Below are positions 1 through 64,000 of a stretch of DNA of 64,000 nucleotides, in pieces. Position 1 is the first letter of the stretch. The number at the start of each line of letters is the position of its first letter. The stretch covers positions 4,960,001 through 5,024,000 of the forward strand of contig NZ_CP042431.1 in NCBI RefSeq assembly GCF_007970185.1, given 5' to 3'. Position numbers and translations under genes: made by a program. This DNA is from Pseudobacter ginsenosidimutans (GTDB lineage: Bacteria > Bacteroidota > Bacteroidia > Chitinophagales > Chitinophagaceae). The notes below the pieces were generated by a model. The model searched no databases. It saw nothing but the letters and a program-made list of their open reading frames with translations, and was not told where the DNA came from.

Positions 1-1
1 G

Positions 2-253
2 GCGGAAAACCTCGGTTCAGACAGTTTGCAGGAAATCCTTTTCCTGGCATTTGTACTGGTGGCAGTAGTGATGGGCATTCTCACATTCATTAAAAAATAT
101 TCCCTCATCCCTGTACTCGGCGTGCTGTTCTGCTCCTACCTGCTGATCGAGATCCCGGCCATCAGCTGGATCTGGTTCTTCGTTTGGATGTCTGTAGGCC
201 TGATCATCTATTTTCTGTACGGGTACAGGAACAGCAACCTTGCAAAATATTAG
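2..253 (+). CDS. Amino acid permease, C-terminal end (partial)
   Basis: This is the last 83 codons of a gene entering from the left edge; the frame is open from base 2 to the stop at 251-253. The peptide is strongly hydrophobic, with about three membrane segments. The second part (LIPVLGVLFCSYLLIEIP, then WIWFFVWMSVGLIIYFLYG) has the layout of the last two helices of APC-superfamily amino acid permeases, which typically end in a short tail after a YFxYGxxxS-like motif. Such proteins import amino acids across the inner membrane by proton symport or exchange. The substrate cannot be judged from this piece. The family call rests on the C-terminal pattern only, because the diagnostic N-terminal half is outside the window. 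Confidence 0.65.
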   Translation, partial: AENLGSDSLQEILFLAFVLVAVVMGILTFIKKYSLIPVLGVLFCSYLLIEIPAISWIWFFVWMSVGLIIYFLYGYRNSNLAKY

Positions 254-276
254 ATATGTCTTCCTAGTTCCAACCT

Positions 277-900
277 GTGTGGGATCGATTGACAAACGGC
301 TATGCCAAAGCGCCTGCTATGGCTGCCACCTGCATTGCAGAAGTGGAAAAAGCATATAATGGAAAAAAGAGATATTACCACAATGCCGGTCATATCCTGT
401 GGATGCTTGCGCTCTCTGAAGAATGCAGGCCCTTGCTCAAAGCTCCGCTGCTGGTGGATTTCGCTATCGTTTACCACGATATCGTGTACAATGTATTAAG
501 GAAAGATAATGAAGCGAGAAGCGGGGTGATTGCCGCCAAACGCATGACTGCCCTGGGACTGCATCCCTACGAAGCAGGCCTGGTAAAGCTTTATATCGAA
601 GCCACTCAACATCACCAGATCCCGGCAGGACTGGACCATGCAGAGGATCTTGCTTTCTTTCTCGATTTCGATATGGCGATCCTGGGAGCACCCTGGGAAC
701 AGTACGAAGCCTATACCATCGCAGTGCGAAAAGAATACCGGATCTATCCCGATCTGCTCTACAAGCCAGGCAGGAAGAAGTTCCTGGAGCAGACCCTGGC
801 CGCTCCGGTCATCTTCCATCGTCCTGAATTCCATTCCCGCTTCGATGCCCTGGCACGGAACAATATGGAAAAAGAACTTCAGTATCTTTGCCACAAATAA
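277..900 (+). CDS. Predicted HD-superfamily metal-dependent phosphohydrolase (COG4339-like)
   Basis: A 207-residue soluble protein. It carries a YYHNAGHI segment near residue 33 and an AIVYHDIVY segment near residue 63. These match the conserved H...HD metal-binding pattern of the small COG4339 group of predicted HD phosphohydrolases. A further conserved-looking ATQHH lies near residue 110. The likely role is metal-dependent hydrolysis of a phosphomonoester or nucleotide; the substrate is unknown for the family. The start is the GTG at 277: an in-frame stop at 265-267 rules out any earlier start, and no ATG precedes the conserved region. The next gene begins 17 bases after the stop. Confidence 0.7.
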   Translation: MWDRLTNGYAKAPAMAATCIAEVEKAYNGKKRYYHNAGHILWMLALSEECRPLLKAPLLVDFAIVYHDIVYNVLRKDNEARSGVIAAKRMTALGLHPYEAGLVKLYIEATQHHQIPAGLDHAEDLAFFLDFDMAILGAPWEQYEAYTIAVRKEYRIYPDLLYKPGRKKFLEQTLAAPVIFHRPEFHSRFDALARNNMEKELQYLCHK

Positions 901-917
901 CAGATTCAAGCTACAAG

Positions 918-1937
918 ATGAAATTTCAAATAGGCGATAAAGTGGTTGTGCTCCATTCCAACGAGGAAGGGGAAGTAGTGGATATTATCAATCCCAAAAT
1001 GGTGATGGTGGATGTGCGCGGCGTTAAGTTCCCTGCATATACCGATCAGCTCGATTTCCCGTATTTCAAACAATTCAGTCAGAAGAAACTCTTTCCTGAG
1101 AAGAAACCGCAAAAAGTATACATCGATAATGTGGCGCAGGAAAAAAAGAAAGTGACCACCAAAGTGGCCGATGGCGTTTGGCTCACCTTCATTCCCGTTT
1201 TCCATGCCGACGAATTTGGCGATGATGTGGTGGACGATCTGAAAGTACGGCTCATCAACAGAACACATACAGGATTCAAGTTCATCTATAAACTCAACTA
1301 TGCCGGCGATACCAATTTTGAGTTGGTAAACCAGGTGCATCCGTTTGAGGATTTTTATTTGCACGATATCCCTTTCGAGAACCTCAACGATAATCCCACT
1401 TTTGCTTTCGAGTTCTCCCTGATGAACCCCGAAAAGAACAAGGCCGATTATTATGAGTCGTCGCTGAAACTCAAAGCCAAGCAGGTTTTTCAGCGTATTG
1501 AACAACTCAAGAAAGATGGAGAAGCAACTTTCTCCTACAAGCTCTTCGAAGAGTATCCGCACAAGGAATACAATTCTCTCGATGTAAGCCCGTTGCTCAC
1601 TAAAGGTTATAAGGTCTACGATGCCAAAGAAGCTCGTCAGCATCTTGAGCCGGCAAAGCATGAGATCGATCTGCATATCGAGGAGCTGACGCCGGAGCCG
1701 GAGAAGATGGACAATTTTGAAAAGCTCACATTGCAGTTACAGACCTTTGAGAAATACATGGAGTTGTCCATTGCGCATCGAAGGCCCAGCCTGATTGTGA
1801 TCCATGGTGTAGGAACAGGGAAGTTGAAGGATGAGATCCATGATATCCTGCGTGTGAAGAGGGAAGTGAGCAGTTTCATCAACCGTTATCACCCTGCTTA
1901 CGGTTATGGCGCCACGGAAGTGTATTTCAAGTATTGA
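918..1937 (+). CDS. DUF2027 / Smr-domain protein
   Basis: 339 residues from the ATG at 918 (MKFQIGDKVVVLHSNEEG). An in-frame TTG at 888 lies inside the preceding gene and is a poor start. The N-terminal about 60 residues form a small beta-rich domain (KVVVLHSNEEGEVVDI) like the DUF2027 N-terminus, followed by a middle region rich in beta strands and charged residues. The last about 90 residues form a Smr domain: EIDLHIEEL opens it, and the IVIHGVGTGKLKDEI signature follows near residue 300. Smr domains are nicking endonucleases or RNA-binding modules, known from MutS2 and ribosome-rescue factors. Proteins of this DUF2027-Smr type are common in Bacteroidota but have no settled role. A DNA or RNA function is inferred. 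Confidence 0.75.
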   Translation: MKFQIGDKVVVLHSNEEGEVVDIINPKMVMVDVRGVKFPAYTDQLDFPYFKQFSQKKLFPEKKPQKVYIDNVAQEKKKVTTKVADGVWLTFIPVFHADEFGDDVVDDLKVRLINRTHTGFKFIYKLNYAGDTNFELVNQVHPFEDFYLHDIPFENLNDNPTFAFEFSLMNPEKNKADYYESSLKLKAKQVFQRIEQLKKDGEATFSYKLFEEYPHKEYNSLDVSPLLTKGYKVYDAKEARQHLEPAKHEIDLHIEELTPEPEKMDNFEKLTLQLQTFEKYMELSIAHRRPSLIVIHGVGTGKLKDEIHDILRVKREVSSFINRYHPAYGYGATEVYFKY

Positions 1938-1969
1938 GGAGATATTATCAACTCCCTATAACCTTATCA

Positions 1970-2758
1970 ATGAAATTCATTGCATTCCTTATCTGTCTGT
2001 TTTGCTGTGTTTCAGTAGCAGCGCAGAGAGCGCCCTTAGTCAAATTCTCCAACTGGAAAGGCATTACCAGGAATCTTCATAAGGACCTCAGTTTTCTGTT
2101 GCAATATGATACCCTCGAATTCCACCTGAAAGAAAGGATTGGTGAAACAGCTGCGCTGATCAACTGGAGAAACAGGGTGCAAGACTCGATGCTAAAACAT
2201 AATATGTTCGGGCAGGACAGCAGCGCCATGCTGATTGCACTGGGTATGAAATATGATCCACGCCTGGGGCTCACAAAAGAGGAATATAAAACCTATGCGA
2301 AAATCCTGATGGGCGCAGAAGGCCGGGAGTATAAGAGCACTGCAAAGGGATCGTTGAAGGTAAAGTTTACAGACAGTCTCATTCGTTTTAAAAGCCTGCA
2401 TCCCGGTATGGACATTTTCGATTCTATCGTGATCAACTTCAAAAAGAATGTGGTTCGCATGAAAGGCATGGAGCTGAAGCCAGCTGATACAGTTAATCTT
2501 CCCACCAACAAAAATTTTTACGCAAGTCCGCTGCGCGCCTATAAATGGATCTACACCGATCCGCCGCAAGGAATATCGATGCCTTTCTGGCAAAAGGAAG
2601 GAAATGAAAAGCAGAACCTGATCTACTACGAATTCCTGATCGGCTATCTTTCAAAATTTGACGAAACCTTAATTGAAGTTACCATAAGGGAAATTAAGAA
2701 TGGAAAGGTTCTGCGCATGATGAAGTTACCGATCACGGGAGGCATCATTATCTATTGA
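1970..2758 (+). CDS. Secreted protein of unknown function
   Basis: 262 residues from the ATG at 1970, chosen because MKFIAFLICLFCCVSVAAQ is a clean signal peptide ending at a typical AAQ cleavage site. An upstream in-frame start at 1934 would put 12 extra residues before it and overlap the previous stop. The mature part is mixed alpha/beta with no motif I recognise. It contains the run GLTKEEYKTYAKILMGAEGREY and ends in a beta-rich tail. It is probably periplasmic or exported. It shares its direction with the Smr gene but is followed by the rnpB promoter, so it likely ends the transcript. No function can be assigned. Confidence 0.6.
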   Translation: MKFIAFLICLFCCVSVAAQRAPLVKFSNWKGITRNLHKDLSFLLQYDTLEFHLKERIGETAALINWRNRVQDSMLKHNMFGQDSSAMLIALGMKYDPRLGLTKEEYKTYAKILMGAEGREYKSTAKGSLKVKFTDSLIRFKSLHPGMDIFDSIVINFKKNVVRMKGMELKPADTVNLPTNKNFYASPLRAYKWIYTDPPQGISMPFWQKEGNEKQNLIYYEFLIGYLSKFDETLIEVTIREIKNGKVLRMMKLPITGGIIIY

Positions 2759-2789
2759 GCTAACTCCCGCCACTAATATCATATCTTTG
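2755..2789 (+). promoter_or_regulatory. rnpB promoter, Bacteroidota type
   Basis: TATCTTTG at 2782-2789 is a perfect TAnnTTTG -7 box ending five bases before the predicted 5' end of RNase P RNA (2795). A TTG at 2755-2757, overlapping the end of the upstream gene, is a possible -33 element with a rather long 24-base spacer. Confidence 0.65.
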
Positions 2790-2794
2790 CACTT

Positions 2795-3194
2795 CAACTA
2801 CAAACCGGGTTATCGCTATGCCGTAAGGCAGAGAGGAAAGTCCGGACAGCACAGAGCAATGCACCGGTTAAGCGCCGGGTCTGCAGTTAGCTGTACATGC
2901 AGCTCCTGCGGAACAGACAGTGCCACAGAAAATAACTGCCCTGCACAGGTTCCCTGTGCAAGGTCAAGGTGAAAACGTGGGGTAAGAGCCCACGGCGTTG
3001 CAGGGCAACCTGCAGCGGGGGTAAACCTTGCATGCTGAAATGCCATGTATACCAGTCCATGAAGTTGCTCGCTTCGTTCACGCAAGTGAAGATTGGGTGG
3101 GTAGGCAGCTAGAGCCGGTCAGTAATGGCCGGTCCAGATAAATGATAACCATGCGCTCGTCGCATACAGGATCCGGCTTACAGGTTTGTAGTTG
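2795..3194 (+). ncRNA. rnpB: RNase P RNA, bacterial type A
   Basis: The catalytic RNA of RNase P, which trims the 5' leader of pre-tRNA. The universally conserved P4 left strand AGAGGAAAGTCCGGAC lies at about 2830-2845, and the 3' partner region (ACAGATAAATGATAACC..., then ACAGGATCCGGCTTACAGG) at about 3135-3184. The ends were set by the P1 helix: CAACTACAAACC at 2795-2806 pairs perfectly with GGTTTGTAGTTG at 3183-3194. The length of about 400 bases is normal. The 3' end lies six bases from the stop of the convergent protease gene, followed by a short T-rich stretch. Confidence 0.95.
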
Positions 3195-3199
3195 AATTT

Positions 3200-4126
3200 T
3201 TATTTCAGGTATGCATGACCGGCAGCGCCGCCAATCTCCATCAGCCAGGCGATGCCAAGGTGAACGATCAGTCCTCCCCAGATACTGCGCGTGTGATACA
3301 CCACTACTCCAAGGATCATTCCGCCCATATAAGAAGTGATGCATTCCAGTAATGGCTTACCGAAATGTATGGCACAGTAGAAAGCAGCCATCGGCAATAT
3401 CGCGGCCTTGCCGGCATAACGGGCGAAAGCCAAAATGAGAAAGCCCCTGAAGAATGTTTCGATAGTGAGAAAGTCAACACCGTAAGAGAGTTCGTACAGG
3501 AATTTATATCCCCAGCTCTGACTTACATATGGATCGATGAAATCGATACGATGCACTTTGGGATAAGTGCGGAGGAAGTCGGCCTGCGTTGATGCGAAAG
3601 CGATCAGCGGCACCATCAGCGCCAGTAAAATGAAATAAGGTTTGGCGTCGAATTCTTTGATGCTCATGCCGGCTACTGGTCCTTCATATCGTCCCCATTT
3701 CCAGAGCAACGTAATGAAACCCAGTATCAGCCCGCATTTCAGCGGCCAGTTCAAAACCAGGTAACCATATTGGTCCCAGGGAGCGGAGAATGAGTTTGTA
3801 AAGAGACGGGTGATCCAGTCGAAGCTCACTTTCCCTGCAAAGAGGGCAGGAGCGGCCAGCATCAATATCCAGAAGAAAGGTTGGATCCGCATTGTTTTTC
3901 TGTGCGCGAGCCACTGGATGAACCAGGCGGCGCCGAAAACAACACTGAATACACCGAAGAATGCCAGGAAGCGCAAACCATAATGAGGAATGCTCATGCA
4001 CCGGCTTTCAATGCCAATAGTGTAATTGAGGATGATGAGAACAGCGGTCAGGAATGTGATACCCAGGAAGGATAGCAGGTGCAGCGAGCGGACATATTGT
4101 TGTAAATATCCGACAATGGCTTTCAT
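3200..4126 (-). CDS. CPBP-family intramembrane protease homologue
   Basis: A 308-residue membrane protein with about eight hydrophobic segments. The C-terminal third has the three CPBP (Abi / Rce1-like) motifs: TIETFFRGFLIL near residue 223, FYCAIHFGKP near residue 250 and VHLGIAWLMEI near residue 287. In the family the first motif is EExxFRG; here the first Glu is Ile (I-E-T-F-F-R-G). The last motif has His-xxx-Trp where His-xxx-Asn is common. It may therefore be a variant or non-proteolytic member. It starts nine bases after the plsX stop, so it is probably the last gene of the yceD-rpmF-plsX operon. It converges on rnpB. Enzyme activity is uncertain. Confidence 0.75.
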   Translation of the reverse strand: MKAIVGYLQQYVRSLHLLSFLGITFLTAVLIILNYTIGIESRCMSIPHYGLRFLAFFGVFSVVFGAAWFIQWLAHRKTMRIQPFFWILMLAAPALFAGKVSFDWITRLFTNSFSAPWDQYGYLVLNWPLKCGLILGFITLLWKWGRYEGPVAGMSIKEFDAKPYFILLALMVPLIAFASTQADFLRTYPKVHRIDFIDPYVSQSWGYKFLYELSYGVDFLTIETFFRGFLILAFARYAGKAAILPMAAFYCAIHFGKPLLECITSYMGGMILGVVVYHTRSIWGGLIVHLGIAWLMEIGGAAGHAYLK

Positions 4127-4135
4127 GCAGAATGC

Positions 4136-5092
4136 TTACTGTGCTTGTGCCTTTCCTTCAAAGCTGGATTTCATCGTGCTCAGGAGATCGGAGGCGATCA
4201 TCTTTTCCGCCAGCCTGATCATATTGCTGAATGCTTTGGCATGTGAGATACCATGACCGATAATAACGGGCTTGGCTACCCCAAGAACAGGAGTGCCGCC
4301 GTAATTCTCGAAATTGAAACGGTCGAGGTGCTCATGTTGAATGCCTTTTGATTGCGTCATCTCATAAAAGCTTTCCGCCATTTTGAGGATAACGTTACCT
4401 GTAAAGCCTTCGCAAACCATTACATCGGCCTTGTCTGTGAAGAAATCCCTTCCTTCCACATTGCCGATGAAATTGATGGCGGCATTTTCCTTGAGCAGGG
4501 GATAGGTGCCTTGTGCCAGGATATTCCCCTTTCCTTCCTCTTCACCGATATTCACCAGCCCAACACGTGGTTGGTGGATGCCCAGCACATGCTCTGCATA
4601 AAGCGAGCCCAGGATGGCAAACTGGTTCAGGTGTTCCGGTTTGCAATCGGCATTGATGCCTACATCCAGGATCAGGCCCATTTTGCCGTTATTTTTCGGA
4701 ATGAGTGTGGAAATGGTAGGTCTCTGAACACCTTCGATGGCCTTGATGCTGTACATGGCGCCAACGAGCATAGCGCCAGTGTTGCCGGCGCTTATAAAGG
4801 CTTCAGACTTGCCGGTGGCAAGCAGATGAAATCCTACTGCAATAGAGGAATGCTGTTTTTCTTTGAGCGCTTTGGTGGGATGCTCATGCATGTCGATGAC
4901 CTGAGTAGTATGCACAACTTTCACTTTGTCTGCAGGAATATTGAACTCCTGCAGCAAAGGATTGATTTGCGCTTCATCCCCGGTCAATAACAGCGTTGCC
5001 GGTGAATCTGTCTCAGAAAAATACAGGTGAATCCCTTTCACCGCTTCGCGTGGTGCAAAGTCTCCACCCATCATATCTAAACCGATAATCAT
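4136..5092 (-). CDS. plsX: Phosphate acyltransferase PlsX
   Basis: 318 residues, the usual length. PlsX converts acyl-ACP plus phosphate into acyl-phosphate, the acyl donor for PlsY in membrane phospholipid synthesis; it is a peripheral membrane enzyme. Supporting motifs are GLDMMGGDFAPREAVKG at the N-terminus, EHPTKALKEKQHSSIAVG, AFISAGNTGAMLVGAM and VCEGFTGNVILKMAES, all hallmarks of the family. It follows rpmF, the widespread bacterial arrangement yceD-rpmF-plsX. Here the usual fabH is absent and a CPBP membrane protein follows instead. Confidence 0.96.
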   Translation of the reverse strand: MIIGLDMMGGDFAPREAVKGIHLYFSETDSPATLLLTGDEAQINPLLQEFNIPADKVKVVHTTQVIDMHEHPTKALKEKQHSSIAVGFHLLATGKSEAFISAGNTGAMLVGAMYSIKAIEGVQRPTISTLIPKNNGKMGLILDVGINADCKPEHLNQFAILGSLYAEHVLGIHQPRVGLVNIGEEEGKGNILAQGTYPLLKENAAINFIGNVEGRDFFTDKADVMVCEGFTGNVILKMAESFYEMTQSKGIQHEHLDRFNFENYGGTPVLGVAKPVIIGHGISHAKAFSNMIRLAEKMIASDLLSTMKSSFEGKAQAQ

Positions 5093-5128
5093 AGCCGGCG
5101 ATCAGACATTTAGTATTATAAAAGGGAA

Positions 5129-5320
5129 TTACTTAATGGGAGAATTTTCAGCTACCACTTTTCCTTTATAATACAGTTTGCCTTCGCTTACATGAGCACG
5201 GTGGCGTACGTGAATTTCGCCTGTAGTGCTGTCTTTGCTTAAAGTAACTTTCTCAGCTTTGTAGTGAGTTCTTCTCTTTGCACCTCTTTGTTGAGAATGT
5301 CTCCGTTTCGGATTGGGCAT
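5129..5320 (-). CDS. rpmF: 50S ribosomal protein L32
   Basis: 63 residues. It opens with MPNPKRRHSQQRGAKRRTH, the classic L32 N-terminus, and continues with a central VRHRAHVSEGKLYYKGK. It is a small basic component of the large ribosomal subunit near the peptidyl transferase region. The four-cysteine zinc site of some L32 proteins is absent, so this is the zinc-independent type. The gene sits between yceD and plsX as in most bacteria. Confidence 0.96.
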   Translation of the reverse strand: MPNPKRRHSQQRGAKRRTHYKAEKVTLSKDSTTGEIHVRHRAHVSEGKLYYKGKVVAENSPIK

Positions 5321-5353
5321 AACTCAGAATTTATACAACTATAAAAAAAATGA

Positions 5354-5902
5354 TCAATTATTATCTTCCAGGTCTTTGAACTGTTCCAGTCCTTTCCACA
5401 ACGGATTTGCGGACGGATTGTTGTTGGCATCCAGTTTTTTGAGCATATCAAGGACGTCTTTGTTGCAGCCGGGGCCTCCCATTTCTTCGGGGGTGCACAT
5501 CCGTTGCATCGGAATACTCAGGTTAACGAATTCATAGATCCAGTCTGCGATCCTCAGGTGACTCTCTCCCTTGGAGATATAGTACACATCAGGATCCTCT
5601 TCCTGGTCGTTCATCAGTTCAGGATCTTCCACGATCTTCACCACGATGTTGAATTCGTCCCAGAGCTCCAGTGGCAGGTCGTTTCCACAGCGGTCGCAAG
5701 TCACATTCAACTTACCACCCACTTCGAACTTCAGCAGCATGAAACCTACTTTCTTATCCAAAGTCAGTTTCACTTTTGCTATGCAGTCCCGGAAATCCTG
5801 TTCCTGGTAATCCTCAAAGAACTTGTCGTTGATCTCATATTCAAACTCATGGATGCCCGGTTTTAAACCGACAAATGCGATATCAAAATTCCGACGATTC
5901 AT
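5354..5902 (-). CDS. DUF177 / YceD family protein
   Basis: 182 residues. A conserved VTCDRCGNDLPLEL segment near residue 90 gives the CxxC typical of YceD. A second cysteine pair occurs near residue 137-149 (MCTPEEMGGPGCNK). YceD proteins lie immediately upstream of rpmF in many phyla and have been linked to 23S rRNA accumulation or processing in E. coli and plants. The position here, 33 bases before rpmF, fits a ribosome-assembly role. It is the first gene of the operon and has its own TAnnTTTG promoter. Confidence 0.88.
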   Translation of the reverse strand: MNRRNFDIAFVGLKPGIHEFEYEINDKFFEDYQEQDFRDCIAKVKLTLDKKVGFMLLKFEVGGKLNVTCDRCGNDLPLELWDEFNIVVKIVEDPELMNDQEEDPDVYYISKGESHLRIADWIYEFVNLSIPMQRMCTPEEMGGPGCNKDVLDMLKKLDANNNPSANPLWKGLEQFKDLEDNN

Positions 5903-5925
5903 GAGCTACTCTTTTAAAGAGTTTG

Positions 5926-5933
5926 CAAAGGTA
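5926..5933 (-). promoter_or_regulatory. -7 box of the yceD-rpmF-plsX operon
   Basis: On the minus strand the sequence reads TACCTTTG, a perfect TAnnTTTG box. Transcription would start near 5920, giving a leader of about 18 bases before the yceD ATG at 5902. A TTG sits 24 bases upstream of the box. Confidence 0.6.
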
Positions 5934-6052
5934 GGGAAATCTGATTGATTAATAAAACAATATGTCAGTCAAATTGAGGGAATGAACATAAAGATACGCC
6001 GTTTGGGTTAATATCCTGACCTTCAGCAGCTAGAAATAAGGCCGGAAATGGT

Positions 6053-6060
6053 TAATTTTG
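6053..6060 (+). promoter_or_regulatory. -7 box upstream of the DUF4920 gene
   Basis: TAATTTTG matches TAnnTTTG exactly, with a start predicted near 6066 and a 20-base leader. No good TTG is seen at -33, so the call is moderate. Confidence 0.5.
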
Positions 6061-6085
6061 ACCTTCATAAAAGATCTGCGAAAAC

Positions 6086-6559
6086 ATGAAAAATCTACTG
6101 ATCAGCACAGCCTTTCTGTGCTCCTTATCCCTGGCAAAGGCACAACCGCCTAAAGGCCCGGCCCCGGTTGGTACTGTTTATGGCGCCGAGCCCAAGGCAT
6201 CTGATCCCGCACCGATTGCGGTATTGCCCGAACTCCTGGCTCAGAAAGACACAGTTCACACCACTATCAGCGCCACCGTCCTGGACGTTTGCTCCAAAAA
6301 AGGTTGCTGGATGAAACTCCAGGTGAACGACAGCACCGAAGCATTTGTGAAAATGAAAGGGTACGCGTTCTTTGTTCCGCTGGACCTCATTGGTAAAACA
6401 GTGGTGCTGGAAGGGAATGCCTTTACGGTGACCACTTCTGTGGCCGAGCTGCGCCATTATGCCGAGGATGCAAAGAAATCAAAAGCCGAGATCGAAGCTA
6501 TCACCGCTCCCAAAAAGGAGATCAAGCTGGTTGCTTCCGGTATCAAGGTGGTGAAATAA
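6086..6559 (+). CDS. Secreted DUF4920-type protein
   Basis: 157 residues with a signal peptide MKNLLISTAFLCSLSLAKAQ. The mature protein contains VLDVCSKKGCWMKLQV near residue 70, the CxxxGCWM pattern of DUF4920, followed by AFVKMKGYAFFVPLDLIGKTVVLEG. DUF4920 proteins are small Bacteroidota exported proteins with an OB-like fold and no established role; the paired cysteines could bind metal or form a disulfide. A TAATTTTG box at 6053-6060 lies 26 bases before the ATG. The gene stands alone and is followed by the palindromic repeat. Confidence 0.8.
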   Translation: MKNLLISTAFLCSLSLAKAQPPKGPAPVGTVYGAEPKASDPAPIAVLPELLAQKDTVHTTISATVLDVCSKKGCWMKLQVNDSTEAFVKMKGYAFFVPLDLIGKTVVLEGNAFTVTTSVAELRHYAEDAKKSKAEIEAITAPKKEIKLVASGIKVVK

Positions 6560-6565
6560 ATTAGT

Positions 6566-6705
6566 GTGTGGCCCAGTCGCTCGCCTCCCGGCGAGTGACT
6601 TCTATTTTGTCGCCTCCGGCGACCGATCAGGTGTAACACCCGGTTGGTTCGCCGGAGGCGAACTGCTTTTGGGTAACTCGCCGGGAGGCGAGCGACTGGG
6701 CACAC
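6566..6705. repeat. Compound GC-rich palindromic repeat (REP-like), copy 1
   Basis: An approximately 140-base inverted repeat. The outer arms at 6566-6596 and 6676-6705 pair over about 30 positions with one bulged base. Each arm carries its own mini-palindrome, CTCGCCTCCCGGCGAG on the left and its complement on the right. A second pair, TCGCCTCCGGCGA near 6610-6622 and its complement near 6650-6661, nests inside. It fills the gap between two convergent genes. Related sequence occurs at 12861-12940 and 39123-39152. It may act as a bidirectional terminator and looks like a dispersed non-coding element rather than a simple hairpin. Confidence 0.85.
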
Positions 6706-6721
6706 CATGAGAAAAATCTGA

Positions 6722-8695
6722 TCAGCCTGTTGTATCGAATTCCAGATTCACAGAAGTGCCGGATTCAGAAGACTGCAGATCCATTTCTCCGCGGAAAGCT
6801 TTGAGCTTTGATTGCAGAGCTGTCAATCCAAGACCTTCATTTTTATTTGCTGCTGACAGATCGAAGCCAGTTCCATTATCCTCCACCACCACACTGAAAT
6901 GTTCTGGTCCGAAGCTCAGCTGCACCATCGCATGCGTAGCGCCGGCATGCTTCACGATATTATTCATTAATTCCTGAACTGTCCGGTACACCATCAGTTC
7001 AAAATGCGGATGGAAACGAACAGGTTCTCCAATCACATGGTATTCCACTTCCAGTGGCGGGTGATTGAATTTATTGCACAGTGCAGAAACTGCTTCGTGT
7101 ATGCCTTCCCGGTAAAGGATAGCAGGCATCAGGTTATGGGCGGTGGTTCTCACTTCAGTGGCTGCATCGGTTATCAGCCCCGTAATTTCTTTCAATTCCG
7201 CCGCACCGCCGGAAAGCGCCGACTTCCGGCTGATATATTCCAGCTGCAGTTTGGCGGCTGATAACATGCTGCCGGCGCCATCATGCAGGTCACGCGCAAT
7301 CCTGGCCCTTTCCGATTCTTCTCCCTCGATCATTGCCCTGGCGGCTTCCAGTTCTTTTTCCTTTGCCATCGACTGCAACTGTTGCTGCTGCATTTTCTGT
7401 TTCTGCCGCAAAGCGAAAACTGTCAGCAGAGCAATCAGCGCAATGGCTACCAGCGCCGTAACGATGAATAGTATCGTTGTATCCTTTTTCTTTAGTACAG
7501 CTTTTTGTTTTTCTATCGCCAGCATCTTTTCTGAAATATCCTTGTCCTTTTGCAGGGTCCTGAATTTCGTTTCCAGCTGGTTCACTTTTTCCGCCATATT
7601 GTAATTGCGGAGACTGTCGTGGTACAGTATATATTGATCGAAAGCGGTTGACGACTTTTCCGGTTTTCCCATTGCCGCGTAAATGCGGGTAAGGATATTG
7701 TAACCGTTCATCAACGATTCCTTGTTGGAAACGCTGTGTGCTGTTTGTATCGATTTCAGAGCAAAGGATTCGGCCTCTGAAAATTGTTTCAGCTGGTAAT
7801 AAGTATTCGCATAATTGAGGTAGATGGAAGACAGGTAGTAGGGATCATTGGCTTGTTCCGCCAGTGGCTTCGCAGCGTACAGGTAGTACAATGCTGAATC
7901 GTACATTTTTCTTTCCGTGTAGATCTCGGAGAGGTTGGCCCTTGTCATGTAGCTGCCCTGCGCATACATTTTTTTATCGCTCAGCAGCATGGCCTTTTTT
8001 GTCCAGTTGATGGAAGCCTGGTTATTCTTCATGTGATGTTCTGAAGTGCCCAGGCTGATATAACATTGTATGAGTGTAAGTGTATCCTGCTTCAGCAGGG
8101 CAATAGGCAGGGCCTTATTGGTGTATTGCTGCGATTTTTCATACTGTCCCAGTTTGGAAAAAGTGGTTGCGATATTATTGTAGGTGGTGGCCACTTTCTC
8201 CATGGTGCCGGCTTTTTCAAGCATGTCAACCGCCTTGAGATAATAGCTGATGGACTCTTCCAGTTTATCCTGGAAATTGTACAGGTTTCCAATATTCAGG
8301 TAAGCCCCACCGATGCCGCGGTGATGGTTGATGCTTTTATACACTTCTATCCCTTTTTCGTAAAAGGTTTGTGCGGAAACATAATCACCCTTGTCTGCGT
8401 ATACATTTCCCTGTTGTACCCAGGTCCTTGCATAAACGGCCGTGTCTTTCAGTTGAAGGCTGAGTGCGGCTGCTTTTTTGATCACGGGCAGTGCGGAGTC
8501 TGGAGCAAACCAGGTGAGGTCCGCGCCGTATTCCAGCAGTATCCTGAGCGAATTGGAATCATTGGTGGCTGCAGCGAGCTGCTGGCGGTATTTCTGGTGT
8601 ACAGAATCGATGGTCTGCGCCAGGCAGGCCGATTGAATAAGGAATGCTAAAAAAAGAAGTCTGCCGGATCTCAGCAATTGGGTGTAAGCTATCAT
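6722..8695 (-). CDS. TPR-type sensor histidine kinase (HisKA_3 / NarL class)
   Basis: 657 residues from the ATG at 8695; a TTG ten codons upstream is less likely. A signal sequence (LLFLAFLIQSACLAQ) leads into about six TPR repeats (for example GGAYLNIGNLYNFQDKLEES, TTYNNIATTFSKLGQYEKS). Then come a short coiled coil, one membrane helix (ILFIVTALVAIALIALLTVF) and a cytoplasmic kinase. The kinase has ARDLHDGAGS with the phosphoacceptor His near residue 468, the N-box LMNNIVKHAG, DNGTGF and GLGL. The sensor half is periplasmic. No response regulator is adjacent on this strand; the nearest is the LuxR-type regulator at 11751, which probably serves this paralogue of the 9498 kinase as well. Confidence 0.9.
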   Translation of the reverse strand: MIAYTQLLRSGRLLFLAFLIQSACLAQTIDSVHQKYRQQLAAATNDSNSLRILLEYGADLTWFAPDSALPVIKKAAALSLQLKDTAVYARTWVQQGNVYADKGDYVSAQTFYEKGIEVYKSINHHRGIGGAYLNIGNLYNFQDKLEESISYYLKAVDMLEKAGTMEKVATTYNNIATTFSKLGQYEKSQQYTNKALPIALLKQDTLTLIQCYISLGTSEHHMKNNQASINWTKKAMLLSDKKMYAQGSYMTRANLSEIYTERKMYDSALYYLYAAKPLAEQANDPYYLSSIYLNYANTYYQLKQFSEAESFALKSIQTAHSVSNKESLMNGYNILTRIYAAMGKPEKSSTAFDQYILYHDSLRNYNMAEKVNQLETKFRTLQKDKDISEKMLAIEKQKAVLKKKDTTILFIVTALVAIALIALLTVFALRQKQKMQQQQLQSMAKEKELEAARAMIEGEESERARIARDLHDGAGSMLSAAKLQLEYISRKSALSGGAAELKEITGLITDAATEVRTTAHNLMPAILYREGIHEAVSALCNKFNHPPLEVEYHVIGEPVRFHPHFELMVYRTVQELMNNIVKHAGATHAMVQLSFGPEHFSVVVEDNGTGFDLSAANKNEGLGLTALQSKLKAFRGEMDLQSSESGTSVNLEFDTTG

Positions 8696-8714
8696 GGCCT
8701 GTTGAAATGATCGC

Positions 8715-8745
8715 GAAATGTACAACCATTCATCTTACCAGCCAA
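8715..8745 (-). promoter_or_regulatory. Promoter of the 6722-8695 kinase
   Basis: Minus strand: TTG (8743-8745), 20 bases, then TACATTTC (8715-8722), one change from TAnnTTTG. The predicted start near 8709 leaves a 14-base leader and supports the ATG at 8695. A perfect 12-base palindrome TCAGCCGGCTGA (8746-8757) abuts the -33 box and could be an operator. Confidence 0.5.
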
Positions 8746-8810
8746 TCAGCCGGCTGAATTGTTTGTTCCAAAAGAGGAATTGATGATTGAGGTAACTGAA
8801 CTGTAAACGG

Positions 8811-8831
8811 CAAAAACCGGCCTGCGCCGGT
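8811..8831 (-). terminator. Rho-independent terminator of the 8885-9361 lipoprotein gene
   Basis: Read on the minus strand, ACCGGC-GCAG-GCCGGT forms a perfect 6-bp stem (8816-8821 with 8826-8831) followed by a run of Ts. It lies 54 bases past the lipoprotein stop. Confidence 0.7.
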
Positions 8832-8884
8832 GATCTGCCTCATGGGTAGGATTGATTAATGGTAGCTCTGGCTGAGCATATTCT

Positions 8885-9361
8885 TTATTTTCCGCTGAAT
8901 TTCTTTTCAAACTCGCTGCCTGCCTGGTTGATCTTGTTACCAAGCACTTCAAACTGGTTGTTCATTTTTTCCAGGATGGTATTGATCTGGGGTTGAACGG
9001 TGCTGTCGCCGCTTTTTTCTTTGGTGCGAAGTTCTATCAGGTTCTTGTAATCCACTTCTGCGATCTGTTTGTATCCTTTCAATCCTTCCGCTACTGCAGC
9101 TTTCAGACCGGCATCATCTTTCAGTGCGTCCATTTTTTCCACTTCGCTGATCGCTTTTTCCAGTTTTTTCTGCCAGTCGCCGCGCACAGACTCCGCTTTT
9201 GTATAATCCTGGCTGTTCATGGCTGCATTCATGGCGATCATTTCTTTTTCGTTGTTGTTCATGATGGTCATGAGCTTATTGTTGTACTCAACAGGGTTGG
9301 GGCTGCTGCAGCTAACGAATACTGATACAAAAAGGGCGATAATTGCAATTGTTCTTTTCAT
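8885..9361 (-). CDS. Small helical lipoprotein of unknown function
   Basis: 158 residues. MKRTIAIIALFVSVFVSCSS is a lipoprotein signal with a plausible lipobox (VFVSC), so Cys18 would be lipidated. The mature part is almost all alpha-helical and strongly charged, with repeated NNNEKEMIAMNAAMN and KLEKAISEVEKMDAL stretches resembling a helical bundle. It is most likely anchored in the outer or inner membrane facing the periplasm. It lies between two sensor kinase genes, starts 136 bases from the divergent kinase at 9498 and has its own promoter and terminator. A role linked to periplasmic sensing is only suggested by position. Confidence 0.7.
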   Translation of the reverse strand: MKRTIAIIALFVSVFVSCSSPNPVEYNNKLMTIMNNNEKEMIAMNAAMNSQDYTKAESVRGDWQKKLEKAISEVEKMDALKDDAGLKAAVAEGLKGYKQIAEVDYKNLIELRTKEKSGDSTVQPQINTILEKMNNQFEVLGNKINQAGSEFEKKFSGK

Positions 9362-9391
9362 CTTGAATTATTTTTGTTGTTTCTGATAACA

Positions 9392-9399
9392 CAAAAGTA
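9392..9399 (-). promoter_or_regulatory. -7 box of the small lipoprotein gene
   Basis: The minus strand reads TACTTTTG, a perfect TAnnTTTG, with a predicted start near 9386 and a leader of about 25 bases before the ATG at 9361. Confidence 0.55.
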
Positions 9400-9460
9400 T
9401 TGCTGCAATCCCTGGTGGCTTATCCCCGGAACCAGCTATTTCTGTGAAAAAGGAGAATGG

Positions 9461-9468
9461 TAGATTTG
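9461..9468 (+). promoter_or_regulatory. -7 box of the 9498 kinase gene
   Basis: TAGATTTG matches TAnnTTTG exactly. The predicted start near 9474 lies downstream of the alternative GTG at 9444, so the ATG at 9498 is the right start. Confidence 0.6.
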
Positions 9469-9497
9469 TAATTGTGATAGCGAAAAAGAAAACCATT

Positions 9498-11741
9498 ATG
9501 CAATCCGGCACCCGAAAAATTGTACAGATCATCTTCACACTGATATTCCTGCATGCCTTCACTGTCAGCAGGGCGCAACTACTGGAAGATTCACTCCGCC
9601 AGGTATTGGCGCAGCGGAACATTCCGTTGGCGCAGCGCCTGGAAACCATGGACCGCCTCGGTCAGGTAGTGTTCTTCAATACAGGATGGGAGGAAGGCCT
9701 CGATATCCTTCGTCAATCCATTTCACTGGCTGCAGGTATGAAAGATGGACAATACCGCGCACATACTTATGCCATGCTTGCCATGAGCTACAATATCATG
9801 GGCGATGCGCCGGCTTCACAACTTTATCTCGACAGCGCCATCTGGTATGTAAAACGCAGCAGCAGCAAACTGATGAAAGGGTATGTGCTGTATTGCAAGG
9901 GCTGGCTGGAATCCCGGGCCCACAAGGAGCCGCAGGCTATCCAGACCTTTCAGCAGGCGCTGGACCAACTGGAAGGAGTACACGAAGCATTGAAATACCA
10001 GCAGTCGATCTACACGGAGCTCACCGGTGTTTATTTTCATTGGTACGACCTGGTGAACGTGGAAAAATATACAAGGCTTTCCCTGCAGGCGGCCAATCAA
10101 ACAGGCAGATTGTCTGATCTTATCTCTGCCAACCAGGTAAGAGGTTCCTACTTCATCAATCTATACCGGAATGATAATACGCAAAAGCTGGCGCTGGACT
10201 CCGGATTGTATTATATGCGGCACTCGCTGCAACTGGCCATGAACAACAGGGAAAGACTGGTAACGCCCAGCGATATCCCATTTGCCGCTATCAGCATCGC
10301 CAATATCTTCCTGGAGAATTTTCCTTCAACACATCCGTATACAGACAGCATCGATCATTACAACGATATAGCTTTAAAGGAAAGCAAGCTCACCAGGCAA
10401 TACGTGGTGGAAGCCGGAGTATACAATACTTTGTCCACTATGTGCTTCAGCAAGGGCGATTACGATGCCGCCATCAATTATGCAAATGGCGCTATTGCTG
10501 TGAGTGCACAGGACCCTTTGTTTGATAAGTTCAATCTCTCACAATCTTTTCTCATACTGGCGGAAGCCTATGAAAAGAAAGCAGACACCGCGTTGGCCCT
10601 TCACAATTACAAACAGTACATGAACCTGTACAAGGAACTTTTCGATGCAGAAAAAATGAACAAATCGAAAGAGCTGGAAGCGCGTTATGAAGTGGCGAAA
10701 AAGGAGAAAGCCTTGCTGGAGATCAGGCTGGTGGCCGAACAACGGAACAGGGAGTTGATACAGGCGAGATGGTTGTCTGCGCAGAAAGACCAGGCATTAC
10801 TGGTTGCCCGTTTTGCCGCTTCTGAAAAAGATAAAGCTTTGCTGCAGGCAAAGTTTGAAACAGAACAGCAACAGCAGGCGCTCACCATGGCCAATTACAA
10901 AACGGTAAAACGCGAGCAGGAACTGAAAGCCATGGAAGAAACCATGCAGCACAACAGGCGTTTGCAAAGGATCTATTCCGCACTGGCTATTGCTCTCTTC
11001 CTGGCTGCAATCTTCTTTTACTATGCCTATAAGCAAAGGACCAAAACATTGTTGCAGGCAAAGCAATTGCACGAAATGGAAGTAGATAAAATGAAGCAGG
11101 AGCATCGCATCTCCAATTTGTCCGCCATGCTGGAAGGGCAGGAGCAGGAACGGACGAGGCTTGCGCGCGACTTGCATGATGGCCTGGGCGGACTGCTTTC
11201 CGGCGTGAAGATCCAGCTCTCCGGCCTTACGCCGATGGTAAAGGAAGCGCCACAGCAGGCAATCGTTGGGAAGACCCTGCATCATCTGGACAATGCCGTG
11301 GATGAGCTTCGACGCATCGCCAAAAGCATGATGCCCGAAGTATTGCTCAGTTATGGCCTGGGTGAAGCCACCAAAGAATATTGCAACGGTTTACAGAATT
11401 CCGGAATTCCTGTTACCTGCCAGGTGTACAAATACAAAAATGATATGGACCATGGCAGGCAGGTAACCCTGTACCGTATCATGCAGGAACTGGTGAACAA
11501 TGCAGTGAAGCACGCGCAGGCATCCCAGATCCTGGTGCAACTGCAGCAAAGCGGCGATCGCATATTCCTTACCGTTGAAGATGATGGGAAAGGATTCGAT
11601 ATCGCTGCAATTAATAAGCTCCATGGAGCCGGGCTGGCCAATATCCGTTCACGCGTGGAAATGCTGAAGGGCAAAATGGACCTGCAGTCTTCCGAAGGAG
11701 CCGGTTCCAGTTTTACTATTGAGTGTTCGATAAAACAATAA
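9498..11741 (+). CDS. TPR-type sensor histidine kinase with 14-residue coiled-coil repeats
   Basis: 747 residues with a signal peptide (IIFTLIFLHAFTVSRAQ). Periplasmic TPR-like helices run to about residue 395. Five tandem 14-residue coiled-coil repeats occupy residues 402-471. One membrane helix lies near residues 492-513 (ALAIALFLAAIFFYYAY). The HisKA_3 kinase follows: ARDLHDGLGG with His at about residue 560, N-box LVNNAVKHAQ, DDGKGF and GAGLANIRSR. The domain order matches the divergent 6722-8695 kinase, so the two are paralogues. The response regulator gene starts nine bases after the stop, a direct partner in one operon. The signal sensed is unknown. Confidence 0.92.
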   Translation: MQSGTRKIVQIIFTLIFLHAFTVSRAQLLEDSLRQVLAQRNIPLAQRLETMDRLGQVVFFNTGWEEGLDILRQSISLAAGMKDGQYRAHTYAMLAMSYNIMGDAPASQLYLDSAIWYVKRSSSKLMKGYVLYCKGWLESRAHKEPQAIQTFQQALDQLEGVHEALKYQQSIYTELTGVYFHWYDLVNVEKYTRLSLQAANQTGRLSDLISANQVRGSYFINLYRNDNTQKLALDSGLYYMRHSLQLAMNNRERLVTPSDIPFAAISIANIFLENFPSTHPYTDSIDHYNDIALKESKLTRQYVVEAGVYNTLSTMCFSKGDYDAAINYANGAIAVSAQDPLFDKFNLSQSFLILAEAYEKKADTALALHNYKQYMNLYKELFDAEKMNKSKELEARYEVAKKEKALLEIRLVAEQRNRELIQARWLSAQKDQALLVARFAASEKDKALLQAKFETEQQQQALTMANYKTVKREQELKAMEETMQHNRRLQRIYSALAIALFLAAIFFYYAYKQRTKTLLQAKQLHEMEVDKMKQEHRISNLSAMLEGQEQERTRLARDLHDGLGGLLSGVKIQLSGLTPMVKEAPQQAIVGKTLHHLDNAVDELRRIAKSMMPEVLLSYGLGEATKEYCNGLQNSGIPVTCQVYKYKNDMDHGRQVTLYRIMQELVNNAVKHAQASQILVQLQQSGDRIFLTVEDDGKGFDIAAINKLHGAGLANIRSRVEMLKGKMDLQSSEGAGSSFTIECSIKQ
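10701..10910 (+). repeat. Five tandem 42-base / 14-residue coiled-coil repeats
   Basis: In-frame units read KEKALLEIRLVAEQ, RNRELIQARWLSAQ, KDQALLVARFAASE, KDKALLQAKFETEQ and QQQALTMANYKTVK. Each is two heptads with Leu or Ala at the core positions and charged ends. The run sits just before the membrane helix of the kinase. Confidence 0.85.
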
Positions 11742-11750
11742 TGCAGAACA

Positions 11751-12374
11751 ATGATAAAAGTGATCATTATAGACGACCACCCGATTGTGCTGGAAGGATT
11801 GAAGACCCTGCTGGCAGGCCGCGACGATATGATGCTGGCCGGTACATTCGATAATGGCAAAGCAGGCCTGAATGCCATCGAAGCGTTGGACCCGAATGTG
11901 GTTTTGCTGGATATCAACCTGCCGGATATCGATGGAGCTGCTATTTGTAAACAGGTGAGAAAACAGGACAAGGATATCCGCATCATCGCATTGAGTGTGC
12001 ACAATGAGCGCACCGTGATCAGGAATATGCTCAACAGCGGCGCCAATGCCTATGTACTGAAGAACTCCGTAGGGGAGGAGATCATCAATGCTATTCACAC
12101 TACGCTCGATGGCAATAATTATCTCTGCCGCAAAACGAAAGAGATCATGGCGCAGATAAATGAGAATGATCTCGCGGAGATCCCACGCATCACACGCAGG
12201 GAAAAGGAGATCCTTGAGCTGGTAAGCCAGGGGCTCACCACCACGCAGATTGCAGAGAAATTGTTCATCAGCATGCACACGGTGGAAAGCCATCGCAAGA
12301 ACCTGATCGAGAAATTTGATGTGGCTACCATGACGGCCGTGATCAAGCTGGCCACCAAATACGGATTGATCTGA
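11751..12374 (+). CDS. LuxR/NarL-type response regulator
   Basis: 207 residues. An N-terminal receiver domain has the acidic pair Asp8-Asp9, phosphoacceptor Asp54 in VVLLDINLPD, and a conserved Lys in YVLKNSV near residue 104. A C-terminal GerE-type helix-turn-helix follows (TRREKEILELVSQGLTTTQ, then HTVESHRKNLIEKF) at about residues 145-190. It starts nine bases after the 9498 kinase and is clearly its partner; phosphorylated, it would dimerise and bind DNA. It is the only response regulator in the region and may also serve the kinase at 6722-8695. Its targets are not evident from sequence. Confidence 0.93.
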   Translation: MIKVIIIDDHPIVLEGLKTLLAGRDDMMLAGTFDNGKAGLNAIEALDPNVVLLDINLPDIDGAAICKQVRKQDKDIRIIALSVHNERTVIRNMLNSGANAYVLKNSVGEEIINAIHTTLDGNNYLCRKTKEIMAQINENDLAEIPRITRREKEILELVSQGLTTTQIAEKLFISMHTVESHRKNLIEKFDVATMTAVIKLATKYGLI

Positions 12375-12463
12375 TGATGAAATATGGCTGGTTCCGGGAT
12401 AGTCATGGTGCTGCTTTGCGGCTAGTTTTGCTGAAACAAAATTCAAATTCAAAACACCGCAAC

Positions 12464-12793
12464 ATGGACAGAAAAACACTATCGATCGTATCCTACATCA
12501 CGCTGATCGGCTGGCTGGTAGCTTATTTTCAATACAAAGACAAACCGAAGGACCCACTGGTGAGCTATCATCTCAGGCAATCACTGGGCATTGCGATACT
12601 GAGTATCATACTTAGTGTGGCCATCACCGTGGTAGTAAGGATGGTGCCGGCTTTATGGGTATTGACCTGGGCACAGATTGTAATACTCGTGCTTTGGATA
12701 CTGGGCATACTCAATGCGGCCAATGAAAAAATGCAACCTGTACCGGTGGTTGGACCAATGTTCGAGAACAAGTTCAGTTTTTTAGATAAATAG
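12464..12793 (+). CDS. Small DUF4870/Tic20-like membrane protein
   Basis: 109 residues from the ATG at 12464 (MDRKTLSIVSYITLIGWLVAY). The open frame continues upstream to 12374, but that extension is polar and overlaps the end of the response regulator. Three to four membrane helices flank the motif DPLVSYHLRQSLGI, typical of the DUF4870 / Tic20-like family. A C-terminal tail follows (EKMQPVPVVGPMFENKFSF). The function of the family is unknown. A hairpin terminator follows at 12818-12850. Confidence 0.75.
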   Translation: MDRKTLSIVSYITLIGWLVAYFQYKDKPKDPLVSYHLRQSLGIAILSIILSVAITVVVRMVPALWVLTWAQIVILVLWILGILNAANEKMQPVPVVGPMFENKFSFLDK

Positions 12794-12817
12794 AATAATG
12801 GAAACGTGTAAAAATAG

Positions 12818-12850
12818 AACAGGCGGCCAGATTGGCTGCCTGTTTTATTT
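12818..12850 (+). terminator. Terminator of the DUF4870-like gene
   Basis: AACAGGCGGCC and GGCTGCCTGTT form an 11-bp stem with one mismatch and a five-base loop, followed by TTATTTT. Confidence 0.75.
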
Positions 12851-12860
12851 TCGGGGAGCA

Positions 12861-12940
12861 GTGGCCCGCGTCCCCGCGAGTGACGTTTATTCTGTTGTCA
12901 TCGGCTACACAGTGCCCGCCGGATGCGAGCGACAGACTGT
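12861..12940. repeat. Degenerate copy of the palindromic repeat, copy 2
   Basis: The sequence GTGGCCC...GCGAGTGACGTTTATT...GTTGTC follows the left half of copy 1 (6569-6614) in order, and CCCGCCGGATGCGAGCGAC resembles its right arm. The internal pairing is damaged. Like copy 1, it lies between two convergent genes. Confidence 0.55.
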
Positions 12941-12945
12941 TCCCG

Positions 12946-13704
12946 TTATTTTTCCAGCACAGGGATCAGATGTTCCCATTTCAGTTGTTTTGCGAAATCA
13001 AGAGCTGTTTTCCCATTGGTGGTTTGCGCATTCTTATCTGCTCCCATTTGAAGCAGCACTTCCACAGAACTGAGATTGCCGGCAATGGTTTCCCTGTGCA
13101 GAAGTGTATAGCCTGCGTCATCCTGTCCGTTGATCTCTTTCGGATTCTGTTGCAGGAATTCCACCAGTTTTTCTTTCATGTTCCTGCTCATGGGATGCTC
13201 TACCAGGTTCTCAGGATTTTCTTTTTGATTTTTCACCACCAGCACATCGTTGAAATCGCCGAAGTTCAGTCCCCAGGCATTATCGTGTTCCTCACGTTCC
13301 TCAGGTTCCATCATGGAGCGCATGGCATGGATAGTGAAGCCGCCGCAGGTGTTGCCTTCGATGGAGAAAAGCCAGTCGCTTATCTGCTCCAGCGGAACAG
13401 ATACTGCATCTCCGTTATTCACATTGGTGAGCTCATTGGGTTGATTGATCAAAGTACCGCTGATGGTATCGCCATCGAAATAGATCTCGTTGATCCACAT
13501 ATGCTCCACCACAGGCTCTTCCTGGTCAGGGAATTCCTGAGAGAAAGCCACTTTCACGCAGGCAAGATCCAGGCCCGGAATGATCCTGCGGTATTCCCAG
13601 GATAATTCGCGCCAGAAATATTTAAAACTGTTTTGGGCTTTTTGAAATGCTTCGATCATTTCAGGGCTGTCGCCTTTTGCAAAATAGATATTTGAATCAG
13701 ACAT
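12946..13704 (-). CDS. DUF2314 protein with C-terminal ankyrin repeats
   Basis: 252 residues, cytoplasmic, no signal peptide. The first about 170 residues match the YegJ / DUF2314 layout: FAKGDSPEMIEAFQKAQNSFKYFWRELSWE, then ACVKVAFS and HMWINEIYFDGDTISGTLINQP. The C-terminal about 60 residues are two ankyrin repeats, with GYTLLHRETIAGNLSSVEVL and GADKNAQTTNGKTALDFAK. Ankyrin units mediate protein contacts. DUF2314 proteins are often found as immunity or stress-type proteins, but no toxin gene is next to this one. It is followed in the same direction by a membrane protein gene with a 20-base gap. Molecular role unknown. Confidence 0.72.
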   Translation of the reverse strand: MSDSNIYFAKGDSPEMIEAFQKAQNSFKYFWRELSWEYRRIIPGLDLACVKVAFSQEFPDQEEPVVEHMWINEIYFDGDTISGTLINQPNELTNVNNGDAVSVPLEQISDWLFSIEGNTCGGFTIHAMRSMMEPEEREEHDNAWGLNFGDFNDVLVVKNQKENPENLVEHPMSRNMKEKLVEFLQQNPKEINGQDDAGYTLLHRETIAGNLSSVEVLLQMGADKNAQTTNGKTALDFAKQLKWEHLIPVLEK

Positions 13705-13724
13705 GGCAGTGTTTTATAAATGAA

Positions 13725-14375
13725 TCAAAATGTTTTTATGCTGAAGGAATCCATTTTCCTTTTTTCCAGTTCTTCTTTTATCTTTTTCAATCTTTGTCTT
13801 GCGAGTACTCCCTGTGCTGAGCTGGAATCCTTTTCAAAAGTGTCGGCAACAAAATAAGCAATATAGCCGGGATCAGCAGCATAGATCACAGCCCTGCGGA
13901 GGTTCATATCGTTGTGCACCGGTATATCTTTTCCGGGTTGAAAATAAATACCGAAAACTTTCTGGTTGTCACTGCTGTCGTTCTTCGTATCGATCAGCAC
14001 ACAGACCACCTGGCCAACGCTGCTGTCGCGGCTGAAACGGGCATAACCTTCCCGGGTTTCCAGCCTGATATTGAAATAAAGGCTGTCGTTAGGCATGGAC
14101 TGGTAACCGTTGTACCAGCGGTAAGATGGTTCGGGTGAACTGTTGCTGGCCAAAGTATAGATCCGTCCGGTATCTCCATACACTACAGCATCCATACGTT
14201 TGTTGTTTTCTATCAGTCCATCCACGATCGGTCTGATCTCCGTATTGTAACGGTAGCTTGAAATACATTTTTTCAAAAGTGGTATGAGGCCGAAGATCGC
14301 CAGACCTGCCACCCAGAGATAGCTTCGTTTGGGCGATGGGGTGGGAACCTTTTTTGAATTGGAGTAGCGGGCCAT
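13725..14375 (-). CDS. Single-pass membrane protein of unknown function
   Basis: 216 residues. A basic, Ser/Pro-rich cytoplasmic start precedes one membrane helix (YLWVAGLAIFGLIPLLKK) at residues 19-36, followed by an extracytoplasmic domain of about 170 residues. That domain has mixed beta structure and a charged helical end (RLKKIKEELEKRKMDSF). I do not recognise the family. Its start lies 59 bases downstream of the 14435-15391 gene, and together with the DUF2314-ankyrin gene they form a three-gene leftward set. Confidence 0.55.
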   Translation of the reverse strand: MARYSNSKKVPTPSPKRSYLWVAGLAIFGLIPLLKKCISSYRYNTEIRPIVDGLIENNKRMDAVVYGDTGRIYTLASNSSPEPSYRWYNGYQSMPNDSLYFNIRLETREGYARFSRDSSVGQVVCVLIDTKNDSSDNQKVFGIYFQPGKDIPVHNDMNLRRAVIYAADPGYIAYFVADTFEKDSSSAQGVLARQRLKKIKEELEKRKMDSFSIKTF

Positions 14376-14434
14376 TGGTGGTACGGAATTTATTTTGCTG
14401 AGTAAAATTAAAGACTATTATAAACCGGGCATTA

Positions 14435-15391
14435 TCAGATCTTACTGACCCTGATGAGCCCATGTCTTTTTCCATTCTTTCCGGCATAGAATTCGAAGCG
14501 GGCAGTATCGCCGGCTTGCAGTCCATCCTGGTCCCTAATTGTGCCTGGCACCAACTCATTGCCGATGCGGTACCAGTTCATCTGTTTGTAACTGCCATGC
14601 CTGCCGATCCTGTATTGCACCCGCAACTGTTCTGTAACAATACCGGTGATCACAAGTTTTTCAGTATATGCTTCAACTGACCGGTAGGTGAAATAAATGA
14701 CGGCTGCTATCAGCAGGAAACAGAACAAATAAACACCAAAGATCATTATCAGTCCTCCACCGGTAAAGAAAATGCCGCTCACGGCACAGATTACTCCCAA
14801 AATAATGCCTGTGATCTTAAGGGCTTCCAGTGAATCCTTTTTATTGTTACTGGCCGCTTTTTCTTCAGGTGTAATAGTAAGTATTTGTTTTTGCGGAGGC
14901 GGTATCTGTTCATACACTACTGCCAGCAGCAATTGTTGTTTTGGCGAAACTGCAACGGAATGCAAGCGGACCTGTGCTTCGCGTAAAATATTGGCGCCAA
15001 CCAAAGCCAATGGCTGAGTGGCGCTGATCACAGCAAGAGGGTGATTATTGATAGTGTAAATGAACCTGCCATTCAGTTTCGTTTGCAATGCCTGTAAATT
15101 ACCATGGGTAATTGTTTTTTCATTCCTGTCTATGCTTTTTTGAACGAACCGCACCTTGCGCGTGCATTTCACAAAGAGCCAGATAGCCAGGATATCCATC
15201 AGCCCAAAGAATACCAGCAGGGGAATAATGCTCATTGCTTCCTCTATGAAAACCTGTACCAGCCAGTCAGAAAACCCCAGTAAAGGAAAAATGAAAATTC
15301 CCCAGAACCAGGCAGCAGTCCTGTATTTCCAGACCCATTGCTGCATTGCTTTGATGTCTTCCGCGCTTAATGTAGATCGTTGTATGGGCAT
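14435..15391 (-). CDS. Multi-pass membrane protein of unknown function
   Basis: 318 residues from the ATG at 15391. Two hydrophobic segments near the N-terminus (WFWGIFIFPLLGFSDWLV, IIPLLVFFGLMDILAIWLF) and two in the middle (ITGIILGVICAVSGIFF, LIMIFGVYLFCFLLIAAVIYF) flank soluble stretches. The C-terminal about 70 residues form a beta-rich domain (GNELVPGTIRDQDGLQAGD) that could be SH3-like. No named family is recognised. A TAnnTTTG box directly before the ATG (15398-15405) suggests a nearly leaderless transcript. It heads the leftward three-gene set. Confidence 0.55.
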   Translation of the reverse strand: MPIQRSTLSAEDIKAMQQWVWKYRTAAWFWGIFIFPLLGFSDWLVQVFIEEAMSIIPLLVFFGLMDILAIWLFVKCTRKVRFVQKSIDRNEKTITHGNLQALQTKLNGRFIYTINNHPLAVISATQPLALVGANILREAQVRLHSVAVSPKQQLLLAVVYEQIPPPQKQILTITPEEKAASNNKKDSLEALKITGIILGVICAVSGIFFTGGGLIMIFGVYLFCFLLIAAVIYFTYRSVEAYTEKLVITGIVTEQLRVQYRIGRHGSYKQMNWYRIGNELVPGTIRDQDGLQAGDTARFEFYAGKNGKRHGLIRVSKI

Positions 15392-15397
15392 CGTGCA

Positions 15398-15405
15398 CAA
15401 AAATA
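15398..15405 (-). promoter_or_regulatory. -7 box abutting the start codon of the 14435-15391 gene
   Basis: The minus strand reads TATTTTTG, a perfect TAnnTTTG. The expected start is about 15392, one base before the ATG. Confidence 0.5.
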
Positions 15406-15466
15406 TGGAATAGTGTACGGCAAATTATCCCCGGAAGCAGGTATAAAATTAACCGGGGATCGAAAG

Positions 15467-15474
15467 TACATTTG
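15467..15474 (+). promoter_or_regulatory. -7 box of the 15497 gene
   Basis: TACATTTG matches TAnnTTTG exactly, with a predicted start near 15480 and a leader of about 17 bases. Confidence 0.55.
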
Positions 15475-15496
15475 CATCAGTCAATAACCGTACAAT

Positions 15497-16285
15497 ATGA
15501 AACTGTTTTTCTCTTTACTATTCTCTCTTGGCATACTTCAAATAAGCGCGCAGCAACCATTCGAGGGCACTATCGTTTACAAAGTGGCTGCACCCGATGA
15601 AGATACTGCTTCACTGAAACTGCAATTTGGAAAGAATGCGCTCAGTATCGATTTTCAAAGAAGAGGTTCCGGTGGGATGGAGCAGGTGCTGGTGGATCTG
15701 GAATCAGGAAAAATATACGAGCTGAACATGGGGATGAAAACTTATACAGTCAGGAATCTCTTCTCCAGAACCAGGCCACGCGAAGCCGGTTCTTCCGGTA
15801 GGATTGCAGGCTATGATGTAACAGCCATCGATCTCTCGGAAAAAGGAATTGCCGCTCTGGTGGCTAATATGAATCGTGGACAGGTTCTCATCTATCCCTC
15901 CAATGATCTCCATTATCCTGTTCCGGAGCAATACATTTCCAATATTGCATTGAGCATGGTGTATGATAACAAGATCATTCTTGGACTAAGCCTCATCGAT
16001 CATAATGGCCGTGTGGATGGAAAAATGGACACGATCCGGATCATGGCGTCAACTGTTGTTCCTGAAGTTTTTCCTGAAAACCATTTCAACATACCAGAAG
16101 GCTTCTTCCCGGAACAGCAGGCAATGGTTCCACCGCCTCCGCCGGTATACATCGAATCCGGCGCAGATTCGGTAACCTATCCAGTGCCACCACCACCTGC
16201 CTGGCCGCCAGTCCCTGAAAAGAAAAACACAAAAAAGAAGACCAATACAACAAAGAGCCCTATGCGCAAACCAGGAAAGAACTAA
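15497..16285 (+). CDS. Secreted DUF4412-like protein with Pro/Lys-rich tail
   Basis: 262 residues with the signal peptide MKLFFSLLFSLGILQISAQ. The mature protein begins FEGTIVYKV, typical of DUF4412-type periplasmic proteins. It has the beta-rich pattern of that group, including LVDLESGKIYELNMGMKTYTV and GRIAGYDVTAIDL. The last about 60 residues are low complexity: proline runs (PPPPPVY, PPPPAWPP), then Lys/Thr-rich sequence ending in KSPMRKPGKN. It is exported, and lipoprotein-carrier-like folds are common in related families. A ligand or partner is not known. The next gene follows after 50 bases and may be co-transcribed. Confidence 0.65.
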   Translation: MKLFFSLLFSLGILQISAQQPFEGTIVYKVAAPDEDTASLKLQFGKNALSIDFQRRGSGGMEQVLVDLESGKIYELNMGMKTYTVRNLFSRTRPREAGSSGRIAGYDVTAIDLSEKGIAALVANMNRGQVLIYPSNDLHYPVPEQYISNIALSMVYDNKIILGLSLIDHNGRVDGKMDTIRIMASTVVPEVFPENHFNIPEGFFPEQQAMVPPPPPVYIESGADSVTYPVPPPPAWPPVPEKKNTKKKTNTTKSPMRKPGKN

Positions 16286-16335
16286 GATCTGACTGAGTTT
16301 CGCACACTTTCATTATCAAACAAAATCATGGGAAA

Positions 16336-16881
16336 ATGAAAAGGATCTGCTGTTTCGTTTTGTTTTTGTTGCCTTTTCTTTCGAAAGCGCAGGATGATAG
16401 TCTTGTTTACCGGCAGGATATCGATAGCCTGATCCACCGTTTTTTCACATCAGAACCCGAACCGCTTTACCGTTTCGTGAATGATGTGCCGCACTGGAAG
16501 CACCATACAAGACAGGCCAATTGGTTCTATAACCGGTATGTTGCCGCCAATGGCGATACGATGATCTGCTTTGGATTGAAATATCTCGCCGCCAATTTTA
16601 TAGACTTCGATGAACAATACATCCTGTTGAATAACGGGCTGGTATATGCGGGAAGTAACCGCAGAACAGAGGTGAATACTTATACCGGTGTCAAACTGGA
16701 GCAGGAACAGCACCTGGGAGGGGTCGAATATTATTTCAGGAAGGATTCGCTGGTCAGCACCCGCACACAGCCTTATGGATTTCCTCCCGAAGGATGGACA
16801 AAACCGGAATACGCTTTGCAGAAATTCAGGGAGCGGTATGAGATACTGCAATCCTGGTTGAAAGCGCATTCCGTTAAATAG
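16336..16881 (+). CDS. Secreted protein of unknown function
   Basis: 181 residues with the signal peptide MKRICCFVLFLLPFLSKAQ. The mature part is aromatic-rich (WKHHTRQANWFYNRYVAANGD, GLKYLAANFIDFDEQYILLNNG), with a conserved-looking GGVEYYFRKDSL. I cannot place it in a family. It probably lies in the periplasm. It shares its direction with the DUF4412-like gene and ends 12 bases before a strong hairpin terminator. Confidence 0.55.
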   Translation: MKRICCFVLFLLPFLSKAQDDSLVYRQDIDSLIHRFFTSEPEPLYRFVNDVPHWKHHTRQANWFYNRYVAANGDTMICFGLKYLAANFIDFDEQYILLNNGLVYAGSNRRTEVNTYTGVKLEQEQHLGGVEYYFRKDSLVSTRTQPYGFPPEGWTKPEYALQKFRERYEILQSWLKAHSVK

Positions 16882-16892
16882 TATATAGAAAT

Positions 16893-16920
16893 ATCACTAA
16901 GGTTACTGAACCTTAGTGAT
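16893..16920. terminator. Bidirectional terminator hairpin
   Basis: ATCACTAAGGTT and AACCTTAGTGAT form a perfect 12-bp stem with loop ACTG between convergent genes. The right arm contains the stop codon of the antiporter gene (16913-16915). Confidence 0.75.
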
Positions 16921-19144
16921 GTTCATGGATCAGTTTATTGATCAGTTTTCCATCGCCCACTACAAACACCACATCGTTCTGCTGGAACTCGAAGAATGAT
17001 TCGGGATTCAGGATGCGCTGGTTGTTCCTTTCCACACCTACCACAATCCCTTTGATCCTTTCGCGAATTCCCGAACCGCGGATGGTCTTGTTCAGGAGGG
17101 AAGATTTCTCATCGATCACAAAATCGCGCAGCACCACATTGGCCGGATTGGTTTCTTCCTCATCATGATGTTTGATGGGTCTGATGATGGCCTGTAATCT
17201 TTTGATCTGTGCATCGCTGCCCAGCACGAAGATCTCGTCTCCCGGGTATACGCGCTCATTGCGGCCCGGAGCGGGAATACTGTGCTCGCCGCGTTTGATC
17301 AGTACCACGTTGATGCCCAGTTGCTCCCGCCAGTGCAGCTCCATCAGTGTCTTACCGATCACGGCAGATTCAGGGTGCAGTTCCAGCGTGGCGATATGCG
17401 CATCCCAGGGCGCCAGTTCAGAGCGGTTCTTCTCTGCTGCTGCCAGTTCACGCTCATTGAAATTGCGCATGAACCTGGCTTCGATACGATCGTAGAATTT
17501 CCGGATCTTCTTATTGAATACACCGATGATCACGGCAATCACCAATACGGAGAGCAATCCTGCTTCGAAGGAGAAGAAGCGGTGCATGAGGAAACCGATA
17601 AAGCTTCCAGCTAGAATAAGACGGAAAAAATGTATGAGGTTCAGCCTGCCATTGTACCGGTTGCTGGCCAGTACTTCACGGTAAGCTACGGAATTGGTGT
17701 TGCGTACGGCCAGTGCATAGAGAAAAGGCAACATCAGTAATAATGTAATGAATGCTGTAGCCCATTTCACCCAGGAGCCATCGGTGTAATGATTACGGAT
17801 ATAGGGAAGCGCATATTCAGCGGACACCATCACAATGCAGATCAGCAACATGCCAAGCAGGAAAGTATTGAGCAATGTGCTGCGGACCACCTGGTTCCAG
17901 GCACTGAGCGATTGTGTGTCTTTTGCTTTGGAACCGGGACCGGACAATGCATTCTGCACTTTTTCCGGCAAGATTTTTTCAAGCCATTTATAGAAGGGCC
18001 TGCTGCTCTGGATCAGGTAAGGAGTGGTAAGAGTGGTTACTGCGGACACTGCAACGGCAATGGGATAAAGGAATGCGCTGGTCACTTTGAGCGTTACGCC
18101 CAGAGTGGCGATGATGAAGGAGAACTCCCCGATCTGCGCCAGACTGAAACCCGCCTGCACGGAGGTTTGCAACGATTGTCCGGCCAGCAATGCACCGAAT
18201 GTAGTACTGAGCACTTTACCGATGATGGTGATCAGTGTGATCAATGCGATCGGGCCTGCATATTCAACCAGCATTTTCGGATCTATCAGCATACCTACCG
18301 ATACGAAGAAGATGGCGCCGAACAGGTCCTTCACCGGTTTCACCAGGTGTTCGATCTTTTCAGCCTGTGTGGTTTCCGCCAGGATAGAGCCCATGATGAA
18401 AGCGCCGAGGGCAGGAGAGAAGCCAACGGAATTGGCGAACCATACCATCAGCAAACAAAGGGAAAGCGAAACAACCAGCAGGGTTTCTTCGTTCATCAGT
18501 TTCTTTGTCTTTTTCAGGAAAGTGGGAAGGAAAAAGATACCGGCGGCAAACCAGATCACAAGGAAGAAAACGAGTTTGAGAACGGATTGCAACATTTCTG
18601 CTCCTGCAAACTGCTGACTGAGTGCGAGCGTAGATAATAACACCAGCAATACGATAGCTACGAGGTCCTCTACTATCAGGGCGCCAAACACCAGCGAAGC
18701 GAATCTTTGTGTTTTTACATTCAATTCATCAAATGCGCGCAGGATGATAGTGGTGGAGGAGATCGAAAGGATCCCTCCGAGAAAGAGGCTGTCCATAAAA
18801 TTCCAGCCGAGTAACTGACCGGTGCCGAATCCGAGCGCGATCATGGCCACCACTTCAAATACGGCGGTGACGGAAGCAGGTGCGCCAACCTTGATGAGTT
18901 TCTTAAAGCTGAATTCCAGACCGAGGGAGAACAGGAGGAAGATCACACCGATCTCAGCCCAGATCTGGATATTGGTGGGCTCATATACTGTAGGCAGCCA
19001 ATGGAAATGTGGTCCCACGAAGAATCCGGCAATGATATAGCCGAGTACTACGGGCTGTTTCAGTTTTTTGAACAATAAAGTAACGATGGCGGCGGCTCCA
19101 AGGATCAGGGCCAGATCCATAATCAAGTAAGGCAAATGCGTCAT
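16913..19144 (-). CDS. CPA2 monovalent cation:proton antiporter, KefB-like
   Basis: 743 residues. The N-terminal about 385 residues hold 12-13 membrane helices of the Na+/H+ exchanger fold, with CPA2 signatures VLGYIIAGFFVGPHF, GVIFLLFSLGLEFSF, SISSTTIILRAFDE and LGAFIMGSILAET. Further hydrophobic segments lie at about residues 420-530. Two RCK_C (TrkA-C) regulatory domains follow (VIGKTLMELHWREQLGINVV ending in YPGDEIFVLGS, and SLLNKTIRGSGIRERIKGIV ending in QNDVVFVVGDG). There is no NAD-binding TrkA_N domain between helices and RCK_C. It likely exports K+ (or Na+) in exchange for protons at the inner membrane. It stands alone. Confidence 0.9.
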   Translation of the reverse strand: MTHLPYLIMDLALILGAAAIVTLLFKKLKQPVVLGYIIAGFFVGPHFHWLPTVYEPTNIQIWAEIGVIFLLFSLGLEFSFKKLIKVGAPASVTAVFEVVAMIALGFGTGQLLGWNFMDSLFLGGILSISSTTIILRAFDELNVKTQRFASLVFGALIVEDLVAIVLLVLLSTLALSQQFAGAEMLQSVLKLVFFLVIWFAAGIFFLPTFLKKTKKLMNEETLLVVSLSLCLLMVWFANSVGFSPALGAFIMGSILAETTQAEKIEHLVKPVKDLFGAIFFVSVGMLIDPKMLVEYAGPIALITLITIIGKVLSTTFGALLAGQSLQTSVQAGFSLAQIGEFSFIIATLGVTLKVTSAFLYPIAVAVSAVTTLTTPYLIQSSRPFYKWLEKILPEKVQNALSGPGSKAKDTQSLSAWNQVVRSTLLNTFLLGMLLICIVMVSAEYALPYIRNHYTDGSWVKWATAFITLLLMLPFLYALAVRNTNSVAYREVLASNRYNGRLNLIHFFRLILAGSFIGFLMHRFFSFEAGLLSVLVIAVIIGVFNKKIRKFYDRIEARFMRNFNERELAAAEKNRSELAPWDAHIATLELHPESAVIGKTLMELHWREQLGINVVLIKRGEHSIPAPGRNERVYPGDEIFVLGSDAQIKRLQAIIRPIKHHDEEETNPANVVLRDFVIDEKSSLLNKTIRGSGIRERIKGIVVGVERNNQRILNPESFFEFQQNDVVFVVGDGKLINKLIHEHH

Positions 19145-19213
19145 TCGCAGGATTTGATCTGTTAAAATTCGGGTGTCATTAAAAAGGCTCTATGAACTCG
19201 ATGGCGCGATGCA

Positions 19214-19588
19214 CTACCAGAAATAGTGGTTGGGGAACAGGAGCAACCGGCTCAGGGTACTGGAGTATGCCGGAAGGACCGGGCTTGCATGTTGTGAACG
19301 GGTACAGATAATGAGTGCTAACGGAAGGGCATGACCGCTGATGATATTGTCATTTCCATTATTCCTGCACTGCGATAATGTACGGTTGCAATTGTCGCGA
19401 TGAAAAGTTTCGGATTGCTGATCTTTCTGCCTGCTTCTTACGGGAGCGAAGAATGCTTTTTTTGCATTCAGCGTGGGCAGATGCGTATCCGGCACGCGTG
19501 GATTCAGTTTGGCGTCATGCGGCTTTCGCGCAGCGGTTGCCGCCAGCGTGCAGAAGAAAGTAAAGCATATGACCAGCCAGATTTTCAC
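19214..19588 (-). CDS. Possible small secreted protein (doubtful)
   Basis: A 124-residue frame whose first 20 residues, MKIWLVICFTFFCTLAATAA, form a good signal peptide with an AxA cleavage site. The rest is rich in Arg, Asn, His and Ser, with no recognisable domain and irregular composition. It begins 23 bases downstream of the DeoR-type regulator in the same direction. The signal peptide argues for a real gene; the unstructured remainder argues against one, or for a decayed one. Confidence 0.35.
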   Translation of the reverse strand: MKIWLVICFTFFCTLAATAARKPHDAKLNPRVPDTHLPTLNAKKAFFAPVRSRQKDQQSETFHRDNCNRTLSQCRNNGNDNIISGHALPLALIICTRSQHASPVLPAYSSTLSRLLLFPNHYFW

Positions 19589-19611
19589 TGCGCAAATATA
19601 CGCAATTGCGC

Positions 19612-20376
19612 TCAGACTATCGTCACTGCAATGCCCATGCCCTGCAATGTTTTCACGGTATGTTCGGAGATGCCACTGTCTGTGATCACCTGCTCCACAT
19701 CTTCGAGGCCGCAGATCCTTCCGAATCCACGCTTCCCGAACTTGGAGCTGTCTGCCAGCACGATCGTTTTCTGTGCTGTTTCGATCATCTTCCTGTTGAG
19801 ATGGGCTTCCATGGCATTGGTGGTGGTGAGACCGAATTCAATATCGATACCATCCACACCAAGAAACAATTTATTGCAGGAGAGGTCACCTAATATTTTT
19901 TCTGAATATGGTCCTGTTACTGAAGAAGAACTCTTACGAAGCAGTCCGCCGAGCTGGATCACTTCTATTTCAGGATGACGGATCAGTTCCAGCGCCACAT
20001 TCAATGCAGCAGTTACTACTGTGAGGGAACTCACAGGATGTATATGCTTCGCCAGGGCCTGAACTGTTGTACCCGATGCGATGATGATACAATCATCGGG
20101 CTCTATCAGCGATGCACCGGCAATGGCTATGCGCGTTTTCTCTGCAGAACGGATCTTTTCCTTTTCGTTCACAGGCCGGTCAACCGTATACGGATTGTGG
20201 AGCGTACCGCCGCCATGGGTTCTGAAAAGCAGGTTCTTATCTTCTAAAAGTTTTAGGTCCTTTCGGATTGTTACGGATGATACATTCAATTCACGGCAAA
20301 GGTCCAGCACAGTTACGGATCCTTCGGCCTGGAGCTTCGTTAGAATATGTTGATGGCGTTCGGTGATGTTCAGCAT
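19612..20376 (-). CDS. glpR: DeoR-family repressor, GlpR-type
   Basis: 254 residues. The N-terminal DeoR helix-turn-helix (ERHQHILTKLQAEGSVTVLD, then LNVSSVTIRKDLKLLE) is at residues 6-55. A sugar-phosphate sensor domain of the DeoRC type follows, with IASGTTVQALAKHI, FLGVDGID, GLTTTNAMEAHLNRKMI and VLADSSKFGKRGF. Members sense a phosphorylated metabolite and release DNA when it binds. Here it is divergent from glpD and next to a glycerol locus, so glycerol 3-phosphate is the likely inducer. The symbol rests on this context; sequence alone does not separate GlpR from other DeoR members. The operator is probably the TTTCRTTTT cluster at 20535-20599. Confidence 0.82.
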   Translation of the reverse strand: MLNITERHQHILTKLQAEGSVTVLDLCRELNVSSVTIRKDLKLLEDKNLLFRTHGGGTLHNPYTVDRPVNEKEKIRSAEKTRIAIAGASLIEPDDCIIIASGTTVQALAKHIHPVSSLTVVTAALNVALELIRHPEIEVIQLGGLLRKSSSSVTGPYSEKILGDLSCNKLFLGVDGIDIEFGLTTTNAMEAHLNRKMIETAQKTIVLADSSKFGKRGFGRICGLEDVEQVITDSGISEHTVKTLQGMGIAVTIV

Positions 20377-20534
20377 AGATCAGGCTTGTTTTCTGTCGAA
20401 ATATCGAAAGCAATCGCTTGCTTCAAATTATGATTATTCATGCAGACTTACAAATATCCATAAATAATTGTAGAAATCAGGGTGTTATGAAATTGTAAAC
20501 TTCATTTGCCTGTGGAAAACGAGGGGAAAAGAAG

Positions 20535-20599
20535 TTTCGTAATATTTCCTTTGCGGTTTCGAAGTTTCATTTTACTTTCGTTTTGTTGTTTTTCATTTT
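20535..20599 (+). promoter_or_regulatory. glpD promoter with overlapping putative DeoR/GlpR operators
   Basis: TTTG (20550-20553), 19 bases, then TACTTTCG (20573-20580), one change from TAnnTTTG, place the start near 20586. Direct repeats with consensus TTTCRTTTT lie at 20565, 20576 and 20591, with weaker TTTCG boxes at 20535 and 20557. They overlap the -7 box and the start point, where a repressor would block transcription. DeoR-family regulators often use such T-rich direct repeats. Confidence 0.6.
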
Positions 20600-20605
20600 T
20601 GCTAA

Positions 20606-22228
20606 ATGTCAAAAGCGAAAACAATACAGACTAAAACAAAGGCTTTGATGAATCTCCCTTCTTTCCATGATGATGCCCGCCGCAAAGTATTCCTGCAACA
20701 GTTGGAATCCACCAGCTGGGATATCGCCATCATCGGTGGCGGTGCAACCGGACTGGGAATTGCGCTGGAAGCCGCTACCCGTGGATATAAGACCGTACTT
20801 CTTGAACAATCCGATTTTGCCAAAGGCACTTCAAGCCGCAGCACCAAACTGGTGCACGGAGGCGTCCGCTACCTCGCACAGGGAAATGTGAAACTGGTCC
20901 GCGAAGCCAGCATCGAACGCGGTCTGCTCTATCGCAATGCCCCACACCTGGTGAAGAACCAGAGTTTCATTATTCCATTATACAATTTCTGGGACCGCCT
21001 CAAATACACAATCGGTCTTAAGATATACGACTGGATCGCCGGCAGGCTCAGCCTTGGTTCCTCCATTTTCATCTCGCGCGCCGATACACTCAGGCGACTG
21101 CCCAATGTGAAATCTGAAGGACTGATTGGCGGCGTGCTCTATCACGATGGTCAGTTTGATGATTCACGCCTGGCCGTGAACCTGGCGCAGAGCATCTATG
21201 AACACGGCGGACTTGCATTCAATTATATTCAGGTAAAAGGACTGATCAAGAACGATCAGCATCAAATTGCCGGCGTTGAATGCATCGATACAGAAACGAA
21301 AAAAGAATACAAAGTAAATGCTAAGGCCGTGGTGAACGCCACGGGCGTGTTCGTAGATGATATTCTGCAACTCGACAATCCTTCCGCTTCCAAAACCATC
21401 TGCGTGAGCCAGGGCACCCACCTGGTGCTGGATAAAAAATTCTATCCGGCAGATCACGCATTGATGATCCCCGAAACCAGCGATGGCCGCGTGCTGTTTG
21501 CAGTACCCTGGCATGATAAAGTGGTAGTGGGCACTACAGATACACCTGTGGACACAGCTTCACTGGAACCCATGGCCCTCGAAAAGGAAATTGCATTCAT
21601 CCTGGATACAGCTTCACAGTATTTTGTTCAGCAACCTACGCGCGCCGATGTGCTCAGCGTATACGCAGGACTGAGGCCACTGGCCGCTCCTGCAAAAGGA
21701 CAAAAAACGAAGGAGATCTCACGCAGCCACAAGATCATGGTGAGCCCTTCCAAACTCTTTACCATCCTCGGTGGTAAATGGACCACCTTCCGCAAAATGG
21801 GAGAGGACCTGGTGAATCGCGTGGAAACGGAACTGCATTGGGAAAAAAGAAAAACAGCAACGCCTTCCATGCATATTCACGGTTATACCAACACTGTGCA
21901 GGAAGATGACCCCTTCTCTGTTTATGGAAGCGATGCACATCGCATCAAAGGAATGATGAACGGAGATGCAGGCGCATGGATCAGTGAGAGCCTCAAGATC
22001 CACAAAGCTCAGATCATCTGGGCAGTGAATGAAGAGATGGCAAGAACGGTGGAAGATGTGCTGAGCAGAAGAACGAGGGCCCTCCTGCTGGATGCAAAAG
22101 AAAGTATGAGAATTGCGCCCGAAGTAGCAGCCGTTATGGCTGATGCAATGGGCAAAGATGATACATGGATCAAAGAACAGGTTGAACAGTATAAAAAACT
22201 CGCAGAAAGATATTTACTGAAAGTGTAG
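20606..22228 (+). CDS. glpD: Aerobic glycerol-3-phosphate dehydrogenase
   Basis: 540 residues. This FAD enzyme oxidises glycerol 3-phosphate to dihydroxyacetone phosphate and passes electrons to the quinone pool; it is membrane-associated. The dinucleotide-binding motif IAIIGGGATGLGIALEAATRG is near residue 39, followed by GTSSRSTKLVHGGVRYLAQG, a signature of the family. GVLYHDGQFDDSRLAVNLAQ, VVVGTTDTPVD and VYAGLRPLAAP also match, and there is a C-terminal DAO_C helical domain. An alternative ATG at 20648 (MNLPSFHDDARR) would remove 14 polar residues and is possible. It is the first gene rightward of the divergent repressor. A weak intrinsic terminator follows before susC. Confidence 0.95.
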   Translation: MSKAKTIQTKTKALMNLPSFHDDARRKVFLQQLESTSWDIAIIGGGATGLGIALEAATRGYKTVLLEQSDFAKGTSSRSTKLVHGGVRYLAQGNVKLVREASIERGLLYRNAPHLVKNQSFIIPLYNFWDRLKYTIGLKIYDWIAGRLSLGSSIFISRADTLRRLPNVKSEGLIGGVLYHDGQFDDSRLAVNLAQSIYEHGGLAFNYIQVKGLIKNDQHQIAGVECIDTETKKEYKVNAKAVVNATGVFVDDILQLDNPSASKTICVSQGTHLVLDKKFYPADHALMIPETSDGRVLFAVPWHDKVVVGTTDTPVDTASLEPMALEKEIAFILDTASQYFVQQPTRADVLSVYAGLRPLAAPAKGQKTKEISRSHKIMVSPSKLFTILGGKWTTFRKMGEDLVNRVETELHWEKRKTATPSMHIHGYTNTVQEDDPFSVYGSDAHRIKGMMNGDAGAWISESLKIHKAQIIWAVNEEMARTVEDVLSRRTRALLLDAKESMRIAPEVAAVMADAMGKDDTWIKEQVEQYKKLAERYLLKV

Positions 22229-22315
22229 AAGAAGAGAAAGATACAAGTGTGAAAATAAGGGCTTTGGTTGGTCGTTTTAGATCGGCTGGAACCCTTATGT
22301 GTGCTGAATTTCAGA

Positions 22316-22340
22316 AGGAAATATTATTTCCTGTTTTTTG
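22316..22340 (+). terminator. Possible intrinsic terminator between glpD and susC
   Basis: AGGAAAT-ATT-ATTTCCT forms a 7-bp stem (22316-22322 with 22326-22332) followed by GTTTTTTG. It is AT-rich and so not strong; it may attenuate read-through so that glpD and susC levels differ. Confidence 0.5.
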
Positions 22341-22455
22341 CGAGAAAACATGTTGAATTAACATTCTGGTAATACACGGTTCTGATTTTTGCAACAGAAT
22401 CAAACTGCGTTTATACATGATGTTTAGAATATCAACTCTTAACCATTTATTGCTT

Positions 22456-25400
22456 ATGAACAAGAAAACGATTGCTGCAGGAAGGCTCCTTGCGCGCATG
22501 CTGATGAGCTGTATCCTGGTCATGGTCTGCACTTCCCTGTTGGCCCAGCAAAGAAAGCTTAGCGGCACGGTTGTGAATCCCGCCGACAATAAGCCTCTTT
22601 CTAACATCAGTGTTGTAGTAAAAGGTACTTCCCGCGGTACCACTACAGACGACAAAGGCAACTTCACTATCAATGCAAGTGAAGGAGAAACACTGATCTT
22701 CTCCGCTGTCGGTTTTAAGAACCGTGAAATCAAAGTAGGTAAGGATGATAATCTCTCCGTTCAGTTGCTGTCATCAGACAACGAGATGGAGAGTGTTGTT
22801 GTTACTGCACTTGGTATCAAGCGGGATGAGAAAGCACTGGGATATGCCGTTTCGAAACTCGGCACAGAAGATATCACAGATGCCATGAGCAATAACTGGA
22901 CCAACGCCCTCACGGGCAAGGTTGCAGGCCTGAACCTCCTGAAATCAGGTGGAGGCCCCGCAGGAACCAATCGTCTTTCTTTTCGCGGAGATAAAAGTCT
23001 TGGTATGAATGATCAGGCCCTGATAGTGATTGACGGTGTTGTGATCAACGGGGCAGGCGGCCGGATGACAGGCACCGGAAGCGGTGGCTATCTCCAGGCA
23101 GAATCACCGGTAGACTTCGGTACTGGTCTCAATGATATCAACTCTGAAGATATCGAAAGCGTAACCTTCCTCAAAGGGCCCGGAGCCGCAGCCCTCTACG
23201 GCGCCCGCGGAGCCAACGGCGCTTTGATCATCACTACCAAATCAGGCAAGTCTGCCACACGCGGTATCGGCGTAACACTCAATTCCAACTACAGTGTTGA
23301 AACCATCAACCGCTGGCCGGATTACCAGTACGAATACGGCCAGGGCGATGCCAACCAGCATACCTGGTATTCCTACAATGACTCTGAGGACGGACAAAGC
23401 ACCCGAAGCACCAGCTCTGCATGGGGACCGAAATTCAATGGTCAGAAATATTATCAGTATGATCCTGTTACCCGCACCAGGGGTGAAACCAGAACAGAAT
23501 GGGTGCCCTACAAGAATGCACGGAAAGATTTCTTCGAAACCGCCAATACCTTCATCAATACCATTTCTCTCGAAGGCGGTAATAAGAATTCAAATGCACG
23601 TCTTTCTTTCACCAATCTCGACAATCACTGGATCATCCCCAATACAGGCTACAAGAGAAATACAGTAGCATTCTCTGTAAATCATAAGATGACAGAAAAA
23701 TTATCGGTAGCATCCAAGATCAATTACACCAATAAAAAAGCTGATAACCTTCCCACTACTGGTTACAATAACCAAACCATCATGTATTTCATCAGAGGCT
23801 TAACGCCCAATATGAATATCGACTGGTTCAGGGATTACTGGGTTCCGGGAAAAGAACATCTTGAGCAAACAAGACCATTCAGCTCCTTGCTGGATAACCC
23901 TTACATGCAGGCCAATGAAATGCTGAACACCTCCAACAGGAATTCATTGGTAGGGAATGTTCAGGCTACTTACAATTTCACCAAAGACCTGAGCCTGATG
24001 ATCCGTTCTGCGCTCGATTATTATTCTGAGCAACGTACACAACGCAGGCCAATGGGCTCACAGAAATTTGTGGAAGGCATGTTCCGCACGCAGAACATAT
24101 TTGCACAGGAGATCACTACAGACTTCCTGCTGCGTTACAACAGGAAGATCACAGATAAATTGAATGGTGTGATCACCGGTGGCGGATCAAGACTGAACAA
24201 CAAATACCAGAAAGATGAAGTGAGGGCTGAAAGATTGTTGTATCCCGGCATCTATTCACTGGCGAATACAAAAGTTCCATTACAATCATTGCCGGTAAGG
24301 GAACAGTTCCAGGTGAACAGTTTCTATGCAATGGCGCAGCTGGAATGGGACAACTGGTTATACCTCGACCTTACAGCGCGTAAGGACTGGGCCTCTCAGC
24401 TGGCATCCCCACTCGGTGAAAAGGAATCAGGTTTCTTTTATCCATCTGCCAACCTGAGTGCGATCCTTTCCGAAAAGATCAAACTGCCTGAGCTGATCTC
24501 TTTCCTGAAAATAAGAACATCCTATGCAGCAGTAGGCAGCGGTGGCGATAACCCTTATCTCACTGCCTATAACTATGATGCTACTCTTTATCCCGGAGGC
24601 CTCGCCAATCCAACGGCCATTCCGAAAGAAGGGCTGAGACCCAGACGTACTTCCAGCTATGAAGGCGGGCTGGATATCCGCTTTGCGAAGAACCGCTATG
24701 GCCTGGATGTAACATTCTATCATACCAGGACCAAAGACGATATCCTCAGGGTTCCTATCGACCGTTCTTCCGGCTACAATTCGCTGATCGAAAATGCAGG
24801 CCTGATCGTCAATACTGGTATCGAGATCACTGCCAATGCAAACGTGCTGAAGTCTGCAAAAGGACTTAACCTGAATCTCTTCGGAACATTTGCTGCCAAC
24901 CGTAACAGTGTAAAAGAATTGTTCGAAGGTGTAGATACTTATGTGATCTCTGTTGGACCTGGTAGCCGCGGTATGCTGGAAGCAAGACCCGGAGAAAGAA
25001 TGGGAGATCTCTACGGTGTTGGGTACAAAAGATCGCCTGATGGACAGATCGTTTATGATGCGCAGGGAATGCCGATCATGGATGGCAATCAAAAATACCT
25101 GGGCAATGTGAACCCCGACTGGAAGGCAAGCCTTGGCACGAACCTGAAATGGAAAAACTGGGGATTGAATTTGCTTTGGGATTGCCAGTTCGGTGGTGTA
25201 GCGTATTCGCTCACAACAGGCGTACTCGCTGAAGAAGGTAAACTGAAGAAAACACTGCCTGGCCGCGATAACGGTATCATCGGAGAAGGCGTGGTAGAAA
25301 CACCCGATGGAAAATTCATTCCCAATACAACCATTGCCACCAATGCGAAAACCTATTACACACAGCATTATGGTCGTGACAATGTGGAGTCCAACGTGTT

Positions 25401-25650
25401 CAGTACAGATTTCCTGAAATGGAGGGAAGCAAGGATCGATTATACATTCGCTCCAACCACTATCAAAAAACTGGGACTTCAAAGGGCATCGATCGGTATC
25501 TATGGCCGCGACCTGCTGGTGATCAGCAACTGGCCTGCTTTCGATCCTGAGTTCGGTACACTCAATGATGGCACTGTGTCTGCCGGTTTCGAGATCGGTC
25601 AGTTCCCTTCAACACGCAGCTTTGGTGTAGCGCTGGTAGTAGGCTTCTAA
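22456..25650 (+). CDS. SusC/RagA-family TonB-dependent outer-membrane transporter
   Basis: 1064 residues from the ATG at 22456; an ATG at 22417 would add 13 residues before the signal sequence. A signal peptide (RMLMSCILVMVCTSLLAQ) is followed by a carboxypeptidase-regulatory-like domain (LSGTVVNPADNKPLSNISVV) and a TonB box / plug region with VVVTALGIKRDEKALGYAVS. The SusC signature GARGANGALIITTKSG comes next, then a 22-strand barrel ending in SFGVALVVGF. There is no STN domain, so control through an ECF anti-sigma factor is unlikely. It imports a substrate bound by its SusD partner, whose gene starts 27 bases downstream. Flanking glycerol genes point to a glycerol-phosphate type ligand rather than a glycan. 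Confidence 0.94.
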   Translation: MNKKTIAAGRLLARMLMSCILVMVCTSLLAQQRKLSGTVVNPADNKPLSNISVVVKGTSRGTTTDDKGNFTINASEGETLIFSAVGFKNREIKVGKDDNLSVQLLSSDNEMESVVVTALGIKRDEKALGYAVSKLGTEDITDAMSNNWTNALTGKVAGLNLLKSGGGPAGTNRLSFRGDKSLGMNDQALIVIDGVVINGAGGRMTGTGSGGYLQAESPVDFGTGLNDINSEDIESVTFLKGPGAAALYGARGANGALIITTKSGKSATRGIGVTLNSNYSVETINRWPDYQYEYGQGDANQHTWYSYNDSEDGQSTRSTSSAWGPKFNGQKYYQYDPVTRTRGETRTEWVPYKNARKDFFETANTFINTISLEGGNKNSNARLSFTNLDNHWIIPNTGYKRNTVAFSVNHKMTEKLSVASKINYTNKKADNLPTTGYNNQTIMYFIRGLTPNMNIDWFRDYWVPGKEHLEQTRPFSSLLDNPYMQANEMLNTSNRNSLVGNVQATYNFTKDLSLMIRSALDYYSEQRTQRRPMGSQKFVEGMFRTQNIFAQEITTDFLLRYNRKITDKLNGVITGGGSRLNNKYQKDEVRAERLLYPGIYSLANTKVPLQSLPVREQFQVNSFYAMAQLEWDNWLYLDLTARKDWASQLASPLGEKESGFFYPSANLSAILSEKIKLPELISFLKIRTSYAAVGSGGDNPYLTAYNYDATLYPGGLANPTAIPKEGLRPRRTSSYEGGLDIRFAKNRYGLDVTFYHTRTKDDILRVPIDRSSGYNSLIENAGLIVNTGIEITANANVLKSAKGLNLNLFGTFAANRNSVKELFEGVDTYVISVGPGSRGMLEARPGERMGDLYGVGYKRSPDGQIVYDAQGMPIMDGNQKYLGNVNPDWKASLGTNLKWKNWGLNLLWDCQFGGVAYSLTTGVLAEEGKLKKTLPGRDNGIIGEGVVETPDGKFIPNTTIATNAKTYYTQHYGRDNVESNVFSTDFLKWREARIDYTFAPTTIKKLGLQRASIGIYGRDLLVISNWPAFDPEFGTLNDGTVSAGFEIGQFPSTRSFGVALVVGF

Positions 25651-25677
25651 TTTTTGCTCATCCTTAATTCTGCAATT

Positions 25678-27171
25678 ATGAAACTTAGAATAAAAATATT
25701 GTCATCACTGCTGATGGGGACTGTGTTGCTGGCAGGTTGCAATAAAGACTTTGATCAGATCAATACCAACCCCAATACTGTTCCTTTTACAACTCCGGAA
25801 TCATTACTGGAAGCAACAGTGTATGATGTGGTGGGTAACAACCTCACCAGAGCCCTGCGTTTAACCCATGAGCTGATGCAGGTGCATGTAACAACGGTCA
25901 ATTCAGATGAGATCCACCGTTATGTGATCAGGCCTGCCGAATCCGACTTCATGTGGAATAACTGGTACGTGCAGCTCCGTAACGTGCGTGACCTGTATGA
26001 TAACGCCAAAAAGCTGGAAGACCCCGGATTCCAGGGGATCGGCCTGATCATGGAAGCCTGGATCTTTTCTTTGCTTACCGATACTTATGGAGATGTTCCC
26101 TATAGTGAAGCGGTGAAAGGATATCCAGACAGGATCTATCAACCCAAATTTGATGCTCAGATCGATATCTACCGCGATCTGCTGAAGAAGCTGGAAGATG
26201 CCAATACGATCCTGCAGACCTCTAAAGTTTATTCGGCCGATGTAGTTAGCCGTGATCCGCTTTTCGGCAAATACATCAATATGACAAACACTACTACCGG
26301 GTCTGATAATTTCAGATTGGCCTGGAGAAAATTCGGCAACTCACTTTATCTCCGTTTGCTGATGCGCGTGGCGCACAAAACAGAACTGAATGCCGTAGAA
26401 AAGATCAAAGAGATTGCTGAAACCAAAAAGAGTACATATCCCATTTTTGCCAACAACGGAGAATCTGCCGTGCTGAAATATTCCGGTACAGCTGCTCCGT
26501 ATGCCAGCAAATTTGCCAACTACCGTGTATTTGATTTCAATGGCGATAACGGTTTGTCGCAATTCTTCATCAATACACTGAATGATTGGGGTGATCCGCG
26601 CAGAACAGTATGGGCTAACGAATCATCAGCTTCCAACTGGGAAGGTATCCCCAGCGGTTATGCGCCCGGACAAACACCCGAGAGGATGTCTACCTACAAA
26701 TCTGCTTTGATGACAGAGGCCCTGCTGGGAAATATCCTCAACTATGCAGAGCTGCAGTTCATACTGGCTGAAGCTGCATTGAAGGGTTATTTCACCGGCG
26801 ATCCCAAAACCTATTACGAGGCAGGTGTCAACAATGCCATTACCTTCTGGGCGCTCACTGTGCCTGCAGGGCATCTTGCAAAACCTGGAATAATATGGGA
26901 CCCAGTTGAAACGGAAGCGCAAAAACTGGAAAAGATCATCACACAGAAATATTTCACTTTCTTCTTTACCGATTTCCAGTCATGGTTCGAATTCAGAAGA
27001 ACAGGCTATCCCAGCCTGCCGATCGGCCCTGGTGTTCAGAACGGAGGTAAAATGCCTTCCAGGTTCGTTTATCCTGTACCGGTACAAACACTCAACAGGA
27101 CGCATTACCAGGAAGCAGTAACTGCTATGGGCGGCGATAATATCAATGTAAAAGTTTGGTGGAACAAATAA
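25678..27171 (+). CDS. SusD/RagB-like outer-membrane lipoprotein
   Basis: 497 residues from the ATG at 25678 (MKLRIKILSSLLMGTVLLAGC), whose lipobox LAGC marks Cys21 for lipidation. The mature start NKDFDQINTNPNTVPFTTPE and the internal LTDTYGDVPYSEAVKG are typical of the SusD-like group 2 family. ILAEAALKGY and the C-terminal FEFRRTGYPSLPIGPG also fit. It sits on the cell surface as the lid of the SusC barrel and binds the ligand. It starts 27 bases after susC. Nothing in the sequence shows a carbohydrate-binding preference. Confidence 0.93.
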   Translation: MKLRIKILSSLLMGTVLLAGCNKDFDQINTNPNTVPFTTPESLLEATVYDVVGNNLTRALRLTHELMQVHVTTVNSDEIHRYVIRPAESDFMWNNWYVQLRNVRDLYDNAKKLEDPGFQGIGLIMEAWIFSLLTDTYGDVPYSEAVKGYPDRIYQPKFDAQIDIYRDLLKKLEDANTILQTSKVYSADVVSRDPLFGKYINMTNTTTGSDNFRLAWRKFGNSLYLRLLMRVAHKTELNAVEKIKEIAETKKSTYPIFANNGESAVLKYSGTAAPYASKFANYRVFDFNGDNGLSQFFINTLNDWGDPRRTVWANESSASNWEGIPSGYAPGQTPERMSTYKSALMTEALLGNILNYAELQFILAEAALKGYFTGDPKTYYEAGVNNAITFWALTVPAGHLAKPGIIWDPVETEAQKLEKIITQKYFTFFFTDFQSWFEFRRTGYPSLPIGPGVQNGGKMPSRFVYPVPVQTLNRTHYQEAVTAMGGDNINVKVWWNK

Positions 27172-27182
27172 AAACAAGACCA

Positions 27183-28454
27183 ATGAGATTATTACAATAT
27201 ACCTTACTGATAGCAGTTATTGCTGCGTTTTCATCCTGTCTGAAAGAAGATGACCTGAGGGGCGAAGGGCAATTGTCCGATGTGGCCACTATCTGGACCA
27301 TCAGACAAGCTTATAAAGGGAATACCCTTACATTGGGGCCTTCCACACTTTCAGGCGCTTTTAAAACACGTGGCATCGTAATTTCCGATGCCAGCTCCAG
27401 GAATATTGCACCTGGAACTTTCGTGTTGCAGGGCATTATGGAAACACCCAATGATCTTGGCAACCTGGTTAGAGGCATCGCCATAGATCTTGGCGCTTCT
27501 ACGGCAGTTCCCTATGTACCAGGAGATTCCCTGTTGATAGATATCGATGGTGCAAAAATGGAAAGGATCGATGGACGTTTGACCATTACCGGTATACAAA
27601 CATCCAGGATCACCAAACTGGCAAGCAATGAACCTTTTATTGTGCGTCCGGTTACACTCAATAAGCTGAATGAATATTTTGAGGATTATGAATCCACAAT
27701 GATAACAGTGCATGCGAATGTAAATGAGTATGCCAGCGGAGTAACCTACAGCGGGCAAAAAGGATTAAAGGATAATACAGGTGCGGATATCGTAATGACT
27801 ACGCGTGCTGATGCCAGCTTTGCAGGCGACCAGGTTCCGGTAAATGCAGGCTTCACTGGTATTGCCGTTTATGAAAAAGAGAAAAAAGGAATTGCTCCGA
27901 GATCCGGCAGCGATATCACAGACCAGAGCGGAGTCATTTACGCAGGCTTCCCTGAAAGTTTCGAATCACCCGATTTCTCTGTAAAAGGCAGTTACAATAT
28001 GACTGCGATTGACAACAATGTTGATCTGGCAACCGGCAACTGGAAACTGTTCCAGGCCATCCTGGGAAATACTTTCCTTCGTGATAAATTCAATTCGCCC
28101 GGAAGACAATGTGTGCGTATGCAACAGAGCCTTACCGTGAACGGATTGATACAAATGAATTTCGATGTTACGGAAGGCGCCTCAAAAGTGACAGTGTTCT
28201 GCGGCAAATATTATACAGACCCTTCCAGTACTTTCAAACTGGAATATTCAACAGATGGCGGCGTTACCTGGATCCAGACCGGAGCTGAAGTGAAAGATAT
28301 GCCTGAGAAGGGTTCCAAACTGGCAGTGTTCAATATGAATATTCCCGGCAATGTCCGCTTCCGCATAGCGAAGATCGGAACAGGGAATTCCACTGCCAGC
28401 AAACCCAATGGACGTTTATGCATAGAAGATATTGCCATCTATAAAGCACTTTAA
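27183..28454 (+). CDS. DUF5689-type surface lipoprotein
   Basis: 423 residues from the ATG at 27183, with the lipoprotein signal LLQYTLLIAVIAAFSSC. The N-terminal about 230 residues fit DUF5689 (TRGIVISDASSRNIAPGTFVLQ, AIDLGAS), a domain found in lipoproteins next to SusCD pairs. The C-terminal about 160 residues look like a beta-sandwich jelly roll (FESPDF, VTVFCGKYYTDPSSTFKLEYSTDGG), as in ligand-binding or choice-of-anchor domains. It is probably an accessory surface binding protein of the SusCD complex. The start codon lies 11 bases after the susD stop. A strong hairpin follows before the next gene. Confidence 0.8.
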   Translation: MRLLQYTLLIAVIAAFSSCLKEDDLRGEGQLSDVATIWTIRQAYKGNTLTLGPSTLSGAFKTRGIVISDASSRNIAPGTFVLQGIMETPNDLGNLVRGIAIDLGASTAVPYVPGDSLLIDIDGAKMERIDGRLTITGIQTSRITKLASNEPFIVRPVTLNKLNEYFEDYESTMITVHANVNEYASGVTYSGQKGLKDNTGADIVMTTRADASFAGDQVPVNAGFTGIAVYEKEKKGIAPRSGSDITDQSGVIYAGFPESFESPDFSVKGSYNMTAIDNNVDLATGNWKLFQAILGNTFLRDKFNSPGRQCVRMQQSLTVNGLIQMNFDVTEGASKVTVFCGKYYTDPSSTFKLEYSTDGGVTWIQTGAEVKDMPEKGSKLAVFNMNIPGNVRFRIAKIGTGNSTASKPNGRLCIEDIAIYKAL

Positions 28455-28474
28455 AATTCGTTAACATCGTTAAA

Positions 28475-28519
28475 CGGTAAGATGGGAAATGCTTTTTGCA
28501 AAAGTTTCCTATCTTACCG
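28475..28519 (+). promoter_or_regulatory. Intercistronic hairpin between the DUF5689 and phosphoesterase genes
   Basis: CGGTAAGATGGGAAA (28475-28489) pairs with TTTCCTATCTTACCG (28505-28519) over 15 bp with one G-U pair; the loop contains a further small stem. No T-run follows, so an mRNA-processing or stability element, or a partial terminator, is more likely than a full stop. Confidence 0.65.
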
Positions 28520-28551
28520 CTTCTCACTTTAAACCGCAGAACACCACAAAA

Positions 28552-29973
28552 ATGAAGCGCAGAAAATTCATTCAACAGGCAGGCTTACTGGCAGGAGGAT
28601 TGGTGATTGCAGGATGGCACAGAGCTACCGCCGCAATAGCAGAAGATAAAAAGATCAAAGGCTTTGTCCGCTCCGGAAAGAAAGCACTGGCCGGTGTGGT
28701 AGTGAGCGATGGATATAATGTTGTGCTGACCAATAATGCCGGCAAATTCGAACTGGACCTTCATCCCGAAGCAGCGGCCGTTTTTGTTTCAACACCTGCT
28801 GGTTATGCTTTCCCGGAAGAACGCAGTATTGCACGTCATTACAAACTGGTAACGGAGATCAACAGCCGTAAAGATGTGGATTTCAACCTGGAGAAATTGA
28901 AGAAAGATGATAATGAGCACCAGTTCATCATCTGGGCAGACCCGCAGGTGAAAACCAAAAAAGATGTGGAGAAGATGATGGCGCAGGCTGTGCCCGATGT
29001 AAAACAATATGTGGAAGCAGCAGGCGTTGGCGCGCTGGTGCATGGCATCACCGTTGGCGATATCGTTTGGGATAATCATGAACTCTTTGCCGATTACAAC
29101 GAAGCAGTAAGAGAAATGGGCATTCCATTTTTCCAATGTTTGGGTAACCATGATATGGACTACCGGCAGGGTGGGGACGAAGAATCAGACAATACCTTCC
29201 AGAAATTATACGGCCCCACTTATTATTCCTTCAACCGCGGAAAGGCCCACTATGTAGTACTGGACGATGTGCGTTATCTCGGGAAGGAGCGTGAATATGA
29301 CGGATATATTTCGCAGAACCAGCTGAACTGGCTGGCCAAAGACCTGCAGCATGTTCCGAAGGATCACCTGGTGATCATCAATGTGCATATCCCTGTTCAC
29401 AATGATGTGAAGAATAACCTGGAGCTCTATGATGTGTTGAAGAGCCATAGCAATGTGCATATCATGAGTGGTCATACCCATTATCACCGCAATGTGATCA
29501 TCGGGAATATCTTCGAACATAATCATGGTACTGTTTGCGGAGCCTGGTGGACAGGCCCCATCTGTGGCGATGGAACACCCTGCGGCTACGGTGTGTACAA
29601 GGTGAAAGGCAATGAACTGAGCTGGCAATACAAATCCACCGGACAGGCAACTGATTTTCAGTTAAGCGCCACCGTTAGTGAGAAGGATGGTAGTAAGGAA
29701 ATGATCGTCAATGTGTGGAACTACGATCCTGAATGGACAATAAAAGCCACTGCCAACGATGGTTCCAGCCTTAAAGCCGAAAAGTTCAAGGGAATGGATC
29801 CTGTAGCCGTTGCGCTCTACCTGGGCCCTGAACTGCCCAGGCCACGCGGCTTTGCAGAACCAAAGAAAACCGACCACCTCTTCCGGGTGAAATTACCCGC
29901 CAATGCCAGGGAAGTGAAAGTGGTGGCAACTGACCGATTCGGTCAGCAATACGATACAACTGTTACTGTATAG
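28552..29973 (+). CDS. Secreted calcineurin-like metallophosphoesterase, three-domain type
   Basis: 473 residues from the ATG at 28552. MKRRKFIQQAGLLAGGLVIAG has a paired-Arg, Tat-like signal, fitting a protein exported folded with metals. An N-terminal Ig-like domain (GFVRSGKKALAGVVVSDGYN) is followed by the catalytic domain. Motifs are IWADPQV, GDIVWDN, LGNHDMD, IINVHIPVH and SGHTHYH, near residues 123-310. The first motif has D-P-Q where D-x-H is common. A C-terminal MetallophosC-like beta domain completes it. It hydrolyses phosphomonoesters or diesters in the periplasm or outside. Between SusCD and glpK/glpF it could release glycerol from glycerol 3-phosphate or cut a glycerol-phosphate polymer; this is inference. 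Confidence 0.85.
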   Translation: MKRRKFIQQAGLLAGGLVIAGWHRATAAIAEDKKIKGFVRSGKKALAGVVVSDGYNVVLTNNAGKFELDLHPEAAAVFVSTPAGYAFPEERSIARHYKLVTEINSRKDVDFNLEKLKKDDNEHQFIIWADPQVKTKKDVEKMMAQAVPDVKQYVEAAGVGALVHGITVGDIVWDNHELFADYNEAVREMGIPFFQCLGNHDMDYRQGGDEESDNTFQKLYGPTYYSFNRGKAHYVVLDDVRYLGKEREYDGYISQNQLNWLAKDLQHVPKDHLVIINVHIPVHNDVKNNLELYDVLKSHSNVHIMSGHTHYHRNVIIGNIFEHNHGTVCGAWWTGPICGDGTPCGYGVYKVKGNELSWQYKSTGQATDFQLSATVSEKDGSKEMIVNVWNYDPEWTIKATANDGSSLKAEKFKGMDPVAVALYLGPELPRPRGFAEPKKTDHLFRVKLPANAREVKVVATDRFGQQYDTTVTV

Positions 29974-30014
29974 AAAAAATATAAAAGTCAACATACCAAA
30001 ATAAACGCTACGAT

Positions 30015-31505
30015 ATGCAGCCATACATTCTCGCTCTTGATCAGGGCACAACCAGCTCCCGCGCTATTATCTTCGATCAGCAAGGAAGCATCGTAAGCCT
30101 TGCCCAAAAAGAATTCCAGCAAATCTATCCGCAGCCCGGCTGGGTGGAACACGATCCCACAGATATCTGGAGCACCCAGGTGGCGGTGGCAGCGGAAGCC
30201 ATCGTGAAAGCAGGTTTGAGCAGCAGGGAAATTGCAGCCATTGGTATCACCAACCAGCGCGAGACCACCATCGTGTGGGACCGCAAGACAGGCGAACCTG
30301 TGTACAATGCCATCGTGTGGCAGGACCGTCGTACGGCTGCCTTCTGTGATCAGTTGCGCGCACAGGGCCATGCCGGAACTATCCAGCAAAAGACCGGCCT
30401 GATCGTGGACGCCTATTTCTCCGCTACCAAAGTGAAATGGGTCCTCGATAACGTAAAAGGAGCCCGCGATCGCGCCAATGCCGGAGAACTGGCATTCGGC
30501 ACAGTGGACAGCTGGCTGATCTGGAACCTCACTTCAGGAAATGTGCACGCTACCGATGTTACCAATGCATCGCGCACCATGCTGTACAATATTCACTCTC
30601 TCGATTGGGATGACGAGCTGCTTCAATTGCTCGATATTCCAAAATCCATGTTGCCTGTAGTGAAGAACTCCAGCGAAGTGTTCGGCAATACAGCTACGCA
30701 ACTGTTCTCTGCCGATCTGCCGATTGCAGGGGTGGCAGGAGATCAGCAGGCAGCACTCTTCGGACAAATGTGTACCAAAAAAGGAATGGTGAAGAATACT
30801 TACGGAACAGGTTGTTTCATGCTGATGAATATCGGCGATCAGCCTATCGTTTCCCGCAATAACCTGGTGACCACCATCGCCTGGAAAATCGGGAATGAAG
30901 TGCAGTACGCGCTTGAAGGAAGCATCTTCATCGGCGGCGCTGTGGTACAGTGGCTGCGTGATGGGCTCGGCATCATCCGTTCTTCGGCAGATGTGGAATC
31001 CCTTGCACAGAAAGTACCCGATACTGGTGGCGTATACCTGGTGCCTGCCTTTGCGGGATTGGGCGCACCTCACTGGAACCAATATGCGCGCGGAACGATG
31101 GTAGGCATCACACGCGGAACGGATGCTGCACATATTGCACGCGCTGCACTCGAAAGTATCGCCTATCAAACGATGGATGTGCTCAAAGCAATGGAAGCAG
31201 ATGCAGGGCTACCCATAACCGAGCTTCGTGTAGATGGTGGCGCAACAGCCAACAACCTGCTGATGCAGATCCAGGCGGATGTGCTCAACGCCACCGTTGT
31301 TCGCCCGGAGATCACCGAAGTAACTGCTATCGGCGCTGCCTACCTGGCCGGCCTGGCAGTAGGAGTGTGGAAGAGCCCCGATGAGATCCAGCAACAATGG
31401 AAGATCAACCAAAGCTTCAAAGCCAATACCAGCATCGATACCACCAGCATGATCAAAGGCTGGCAACGCGCGGTGAAAGCAGCGAAAGCATGGGCCGAAG
31501 AGTAA
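30015..31505 (+). CDS. glpK: Glycerol kinase
   Basis: 496 residues, normal length. It phosphorylates glycerol with ATP to glycerol 3-phosphate in the cytoplasm, trapping glycerol entering by GlpF. FGGY-family motifs: [18 protein letters not shown] at the start, [28 protein letters not shown], the [13 protein letters not shown] strand, [25 protein letters not shown] and the second FGGY signature region around [20 protein letters not shown]. It starts 42 bases after the phosphoesterase gene and is followed by glpF in the same direction. Confidence 0.97.
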
Positions 31506-31551
31506 TCCATCGTTCTGTATCAATCATTCAATTCCAAAACTGAACCTTCTT

Positions 31552-32295
31552 ATGACAGCATTTACAGCAGAGATCATTGGCACGGCAGTGCTCATTCTTT
31601 TGGGCAATGGTGTTGTGGCCAATGTGGTACTCAATAAAACAAAAGGCAACGGAGGCGGATGGATCGTGATCACTACCGCCTGGGCGCTTGCGGTATACGT
31701 GGGCGTGGTGATCAGCGGACCTGCCAGCGGCGCTCACCTGAATCCCGCCGTGACAGTAGGCCTGGCCACTGCCGGCAAATTTTCCTGGAGCCTGGTGCCG
31801 CAATACATCCTGGCACAGATGCTGGGAGCCTTGCTGGGCGCCTTCTTCGTGTGGTTGTTCTATAAAGATCATTATAAGGAAACAGCTGATGCCGGTGCAA
31901 AGCAGGCCACTTTCTGTACAGCGCCTGCTATCCGGAACAATTTCAGCAATATGATCAGCGAGGTGGTTGGCACATTCTTACTCGTGTTCACGATCTTTTA
32001 TTTCACCGATCCTTCTTTCGGAGGAAAAGATGCAACACCTGTTACCACTATCGGAATGGGCTCTATCGGCGCACTGCCCGTGGCTTTCCTGGTATGGGTG
32101 ATCGGACTGAGCCTCGGAGGCACTACCGGGTATGCCATCAATCCGGCCAGGGACCTTGGTCCGCGCATCATGCATGCGCTGTTGCCAATCCCCGGAAAGG
32201 GTTCTAACGACTGGGACTATGCGTGGATCCCTGTGATCGGGCCCTTACTCGGCGCCGTGGCGGCAGCCGGACTGTATTTCCTGTTACAATCATAA
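31552..32295 (+). CDS. glpF: Glycerol uptake facilitator (aquaglyceroporin)
   Basis: 247 residues, six membrane helices plus the two half-helices. Both NPA boxes are intact: GAHLNPAVTVG near residue 66 and YAINPARDLGPR near residue 198. The Asp after the second box (NPARD) is the usual mark of glycerol-conducting rather than water-only channels, and the second hydrophobic half has the expected spacing. It lets glycerol diffuse across the inner membrane. The gene lies directly after glpK, the classic pairing. Confidence 0.95.
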   Translation: MTAFTAEIIGTAVLILLGNGVVANVVLNKTKGNGGGWIVITTAWALAVYVGVVISGPASGAHLNPAVTVGLATAGKFSWSLVPQYILAQMLGALLGAFFVWLFYKDHYKETADAGAKQATFCTAPAIRNNFSNMISEVVGTFLLVFTIFYFTDPSFGGKDATPVTTIGMGSIGALPVAFLVWVIGLSLGGTTGYAINPARDLGPRIMHALLPIPGKGSNDWDYAWIPVIGPLLGAVAAAGLYFLLQS

Positions 32296-32307
32296 GCTTA
32301 AAATAGT

Positions 32308-33216
32308 ATGAAACTGATCCTTCCCCTGATTGCTGCGGGCTGCCTGGCTGCCTGTGGCACAACGAAACAGACAGCCGGCGGCGCCATGAGCGGCTATCCG
32401 AAATTCTTCAAAGAAGGCCACAGAGGAACCAGAGGCCTGATGCCGGAGAATACCATTCCGTCTATGAAGAAGGCTATCGAGATCGGCGCCAATTTTATTG
32501 AAGTGGATGTATACCTGAGTAAGGATGGACAGGTGCTGATAGCGCATGATCCCTTTGCCAATATCGCCATTTCCACACTGCCGGATGGAAGAAGCATATC
32601 TAAAGACAGTGCTAAATTGTATACCTGGCACCAGATGAATTATGCAGATATCCGCAGGATCGATGTAGGCAGCAAAGGCAACCCTGCTTACCCGCAACAG
32701 CAAAAACTTGCAGCCTATATGCCCCTGCTGGGTGAACTGATAGATTCTGTGGAAGCCTTTACTGCTGCAAGGAAGCTAAAGCCCACCATTTACAATATCG
32801 AGATCAAGAGCAATCCGAAAATGGAGGGTGTTTACCAGCCTGCTCCCGATGTGCTGGTAAAAGCGATCATGGATGTTGTGAGTACAAAGAAGATCGGCAA
32901 TCGGTTCTATCTTCAATCATTCGATATGCGTCCGCTGCAATCCGCGCGCAGGCTGTATCCTGAGGTAATTATCGGGTTCCTCACGGGAGATGCCAAACAC
33001 TCCGTGGATGAGAATGTAAAGGCGCTGGGCTTCAGGCCGGATATTTACAGTCCGGCATATCAGCTGGTGAATGCCGCAACGGTGGAAGCCTGTAAGAAAC
33101 ATGGTATGAAGCTGGTGCCCTGGACAGTGAACACTGCTGAAGAGATCGACAAGCTGGTGAAGCTGGGTGTGAATGGCATCATTACAGACTACCCGAACCT
33201 GCTCAGTAAGTACTGA
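32308..33216 (+). CDS. Glycerophosphodiester phosphodiesterase lipoprotein (GlpQ/UgpQ-like)
   Basis: 302 residues. MKLILPLIAAGCLAACGTT is a lipoprotein signal with lipobox LAAC, so the enzyme is membrane-anchored outside the cytoplasm. GDPD motifs are complete: EGHRGTRGLMPENT (catalytic His, Arg, Glu), NFIEVDVYLSKDGQ (metal-binding Glu, Asp) and LIAHDP (second His). IEIKSNPK and the terminal WTVNTAEEIDKLVKLGVNGI also match. It splits glycerophosphodiesters into glycerol 3-phosphate and an alcohol. The start is 12 bases after glpF, and a hairpin terminator follows, so it closes the locus. No GlpT/UgpB transporter is present nearby, so the product may need dephosphorylation before uptake through GlpF. 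Confidence 0.92.
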   Translation: MKLILPLIAAGCLAACGTTKQTAGGAMSGYPKFFKEGHRGTRGLMPENTIPSMKKAIEIGANFIEVDVYLSKDGQVLIAHDPFANIAISTLPDGRSISKDSAKLYTWHQMNYADIRRIDVGSKGNPAYPQQQKLAAYMPLLGELIDSVEAFTAARKLKPTIYNIEIKSNPKMEGVYQPAPDVLVKAIMDVVSTKKIGNRFYLQSFDMRPLQSARRLYPEVIIGFLTGDAKHSVDENVKALGFRPDIYSPAYQLVNAATVEACKKHGMKLVPWTVNTAEEIDKLVKLGVNGIITDYPNLLSKY

Positions 33217-33232
33217 TATTTTTTTGAATACG

Positions 33233-33275
33233 CAGCGGCCTCGTAGCTCCCGTAAAGGGATACTACGGGGCCGCT
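33233..33275 (+). terminator. Terminator at the end of the glycerol locus
   Basis: CAGCGGCCTCGTAGCTCCCG and GGGATACTACGGGGCCGCTG form a long imperfect stem with a short TAAA loop, 17 bases after the GDPD stop. Confidence 0.7.
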
Positions 33276-33302
33276 GTTACATTTATCCGTATTTCTACTT
33301 TT

Positions 33303-33330
33303 TTTGCAATCTGTTTTTTCTTTACTTTTG
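33303..33330 (+). promoter_or_regulatory. Promoter and long leader of the surface-protein genes
   Basis: TTTG (33303-33306), 16 bases, then TACTTTTG (33323-33330), a perfect TAnnTTTG. The predicted start near 33336 leaves a 5' leader of about 178 bases before the ATG at 33514. I see no recognised riboswitch in that leader; it is AT-rich near the gene. Confidence 0.5.
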
Positions 33331-33513
33331 ACTTATGATCAGTTAATCCCCGCCACTGGTCCGTTAGAATAAGCATCTGAGTTAGTCTGCATCGTTTACA
33401 TACACATACCCTTTTTCCTGCACTGCAGTTGCATTACATTTTCACATTACCCCGCTGATAGCTCTGGTTAATAGCCCGATAGCAATTATTAACCTTTTAA
33501 AACAATCCTGCTT

Positions 33514-34086
33514 ATGTATCAAATCTACAAGCGAGGGTTTGCTTTTGCATTGCTGTTAATGATCTCTTCCATGTGCTCTGCGCAATCGATCACTCCGTCA
33601 ACATTCAATATTGCGGGTGGATCTTTTCAGAACGCAGATTCTTACTACCAGTTCGAATGGAGCCTGGGTGAGCTTTCATTGATCAGTGATTTCGCAAAGC
33701 CTGACAGTTCCCTTGTAATGACCCATGGTGTTTTGCAACCCTGCACAGACAAAGTGGGTAAATCTCCGCTGATCGTCTTTTTCGAAGTAGGCGATTACAA
33801 ACTCTTTCCCAATCCAACAAAAGGACAATTTGAAGTGGACTTCTTTGTGCGGCAGACGGGCCGTATGGAGATCAACCTCACCGATGCTTCCGGAAAGATC
33901 CTGGAAAATCGCACCTACGCTTATGATGGCTGTTGCCGCATAGAGCGCTTCGATCTTACTCCTTATCAGAATGGTGTGTATTTCGTGATCGCTACTTTAT
34001 ATCCTGATTACACAAGGCCCGGCGATAACCTCAATGTGGTGCGCCGCAGCGGATTCAGGGTAGTGAAGAATGCTCACCGTTTCTGA
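33514..34086 (+). CDS. Small secreted protein with type IX-like sorting tail
   Basis: 190 residues. A signal peptide (GFAFALLLMISSMCSAQ) is followed by about 75 residues of beta-rich sequence and then a Por secretion-tail-like domain beginning KLFPNPTKGQFEVDF. That domain ends in a strand pattern YQNGVYFVIATL, typical of C-terminal domains exported by the type IX system. The usual terminal lysine-rich end is present only in part (GFRVVKNAHRF). It is short, so it may be a small surface or secreted factor. It lies 67 bases ahead of the 1180-residue repeat protein and is probably co-expressed with it. Confidence 0.7.
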   Translation: MYQIYKRGFAFALLLMISSMCSAQSITPSTFNIAGGSFQNADSYYQFEWSLGELSLISDFAKPDSSLVMTHGVLQPCTDKVGKSPLIVFFEVGDYKLFPNPTKGQFEVDFFVRQTGRMEINLTDASGKILENRTYAYDGCCRIERFDLTPYQNGVYFVIATLYPDYTRPGDNLNVVRRSGFRVVKNAHRF

Positions 34087-34153
34087 TGCATTATGCTCCA
34101 ATAATGCAAATCCATACATGATTGATCAATAACCTATCAACAAAGCAGCAACT

Positions 34154-37100
34154 ATGAAACAATTTTTACTGGCATTTACAGCTCTGTTCCTGATAGCAAC
34201 AGGGAGTTTTGCACAGGCGCCCGGTCTCATCAATTACCAGGGCGTGGCAAGGAATGCGGTCGGTAATGTACTGGCCAATGTCAAGATCACACTTCGTTTA
34301 TCCATTCGCGATAATTCGGCCGCAGGTCCGGTCGTTTATTCTGAAACGCGCTCACTCACTACCAATACAGTGGGTCTTTTCAACGTACAAATGGGAAGCC
34401 CCGGGGCCACCAATGTTTCCGGTACAATAGCCGGAGTGAATTGGGCTACCGGTTCAAAATATATCCAGGTGGAGATCGATCCGGCCGGAGGTAATGCATT
34501 CACTACTATCGGTACCTCTCAGCTGGCATCAGTTCCTTATGCGCTTACTGCCGGCAGTGGTTCTCCTGTTGGTCCCGCCGGTGGCGCACTTACGGGTACA
34601 TATCCCAATCCTCAACTGGCAGCCGGCGCAGTGAACACGAATTCGATCACTAATGGAAGTATTACCTTAAATAAACTTGCAGCAGGTGTTATCCCAACTT
34701 CTCTGCCTCCAAATGGGGCAGCAGGCGGAGCGCTCACAGGTAGTTATCCCAATCCCATGCTGGGCGTTAATTCAGTCAATACCATTCAACTGGTAGATGG
34801 ATCTGTTACACAAGCCAAACTGGGGCCTGGTGTTGTATTGCCTCCAGGTGGTGCAGCAGGCGGTGCATTAACAGGCACCTATCCCAATCCCGGCATTGCG
34901 GCTAACGCTGTTACCTCCACGCAGATTGCTGATAATGCAGTGACCAATTCAAAAATTGCGAATGGCGCTGTAGGCACAACAAAGATTGCCGATGGAAGTG
35001 TTAGCAATCCCAAACTGGCTGATAATTCAGTTGGTACCAATAAAATCCTTGATGCGAATGTTACAACACCCAAGCTGGCCGATGGTTCTGTGACCCTCGC
35101 GAAGATCGCACCAGGCGTGATCCCTGCAGGATTACCACCTACGGGTGCTGCCGGTGGTTCGCTGGCTGGTACTTATCCCAATCCAACCATTGCAGCCAAT
35201 GCTGTTACAACCGCCGAGCTCATGGATGGTGCCGTTGTTGCGGCCAAGCTGGCTGATGGCAGCGTAGTAACCATCAAACTCGCGGATGCTGCTGTAACTA
35301 CCAATAAGATCGCCGATGCAAATGTGACCACTCCCAAGCTCGCAGACGGATCTGTGACGCTTGCCAAGATAGCTCCTGGTGTGATCCCCGCAGGATTACC
35401 GCCAACAGGCCCTGCCGGTGGCGATCTCAGCGGCAGTTATCCCAACCCGTTAGTAGCACAATTGCAGGGAAGGCCTGTCAGCAATGTGGCGCCTGCGGTT
35501 AACCAGTTCCTTCGCTGGAATGGTGCAGCATGGGCTCCTGCTGCCGGTGGTGGAGGTGGTAGCCTTTCATTACCCTATGCTGCACTTGAAAATGATCCCA
35601 ATACCTTATTCTCTATCACCAATGATGGAGATGGCACATCTGTGGAAGGTGTCAATAATACAACTACTTCAAGCATTGCAGCGGTACGCGGTATTGTAAG
35701 CAGTACATCTCCAGGTGGATTTTCTTCCGGTGTTCGAGGTGTGAACAACGGAACAGGTGGTCTTGGTGTTGGTGTGTGGGGAAGCCAGAATGGCTCCGGT
35801 TGGGGCGTGTATGGCGTAACGCCAAACGGCCTTGGTGTATATGGTAATTCATCTGCCAATGGTTACGGTGTGTATGCAAACAGTAATACCGGAACTGGTC
35901 TGCAGGCTACAAGCAATAATGGTATTCCTGCCAGCATTGATATCTTCAACAACGCCAACAACAATAGTGCTCTGGTGGTAAATTCCGTAGGTAACGGAAC
36001 TGTTGTGAATGTAACCACTACCGGAAATGGAGCTGGTGTACGCGCAATCACCAATGCAGGCTTTGCCTTGCATGGTATTACCAGCGCAGTCTCTTCTGCT
36101 GGTGTAATAGGTGATAACAACGGAGGTGGTGAAGCTGTAGTGGGCAGAACTACCAGCGATATCGCAGGTGCAGTGGTGGGAAGGAACGATGGTGGTGGTT
36201 ATGGTGTGAGAGGTTTTATCGCAACAAACACTGCCAGTACCGCAGTTGGCGTACTGGGCCAGGTTGGTCTTAACAACAGTACCGGCAGGGCAGGACGCTT
36301 TGAGAATTTCAATCAATCAAATACCGAAGCCAATATACTTGAAGTTGCATCCAATAGTAATGGTAATATTCCCGATAATACATTGGGTAATGCCTCATCC
36401 TTCTTTCTGGATAACACAAATAGTGTAGGCGCTGCCGTTAGAGCGGAAGTGAATACCATCTTCGGGAATTTCGGTGCTGCAGGTGTGTTCGGAATATCTT
36501 CCGGAACAGGTGGTCGGGCAGGGCTGTTCTATGCTTCCAATCCATCGGGTAATGGGGCATCTTTGATTGCTCTTACTGATGGAAATGGTAATGCCATCAC
36601 TGCCAATGCAGGAAAAGATGGTAATGGCGTTGAAACAAATATCGATGGCGCAGGTACTGCCTTGTATGCCTGGGTGCCTACTTTTTCTGAAGGCCGGGCA
36701 GGCAGGTTCGAGATCTACAATGAAGACAATGACAATGAAGTAATCACTGTAAAAACTGTAGGCAATGGTACTGCGGGTAATTTCATGGTAGACCGTACTA
36801 CAGGCACTTCTCCGGCTGTGATGGGAGAGGTCAATTCTATGTTTGCCAACTTTGGAACAGCTGGCATTTACGGTCGCTCATCAGGTACCGGTGGCTATGC
36901 AGGATTGTTCTATTCCTCCAATCCAGGAGGTAACGGTCCGGCTATACTGGCGCTGACAGAAGGCAGCGGTAATGGTATTACTGCCAATGCGGGAGGAACT
37001 GGTGATGGCGTAGAAGCATCCTGTGATGGGACAGGCAATGCCATTTCAGGTTTCATACCTAATTTCGGAACAGGTAAGGCAGGCAGGTTTGCCAATTTCA

Positions 37101-37696
37101 ATAACGCCAACGGTCAACCGGTAGTACACGTATCCACTACGGGTACCGGTTCTACGCTGCTTGTTAACCATCAGGGACCATCTGGCAATATTGCCGTATA
37201 CCAAAGCAATTCAGTGAACGTAGCACGTATCAACAAAGCGGGAAGGGGATTCTTCAATGGCGGTACGCAGAATAGTGGCGCCGACGTAGCGGAATCCTTT
37301 GCTGTTACCGGATCTGCCGCTGCTTATGAAGCAGGGGATGTATTGGTGATTGCCACAGATGCCGATCGTACGGTTGAAAAATCAAGCACTCCCTATTCTA
37401 CACTGGTAGCAGGTGTATATGCTACCAAACCTGGTGTGCTGCTCACCGAAAAAGAGATCGATGAAGACCTTTCCGGCGAAGTTCCGATGGGTGTTATCGG
37501 TGTGATTCCCACCAAGGTTTGCCTGGAAGGCGGCGCTATCAAACGCGGCGATCTGCTGGTTACTTCCTCTATTGCAGGTGTAGCCATGAAGGCTGATCCT
37601 GATAAGGTGAAAGTAGGGCAGGTGATCGGGAAAGCATTACAGGACTACAATGCCGAAGGAACAGGCAAGATCAAAGTGCTGGTAAGTATTAAATAA
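34154..37696 (+). CDS. Large repetitive surface protein, tail-fibre-like repeats with C-terminal G2-like domain
   Basis: 1180 residues with the signal peptide MKQFLLAFTALFLIATGSFAQ. Residues 21-140 form a domain found at the head of such Bacteroidota proteins (GLINYQGVARNAVGNVLANV...). Residues 145-440 hold GGxLxGxYPNP modules alternating with short KxADGSVTxxKL beta-turn repeats, a pattern also seen in phage fibres and adhesins. Residues 470-1040 are Gly/Asn-rich repeats (GNGxxVxxxTxGNGxAxxA) predicted to fold as a beta-helix. The last about 130 residues (ADVAESFAVTG, then GDVLVIATDADRTVEKS and VIGVIPTKV) resemble the C-terminal peptidase G2 / endosialidase-chaperone type end domain. It is likely a long fibre on the cell surface. 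Ligand unknown. Confidence 0.78.
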   Translation: MKQFLLAFTALFLIATGSFAQAPGLINYQGVARNAVGNVLANVKITLRLSIRDNSAAGPVVYSETRSLTTNTVGLFNVQMGSPGATNVSGTIAGVNWATGSKYIQVEIDPAGGNAFTTIGTSQLASVPYALTAGSGSPVGPAGGALTGTYPNPQLAAGAVNTNSITNGSITLNKLAAGVIPTSLPPNGAAGGALTGSYPNPMLGVNSVNTIQLVDGSVTQAKLGPGVVLPPGGAAGGALTGTYPNPGIAANAVTSTQIADNAVTNSKIANGAVGTTKIADGSVSNPKLADNSVGTNKILDANVTTPKLADGSVTLAKIAPGVIPAGLPPTGAAGGSLAGTYPNPTIAANAVTTAELMDGAVVAAKLADGSVVTIKLADAAVTTNKIADANVTTPKLADGSVTLAKIAPGVIPAGLPPTGPAGGDLSGSYPNPLVAQLQGRPVSNVAPAVNQFLRWNGAAWAPAAGGGGGSLSLPYAALENDPNTLFSITNDGDGTSVEGVNNTTTSSIAAVRGIVSSTSPGGFSSGVRGVNNGTGGLGVGVWGSQNGSGWGVYGVTPNGLGVYGNSSANGYGVYANSNTGTGLQATSNNGIPASIDIFNNANNNSALVVNSVGNGTVVNVTTTGNGAGVRAITNAGFALHGITSAVSSAGVIGDNNGGGEAVVGRTTSDIAGAVVGRNDGGGYGVRGFIATNTASTAVGVLGQVGLNNSTGRAGRFENFNQSNTEANILEVASNSNGNIPDNTLGNASSFFLDNTNSVGAAVRAEVNTIFGNFGAAGVFGISSGTGGRAGLFYASNPSGNGASLIALTDGNGNAITANAGKDGNGVETNIDGAGTALYAWVPTFSEGRAGRFEIYNEDNDNEVITVKTVGNGTAGNFMVDRTTGTSPAVMGEVNSMFANFGTAGIYGRSSGTGGYAGLFYSSNPGGNGPAILALTEGSGNGITANAGGTGDGVEASCDGTGNAISGFIPNFGTGKAGRFANFNNANGQPVVHVSTTGTGSTLLVNHQGPSGNIAVYQSNSVNVARINKAGRGFFNGGTQNSGADVAESFAVTGSAAAYEAGDVLVIATDADRTVEKSSTPYSTLVAGVYATKPGVLLTEKEIDEDLSGEVPMGVIGVIPTKVCLEGGAIKRGDLLVTSSIAGVAMKADPDKVKVGQVIGKALQDYNAEGTGKIKVLVSIK
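34587..35470 (+). repeat. Degenerate tandem protein repeats (GGxLxGxYPNP / ADGSVTxxKL)
   Basis: Five GGxLxGxYPNP units occur at protein level, separated by variable numbers of about 10-residue VTxxKIADGSV units. Two blocks, 35057-35146 and 35321-35410, encode the same 30 residues with 19 silent codon differences. Confidence 0.85.
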
Positions 37697-37714
37697 CTGA
37701 ATTAAACAAAATAT

Positions 37715-38233
37715 ATGAGAAGAACATTTTTGATCCTGTGCATCCTCGCCCTGGTAGTTGCCTGCAACAACCTGATGGCGCAGGACGACAAAACATCATA
37801 CGACAGGAGCCGGAAGATTTCCGATCAGTTGAAGAATGGAACTGCACCCGGGATGAAATTCGGTCCAACAAGTAAAAAGAAAGTGAGTCTGAAAGAACCG
37901 ACTGCCGCCGAAAAATCTGCACGGTTCGGTCAGCAACTGAAGAGCGGTACGTTGCCCAACACCAATGCAAGAGGGGGAGGCGGAAGCGGAACCGTATCCC
38001 GTCCCCTCAATACCAATGCGAGAAGAAGCAGTGCAGGAACATCCAAACTGCCCAGTGAATCTGTTGCCGGTACTGAAGTAAAAAAATCTCCTCCAACTAT
38101 TCAGGCGCCTAAACTGGATCAGGGTGGTGTGAAAGAAGAGTTGACCGTACCTGTGCACGTGAATCCAAAGACTACTGCGCCTTCCAAACCAACCGGCGCT
38201 ACTGAAAGAAAGAAAACACCCGGAAAGGAATAA
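37715..38233 (+). CDS. Low-complexity secreted protein downstream of the fibre gene
   Basis: 172 residues. The N-terminus FLILCILALVVACNNLMAQ can be read as a lipoprotein signal (VVAC) or as a cleaved peptide ending LMAQ. The rest is polar and disordered, rich in Lys, Ser, Thr, Gly and Pro. It contains two related units, KISDQLKNGTAPGMKFG and SARFGQQLKSGTLPNTNARG, and a twice-used NTNAR. No family is recognised. It starts 18 bases after the fibre gene, is followed by a strong terminator and closes the three-gene surface set; a helper or anchoring role for the fibre is a guess. Confidence 0.6.
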   Translation: MRRTFLILCILALVVACNNLMAQDDKTSYDRSRKISDQLKNGTAPGMKFGPTSKKKVSLKEPTAAEKSARFGQQLKSGTLPNTNARGGGGSGTVSRPLNTNARRSSAGTSKLPSESVAGTEVKKSPPTIQAPKLDQGGVKEELTVPVHVNPKTTAPSKPTGATERKKTPGKE

Positions 38234-38254
38234 GGATACATAAGCAGAAAGAAA

Positions 38255-38310
38255 CGATCCGCAATGCGAAATACATTCATTACCATGATGTATATGCGCA
38301 TTGCGGATCG
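38255..38310. terminator. Strong hairpin after the surface-protein operon
   Basis: CGATCCGCAATGCG (38255-38268) and CGCATTGCGGATCG (38297-38310) pair perfectly over 14 bp. The loop contains an ATACAT/ATGTAT inner stem. It lies between convergent genes and can serve both. Confidence 0.75.
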
Positions 38311-38343
38311 TGTGTTTAATAAATCTTGTTATTTGCTGCTATA

Positions 38344-38997
38344 TCAATAGCCAACTGTAAAACGTTTGCGGGAGAACTGTTGTTTCTCTACTTCATCTAT
38401 CACGGCCATACAGAGATCTTCCACACTGATGATGCTGTGTTTCTCATTGTTGAATACAGGCTGGTCTGTACCGGTTCTGTACTGTCCCGTGCGACCGATC
38501 TTTAGGGTGTGGTTCATTTCGATAGCCGGACTCAGGAATGTCCAGTCCAGATCATTTTCCTTCTTCAGCTCATTCAGGAAATCCCTTGCTGCTGTGGCGC
38601 CGCCTTTGTAAGCGTCGGGGAAACCGGGACTGTCAACCAGCTGCAATCCTGGTTTGATCTCCAGGCTGCCTGCGCCACCGATCACGATGATGCGTGGTAC
38701 ACCTGCTTCTTTGGTGGCCTCCAGAATAGACCTGGACCCTTGCATGAAATCCGCATAGATATTGGGATTGGTCCAGCCACTATTGTAAGCGCTGATCACC
38801 ACATCGCTTCCTGCCAGCAGGGGAGCGAGTGCAGCTTCGTCCATTACATCACAACCTTTGATGGTGAGATGGGGATGATGTAGTTTGATCTTTTCCGGGT
38901 TTCGTACGATGGCCGTTACTTTATGGCCACGGTCCAGGGCCTCCTGCAATAAATGACTGCCAACAAAACCTGATGCGCCGATGATCGCAAGTTTCAT
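38344..38997 (-). CDS. NAD(P)-binding atypical SDR (NmrA / YhfK-like)
   Basis: 217 residues. The Rossmann motif IIGASGFVGSHLLQEALDRG (GxSGxxG type) is at residues 4-23, followed by VTAIVRNPEK, where an Arg at the end of strand 2 favours NADP. The IVIGGAGSLEIKPG strand and a LSPAIEM segment fit the small YwnB/YhfK group of atypical short-chain dehydrogenases. The classical YxxxK pair is not clear, as in many members of this group, so activity may be redox sensing rather than catalysis. It stands alone; no partner is evident. Confidence 0.82.
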   Translation of the reverse strand: MKLAIIGASGFVGSHLLQEALDRGHKVTAIVRNPEKIKLHHPHLTIKGCDVMDEAALAPLLAGSDVVISAYNSGWTNPNIYADFMQGSRSILEATKEAGVPRIIVIGGAGSLEIKPGLQLVDSPGFPDAYKGGATAARDFLNELKKENDLDWTFLSPAIEMNHTLKIGRTGQYRTGTDQPVFNNEKHSIISVEDLCMAVIDEVEKQQFSRKRFTVGY

Positions 38998-39122
38998 ATC
39001 AAATATGTTTAAACGTTAGGAATAGCCGGGACTGACAGGGGAAGGGAAGAGGAGATAAAGTTGAGGAATTTTGAGGAAACTGGTTGAAAATAATTGGCGG
39101 GGCATAGAAGTACGAACAAATA

Positions 39123-39152
39123 GCAGTCACTCGCCGGGAGGCGAGCGACTGC
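39123..39152. repeat. Palindromic repeat, copy 3 (single unit)
   Basis: GCAGTCACTCGCC-GGGA-GGCGAGCGACTGC is a 13-bp stem with one mismatch. Its right 23 bases match the right arm of copy 1 (6676-6698) exactly. Similarity to copy 1 continues past the stem (CTATTT on the minus strand). It lies 16 bases beyond the helicase stop and may help end that transcript. Confidence 0.8.
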
Positions 39153-39168
39153 CATACTCTGTTTATCC

Positions 39169-42030
39169 TTAACTGAACAGGAACTGGATATCATCCTCCG
39201 TGAGTGCTTTTACAAAGCCTTCGTCTTCCGATACCAGGTCTTCCGCCAGTTGTTTTTTACGTTGCTGCAGTTGAATGATCTTTTCTTCGATCGTGTCTTT
39301 ACAGATCATTTTGTAAGCGAAGATGTTCTTCGTTTGCCCGATACGGTGAGTTCGGTCGATGGCCTGTTGCTGCACGGCTGTATTCCACCAGGGGTCTACC
39401 AGGAATACATAACTGGCAGCCGTGAGGTTCAGACCGGCATTGCCTGCTTTCAGGCTGATGAGGAAAACGTTGGTGGTATTGCCTTCTGTCTGGAATGCTT
39501 CCACCATCTCCGCTCTTTTGGCGGGCGGAGTGGACCCATCGAAATGGAAGAAGTTGATGCCCTTTTCACGGCAGGCTTCAGCCAGGAGATCCAGCATGCT
39601 GGTGAATTGAGAGAATACCAGCACCTTCTGGTCTTTCAGGTTATTGCTGAGCTCATCCATCAGCATTTCCGTTTTCACTGCATCAGTGCAGGTGCGGTCT
39701 TCCGATGGCAGAAGAAGCGGTGAGTTGCAAAGCTGCCGCAGTTTAAGCATGCCCTGCAATACGGCGAGCTTGCTTTTGTTGAGGCCTTCGCTTTGGATAT
39801 TGAGGAAGAGACTGCTGCGGATATTGTCGCGGATACTGTCGTACAGCGCTTTTTGTGCAGTGCCCATTTCGCACCACATCACTATTTCCGTTTTTTCCGG
39901 GAGGTCTTTGGCCACCTGGTTCTTTGTTCTGCGAAGTATGAAGGGCGCAGTGAGTTTTTGCAGTCCCTGGATCTTTCCCTCATCATGAAAACGATCGATG
40001 GGATCTGCGTATTCGCGCTTGAAGAATTCCCGGCTGCCGAAGATGCCAGGCAGGAGGAAATCGAGCTGCGCATAGAGATCGAATGTATTGTTCATCACCG
40101 GTGTGCCGCTCAAAGCGATGCGGGATGCGCATTGCAGCCTGGCCACCGCTTTGGTGATCTGTGCGGCGGGGTTCTTGATATTATGACTTTCGTCCAGCAC
40201 CACCACGCCGAACTGTTTATTGCCGAGATGATCGATATCTGAACGGATAGTGCCATAACTGGTGATCACCACCTGGCTTTGCGCGTTCTGAAGAGTACTG
40301 ATGTCGCGGTCGCTGCCATGATACACCCAGGTGCTGATACCCGGCGCAAATTTCAGCAGCTCCGATTGCCAGTTATAGATCAGTGATGAAGGTGCGATAA
40401 TGATATGCACTGCTTCGGGATTCACCTGCAACTGATGTGCAAGGAAGCAGATGGTCTGAAGCGTTTTACCAAGACCCATATCATCTGCAAGACAAGCCCC
40501 GGCACCTGCTTCTGCCAGCAATTGCATCCATTCGAAACCTTTCTGCTGATAAGGGCGGAGTGTGGCGTTCACGGCAGCGGGAACGGGATAGAGCGTGGAA
40601 TCGGGTTCCTGCCATTTGACCCAGCGTTGCCGCCAGCCATCTGCCAGCACGGGTTTGAGGGCCTGCACCGTTTCGCCATTGCGTTGCTCGCCGAAGGCCA
40701 TCCATTTGCTGACCTTCATTTCCTTCTTGTTCAGTTTTCCATGTTTGAAGATGGCGCCGAACTGCTGCAGCCATTCATCATCCAGGATTCCGAAGGAGCC
40801 GTCTTTCAGCATGATGGTGCGCTGACCGGCCAGTAATATTTTCTGTAATTCTTCCAGCGGGATCGCTTCATCGCCGAAAGACACTTTCACTTCCATGATC
40901 AGGAAATGTTCTTCTTCGCGCAGCACATTCATCAGGGTTTCCGGCTTATGCTGCGAGTAACGGAAATGCTGGAGCATATCCATTCCCGTTAGCTCGATAT
41001 TGAGCTCGAGTAATTTATGATAGGCTTTCAGGAACCATTGCTTTTTCTGAGCTTCCGCAAAAGCGAGATAGAAGTAACCATTCATCTGTTTGCTGAACAG
41101 CGGGTGCATGCTTTCCAGTAATTGCGTGAACTGTGTTTCCGCTTCCTTGTTGCGGTTGATGCGGTACACTTCACCATGACGGTTGAATTCCACACTTTCT
41201 TTGAATGGTCCCTCAATGAGGAAACCATCATAGAGCCATTGCGGCGTGAGCATGAGAAAGGCATTGCTGAGCTCGCTGAGCATCACACGGTTCACGGGTG
41301 CCACATCGATGGCCTTCTGTTCGAACAGCTCATTCCGGTTAACCGGATAATCCTCCTCCAGCTTGCCAAGTATCTCGCGCGCCAGGCCCTGCGGGTCTTT
41401 ACTATATTGTGATGGCTTTTGTTGTTCCAGCCATTCGAGCGTTTGAAAATCCTTGTAGGCGAGCAGGTAGTATTCGTTACGGCTTTCCAGCAAAAAGTGG
41501 AATCTTGTAAATTCCTGGAGAGGGTAGGCCTGGTTATTCAGTACGATGGTGGTGCGCAATTCCAATCCTGCCGGCTCTTTCACCACTTCAAACTGCAGTT
41601 GTGGTTTGTACACGCTGAATACACAGGGGCCTGTGCGGTAGTTCCCTTTTTCTGTTTTCACTTTATGGAACCATTTACTCAGGATGGCGAATGGCTTCAG
41701 TGTTTCCAGGGTGCCATGCAGCTCGCGGAGCATCGCATTGCGGTAGAAAGGTTCGTAAGCGATGCCGGCACGCTTGATGGTATAGCGTTGTTTCACCTGC
41801 CCGATAGTGGCATTGATATTCGCTTTGGAGAACTGCTGCAGGAGCTCACGCGCAGGTTTCGGCAATTGATCATAGTTCACCTTCAGTTCTGTGGCATCCA
41901 GTTCCTTGTTGATGAAGGTAGTGCCCTTGGCATTCTTCACTATGTGGAGGCTTTCCAGCACCTGGTGGTCTTCCAGCATTCTTTGAGGACATAATAACAG
42001 AACGGTCTTCAGCTCATCTTTCATTGCCAT
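39169..42030 (-). CDS. SNF2-family DEAD/DEAH helicase
   Basis: 953 residues from the ATG at 42030 (MAMKDELKT). The frame stays open to 42105, but that extension is encoded by the TetR operator palindrome and is unlikely to be translated. The first about 450 residues are a Bacteroidota-specific accessory region. The SNF2 ATPase follows, with motif I ADDMGLGKT, motif II VVLDESHNIKN, ALSGTPVMNN (motif III) and FILRRTKNQV. The C-terminal lobe has FSQFTSMLDLL, KAGNAGLNLTAA and QAIDRTHRIGQ. These are ATP-driven translocases that remodel protein-DNA complexes, such as RapA on stalled RNA polymerase. No nuclease or methylase gene is adjacent. Confidence 0.92.
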   Translation of the reverse strand: MAMKDELKTVLLLCPQRMLEDHQVLESLHIVKNAKGTTFINKELDATELKVNYDQLPKPARELLQQFSKANINATIGQVKQRYTIKRAGIAYEPFYRNAMLRELHGTLETLKPFAILSKWFHKVKTEKGNYRTGPCVFSVYKPQLQFEVVKEPAGLELRTTIVLNNQAYPLQEFTRFHFLLESRNEYYLLAYKDFQTLEWLEQQKPSQYSKDPQGLAREILGKLEEDYPVNRNELFEQKAIDVAPVNRVMLSELSNAFLMLTPQWLYDGFLIEGPFKESVEFNRHGEVYRINRNKEAETQFTQLLESMHPLFSKQMNGYFYLAFAEAQKKQWFLKAYHKLLELNIELTGMDMLQHFRYSQHKPETLMNVLREEEHFLIMEVKVSFGDEAIPLEELQKILLAGQRTIMLKDGSFGILDDEWLQQFGAIFKHGKLNKKEMKVSKWMAFGEQRNGETVQALKPVLADGWRQRWVKWQEPDSTLYPVPAAVNATLRPYQQKGFEWMQLLAEAGAGACLADDMGLGKTLQTICFLAHQLQVNPEAVHIIIAPSSLIYNWQSELLKFAPGISTWVYHGSDRDISTLQNAQSQVVITSYGTIRSDIDHLGNKQFGVVVLDESHNIKNPAAQITKAVARLQCASRIALSGTPVMNNTFDLYAQLDFLLPGIFGSREFFKREYADPIDRFHDEGKIQGLQKLTAPFILRRTKNQVAKDLPEKTEIVMWCEMGTAQKALYDSIRDNIRSSLFLNIQSEGLNKSKLAVLQGMLKLRQLCNSPLLLPSEDRTCTDAVKTEMLMDELSNNLKDQKVLVFSQFTSMLDLLAEACREKGINFFHFDGSTPPAKRAEMVEAFQTEGNTTNVFLISLKAGNAGLNLTAASYVFLVDPWWNTAVQQQAIDRTHRIGQTKNIFAYKMICKDTIEEKIIQLQQRKKQLAEDLVSEDEGFVKALTEDDIQFLFS

Positions 42031-42088
42031 AGATAAAATCCGGACTTTTGGCCGCGAACATACAAATTTTTTCAGGAGCGATATTAAA

Positions 42089-42106
42089 AGTGAATGATCA
42101 TTCACT
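42089..42106. promoter_or_regulatory. Perfect 18-bp operator palindrome of the TetR regulator
   Basis: AGTGAATGATCATTCACT is fully symmetric and ends one base before the -7 box of the tetR gene. TetR-family repressors bind such sites, often autoregulating and controlling a linked exporter. It also lies about 60 bases upstream of the divergent helicase start. Confidence 0.8.
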
Positions 42107-42114
42107 TATCTTTG
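42107..42114 (+). promoter_or_regulatory. -7 box of the tetR-MFS operon
   Basis: TATCTTTG, a perfect TAnnTTTG. Transcription would begin near 42120, only about two bases before the ATG at 42122, so the message is nearly leaderless. Confidence 0.6.
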
Positions 42115-42121
42115 CCTCCTT

Positions 42122-42712
42122 ATGCGGACCCGCGACGAAAATAAAGTACTTGCCATCAGGGAAAAGGCCATAGACCTGATGGTGGAGGAAGGTCTTGAAG
42201 GCTTCAGTATCCAGAAGCTGGCAAAGGCTGCGGGGGTCTCGCCTGCCACGATCTATATCTATTACAAAGACAGGGAAGACCTGATCATCCAGTTGAGTAT
42301 CGAACTTACCAATACATTACTGGAATACAGTTTGCGTGATTTTGATCCGGCGATGAGTTTTTCGGATGGATTGAAGCTGCAGTGGAAGAACCGGGTGGCG
42401 CATTTCATGAAATTTCCCAAGCATGTGGAATTCATCGAGCATATCCGGTATTCTCCTTTGTACGAGCAGGTGCGTGCGCATATGATAGTTCAGTTCGGTG
42501 AAGCGATGGGGGCTTTCGTGCACAACGCCATCCGCAACAAACAATTGAATAAGCTGCCATTTGAAGTGTACTGGGCTGTGGCTTTTGCGCCTTTGTACCA
42601 ACTGATGAAATTCCATTCCCAGGGCAGAAGCCATAAAAGTGAACATTTCGCCCTGAATAACAAACTCCTGATGCAAACCTGCGAACTGGTGATCAAAGGC
42701 CTTACACCATAG
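42122..42712 (+). CDS. TetR/AcrR-family transcriptional repressor
   Basis: 196 residues. The N-terminal helix-turn-helix (AIREKAIDLMVEEGLEGFSI, then LAKAAGVSPATIYIYYKDRE) is at residues 11-55, typical of TetR. A helical ligand-binding and dimerisation domain follows. A perfect palindrome directly upstream suggests autoregulation, and the MFS exporter gene follows after 28 bases. The simplest model is induction of the exporter by its own substrate. The inducer cannot be read from sequence. Confidence 0.9.
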   Translation: MRTRDENKVLAIREKAIDLMVEEGLEGFSIQKLAKAAGVSPATIYIYYKDREDLIIQLSIELTNTLLEYSLRDFDPAMSFSDGLKLQWKNRVAHFMKFPKHVEFIEHIRYSPLYEQVRAHMIVQFGEAMGAFVHNAIRNKQLNKLPFEVYWAVAFAPLYQLMKFHSQGRSHKSEHFALNNKLLMQTCELVIKGLTP

Positions 42713-42740
42713 CAGTTATTTGCATTAACCACTACAATAT

Positions 42741-43997
42741 ATGACAACCATTGCCTCTTCAGAACAGAAGAAAGTTTTCAGTTCGTACCAGGTTTTCATG
42801 ATTGCGATACTGGCCATCCTCCAGTTCACGATCATCGTTGACTTTATGGTACTAAGTCCGCTCGGCGCCATTCTGATGCCGAAGCTGGGGCTCACCACAA
42901 AGCAGTTTGGACTTGTGGTATCGGGCTATGCCATCAGTGCCGGTATTTCCGGGATCCTGGCAGCAGGCTTTGCAGACAAATTCGACAGAAAAAAAATGCT
43001 GGTGTTCTTTTACACCGGTTTTATCATCGGTACACTCTTATGTGCGCTTTCCCCCAATTTTGAATTCCTGCTGATGGCGCGGATCGTTACAGGATTGTTT
43101 GGCGGCGTGATCGGCTCTGTCAGCTTTGCCATCGTTACGGATATCTTCGCAGTGAATGTTAGGGGCAGAGTGATGGGCTTTGTGCAGATGGCATTATCGG
43201 CAAGCCAGGTAATGGGCGTGCCGATCGGATTGTACCTGGCCACGCATCTCAGCTGGCATGCGCCTTTCTGGATGCTGGTGATCCTTTGTTCCATCGTGCT
43301 GGTGCTGATCATTCGTTTTATGCAGCCTGTTACCGGGCACCTGGTGGCAAAGCATACAAGTAATCCTTTCAAACACCTGATGGCAACGGTTTCCAACAGG
43401 CAGTACCTGCTGGCTTTCGCCACAACAACACTGCTGGCAACAGGAGGTTTTATGCTGATGCCATTCAGCGCGGCATTCAGCAAAGGTAACCTCGGGCTGA
43501 GTCTTGATCAGATTACGCTGCTTTACATGGTTACCGGCGCTTGCAGTATGGTGATCGGTCCCTTTGTAGGAAAGGTGAGTGATAAGATCGGCAAGTATCC
43601 CATTTTCGTGATCGGTTCTTTCCTGACCATTACGATGGTGCTGATCTATTGCAACCTGGGCATTACACCACTGGGCTACCTGATGATCATCAATGTTGTG
43701 ATGTTCACCGGAATCACTTCGCGCATGATCGCCAGCTCAGCTTTGCTGACAGTTGTTCCCGATATGCAGGACAGGGGCGCTTTCATGAGCATCAACTCTT
43801 CCGTGCAGCAGATCTCAGGTGGCATCGGTGCTTTCATTGCAGGGCTGATAGTGGTGGAAACGCCAACGCATAAGATCCTCCACTATGATACGCTTGGATA
43901 TGTAGTGGTCTGCACCAGTCTGATCACAATCGGTATGATGTTCCTCCTGAACAGGATGGTCAAACGTATTATGGAAAGCAGGGCGATAGCGAAATAA
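42741..43997 (+). CDS. MFS transporter, drug-efflux type
   Basis: 418 residues, 12 predicted membrane helices. The loop 2-3 signature is present as AAGFADKFDRKKMLV, and the motif after helix 4 reads RIVTGLFGGVIGSVSFAIVTDIF, as in DHA1-type arabinose/drug exporters. A second-half repeat GKVSDKIGKYP mirrors the first. It would export a hydrophobic compound or metabolite by proton antiport in the inner membrane. The TetR regulator directly upstream supports an efflux role. A hairpin terminator follows at 44018-44050. Confidence 0.9.
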   Translation: MTTIASSEQKKVFSSYQVFMIAILAILQFTIIVDFMVLSPLGAILMPKLGLTTKQFGLVVSGYAISAGISGILAAGFADKFDRKKMLVFFYTGFIIGTLLCALSPNFEFLLMARIVTGLFGGVIGSVSFAIVTDIFAVNVRGRVMGFVQMALSASQVMGVPIGLYLATHLSWHAPFWMLVILCSIVLVLIIRFMQPVTGHLVAKHTSNPFKHLMATVSNRQYLLAFATTTLLATGGFMLMPFSAAFSKGNLGLSLDQITLLYMVTGACSMVIGPFVGKVSDKIGKYPIFVIGSFLTITMVLIYCNLGITPLGYLMIINVVMFTGITSRMIASSALLTVVPDMQDRGAFMSINSSVQQISGGIGAFIAGLIVVETPTHKILHYDTLGYVVVCTSLITIGMMFLLNRMVKRIMESRAIAK

Positions 43998-44017
43998 GAT
44001 CATTGATCTTTTGGATT

Positions 44018-44050
44018 GAACGCCGCCAGGATGCATGCCAGGCGGCGTTC
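44018..44050 (+). terminator. Terminator of the tetR-MFS operon
   Basis: GAACGCCGCC and GGCGGCGTTC form a perfect 10-bp stem around an 13-base loop, followed by CGTTCTTATTTGT. Confidence 0.75.
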
Positions 44051-44126
44051 CGTTCTTATTTGTGTCAGGCGGCAAAAAGTTTTTGCCCGTTATTTAATAA
44101 CTTCCCTTTCCAAATTCAACCAATTC

Positions 44127-46015
44127 ATGAGAACGAATGGCTTATTCCTGCCCCTGCTGATCCTTTGCTGCATTGGCTTCAGTACTATCCAGGCGCAAAA
44201 TCTTTACATGCCTGCGGATATCCGCAAGGCATACGAAAAAGGCACCCGCTCCAAAGATGGTATGCCCGGAAAAAATTACTGGCAGAACAAAGCGCGATAC
44301 AATATCGAGATCATCGCCAATCCTCCTGACAGGAATATCAGAGGTTCGGAAGAGATCGTATACATCAATAGCAGTCCGGATACCATCCGTAAACCCGAGC
44401 TCAAGATCTTTGTCAATTCCCACAGGCCAACCGTGCCGCGTGAAAAGGATTACTCGCCGGACTACAATACCACCGGTGTGAAGATCGAATCACTGCTGAT
44501 CAACGGGAAGCCCTATACAGGCTCGCTGGAAAGCCTTGAATATACTTCCAACTCACTCAACCTGGCAACGCCTTTGATGCCCGGGGATTCAATGCGATTA
44601 TCGATCAAATGGCAATATCCCTTTCCGTGCAGAGCGACAGGGAAGGAGCCATCGATCCAACCACTTTCTTCCTCGCTTATTTCTATCCGCGTATCGCCGT
44701 ATATGATGATTACAATGGATGGGACAGACAGGACTTCACAGAAGGACATGAATTCTATAGCGATTTCAACGACTATACCGTCACCGTAAAAGTGCCGAAG
44801 AACTTTGTAGTATGGGGAACAGGTACATTGCATCAACCCGAAACACTGTTGCAGGAGCGCTTTGCAGACCGGTACAAAAGATCCATGACCAGCGATGAAG
44901 TAATCCGCATTGCATCGAAAGATGAAATGGCCGGCAAAAAAGTGACGGCGCAAAATGAACAGAACAGCTGGCGCTTCACAGCAACCGCCATTCCCGATAT
45001 GACATTTGCCATCAGCGATCATTACACATGGGATGCATCCAGTGTGATAGTGGACCCGCTCACGCAACGCAGGGCCAGTGTACAGGCCGCTTTTAATGAT
45101 ACAGCTGCGGATTATCATCATATGGTGCGATTTGCTGGCGATGCATTGAAATGGTTCTCCAACAACTGGCCTGGCATTCCTTATCCCTACGAGAAAATGA
45201 CCGTGTTCCAGGGATATGCCGGTATGGAGTACCCGATGATGGCGAATGATGAAACCTACGAGGATACTGTGTTTTCCCGCCTGGTGGCCGCGCATGAGAT
45301 CGCGCATACCTGGATGCCTTTCTACATGGGCATCAATGAAACCCGGTTCGGGTTCATGGACGAAGGATGGGCTACCTTGTTCGAATATCTTTCCGGTCCT
45401 CCTTTCTATGGACAGGAGATGGCCGATGAATTGTTCAAAGGATTCCGTGTGACGGGCTGGACAAAGGACCGCTCCGGCGATATGGATATCCCCATCATCA
45501 CACCAGGCACTTCGCTCACGGGCAAAGCACTTGGCAATAACCAATACGGCAAGGCCGCACTGGCCTATCTCGCCCTGAAAGATCTCCTCGGCGATGCGCA
45601 ATTCAGAAAATGCCTGCATGCTTACATGGATCGCTGGCATGGCAAACATCCCATCCCCTGGGATTTCTTCTACACTTTCAATAATGTGAATGAAAAGAGC
45701 CTCGACTGGTTCTGGCAGAACTGGTTCTTCTCCACCAATTATATGGACCTGGAGCTGACACAGGTGATCAGGAAACCCAAAGGATCGGAAGTGCATATCA
45801 GCAATCCCGGCGGAATGGCCATTCCATTCGATTTGATCGTTACTTATGTGGATGGCAGCGTTGAAAAACGACACCTCACGCCGGCGATCTGGGAAGCAGA
45901 TAATAAGCGGATAGTCCTCACCGTTAACAACAAGAAAGCCGTGAAGTCGGCCCTGATCGACGGCGGCGTTTTCCTGGATGCCAATCCGGCCAATAATAGT
46001 TACACAGCTCAATAA
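44127..46015 (+). pseudogene. M1-family zinc metallopeptidase broken by a one-base frameshift
   Basis: Two overlapping frames make one protein of about 629 residues. The first begins at 44127 with a signal peptide (LLILCCIGFSTIQAQ) and gives an M1 N-terminal beta domain (IEIIANPPDRNIRGSEEIVY). At about 44619-44621 (CCC in TATCCCTTTCC) the reading must move by -1, as if one C of a CCCC run were lost. The second frame then reads REGAIDPTTFFLAYFYPRIA and carries the catalytic part: GMEYP, the zinc site HEIAH, and the DEGWA glutamate 18-20 residues on. Such exported peptidases trim peptides. All catalytic residues are intact, so the break is either recent or a sequencing error. purU starts nine bases after the stop. 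Confidence 0.85.
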
Positions 46016-46023
46016 CTCCCAAC

Positions 46024-46851
46024 ATGATCATCCTGATACAATGCAGAGACCAGGTAGGACTGGTGGCCGCCATTTCCGGCGTGCTGGCTGCGGAACAATT
46101 GAATATCGTGTCGCTGCGCGAGCATGTAGACAAGCAGGCGAATCTTTTTTTCATGCGCGTGGTGGCAGAGCAGGAGCGGGAAGTGGAAGGACTGGAGCAG
46201 CAATTGCTGAGAGTGCTTCCGTCAGATGCTGTAGTAAAAGTGAATCCCCAGCCCGAAAAGAAGATCGTGGTGCTGGTAACGAAGGAATACCATTGCCTGG
46301 CAGATATCCTGATCCGTGATTATTTTCAGTCGTTAGGTGCGCAGGTGCAGGCCGTGATCGGACATTACGATACACTGGAGGATATCTGCCGCCGTTTCGA
46401 TATCCCTTATCATAAGATCGAGGCGCCTTCTTCTGCGCGGGTGCTCTTTGAACAGCAGCTGGAAGATCTCGTTGAGCAATATGCGCCGGATTATATTGTG
46501 CTGGCCAAATTCATGCGGATCTTATCGCCGGAGTTCGTAGCAAAATATCCGATGCGCATCATCAATATCCATCATTCCTTCTTACCTGCATTTGCCGGAG
46601 CGCATCCCTACAAGCAGGCATTTGAGCGGGGCGTGAAGCTGATCGGCGCAACAGCTCATTTTGTAACTGATCAGTTGGATGAAGGACCGATCGTATCACA
46701 GCAGATCATTCCCGTGAATCATTCCGCCACTACAGCTGATATGGTGAAGGCAGGGAAAGAGATCGAGACTGCAGTGCTGGCGCGGGGCTTGAGACTGGTG
46801 CTGGAAGACAGGGTATTTGTATATGGAAATAAAACCGTGGTATTCGATTAA
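46024..46851 (+). CDS. purU: Formyltetrahydrofolate deformylase
   Basis: 275 residues. It hydrolyses 10-formyl-THF to THF and formate, balancing one-carbon pools and feeding formate to purine synthesis. The N-terminal ACT domain (MIILIQCRDQVGLVAAISG) is at residues 1-80. The formyltransferase domain follows with IVVLVTKEYHCLADIL, INIHHSFLPAFAGAHPYKQA (catalytic Asn and His) and AHFVTDQLDEGPIVSQ (catalytic Asp). The ACT domain separates it from PurN. It is followed nine bases later by a VanZ-like gene. Confidence 0.95.
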   Translation: MIILIQCRDQVGLVAAISGVLAAEQLNIVSLREHVDKQANLFFMRVVAEQEREVEGLEQQLLRVLPSDAVVKVNPQPEKKIVVLVTKEYHCLADILIRDYFQSLGAQVQAVIGHYDTLEDICRRFDIPYHKIEAPSSARVLFEQQLEDLVEQYAPDYIVLAKFMRILSPEFVAKYPMRIINIHHSFLPAFAGAHPYKQAFERGVKLIGATAHFVTDQLDEGPIVSQQIIPVNHSATTADMVKAGKEIETAVLARGLRLVLEDRVFVYGNKTVVFD

Positions 46852-46860
46852 CCGTAACCG

Positions 46861-47262
46861 ATGGCATTCAAATTGAACAATTGGGGAAAAGCGATCTTGG
46901 TCTTCTTGTGCCTGGTAGCTTCCATAGTGGGCTTCATGATCAAACTCCCTTCGGTTTTCAGGCATCACGACAAATTCCTGCACGCCGCTTTCTACTTTCT
47001 CGCTGCTGCATTCCTGAATATCCTCTTCACCAACAGGAAGCTGTTCCGGCATATCCTGATCTTTTTGATACTGTACCTGTTCAGCATCTCCATCGAATAT
47101 GCACAGGAATACTCCAATAAATTCTTTCGCGTTAAGATTCATGGACGCTATGATCCTGAAGATGTGAAATATAATCTCATGGGATTGGTGGCATTCTCTG
47201 CCATCTGGCTGCTGTACTGGCTTGTATCGATGGCTATGAAAAGAGATGCTAAAGATACCTGA
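46861..47262 (+). CDS. VanZ-like membrane protein
   Basis: 133 residues with four membrane helices. Conserved VanZ features are DKFLHAAFYFLAAAFLN near residue 40, SISIEYAQEYSNKFF near residue 78 and DPEDVKYNLMGLVAF near residue 100. VanZ gives low-level teicoplanin resistance in enterococci; most relatives in Bacteroidota have no known function and may act in envelope biology. It starts nine bases after purU and was probably transcribed with it. Confidence 0.82.
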   Translation: MAFKLNNWGKAILVFLCLVASIVGFMIKLPSVFRHHDKFLHAAFYFLAAAFLNILFTNRKLFRHILIFLILYLFSISIEYAQEYSNKFFRVKIHGRYDPEDVKYNLMGLVAFSAIWLLYWLVSMAMKRDAKDT

Positions 47263-47305
47263 TCGGAGTTTTGGCTTCATTGTTCTGCCATTTGGTTAGT
47301 TCTGT

Positions 47306-47350
47306 TTTTCGTTTGTAGTTGAATTTTGTATCAATAAAAACAAACGAAAA
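47306..47350. promoter_or_regulatory. 11-bp perfect inverted repeat at the start of the NmrA-like gene
   Basis: TTTTCGTTTGT (47306-47316) and ACAAACGAAAA (47340-47350) are exact complements 23 bases apart; the right arm ends at the ATG (47351). A GAATTTTG box resembling TAnnTTTG lies in the centre. This could be paired operators around a promoter or a hairpin covering the start codon. Confidence 0.6.
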
Positions 47351-48259
47351 ATGAAAATCGTATTGACAGGTTCCCTGGGAAATATCGGCAGGCCCCTTAC
47401 AGAAAATTTAGTGAAAAATGGATTCGATGTAACTGTGATCAGCAGTAATCCTGAACGACAGCAAACCATTGAATCAATAGGCGCCAAAGCAGCCATCGGC
47501 AGTATCTATGATGCTGGCTTTTTGACTGAAGCGTTCAAAGGTGCAGGTATCGTTTATCTGATGGAAACGATGGAAGCTGCCGGGGATATGTTCGATCCGG
47601 AACTGGATTTCGTTTCTTCCATTGTTCGCGTTGGCGAAAACTACAAAGAGGCAATTGAAGCATCCGGTGTGAAGCAGGTGATCCACCTGAGCAGTATCGG
47701 GGCACATATGGAGAAAGGGAACGGCATTCTCGTTTTCCATTATCTGGTGGAACAGCTCTTGCGTCAGCTTCCTGATGATATAACTATCAAGTTCATGCGC
47801 CCTGTAGGGTTTTATATCAACCTGTTCTCCTTTGTGAATTCGATCAAGGAGAAGCGAGCCATCTTTTCAAATTATGGCGGTAACAAAAAAGAGCCCTGGG
47901 TATCGCCACTGGATATTGCTGATGTGATCGCAGAAGAAGCAGGGAAACCTTTCTCAGGCAGAACGGTTAGGTATATCGCGAGTGATGAAGTGAGTCCTGA
48001 TATGATCGCCAAAGCGCTGGGAGAAGCTATTGGAATGCCAGAGCTGCAGTGGAAGGTGATCCCTGATGAAGAGCTGCTGAAGAGTTGGATCAATATCGGC
48101 TTCAATGTGCAGGTGGCAAAAGGCTTCATTGAAATGCAGGCTGCCCAGCGCAGCGGGGTGTTGTATGAAGATTATTACCGCAATCAACCCGTATTGGGGA
48201 AGGTGAAGCTGGCTGATTTCGCCAAAGAGTTTGCAAACGTATATTCAGGCTCGCATTGA
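47351..48259 (+). CDS. NmrA-like NAD(P)-binding protein
   Basis: 302 residues. KIVLTGSLGNIGRPLTENLVKNG gives the Rossmann glycine motif (GxxGxxG) at residues 2-24, and VTVISSNPER follows strand 2. VKQVIHLSSIGAHMEKG, RPVGFYIN and the C-terminal GEAIGMPELQWKVIPDEELL match the NmrA / quinone-oxidoreductase-2-like group (ytfG relatives). Members reduce quinones or sense NADP redox state. It is followed by an AraC regulator and a DHFR-like reductase in the same direction, a plausible redox-stress set. Catalytic activity is not demonstrated by motif. Confidence 0.85.
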   Translation: MKIVLTGSLGNIGRPLTENLVKNGFDVTVISSNPERQQTIESIGAKAAIGSIYDAGFLTEAFKGAGIVYLMETMEAAGDMFDPELDFVSSIVRVGENYKEAIEASGVKQVIHLSSIGAHMEKGNGILVFHYLVEQLLRQLPDDITIKFMRPVGFYINLFSFVNSIKEKRAIFSNYGGNKKEPWVSPLDIADVIAEEAGKPFSGRTVRYIASDEVSPDMIAKALGEAIGMPELQWKVIPDEELLKSWINIGFNVQVAKGFIEMQAAQRSGVLYEDYYRNQPVLGKVKLADFAKEFANVYSGSH

Positions 48260-48308
48260 CACAGCTTTGCGCGGATTAGTTCGTAATTTCAACCACCAAT
48301 TGAAACCC

Positions 48309-49235
48309 ATGGCAAACCTGCAAACAAAAAGGATCAAAACCATCACCGGGTTCCATCAGCTCAGGGGATTGCCAAAACCTGAACATCCATTGATCAGTAT
48401 CGTGGATTACAGTTCCATCAAACGAAGTGCCGATATAAGTGAAGTGAATTGGGTGTTGGATTTTTATATGATCTCGGTGAAGAAGGGATTGCAGGCCAAA
48501 ATTAAATACGGCCAGCAGGAATACGATTTTGATGAAGGCGTGATGTTCTTCATGGCTCCCAACCAGGTCTTCAGGATCGAAGTTGAACCGGTGCAAACAA
48601 GTAAGCGTTCCGGGTGGATGTTGCTCATCCATCCGGATTTCTTATGGAACAGTGCATTGGCAAAGCATATCGGGCAGTTTGAGTTTTTCGATTACGCGGT
48701 GAATGAGGCTTTGTTCCTTTCCGATAAAGAAGAAAAGACCTTGAATGGTGTATTGCAGCATATAAAAGAGGAATATCATTCCAATATCGATAGGTTCAGC
48801 CAAAACATCATTGTCTCTCACCTGGAAGTGCTGTTGAATTATTCGGAGCGTTATTATAACCGGCAATTCATCACGAGAAAGATCGCAAACCATACTATTT
48901 TGACGCGGATGGAAGCTGTGCTGAACGATTGGTTTGGAAAAGAAGATCTGTTGACGAAAGGTTTGCCAACTGTTCAGGATCTCTCGGCTGCTCTGAATGT
49001 GTCGCCTAAATATTTAAGCAGTTTGTTGAAAGTGTTGACCGGTCAAACGGCGCAGCAGCATATTCACGACAAGCTGATCGGCAAAGCGAAAGAGAAATTA
49101 TCTACTACAGATCTGTCGGTAAGTGAGATCGCGTATGAGCTTGGATTTGAACATCCTCAATCCTTCAGCAAGTTTTTTAAATTGAAAACTAAATTGTCGC
49201 CGCAGGAATTCAGGAAATCCTTTCACTCAAACTGA
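48309..49235 (+). CDS. AraC-family transcriptional regulator
   Basis: 308 residues from the ATG at 48309 (MANLQTKRIKTITGFHQL). An in-frame start at 48231 inside the preceding gene is less likely. The N-terminal about 200 residues form a cupin-like sensor (KYGQQEYDFDEGVMFFMAPNQ, GWMLLIHPDFLWN). The C-terminal double helix-turn-helix (LSAALNVSPKYLSSLLK, then LSVSEIAYELGFEHPQSFSKFF) is intact. It is paralogous to the broken gene at 53601-54502, with long identical stretches such as QQHIHDKL and KEKLSTT. It likely activates the neighbouring reductase genes. The signal is unknown. Confidence 0.9.
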   Translation: MANLQTKRIKTITGFHQLRGLPKPEHPLISIVDYSSIKRSADISEVNWVLDFYMISVKKGLQAKIKYGQQEYDFDEGVMFFMAPNQVFRIEVEPVQTSKRSGWMLLIHPDFLWNSALAKHIGQFEFFDYAVNEALFLSDKEEKTLNGVLQHIKEEYHSNIDRFSQNIIVSHLEVLLNYSERYYNRQFITRKIANHTILTRMEAVLNDWFGKEDLLTKGLPTVQDLSAALNVSPKYLSSLLKVLTGQTAQQHIHDKLIGKAKEKLSTTDLSVSEIAYELGFEHPQSFSKFFKLKTKLSPQEFRKSFHSN

Positions 49236-49271
49236 TAAAAGGCATCAAAAACATAAACCAAAAGCAATCGA

Positions 49272-49826
49272 ATGAGAAATCTGATTTACGCAATCAACCT
49301 GACTTTAGATGGATGCTGCGATCACACTAAAGGGATGGCGGATGAAGAGATTCATAACTATTTCACTGAGCTCATGGATGAGACAGATCTGTTTGTGTAT
49401 GGCCGCAAGACCTATGAATTGATGGTTCCTTTCTGGCCGGATATGGCAAAGAGTCTGTCTGGTCCAACAAAAGCCATGAACGATTTTGCGGTGAAATTTG
49501 ATGCGGTGGACAAGCTGGTGTTTTCAAAAACATTAACCAATGTAACAGATAGTAAATCGAGGGTGGTTGGAACAGACATCAAAGAAGAAATACTGAAACT
49601 GAAACAACAACCAGGCAAGGCAATGATGACCGGCGGCGTTTCTATTCCTACTCAACTGATTGAACTGGGACTGGTGGATGAGTTTATTTTCGTGATACAG
49701 CCGGTTGTGGCAGGAGAGGGAAGGAGATTGCTGGATCATGCAAAACTACAGGAGCAATTACAGTTGAAACCGGTTGGGTCGAAGCTGTTCAGGAGTGGAG
49801 GTGTTGCGCTAAGGTATCTGAAGTAG
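49272..49826 (+). CDS. Dihydrofolate-reductase-like (RibD C-terminal domain) protein
   Basis: 184 residues. The RibD_C / DHFR-like fold is shown by MRNLIYAINLTLDGCCDHTKG, DLFVYGRKTYELMVPFWPD, KLVFSKTL, AMMTGGVSIPTQLIELGLVDEFIFVIQPVVAGEGRRL. Proteins of this group in soil bacteria bind NADPH and reduce unknown substrates; they are not the essential FolA. It follows the AraC regulator by 36 bases. A nucleotide-level partial copy of its middle lies at 55594-55826. Confidence 0.87.
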   Translation: MRNLIYAINLTLDGCCDHTKGMADEEIHNYFTELMDETDLFVYGRKTYELMVPFWPDMAKSLSGPTKAMNDFAVKFDAVDKLVFSKTLTNVTDSKSRVVGTDIKEEILKLKQQPGKAMMTGGVSIPTQLIELGLVDEFIFVIQPVVAGEGRRLLDHAKLQEQLQLKPVGSKLFRSGGVALRYLK

Positions 49827-49839
49827 GCATAGTAATAAT

Positions 49840-50910
49840 TCATTTTTCAAAAGCAGGAATAATATACTTCGCCAGGAGATCAAAGGCTTTTTTGGCTTTC
49901 CAGGAGTTGTAATTCCCTTGTGTGAAAACCACGACGATGCCCAAGCGCTCAATGATCATAATGTATTGACCTCCGTTTCCCGATGCAAATAGCACATTTT
50001 CCCGGAAGGTCTTTGTCTTGATTTCTTCCCTGTACCAATAATATCCATAGTAAGCCGGCTGTGGGATGGCAACAGTAGATTTGCTGAATTTTACAAATGA
50101 GAAATCGGTTATGGGAATGGGCGTGTTGGTGGACTGTTTGATCCAATTCTCTGATATGATCCTCTGGCCTTTCCAGATCCCTTTTTGAAGCACCATTTCT
50201 CCTATTTTCATCATATCGGAGGGAAGGATATAAAAGGAACCGGCAGTCATTCCGTTACCGCTGGGATCTATTGTCCACCTGTAATGCTTGATTCCCATTG
50301 GGTATAACAGGTATTTTTTAGCGAATTCCATTATTGACATTTTTGCTGCACGGCTTATGATCCCGCTCATGATCATTGGATCGCAGGATGTGTAGGCCCA
50401 AACTGAGCCCGGCTTATCCTTCATGGGTAAAGCAAGGGAAAACCTGATCCAGTCCTTTGTTGCCATCATATCGGTTTCACAGTCTTTTCCATCGTTGAAC
50501 TCTTCGCAGTCGAAGCCTGCTTCCATTCGCAGAATATTTTCGATTGTCATGTCCTTTTTCCAGGCATTATTGCCTGAGAAATCCGTAAACTCCGGAAAGT
50601 AAGAATATACTTTCTGGTTGACGTCCTTGATAAATCCTTTATCTACGGCTATGCCGGCCAGAATGCTGGTAATGGATTTAAATGCCGAGCGGGAATCCTG
50701 GAGTGAATCTTTGTTCCATCCGTTGAAATACTTTTCATAAATTGATTTCCCATCTTTCGAAATCAAAATGCTATGAAAATCGGTATAATTATTACCGGTA
50801 ACTGCTGTGGTCATGCTGTCAAGCAGACTGGCTTCATTCTTGTTGATGGGTTGACAATTTGCATTGTAAATTGCAGGTAGAAAAACAAGGATAAAGATGA
50901 ATTTATGCAT
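49840..50910 (-). CDS. Serine hydrolase of the beta-lactamase / class C family
   Basis: 356 residues with a signal peptide (FIFILVFLPAIYNANC). The SxxK catalytic tetrad is SAFK in DSRSAFKSITSILAG near residue 75. The second motif is YTS (VWAYTSCDPMIMSG), and the third region near the C-terminus is SGNGGQYIMI. Family members are DD-peptidases, esterases or true beta-lactamases; the overall pattern (YEKYFNGW, ENILRMEAGFD, LLYPMGIKHYRWT) fits the periplasmic esterase-like group. It converges on the DHFR-like gene. AT content is higher than in the genes to its left. Confidence 0.85.
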   Translation of the reverse strand: MHKFIFILVFLPAIYNANCQPINKNEASLLDSMTTAVTGNNYTDFHSILISKDGKSIYEKYFNGWNKDSLQDSRSAFKSITSILAGIAVDKGFIKDVNQKVYSYFPEFTDFSGNNAWKKDMTIENILRMEAGFDCEEFNDGKDCETDMMATKDWIRFSLALPMKDKPGSVWAYTSCDPMIMSGIISRAAKMSIMEFAKKYLLYPMGIKHYRWTIDPSGNGMTAGSFYILPSDMMKIGEMVLQKGIWKGQRIISENWIKQSTNTPIPITDFSFVKFSKSTVAIPQPAYYGYYWYREEIKTKTFRENVLFASGNGGQYIMIIERLGIVVVFTQGNYNSWKAKKAFDLLAKYIIPAFEK

Positions 50911-50952
50911 CTCTTAATATAAGCAAATGCGGCAAAACCACAAAATAATCTC

Positions 50953-51417
50953 ATGGGCACTCAAATAATAAGACCAGCTACTTTGCAAGATCTTCCTGTA
51001 TTATCTGAATTCTTACAGTTGCTGGTAAACGCCGAAAGGCCGTTTGATGTAACCTTACAGGAAGGAGCTCTCATCTACTATGATCTTAAAGAATTGATTG
51101 AACTTGATAACGCTGAACTGCTGGTGATCGAAATCGATGGCAGGCTGGTTGCTTGTGGGTATGCGCAGATCAGGCCTGCAAAAACTTATCTGATCCATAA
51201 GGAATATGCTCATCTGGGATTTATGTTCGTGCTTCCTGAATACAGAGGCCAGGGATTGAATCAGCAATTGATCGAAGGGCTCAAGTCCTGGGTAAGATCA
51301 AGGGGTATAAAAGAGGTGAGGCTGCAAGTCTATACAGAAAATAATGCTGCAGTGAGAGCGTATGAAAAAGCCGGGTTTAAACAGATACTCACGGAGATGC
51401 GGTATGAACTGGAATAG
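50953..51417 (+). CDS. GNAT-family N-acetyltransferase
   Basis: 154 residues. The acetyl-CoA motif A is clear: GFMFVLPEYRGQGLNQQLIEGL near residue 100, with the RGQGLN pyrophosphate loop. It is followed by EVRLQVYTENNAAVRAYEKAGF (motif B) and a short tail. It would acetylate a small amine or a protein N-terminus; the target is unknown. It is divergent from the serine hydrolase with a 42-base gap. Confidence 0.9.
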   Translation: MGTQIIRPATLQDLPVLSEFLQLLVNAERPFDVTLQEGALIYYDLKELIELDNAELLVIEIDGRLVACGYAQIRPAKTYLIHKEYAHLGFMFVLPEYRGQGLNQQLIEGLKSWVRSRGIKEVRLQVYTENNAAVRAYEKAGFKQILTEMRYELE

Positions 51418-51645
51418 TATTCGGCGTACATGCTTCCATGGCATTTTCCTGAAAATGAGTTTGTTTTCCGGTAATTTCACCGCGGGGTAGGCGGTTAAAC
51501 CTGCAGCGGGTACGGTAAGCACGATCCATACTGCCGTGCACATTGGGCTGATATGGAAAACCCTGCTTCATTTCTGGCTGAGGCATCGGTGTTAAGTTGT
51601 ATCCGGTGCCTGGAACGGGTTGGCAACAATTTCTAACTTAGCAAA
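51418..51645. other. Unassigned 228-base gap
   Basis: No intact gene. On the minus strand a 65-codon frame (51389-51586) includes NVHGSMDRAYRTRCRFNRLP and could be the remnant of a gene, but I cannot match it to a family. Confidence 0.3.
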
Positions 51646-52215
51646 ATGGATAAATTTATCAGTTTCGTCTTGCAATTCGGTCCTCTAAATCAACAACAAA
51701 TTGACCTTATAGTAAGTAAGGCAATGGTGTTAGAACTTCGCAAAGACGAATACTATTGGGAAGCAGGAAAAACAGTCAGGCAAATCGGTTTTATTACCGA
51801 GGGGGTAATTCGTGTTTTTTATTACAACAATAAAGGAGAAGAAATTACCCGTTATTTCATTGATGAAAATCATTTGATCTTATCTGGCAATACCGTTGCC
51901 GAAATTTTTACGCCTTCCGAATACCTTTCAGCCATTACTGATTGCAAACTGGTTGTTTTTTCAAAACAGGACTGGAAAGATATTTCAGAAACGATCATTG
52001 GCTGGGACAACATTGTCCAAAAAATAATGACGAAACACCACAGCGAAAAAATAACGAGGAGAAGTGAGTTAGTTTCGCAAGACGGAACGGAACGTTATCT
52101 CGATTTTATTCAAAAATTCCCGACATTGGTTAACCGTGTGCCCTTATCATTCATTGCTTCTTATCTGGGAATTACACAATCTTCACTGAGCCGGATCCGG
52201 AAAAAAATACGCTAA
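51646..52215 (+). CDS. Crp/Fnr-family regulator
   Basis: 189 residues. The cyclic-nucleotide-binding-type beta roll occupies residues 1-120 (EYYWEAGKTVRQIGFITEGVIRVFYYNNKGE, EITRYFIDENHLILSGN). It has no clear cAMP-contacting Arg-Ser pair and no iron-sulfur cysteines. The C-terminal helix-turn-helix is SFIASYLGITQSSLSRIRKKI. Such short Bacteroidota members respond to unknown ligands. It precedes an SDR gene by 86 bases, with a small inverted repeat AGTC-N5-GACT at 52238-52250 between them. AT-rich codon use is shared with the following genes. Confidence 0.88.
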   Translation: MDKFISFVLQFGPLNQQQIDLIVSKAMVLELRKDEYYWEAGKTVRQIGFITEGVIRVFYYNNKGEEITRYFIDENHLILSGNTVAEIFTPSEYLSAITDCKLVVFSKQDWKDISETIIGWDNIVQKIMTKHHSEKITRRSELVSQDGTERYLDFIQKFPTLVNRVPLSFIASYLGITQSSLSRIRKKIR

Positions 52216-52301
52216 GGTCATTTTTGGATAATACAAAAGTCGTTTTGACTAAATCTGCTTTCTGATTGCTGCTGAAATTTGCAGTAACAAATACCAGAAA
52301 A

Positions 52302-53087
52302 ATGGATTTAAAGAACAGTTCCATCCTTATTACCGGAGGAACAAGCGGAATCGGATTAGGATTGGTAAAACAACTTATCAAAGAAGGCGCTACCGTTATC
52401 GTGACTGGTAGAAAGCTGGATGCGCTGAACGAAACCAAAAAACAGTTTCCCGGAGTACACGTTTTTCAAAGCGATGTGAGTAATCCTGGTGATATTGAAG
52501 ATTTATACCAAAACGTTACAACGAAATTTCCGGATCTAAACATCATCATCAACAATGCCGGTTTAATGCGGCTAATTGATTTGCAGGACCCATCACTGGA
52601 TTTGGAAAACATCAATAGGGAAGTAGCAACAAACCTTACCGGAACTATTCAGATGGTGCACCGGTTTCTACCACATCTGATAACTAAAAAATCAGCGGCC
52701 ATCGTAAATGTATCCTCCGGTATTGCTTTTATGCCCTATTCCGCTGCACCCATTTATAGTGCCACCAAGGCAGGTGTTCGCGCTTATACACAGGCCCTGC
52801 GTTTGCAACTGGGAAATACGTCCGTAAGAGTTTTTGAAATGATACCGCCAGGCGTAAATACTAATTTACAAAACGATTGGATAAGAAAACCTAACCCGGG
52901 TATGATGATGAGTGTGGACAAGATGGTAAAAGTGGCTATCGACGGACTAAAGAAAGATAAAAAAGAACTAAAGCCATTCCTTATCAAAATATTAAGACTG
53001 GCGAGCAGGATTTTTCCAGGCATGCTTTTAAGATTTGGTCACCGGGAATTTATTGCAATCGAAAAAATGAAAAAAATAAAGCAATGA
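52302..53087 (+). CDS. Classical short-chain dehydrogenase (DltE-like)
   Basis: 261 residues from the ATG at 52302. Nucleotide motif ITGGTSGIGLGLVKQL at residues 10-25, NNAG at about residue 85, NVSSGIAFMPYSAAP (catalytic Ser), and YSATKAG with the YxxxK pair near residue 155. TGRK after strand 2 favours NADP. It belongs to the cluster of DltE-like reductases of unknown substrate. It overlaps the DUF2147 gene by four bases (ATGA), so the two are translationally coupled. Confidence 0.92.
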   Translation: MDLKNSSILITGGTSGIGLGLVKQLIKEGATVIVTGRKLDALNETKKQFPGVHVFQSDVSNPGDIEDLYQNVTTKFPDLNIIINNAGLMRLIDLQDPSLDLENINREVATNLTGTIQMVHRFLPHLITKKSAAIVNVSSGIAFMPYSAAPIYSATKAGVRAYTQALRLQLGNTSVRVFEMIPPGVNTNLQNDWIRKPNPGMMMSVDKMVKVAIDGLKKDKKELKPFLIKILRLASRIFPGMLLRFGHREFIAIEKMKKIKQ

Positions 53088-53527
53088 GAAAGATAATTCT
53101 TGCGATCATAATATTGGTTATTGGGCTAACAGGTTTTACTCAGCAACCTGCAGATAAGATCATCGGGCAGTGGGAAAGTATTGATGGAGAAGTAAAGCTG
53201 AAATTTGAAATTTTTAAGCAAGATGGAAAATATTTCGGAAAGCTTTTGTGGGCTTCCAATATGTTTGAAATTGATAGCAAAATCCCTAAGAAAGACAATA
53301 ATAATCCCAATAAGTCATTACGGGACAGGTCCAGGCAAGGTATTGTGAACATAACCAACCTGAAATTTGAAAAGGGCGAATACAGCGGTGGAAAATTGTA
53401 CAACCCTGAAGATGGTGATATTTACAGCTTAAATGCGAAATTGAGAACAGAGAACGAACTTCACTTTCGTGGTTATCTGGGTATTTCGCTCCTGGGTAAA
53501 ACAATGAAGTTTAAGAGAATTCAATAA
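53084..53527 (+). CDS. Secreted DUF2147-type protein
   Basis: 147 residues with the signal peptide IILAIIILVIGLTGFTQQ. The mature part starts IIGQWESIDGEVKLKFEIFKQDGKYFGKLLW, the pattern of DUF2147, and ends YLGISLLGKTMKFKRI, also typical. Proteins of this family are small periplasmic beta proteins of unknown role. Its start overlaps the SDR stop by four bases. Confidence 0.88.
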   Translation: MRKIILAIIILVIGLTGFTQQPADKIIGQWESIDGEVKLKFEIFKQDGKYFGKLLWASNMFEIDSKIPKKDNNNPNKSLRDRSRQGIVNITNLKFEKGEYSGGKLYNPEDGDIYSLNAKLRTENELHFRGYLGISLLGKTMKFKRIQ

Positions 53528-53600
53528 ATTAGAAATAAGGGAAAGTCATGTTGAAAAGTATAGGTAATGCCAAATTCTCATTAAAAAAATGTGTTGAATC

Positions 53601-54502
53601 ATGAATGCGCCTTATCGTATAAAATCCATCACAGAAGGCCATCGCATTGCAGGATTGGAAAAGCCACATCACCCACTCATCAGCATTGTTGATGTCTCAA
53701 AATTTACAAACAGCAGTAATGTTACGGCTGTGATTTTCGACTTTTATACCGTATCTATCAAGCGTGGTTGCAATAACTTATTTTATGGTCAGCAGAAATA
53801 TGATTTTGATGAAGGCTTAATGGCGTTTATGGCCCCGGACAAATATTGAGGGGCGAAGAAGGTGGACTGCCGCCCAATTTGCAGGGGTGGATGTTGTTTA
53901 TCCACCCTGATTTTTTATGGAATACGCCATTGGCAAAAAAAATAAAACAATATGAATATTTTAGCTATTCCACCAATGAAGCTTTATTTCTTTCCGATAA
54001 AGAAGAAACGATAATGAATGGAATTATCGATAATATTCGTTATGAGTATAATGCCAACATCGACAAGTTTAGCCAGGATGTGATTATAGCTCAGTTGGAA
54101 TTGTTGTTTACTTATGCACAAAGATTTTACGAGCGACAGTTCATTACCCGGAAAGTAACCAATCATCAAATCCTTAGCCGTTTAGAAATGCTGCTTTCGG
54201 AATATTTCAATAGCAATGATTTAATATCAAAAGGCTTACCTACAGTTCAATTTGTATCAGACAGCTTAAATATTTCACCTTCTTATTTACGAAGTTTACT
54301 CAAAACACTGACGGGGCAATCAACGCAACAACATATTCATGACAAATTGATTGAAAAAGCCAAAGAAAAATTATCAACGACTGAATTATCTGTTAGCGAA
54401 ATTGCTTATGAATTGGGCTTTGAACATTTGCAATCGTTCAGCAAGTTGTTTAGGGCAAAGACAAAGCAAACGCCTTCGGAGTTTAGGCAATCGTTCAACT
54501 GA
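53601..54502 (+). pseudogene. AraC-family regulator paralogue, frameshifted
   Basis: The first 82 codons (53601-53849) align with the intact AraC gene at 48309 up to YDFDEGLMAFMAPD, then hit a stop. The rest continues in another frame (53846-54502) with GWMLFIHPDFLWN and both helix-turn-helices (LSVSEIAYELGFEHLQSFSK). Adding one C after position 53836 (GACAAATATTG to GACCAAATATTG) restores the reading MAPDQILRGEEGG. A downstream TTG could still start a 218-residue fragment that keeps the DNA-binding domain. Protein similarity to the intact copy is roughly 60 percent by eye. It is followed by the aldo/keto reductase it probably regulated. Confidence 0.85.
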
Positions 54503-54610
54503 TGGATCAAAAGTAAAGCCAACAGCGGCACCCACCTTGCTTTTTTGCCAAATGGCAAATGATTTCATTTTTGATTGTACAACCTTTGTGTTATCAATTG
54601 AAAAAAGTAA

Positions 54611-55588
<978 letters not shown>

Positions 55589-55593
55589 CGACT

Positions 55594-55826
55594 AATTGAT
55601 GGTCCCTTCCTGACCGTATATGGCAAAGAGCCTGTCTGGTCCAACAAAAGCCACGAATGATTTTTCGGTGAAATTTGATGCGGTGGACAAGCTGGTGTTC
55701 TCAAAAACATTAAGCAGTGTAGAGATAGTAAAACAAGGATTGTTGGAGCGAACATCTGGGAAGAAATACTCAGATTGAAACAACAACCAGGCAAGGCAAT
55801 GATGACCGGCGGCGTTGCTATACCTG
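55594..55826 (+). pseudogene. Partial copy of the DHFR-like gene at 49272-49826
   Basis: This segment matches 49417-49650 at DNA level over about 233 bases, with exact runs such as GTGGACAAGCTGGTGTT. It corresponds to codons about 49-126 of the intact gene. A one-base deletion near 55729 and several substitutions destroy the frame, and both ends of the gene are missing. It is a relic of a local duplication. Confidence 0.85.
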
Positions 55827-55899
55827 CCGGCATTCATGCGCGTTGGACGAAAGAATGCCGGCATCTCAAAAGCCTTATACCGGTTCGGTGCTGATCAGA

Positions 55900-57225
55900 T
55901 CAGCCTGCATTGCTTTCCAGCATTTCCAGGATCCCTTCATTCCTGATGATCATCATTCCCTGCCTGTCTTCCGTGATGCCTTCCTGCAGCCTGTAGGTAT
56001 ACCTGGGCTTAGCGCCTTCCATGATAGTGGGCATGAACAATGACTGGATATTGTTATGTTTTTTCAGGGATTCACCCACTTCAATGATATGCGTGGAAAC
56101 GATGAACAAACAATTTCTGTATTCAGCAAATCCTTCTGTTACTGCCAGGGTTCCATCGAATGCATCTTTTACATTGGTGCCTTTGAACAATTCATCAAAC
56201 ATCAGCAGTAATCTTTTGCCACTGGCGGCAGCATCGGCTGCCTGCTTTACCCGCACTACTTCTGCATAGAAATGGCTATAGCCCAATCCGATATTATCGG
56301 CCACATTGATACTCGAGTACATCCCTTCACGAACTGAGAATTCAAACATATCCGCAGCCACCGGAAATCCCATGTGTGCGAGGTATAAACCGATACCCAC
56401 AGATTTCATCCAGGTGGATTTTCCAGCCATATTGGCGCCGGTAAGGAATAATACATTGCAGGTCCCGTTCAGCAATAGATTGTTGCCTGTTGCTTTATCT
56501 ATACAAGGATGGTGAAGGGCTGCCACTGAAAAGCAATTGTTCTCCGGAGGGAATGCTCTGGCATAGTTGAATTTCCTGCTGCGCGCTACATCACTAATGG
56601 CAATATACACATCCACTTCGTAGATGAACTGTAGCAGATCCTCCAGTTCGGAATTGTATTTTTCCTTCAGCAAATGATCATAATACGCAATGGTTTGTAC
56701 CGGCAATGATTGATAGATATCTGTATTACGTACTTTTTCCAGTTTCTTGTCGGCAAGAAGTGTTTGGATCGATCTTATACGATTGGCATAAGGACCGGTT
56801 TGCAACTGTTGACTGTTTACAAATTCGAAACATTTGTTCAGGATTACGATGGTTGCCTGCAGCCCCTGCACATTCTTTTTGAAACGCTCATCCCTCGTGA
56901 GCTTCGACAAACATTTTTTTACAAATGTTCCTGCCAGCACCATCGCCGCATTTTTGCTCACACGGATATCGAGGTACTCACGCATGAGACTTACTTGTTG
57001 CACATCGAAAGGAAATTGTATCGCTGCCTGCTGGAAACTCCGGAAGATCCTGCTTCTTTCATTGATGACCTCTGCGCTGGTGAGCGGCGTACGGAACATC
57101 GCATCCAGCAATTGTTCTGCTCCTCTTGTTTTGACCCTGTTGAATAAATGATAAACTGATCCCTGCCGGAATTTACCGAGCAGGTTCAACTCTTCGAGCG
57201 TTTGTTTGTCTATGCTAAAACTCAT
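55900..57225 (-). CDS. Stand-alone MutS-family ATPase, second of a tandem pair
   Basis: 441 residues. It has only the helical core/lever (about residues 1-235) and the ATPase domain V. The mismatch-binding domain I and connector domain II of true MutS are absent, and there is no C-terminal Smr nuclease as in MutS2. The ATPase is intact: GANMAGKST (Walker A, residue ~263), LLMFDELFKGTN (Walker B region, ~341), STHIIEVGE (~377). The C-terminus ends in GITEDRQGMMIIRNEGI, shared with the upstream paralogue. It lies 28 bases after that gene and closes an operon with two ABC permease fusions and an ABC ATPase. Biochemical role unknown. Confidence 0.88.
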   Translation of the reverse strand: MSFSIDKQTLEELNLLGKFRQGSVYHLFNRVKTRGAEQLLDAMFRTPLTSAEVINERSRIFRSFQQAAIQFPFDVQQVSLMREYLDIRVSKNAAMVLAGTFVKKCLSKLTRDERFKKNVQGLQATIVILNKCFEFVNSQQLQTGPYANRIRSIQTLLADKKLEKVRNTDIYQSLPVQTIAYYDHLLKEKYNSELEDLLQFIYEVDVYIAISDVARSRKFNYARAFPPENNCFSVAALHHPCIDKATGNNLLLNGTCNVLFLTGANMAGKSTWMKSVGIGLYLAHMGFPVAADMFEFSVREGMYSSINVADNIGLGYSHFYAEVVRVKQAADAAASGKRLLLMFDELFKGTNVKDAFDGTLAVTEGFAEYRNCLFIVSTHIIEVGESLKKHNNIQSLFMPTIMEGAKPRYTYRLQEGITEDRQGMMIIRNEGILEMLESNAG

Positions 57226-57253
57226 GGTTAATATTTTTAATCAGGCTGTGCCG

Positions 57254-58540
57254 TTAAGCTTTCTTCCCGTTTTTCAAGGTTTCCAAAATGCCTTCGTTCC
57301 TGATGATGATCATACCATGACGATCATCGGTAATTCCCTTTTCAAGCGTATAAGTGTATTCTGGTGCATGCCCCTTCATTTTAGTTGGTAAATACAGGAA
57401 GCCGATATTGGGTTGTTGTTTCAATTCTTCACCTGCTTCCACAATATGGGATGAAATAATGAAGAGGCTGTTCGATTTGCCGGCGAATCCGCGCGTGACA
57501 GCCACCGTGGCTTCATGCGCATCCTTCACATTGGTGCCGCGGAACAATTCATCAAAAAGAATGAATAATGATTTGCCACTGCTCAGTTCGCTGGCCATCT
57601 TTTTAACCCGCAATACTTCTGCATAGAAATGACTGGCGCCGATGCCCAGGTTGTCCGGGAGATTCACTGTGGTGTACAAACCATCCAGCACGGAGAACTC
57701 CATCGAATTGGCTGCCACAGGGAATCCCATATGCGCTATATACAATGCTGTGCTCAGCGATCGCAGCATCGTTGATTTACCGGCCATATTGGCCCCGGTC
57801 AGAAATATCACATTCTGCTGTTCATCCATTCTTACATTGTTGCGCACTGCATTAGTGAGCGTTGGATGGTACACGCCTTCCAGGGCTAGTACGGGTTTTC
57901 CTTTGCTGAGCGCGCGGGGAAATACAAAGCCACGATCAGTGGCTGTTCTGGCCACAGCAATATATACATCCAGCTGATAAAGCTGTTTCAGCAGGTTTTC
58001 CAAATGAATTCTTTGTGCCGCTCTGAACAGGGAATCGAATGCCGTAACTGCCGCATATGAGATCTTGTTTTTTCCGGCTCCCTGTTTCAGCGCGGGCTCA
58101 AATGCAGGATTGGATAAGATCTTTTCTATGATCGTTCGCTCATTGATATATTCACTGAGTTGCTGCACATCATTTCGCTCAACAAAAATCTGGGTGAGAT
58201 GTAAGAGATCGATAATTGCAGACACTCCATTCTGCACTTCCTTTTCGCTTAACTGAGTCTGATGCTGTTCGTTGATATTTTGGAACAAATACTTTTCAGT
58301 AACATCAAAAATTGAAGCATCAAAAGGGAAAACCAGATTTGCCTTCATGAACTGGGCAATGGTATTGCTTCGCTGGTTGATGGCAGTTTTGTCACTCAGG
58401 GGAGATTTGAACAACACTTCCAGTAATGCTTCTCCACCACGGGTATGCGCATTGTTGTAAATGTCATAGATCCCGTGACCGTCTCTTTTCCCAAATATGC
58501 CGAGATCATCGATGGTTTGTTCATCAGTTTGTAAATACAT
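57254..58540 (-). CDS. Stand-alone MutS-family ATPase, first of a tandem pair
   Basis: 428 residues, same two-domain layout as the neighbour at 55900: a helical core (residues 1-225) and MutS domain V. Motifs are GANMAGKST, FILFDELFRGTN, SSHIVEAGEE and the shared tail GITDDRHGMIIIRNEGI. The pair share perhaps a third to two-fifths of their residues, so they are old paralogues that may form a heterodimer, as MutS proteins act as dimers with composite ATP sites. Starts six bases after the ABC permease fusion gene at 58547, so it is part of the same message. Confidence 0.88.
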   Translation of the reverse strand: MYLQTDEQTIDDLGIFGKRDGHGIYDIYNNAHTRGGEALLEVLFKSPLSDKTAINQRSNTIAQFMKANLVFPFDASIFDVTEKYLFQNINEQHQTQLSEKEVQNGVSAIIDLLHLTQIFVERNDVQQLSEYINERTIIEKILSNPAFEPALKQGAGKNKISYAAVTAFDSLFRAAQRIHLENLLKQLYQLDVYIAVARTATDRGFVFPRALSKGKPVLALEGVYHPTLTNAVRNNVRMDEQQNVIFLTGANMAGKSTMLRSLSTALYIAHMGFPVAANSMEFSVLDGLYTTVNLPDNLGIGASHFYAEVLRVKKMASELSSGKSLFILFDELFRGTNVKDAHEATVAVTRGFAGKSNSLFIISSHIVEAGEELKQQPNIGFLYLPTKMKGHAPEYTYTLEKGITDDRHGMIIIRNEGILETLKNGKKA

Positions 58541-58546
58541 CGTTGC

Positions 58547-60865
58547 TTATTTTCTTTTTCTACGGATCAATACGATGGCGCCAATGCTCAGCAGTATCGC
58601 AGGCACCACCCAAAACATTATTTTCTTCTGATAGTATGCTGCGTGTTCCCCGATCTTTAGCAATACATCTTCTGGTTCTTTCCTGGTGGCTACAAGCGGG
58701 AACAGATTATACGCCATCCAACTGTAGATGGATGTGAGGAAAGTATTATTGTTTGATAAGCGCCTGTTACTGGCGAGGTCGGCATCACCACTGATCACCA
58801 GCCGCTGCTCTTTTCCGTTGATGGTCCTTGTCAGATTTTTGATCACAGAAAAACTTTGTTGTTTGAGATCGCCTGCTGCTGCATTGAAGGGAGGCAGGAT
58901 GGAATCGATCACAATAGTTCCCCTGCTGAGCCAGGTGGCATTGGGTATGGTATTGGCGAGTGAATCAATTTTCCAACCGGCAGGTTGCAGACTGGTGACA
59001 GCTGTAACGCCGGGCAACAGTGCATAATCATTCAGGTTTGCTATCGGTTCTGCCAATGTTCTGCTACTGGCGGATACCAGCGCATACACTTTATCAGGTG
59101 TTTCGTCCTGGGTTGGATAAACAAGTTGTCCGGGCTCCAGTTGCATACCTAATGGGGCCAGTAAGGGATTCAATACATGTTGTTTGCCGGGCTCTCCGTA
59201 GAACATGCAATTACCACCTTTGGCAATGTACTGGTTGATCTTTTCAGTAACAACGGGACTAAGATCCATTTTAGGATCAGCGATCACCAGCGTTGTAAGT
59301 TTATCGGGAATGGATTGGGTATGCAGGTTGATGGTATCCACATCAAACCCGATATTGATCATCGACTTCCTGTGTTGTTTACTGGTTGTATGTGTAGCAT
59401 ATTCCCGGTCTCCCCATTTGTAAATATTCCTTTCAAGAGAACCTGTGCTGAAGGCAACCGAAGGCATGGGTGTTCCCTGCACTCTTTTGATAGCGGCCAT
59501 CACATTGGTTTCATCGGGCCAGAAATTATTATCATCGAATGTGCGGAGTACTGCAGTATGCCCTTTGAATTTTAATTGCATCACCAGTTTTTCCTGTTCC
59601 GCTGCGAGGTTGATATCAGCCTGTACTTTGTTTACCGGGAGGTACATATCTTCAGACCGCCCGCTCATCTTGCACATTTCTTTTACGATTGCTTCCACAG
59701 ATTTATGTGGGAACAATTTGGTTAAACTCTGCGGATCTGCGATTGTATCATACGCATAGTAATAAACATATTTAAAACTGATATCCGGTTTGAACCGCAG
59801 GTACATGTCCCAGAACTGTCCCAGGTAATTGCTGTTGCGGCTTTCGGGCATTCCATAGATGAGGTCATTTTGTTTACCGAGCAGATTGGAATACATCGTT
59901 ACCTCCAGGGTGCTATCGCCCAACTCCTTCAACAACTGTTGTGTTTTCGGGTGCAGTGTATTTCTTTGGGTACTCGTGGCGTCGAGGTATCCTGTGAGCG
60001 CCGGACGCGAACTGATATAACCAAGCAGCAGTACAACCACCAGTGTCAACAGGGTTCTGCCAGCTTTGATATGCCAGGGTCTGTACTGTAGTTTACCGGA
60101 AAGTCTGAAGCAGGTGAATACAACAAACATCCCTGGCACCAGTATGAAATAAAACAGGTCCCTTGTGGTGATGAGACCGTTCAGCATTTTGTCTGCCCGG
60201 CCCTGCATGGAAAGGAACCAGGTAAGGTCTCTCACAAAATCATACCGCTGCCATAAGCTACCAATATAGATCAGCGCCCAGATAGTTAAGAAAGTGGCAA
60301 TGGCAGATACGATCTGCGATTGACTGAGACTACTCAAAAACAGGCCGATAGCGGAATACGCACATACCAGTAAATAGAAACCCAGAAGGGCCGATAGTAA
60401 TGCGCTGCTGTCAACCTGTTTGATATTCATCATTCCTGTTACCAGAAAAATAGCCACGATCAATACCAGGATCATATTGTACAACATGATACCAAGATAT
60501 TTTCCCAGCACCACCTTCCTGATACTGATGGGTGAAGAATAAAGCAGTGCACTGGTGCCCATCAGGTAATCCCTGCTGATCAGTCCCATCGTTAACAATG
60601 GGATGATCAGAAAAAGATTGCCGCTGATACTGGTAAAAAATCCACCCAGCAGGAACACATCAGCTGTGAGCCCGTAGAAGGTGTGCAGGGCTTTGAATGA
60701 AGGAGCATTCTTAAGTTGCACTTCCTGGATATTCGCGAGATAGTGAATGGTGTTTGTATAGGAATGAGCACAGCTGATAAAAAAGATCAGCAACACAAAC
60801 CAGGCAATCGGGGAGTAAAACAAGTTCCGGAACTCATTCTTTGCTATACTGAAAATGATTTTCAT
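58547..60865 (-). CDS. GldF-GldG-like fused ABC permease, paralogue 2
   Basis: 772 residues. The N-terminal about 260 residues are an ABC-2 type permease with six membrane helices (YSPIAWFVLLIFFISCAHSY, then a SRDYLMGTSALLYSSPISIRKVVLGKYLG signature). The central about 450 residues are an exported GldG-like auxiliary domain (ABC_transp_aux: FVLSRP-type start SSRPALTGYLDA, VMYSNLLGK, ISGDADLASNRR). A last helix and RRKRK end anchor the C-terminus. In flavobacteria GldF and GldG are separate; here they are one chain. Partner of the 60876 paralogue, ten bases upstream. The substrate is unknown; gliding is one possibility. Confidence 0.86.
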   Translation of the reverse strand: MKIIFSIAKNEFRNLFYSPIAWFVLLIFFISCAHSYTNTIHYLANIQEVQLKNAPSFKALHTFYGLTADVFLLGGFFTSISGNLFLIIPLLTMGLISRDYLMGTSALLYSSPISIRKVVLGKYLGIMLYNMILVLIVAIFLVTGMMNIKQVDSSALLSALLGFYLLVCAYSAIGLFLSSLSQSQIVSAIATFLTIWALIYIGSLWQRYDFVRDLTWFLSMQGRADKMLNGLITTRDLFYFILVPGMFVVFTCFRLSGKLQYRPWHIKAGRTLLTLVVVLLLGYISSRPALTGYLDATSTQRNTLHPKTQQLLKELGDSTLEVTMYSNLLGKQNDLIYGMPESRNSNYLGQFWDMYLRFKPDISFKYVYYYAYDTIADPQSLTKLFPHKSVEAIVKEMCKMSGRSEDMYLPVNKVQADINLAAEQEKLVMQLKFKGHTAVLRTFDDNNFWPDETNVMAAIKRVQGTPMPSVAFSTGSLERNIYKWGDREYATHTTSKQHRKSMINIGFDVDTINLHTQSIPDKLTTLVIADPKMDLSPVVTEKINQYIAKGGNCMFYGEPGKQHVLNPLLAPLGMQLEPGQLVYPTQDETPDKVYALVSASSRTLAEPIANLNDYALLPGVTAVTSLQPAGWKIDSLANTIPNATWLSRGTIVIDSILPPFNAAAGDLKQQSFSVIKNLTRTINGKEQRLVISGDADLASNRRLSNNNTFLTSIYSWMAYNLFPLVATRKEPEDVLLKIGEHAAYYQKKIMFWVVPAILLSIGAIVLIRRKRK

Positions 60866-60875
60866 AGCGGATCGT

Positions 60876-63227
60876 TTATTTTCTTTTTCTTCTGATTAGA
60901 ATTATCACGCCAGTTATCAGCACTAAGGATGGCAGTATCCAGGTGAAAACTATTTTCTGAATATAGGCCCGTTTCATTTTTACCAGCAGCCAGTCGTCTT
61001 TTGCCTGTGGCCTGGGTGTATAGATGGGGAACTTATTGTAGGCGGTCCAGCTATACATAGAATAGAGCATGGGAGTAGTTCCGTCCCAGATCCCCTGATT
61101 GCTGAGTATGTCTGCATCACCGGTCACGATAATTCTTTGTTCCTTCTGACCGATGGTCCTGGAGAGTTTGGTGATCACCGGTGCAGAAACTTCTTTCTGA
61201 TCACCTGCTGCCGGATCAAAAACAGGCGCCGTAGAATCAACAATCAGTTTTCCTACTTTCAACCAGCTCTTGTTGGGAGCAGATAAAACAAGTGGAGTTG
61301 AATGAAATCCGTTTTCACCTTTTCCAGACAGGCTGGTGGCTCCTCTTATTTTCAGAAAGAGTGAGTCTTCGTAGATGCCATTTGCCCAGAGGTATTTTGA
61401 TTGCCGGAAAGTTCTTTCTTCAGAGAGGTTGAAAGCAGTGGTATCGATAAAACCTGTAATTTTTTCCGGTGTTTCATGTTTGCTGAGTTGGACCAGCTGT
61501 CCATCCTGCAATTGGATACCTGTCTGTTTCAGCAATGGATTTAATACCTGTTGTTTGCCTGGTTCTCCCAGGATGATCATATTACCTCCTTGCAGCAGGT
61601 ATTGCGTGAGCTTGCCCATAACAGTATCGGTATAAGCAACACGCGGATCGGCCAGTACCAGCAAAGAAGTATTGACTGGTATATTGTGTGTGGAAAGATT
61701 CAGTGTATCCAGATCAAACCCGGAATTGATGAGAGATTCCAGTCCCCATTTGTCGGCAGTATGTAACGACAATTCTCTTTCTCCTCTTTTGTAAATGCTT
61801 CTTTCCAGTTGTCCGGATACATAGTAAACCTGTGGAATTGGTTTATTCAGCAGACGGCTCAGTACTGCATTGATATTGCGTTCCCTGGGCCATGGTTTCG
61901 CCGGGGCATGCGTTCTCAGAATTGTTTTTCTTCCCTGGTATTCCAGGGTCATTAATAATTCCAGGTTTTCGGATTCCAGTTCTTTCAGGTTGGGCATTTC
62001 GGCAGCCGGTTTGAACAATGCCGGATCCACCTGTAGCATTTTTGCTTTCAGGCCGGCAATCTGTTGCAAGGTTTTTCCTGGATATTTTCTGAAGAGGCTG
62101 CTGTCAGTTTTTTGGATGCCATAATAGTACACATACTTAAAGTGGATATCTGATTTGAAACGCTGATAAGGCCACCATACTTTTTCCAGGTAAGTATTGC
62201 GTGCGGCGGGTAGCCCAAAGTTTGCTTTCTGATCCAGGAGATTGGTGTACAGGGTTATTTCCAATGGACCCTCATTCAGCTCCCTGATGAGTTCCTGTGA
62301 TCTTGGATGTATGCTGTGAAGTTGTTGTGCAGTGGTATCGAAGTATACATTGTTAGCCGGACGGGAAAAAACATAACCTGTCAGTACGCAGATCAGTATC
62401 AGCGAAAGATAACGGCTCACCCTTACATACCAGACACGGCTTTCAGTGCCATGCTTCAGTCTTAATAAAGTAAATCCAATGAATGCGCAGATGATGAGAA
62501 GATAATAAATGATATCGCTGGTGGTTATGAGCCCAGACAGCATATTGGTGATCTTATTGGAGATCGCTAAGAACCAGGTGATATCCCTGAAGAATTCATA
62601 CTCCTGCCAGAGTGTTTGAATGCGTGACAACAGAAACAACACCGTAAAACTGGCCAGTGCCGATACGATCTGGTAACTGGTAAGGCTAGACATGAATACT
62701 GCAATCGCAGTCAGGGCGCTGAGCAACAGGAACAAGCCCAGCAAACCAGAAAGGAGAGGAGGAAGATCAAGCGATCTGATATCAAAGAATCCAAGTACTA
62801 TGAATATGCCGATGATGGCAACAAGGATGAAATTATACACCGTCAATCCCAGAAACTTACCCAGTACGATCTGCCTGAGTTTAACCGGCGATGAATACAA
62901 GAGCCTGATAGTACCATTGTTGAATTCCTTGTTGATGACGCTCATCGCCAGCAGTGGAACAAACAGGTACAAGTATTTTAAGATCACAAAAAACAGCCCA
63001 CTTCCCAGGGTATTGTATATGTTTTTGGTGTAGGACTCATCAATATTATAAAAGAGAGGTTTGGGGTTATTTCTTTCCAGCATCTCGGTAGCTGCCGCAT
63101 ATCCCAACATTGGGTTTGTATAGAAGTAAGCTGTCATCACCAGCATGGTGAGCGCCAGGAACCAGCCAATCGGTGAATAGAACAGATGGCGGAGCTCGTT
63201 TTTGGCGATTTTGAAAATAATACGCAT
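60876..63227 (-). CDS. GldF-GldG-like fused ABC permease, paralogue 1
   Basis: 783 residues with the same layout as the 58547 gene: ABC-2 permease (YSPIGWFLALTMLVMTAYFY, NGTIRLLYSSPVKLRQIVLGKFLG), GldG-like extracytoplasmic domain (YVFSRPANNVYFDTTAQQ, VTGDADILSNQG) and a final helix (WILPSLVLITGVIILIRRKRK). The two paralogues probably form the membrane heterodimer that one ATPase drives, since a single ATP-binding gene (63254) precedes both. The gap to that gene is 26 bases and to the next permease ten bases, so all are one operon. Confidence 0.86.
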   Translation of the reverse strand: MRIIFKIAKNELRHLFYSPIGWFLALTMLVMTAYFYTNPMLGYAAATEMLERNNPKPLFYNIDESYTKNIYNTLGSGLFFVILKYLYLFVPLLAMSVINKEFNNGTIRLLYSSPVKLRQIVLGKFLGLTVYNFILVAIIGIFIVLGFFDIRSLDLPPLLSGLLGLFLLLSALTAIAVFMSSLTSYQIVSALASFTVLFLLSRIQTLWQEYEFFRDITWFLAISNKITNMLSGLITTSDIIYYLLIICAFIGFTLLRLKHGTESRVWYVRVSRYLSLILICVLTGYVFSRPANNVYFDTTAQQLHSIHPRSQELIRELNEGPLEITLYTNLLDQKANFGLPAARNTYLEKVWWPYQRFKSDIHFKYVYYYGIQKTDSSLFRKYPGKTLQQIAGLKAKMLQVDPALFKPAAEMPNLKELESENLELLMTLEYQGRKTILRTHAPAKPWPRERNINAVLSRLLNKPIPQVYYVSGQLERSIYKRGERELSLHTADKWGLESLINSGFDLDTLNLSTHNIPVNTSLLVLADPRVAYTDTVMGKLTQYLLQGGNMIILGEPGKQQVLNPLLKQTGIQLQDGQLVQLSKHETPEKITGFIDTTAFNLSEERTFRQSKYLWANGIYEDSLFLKIRGATSLSGKGENGFHSTPLVLSAPNKSWLKVGKLIVDSTAPVFDPAAGDQKEVSAPVITKLSRTIGQKEQRIIVTGDADILSNQGIWDGTTPMLYSMYSWTAYNKFPIYTPRPQAKDDWLLVKMKRAYIQKIVFTWILPSLVLITGVIILIRRKRK

Positions 63228-63253
63228 CAGAGTGATTTTACTTGCCTGGTAGA

Positions 63254-64000
63254 TTAGTGATTGGATTGGGATGATAATTGTTTGAACACATCATCCAGCA
63301 ATCCTTTGTCCTGACCGATTTCACGGAGTTTCCATCCTTGTTGTGCACTGGCATTGATCAGTCTGGCGTTCATCTCTTCATCACCATTGTAATGAATACG
63401 GACCTGTGAAGGATTGAGGAATTCTACGGATTCAACGCCTGGTATTTGCAGTAATGCTTCTTTGGATGGCGGGTTGTCGAATTTGACGAGTATGGCGTTT
63501 GCCTTCGTGTAATTGTTGAAAGCATCCATTGTATCGGAGAACACGATCCTCCCGCTCTCGATCATAATGATATCCCTGCAAAGCAGGTTGATCTCGGAAA
63601 GGATATGTGAGGATAATAAAACAGTGTGTTCGCGGGCAATTTCTTTGATCAGTTTTCTGGCTTCGATGATCTGGTTGGGATCAAGGCCGTTGGTGGGTTC
63701 ATCCATCACCACCAGTTTAGGCTTATGGATGATGGCCTGTGCAATGCCCACCCGTTGGCGATAACCACCTGAAAGATTTTTGATGAGGCGAGAGCTGATA
63801 TGAGACAGACCGCATTTGTCTTTCACTTCTTCAACAGCTTTCTTAATTTGCTTCTTATCAATTAGCCTGAGCTCTGCGCTGAAGACGAGGAATTCATCAA
63901 TGGTGAGATCGGTGTACAGTGGCGCCTGCTGCGGGAGAAAACCAATTTCCCTTTTTACAGCTTCGGGGTTCTTTCGTTTATTGATCCCATTTATGAATAC
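63254..64000 (-). CDS. ABC transporter ATP-binding protein, GldA-like (partial)
   Basis: 249 codons are visible; the gene runs off the right edge, so its N-terminus with Walker A is missing. Present are the Q-loop (REIGFLPQQAPLYTDLT), the ABC signature NLSGGYRQRVGIAQAIIH, Walker B KLVVMDEPTNGLDP, the D-loop, and the switch histidine in LLSSHILSE. A C-terminal about 80-residue regulatory tail (AILVKFDNPPSKEALLQIPG) is like that of GldA and related export ATPases. It would power the two fused permeases downstream. Confidence 0.92.
   Translation of the reverse strand, partial: VFINGINKRKNPEAVKREIGFLPQQAPLYTDLTIDEFLVFSAELRLIDKKQIKKAVEEVKDKCGLSHISSRLIKNLSGGYRQRVGIAQAIIHKPKLVVMDEPTNGLDPNQIIEARKLIKEIAREHTVLLSSHILSEINLLCRDIIMIESGRIVFSDTMDAFNNYTKANAILVKFDNPPSKEALLQIPGVESVEFLNPSQVRIHYNGDEEMNARLINASAQQGWKLREIGQDKGLLDDVFKQLSSQSNH

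Follow-up and report, generated by a model that had tools for sequence, protein, structure and literature searches.

What do two MutS-like ATPases, of a kind routinely annotated as mismatch repair, do beside the genes of an ABC transporter? MutS-family ATPases are usually regarded as DNA clamps (MutS2 as a ribosome clamp). In the window analysed here, a stretch of 64,000 nucleotides from Pseudobacter ginsenosidimutans, a first-pass annotation had noted such a pair at the end of five leftward genes and treated these genes as an operon of their own.

The MutS-like genes close a SusC/SusD uptake operon

All five open reading frames are present on the minus strand at 55900–64000, separated from left to right by 28, 6, 10 and 26 bases. 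They encode MutS-core protein B (55900..57225, 441 aa), MutS-core protein A (57254..58540, 428 aa), a second ABC-2 permease (58547..60865, 772 aa), a first ABC-2 permease (60876..63227, 783 aa) and a GldA-like ABC ATPase (63254..64000). The last frame is truncated by the window end; the whole gene of 323 aa occupies genome positions 5023254–5024225, that is, up to 64225 in window numbering. The two MutS proteins are paralogous (43% identical), as are the two permeases (42% identical), each of which is fused to a GldG-like domain (Pfam ABC2_membrane_2 and ABC_transp_aux). Rather than standing alone, the five genes are the tail of a longer uptake operon, with minus-strand genes for a lipoprotein, SusD, SusC, FecR and an ECF sigma factor lying upstream of the ABC gene, past the window end and up to genome position 5032608. 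The complete order is ECF sigma, FecR, SusC, SusD, lipoprotein, GldA-like ABC ATPase, GldF–GldG-like fused permease(s), MutS-core A and MutS-core B.

The SusC protein passes TIGR04056 (543.5 bits; cut-off 368.25) and contains STN, carboxypeptidase-regulatory and plug domains. The adjoining SusD matches SusD_RagB with 93.3 bits (cut-off 23.1), and the FecR and sigma-70 domains also score above cut-off. With SusC and SusD_RagB adjacent and both above their cut-offs, the genes are those of a SusC/SusD uptake operon. SusC, SusD_RagB, FecR and sigma-70 are shared with the TonB-linked SusC/SusD (RagA/RagB) operons under ECF sigma/FecR control, whereas the dedicated GldAFG-like ABC transporter and the MutS-core pair, repeated 56-fold, are additional. 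A search of mainly non-subscription literature found no description of MutS in SusC/SusD operons.

The operon type is repeated throughout the genome

The source genome contains exactly 56 A–B pairs, with A and B always on the same strand. A permease lies directly upstream in 55 of them; the remaining pair precedes the sigma gene, in the order A–B–sigma–FecR–SusC–SusD–DUF4843–PKD–ABC–permease. A PF07980 SusD gene is found within 12 kb upstream of 46 of the 56 pairs. Of the ten pairs lacking this match, one is that of the pair-first operon; each of the other nine shares its gene run with a SusD-cluster open reading frame. Because about one third of the SusD genes in the genome (46/150) belong to MutS-pair operons, the role of the pair is a question central to the feeding of these soil bacteria. 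In sister operons, the accessory lipoprotein slot is occupied by DUF4843 or PKD_2 proteins, and one faint relative of TIGR04549 was seen (23.0 bits; cut-off 75). The doubled permease is an optional rather than a constant part: two or more permease matches lie upstream in 18 of 56 operons, some of them being pieces of one split gene, and a permease match follows just after the pair in 10.

The pair stays with the transporter genes across genera

The association recurs in Chitinophaga, Niastella, Pedobacter, Mucilaginibacter and Sphingobacterium. A survey of 80 named loci found A, alone or fused, in 79, a permease in 76, ABC in 71, SusD in 71 and SusC in 65, many of the absences being contig or stretch ends. 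In a Chitinophagaceae sample from outside the genus of the window, a permease lies directly upstream of 21 of 23 pairs (coordinates compared by eye), and the other two adjoin the sigma end of a like operon. Genomes with one or few operons also retain the pair. Over many genera, then, the MutS pair stays with the GldFG-like ABC genes; we looked for pairs usually lying apart from them, and this is not the case.

Operons of the same layout also occur without the pair: three in the source genome, eight in the phylum sample (among loci L178–L186; L187 has the pair) and more in the family sample. Because these pair-less operons exist, the transporter can do without the pair, and the pair looks recruited. 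In a tree of 150 permeases, in which most rows came from the MutS B search (favouring linked permeases) and most are ungrouped, all 22 rows labelled as lacking MutS fall into one group of 42, and the remaining 108 rows contain no such label; L198, one of these 22, lies at a contig end, where MutS status is not callable. A first permease tree, with 14 rows labelled as lacking MutS and 4 changes against 13.6 after shuffling (0/500 as low), was dropped because one of these 14 (735885) belongs to an operon that has the pair.

A and B are distinct MutS cores with intact ATPase motifs

In a Pfam search up to E 0.1, MutS_V and MutS_III were the only MutS domains in either protein. MutS_V scores 93.5 and 88.8 bits in the pair (gathering score 30.2), while MutS_III lies just above its cut-off of 34.1 bits in B (34.2) and just below it in A (32.4). 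Within the same limit, domains I, II and IV and Smr were found in neither protein, in agreement with the initial description of MutS proteins lacking mismatch-recognition domain I, connector and Smr nuclease. Both carry the Walker A motif GANMAGKST; Walker B is FDELFKGTNVKDA in B and FDELFRGTNVKDA in A. The Walker A, Walker B and H-loop residues are invariant in the alignment (40/40 A rows and 39/39 B rows), so that the motifs first noted in the window are kept throughout. With MutS_V above its gathering score and Walker A and B intact, A and B have the MutS-superfamily ATPase fold. The residue after Walker B is R in every A (40/40) and K in every B (39/39).

A single branch separates A from B in the tree (support 98/99), and their gene order is conserved. 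Natural A–B fusions occur in two separate lineages (872 aa and 899 aa); each is 61–67% and 42–45% like the unfused proteins of the window, and the two are only 42–44% like each other. From the one-branch split, the fixed order, the intact motifs, the R/K difference and the two fusions, A and B most likely form an obligate heterodimer. A heterodimeric, clamp-like MutS ATPase had been proposed at the outset; its fixed pairing is borne out, and the heterodimer itself is what the pairing points to. The predicted structure of the 872-aa fusion (from 4610169) matched MutS (7oto, E 1e-17); this search modelled the fusion rather than the window pair and matched single MutS chains, and is thus silent on the A–B interface.

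The pair and the transporter differ from their known relatives

The pair shares the domain III–V core, all ATPase motifs and the fold match with MutS1 and MutS2 (and eukaryotic MSH), but its members are only ~430–440 aa long, show no recognition, connector, clamp or Smr domain in Pfam, and are encoded in transport operons. NCBIfam MutS models give 66–125 bits on the pair against cut-offs of 400–642: 94–125 bits for MutS1 models (cut-offs 480 and 641.7) and 66–67 bits for the MutS2 model (cut-off 400), with no Smr match. A MutS2 gene above its cut-off is encoded separately in the genome, as is a MutS1-like 910-aa open reading frame that is the best MutS_V match. KamC (NF052383), named in NCBIfam as the MutS-related reactivase of lysine 5,6-aminomutase, is likewise a MutS relative whose name implies action on a protein. 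Its model gives 92.6 and 103.7 bits on the pair (cut-off 300), lower than the MutS1 models, and no aminomutase gene was noticed nearby.

The best NCBIfam matches of the window ABC ATPase and permease domain are GldA and GldF, and the combination of permease and ABC_transp_aux is shared with GldA–GldF–GldG. All scores nevertheless lie below the equivalog cut-offs: 278.5 bits for GldA (cut-off 402.6), 81.8 and 67.3 bits for GldF on the two permeases (cut-off 288.5) and a faint 19 bits for GldG (cut-off 389.85); moreover, permease and GldG-like part form one chain. True GldF and GldG, above their cut-offs, have genes of their own at about 995.6 kb. We therefore rejected an identity with the gliding transporter, a parallel drawn in the first-pass annotation.

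The MutS pair co-varies with the ABC transporter

Identity distances were compared in the 29 operons that have the complete set of six parts (A, B, ABC, permease, SusC and SusD; FecR and sigma left out). Two co-varying blocks emerge, one made up of A, B, ABC and permease (A–B, r = 0.94; A–ABC, 0.89; B–ABC, 0.87; permease–ABC, 0.89) and the other of SusC and SusD (0.95), with r of 0.53–0.62 between the blocks. Partial correlations of A or B are near zero with the permease (0.08 and −0.06) and only 0.23–0.24 with ABC. The mean distance is about 0.7 for SusC–SusD versus 0.44 for MutS A and B.

A candidate ATP-driven clamp for ligand uptake

Our preferred reading, to which we give even chances, is that an ATP-driven MutS clamp works with a SusCD-linked ABC transporter and takes no part in mismatch repair. 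SusC–SusD and the lipoprotein would import a ligand at the outer membrane, and FecR would relay their signal to the ECF sigma factor. The window genes would form the inner-membrane half of this uptake operon under ECF sigma/FecR control, with the GldA-like ABC ATPase and the ABC-2 permeases with their GldG-like domain as the putative inner-membrane transporter. In the cytosol, the A–B heterodimer would act as an ATP-using clamp on this transporter or its cargo, probably in physical partnership with the ABC complex and with a protein rather than DNA as client. Two results weigh against this reading: pair-less operons of the same layout exist, and the partial correlations of A and B with ABC and permease are low. 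A bolder version is possible but doubtful: A–B may be a new transport ATPase, a MutS-fold clamp on the cytosolic face of the ABC-2 transporter, where it would handle or pull the ligand as it enters. TonB at the outer membrane, the ABC ATPase of the inner membrane and the MutS clamp in the cytosol would then make up one trans-envelope machine. If the preferred reading is true, dozens of uptake operons hold a dedicated heterodimeric MutS core, an ATP-driven clamp harnessed for membrane transport, and genes routinely annotated as mismatch repair gain a function. The reading is relevant, too, to the way SusC/SusD systems move ligands across the inner membrane.

It is rather unlikely that the pair is instead a regulator or chaperone of operon expression or assembly (acting, for example, on ribosomes, FecR/sigma or SusC) and no part of the transporter. 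MutS2 acts on ribosomes, according to the accessible part of one report (PMC10897456), which together with the reactivase naming of KamC indicates that MutS folds can act on proteins, and in one gene order the pair comes first, beside sigma. The pair follows the permease in all 55 other cases, however, and among the six parts compared A and B co-vary more with ABC and permease than with SusC–SusD. We consider it improbable that nucleic acid, DNA or other, is the cargo, moved by the transporter and clamped by the pair on arrival. The nearest characterised sequence relatives of the pair are indeed DNA mismatch-repair MutS proteins, but the pair is without domains I, II and IV by Pfam, the diversity of SusC–SusD fits many ligands over one polymer, and inspection of the recurrent neighbours, as distinct from a family-level search, turned up no nuclease or competence gene. 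Nor did we find positive evidence for the DNA uptake or chromosome–membrane anchoring suggested earlier.

An ordinary MutS role, in mismatch repair or in suppressing recombination among the 56 similar operons, is very improbable: the MutS_V/III fold and ATPase motifs are intact, but the mismatch-recognition, connector and clamp domains were not found by Pfam, MutS2 and the 910-aa protein are encoded elsewhere, repair acting in trans would not call for a separate pair in every operon, and the pair is also retained where a genome has only one or a few of these operons. We give as little credence to a defence or immunity cassette, another early suggestion. The mad3 profile does hit the ABC ATPase (64.8 bits over 80 residues), but the stretch concerned is a generic region of ABC/AAA motifs; no defence profile matched MutS B, the lipoprotein or either permease, and MutS A yields only P-loop pieces of at most 17.9 bits. 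With generic P-loop/ABC matches only, no known defence system was recognized. The constant company of SusC, SusD and sigma, and the lack of any close copy on 72,556 plasmid and 50,697 phage records, also argue against defence.

Neighbouring genes hint at a peptide-like ligand

The window SusC matches RagA (1.7e-32) and BT_2264 (1.9e-20), its best match being 8ypu (1.5e-77). BT_2264 has peptide-binding partners, and we expected the operon lipoproteins to match these; the PKD, DUF4843 and window lipoproteins, however, matched no solved structure in a PDB sequence search. The window lipoprotein also matched no Pfam family, and a Foldseek search with its predicted model (pLDDT 81.1, pTM 0.79) yielded nothing at E 0.001; zinc-protease folds came closest, at E 0.24. 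The ligand class therefore rests on gene company. Downstream peptidase-type genes are scarce in the source genome (2 of 49 operons) and absent at the window copy. Among the 80 named loci, M16, S41 or TlpA-like genes lie within three genes downstream in 31, a raw count given with no background rate; from these neighbours, the ligand is perhaps peptide-like.

Operon context of the MutS-core pair

The five leftward ORFs of the first-pass annotation, and the gaps between them, are all present as described. They end with two MutS-core proteins, A (428 aa, 57254–58540, minus strand) and B (441 aa, 55900–57225, minus strand), which follow a GldA-like ABC ATPase and ABC-2 permeases fused to a GldG-like domain. 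The ATPase gene is truncated by the window end; its full length in the genome is 323 aa. Upstream of it, in the same orientation, lie a lipoprotein-like ORF (337 aa) and the genes for SusD (518 aa), SusC (1,246 aa, carrying STN, plug and carboxypeptidase-regulatory domains), FecR (409 aa) and a sigma factor of the ECF type (200 aa). The five-gene set is therefore the downstream half of a SusC/SusD operon controlled by sigma and FecR. In A and B, Pfam matched MutS_V, and MutS_III at cut-off level only; no other MutS domain was found up to E 0.1. The outer-membrane half of the operon is of a known kind. For a heterodimer of MutS cores as a regular component of SusC/SusD operons, we found no description in the literature, within incomplete search coverage.

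Copies in the genome

The genome holds 117 PF00488 matches, which sort by position into 56 same-strand pairs and five singles. The best match belongs to one of the singles, a 910-aa ORF that is presumably MutS1; the other four are a MutS2 over its NCBIfam cut-off; a 594-aa MutS relative (6618402, L017:7403–9184) of its own kind, below all MutS cut-offs; a 437-aa MutS-core relative (L014:7666–8976, about 2722.7 kb); and a short fragment. A permease match lies within 4.5 kb upstream of 55 of the 56 pairs. The exceptional pair, at 748 kb, starts its operon (A-B-sigma-FecR-SusC-SusD-DUF4843-PKD-ABC-permease); the SusC and SusD genes there are broken into several ORFs. In 46 pairs a SusD match (PF07980) is found no more than 12 kb upstream, accounting for 46 of the 150 such matches in the genome; of the ten remaining pairs, nine share their gene run with a SusD-cluster ORF. 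What stands between SusD and the ATPase is variable: a DUF4397-like protein (27 in its cluster), the lipoprotein type of the window (12), DUF4843 plus PKD_2 (7 each) or further types. The 12 lipoproteins of the window's type (cluster C8; L066:307–1317 and relatives) give a confident structural model, with no known family and no significant fold match.

In three pairs (4348400, 2577249 and 4761575) one MutS gene is present as two ORFs, and several permease, SusC and SusD genes of other copies are likewise split, through either decay of these copies or sequencing errors. True GldG and GldF genes (L160:7882–10319, about 994–996 kb), over their NCBIfam cut-offs, lie apart from the 56 operons.

Occurrence in other genomes

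Judged by kinship and matching coordinates, the window's genus is that of Pseudoflavitalea sp. G-6-1-2 and P. rhizosphaerae. The six genomes of this genus have 54, 21, 13, 10, 4 and 3 matches to the B profile at E 1e-170, counts that may contain a few A proteins. With scoring restricted to the best few candidates per genome, the profile was found in 18 of 195 sampled Chitinophagaceae genomes (four from the window's genus) and in 3 of 395 across the phylum, the window's own included.

The best 80 of 568 confirmed matches, our named loci, span Chitinophaga, Pseudoflavitalea, Flavitalea, Niastella, Puia, Pseudobacter, Pedobacter, Mucilaginibacter, Sphingobacterium and unclassified bins. In 79 of them A lies upstream or is fused; the permease is present in 76, the ATPase and SusD in 71 each, and SusC in 65. 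Short contigs or stretch ends account for 3 of 4 permease, 6 of 9 ATPase and 6 of 9 SusD misses, leaving L153 (permease), L109, L115 and L153 (ATPase) and L094, L095 and L107 (SusD), at several of which an opposite-strand ORF was retained by the ORF caller. For 8 of the 15 SusC misses, SusC is displaced to the limit of the 10-kb flank by two permeases, or the cause is similar. At one Pedobacter locus (L118), the MutS pair clusters with Chitinophaga-type pairs and the permease with another branch, hinting at exchange between modules.

MutS-less operons of the same layout occur in the window's genome (6414654, 4684528 and 726758, the last with frames that look broken), in the phylum sample (L178–L186) and in the family sample. 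A permease search of Chitinophagaceae outside the window's genus gave 34 matches; by-eye comparison of coordinates placed 23 beside a MutS pair, two in operons whose sigma end carries it, eight without it and one at a contig end. In a tree of 150 permeases, drawn mostly from the B search and so biased towards linked operons, the 22 rows labelled MutS-less (one of them, L198, at a contig end) all fall in one group of 42, with none among the other 108. From these sequences, the MutS pair looks to have been recruited into the operon type.

A and B as a pair

In a tree of A and B from 25 operons of the window's genome and 16 named loci, one branch separates first-position A from second-position B (support 98/99, 100% of bootstrap trees). 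The B of the operon at 7.69 Mb attaches beside the A side, so B may be paraphyletic under another rooting. Natural A-B fusions occur in the window's genome (4610169, 872 aa; 6574886, 899 aa), in 3 of the 80 named loci and in further genomes. Compared with the window's unfused A and B, the 872-aa fusion shows 61% and 67% identity, against 43–44% and 42% with the 899-aa fusion; fusion (or fission) therefore occurred at least twice. Key residues of Walker A, Walker B and the H-loop are invariant across 40 A and 39 B rows, and directly after FDELF of Walker B, A has R (40/40) and B has K (39/39). Together, the single A/B branch, the fusions, the fixed ATPase residues and the R/K difference point to an obligate heterodimer whose two active sites are not equivalent.

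The 437-aa relative shares 30–32% identity with A and B of the window and is flanked by dihydroorotase and aminopeptidase-N-like genes. In five other Chitinophagaceae genomes there is one match each (E 1e-73 to 1e-90), which may be this gene too. The relative may represent an ancestor-like single version of the pair.

The predicted model of the 872-aa fusion (mean pLDDT 82.6, pTM 0.72) has no helix longer than 27 residues in its first, domain-III-like parts. All 50 Foldseek matches listed were MutS, MutSalpha or MutSbeta chains (best E 1e-17; TM to query 0.32–0.38). At the level of this model the MutS fold is confirmed, for the fold alone and not for the dimer.

Co-variation and proposed mechanism

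Pairwise-identity distances were correlated across 29 operons of the window's genome with all six parts whole, out of 49 recognised by script. Correlations were 0.94 for A-B, 0.95 for SusC-SusD, 0.89 for permease-ATPase, 0.87–0.89 for A or B with the ATPase and 0.76–0.79 for A or B with the permease, as against 0.53–0.62 between the SusC-SusD block and the block of A, B, ATPase and permease; all exceeded 500/500 permutations. Partial correlations were retained for A-B (0.70), permease-ATPase (0.66) and SusC-SusD (0.93), were weaker for A or B with the ATPase (0.23–0.24) and dropped to about zero with the permease. The co-variation ties the MutS pair to the inner-membrane module, chiefly the ATPase, whereas SusC-SusD is swapped more freely.

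Beyond gene content, linkage and co-variation, we infer the following mechanism. A ligand would cross the outer membrane via SusC-SusD and the lipoprotein, which would signal to FecR and sigma. The ATPase and permease would act at the inner membrane; ABC-2 permeases are mostly exporters, so transport may run in either direction. A-B with ATP would clamp and release the transporter or its cargo.

In 31 of the 80 named loci (raw count), the three genes downstream include at least one for an S41 (15 loci), M16 (12) or TlpA/thioredoxin-like (7) protein, and several MutS-less operons terminate with an M16 peptidase gene. These neighbours suggest peptide-like ligands, but only 2 of 49 operons in the window's genome have such a downstream gene, and the window's operon has none within three genes. 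The window's SusC matches RagA and BT_2264, and its best match is structure 8ypu.
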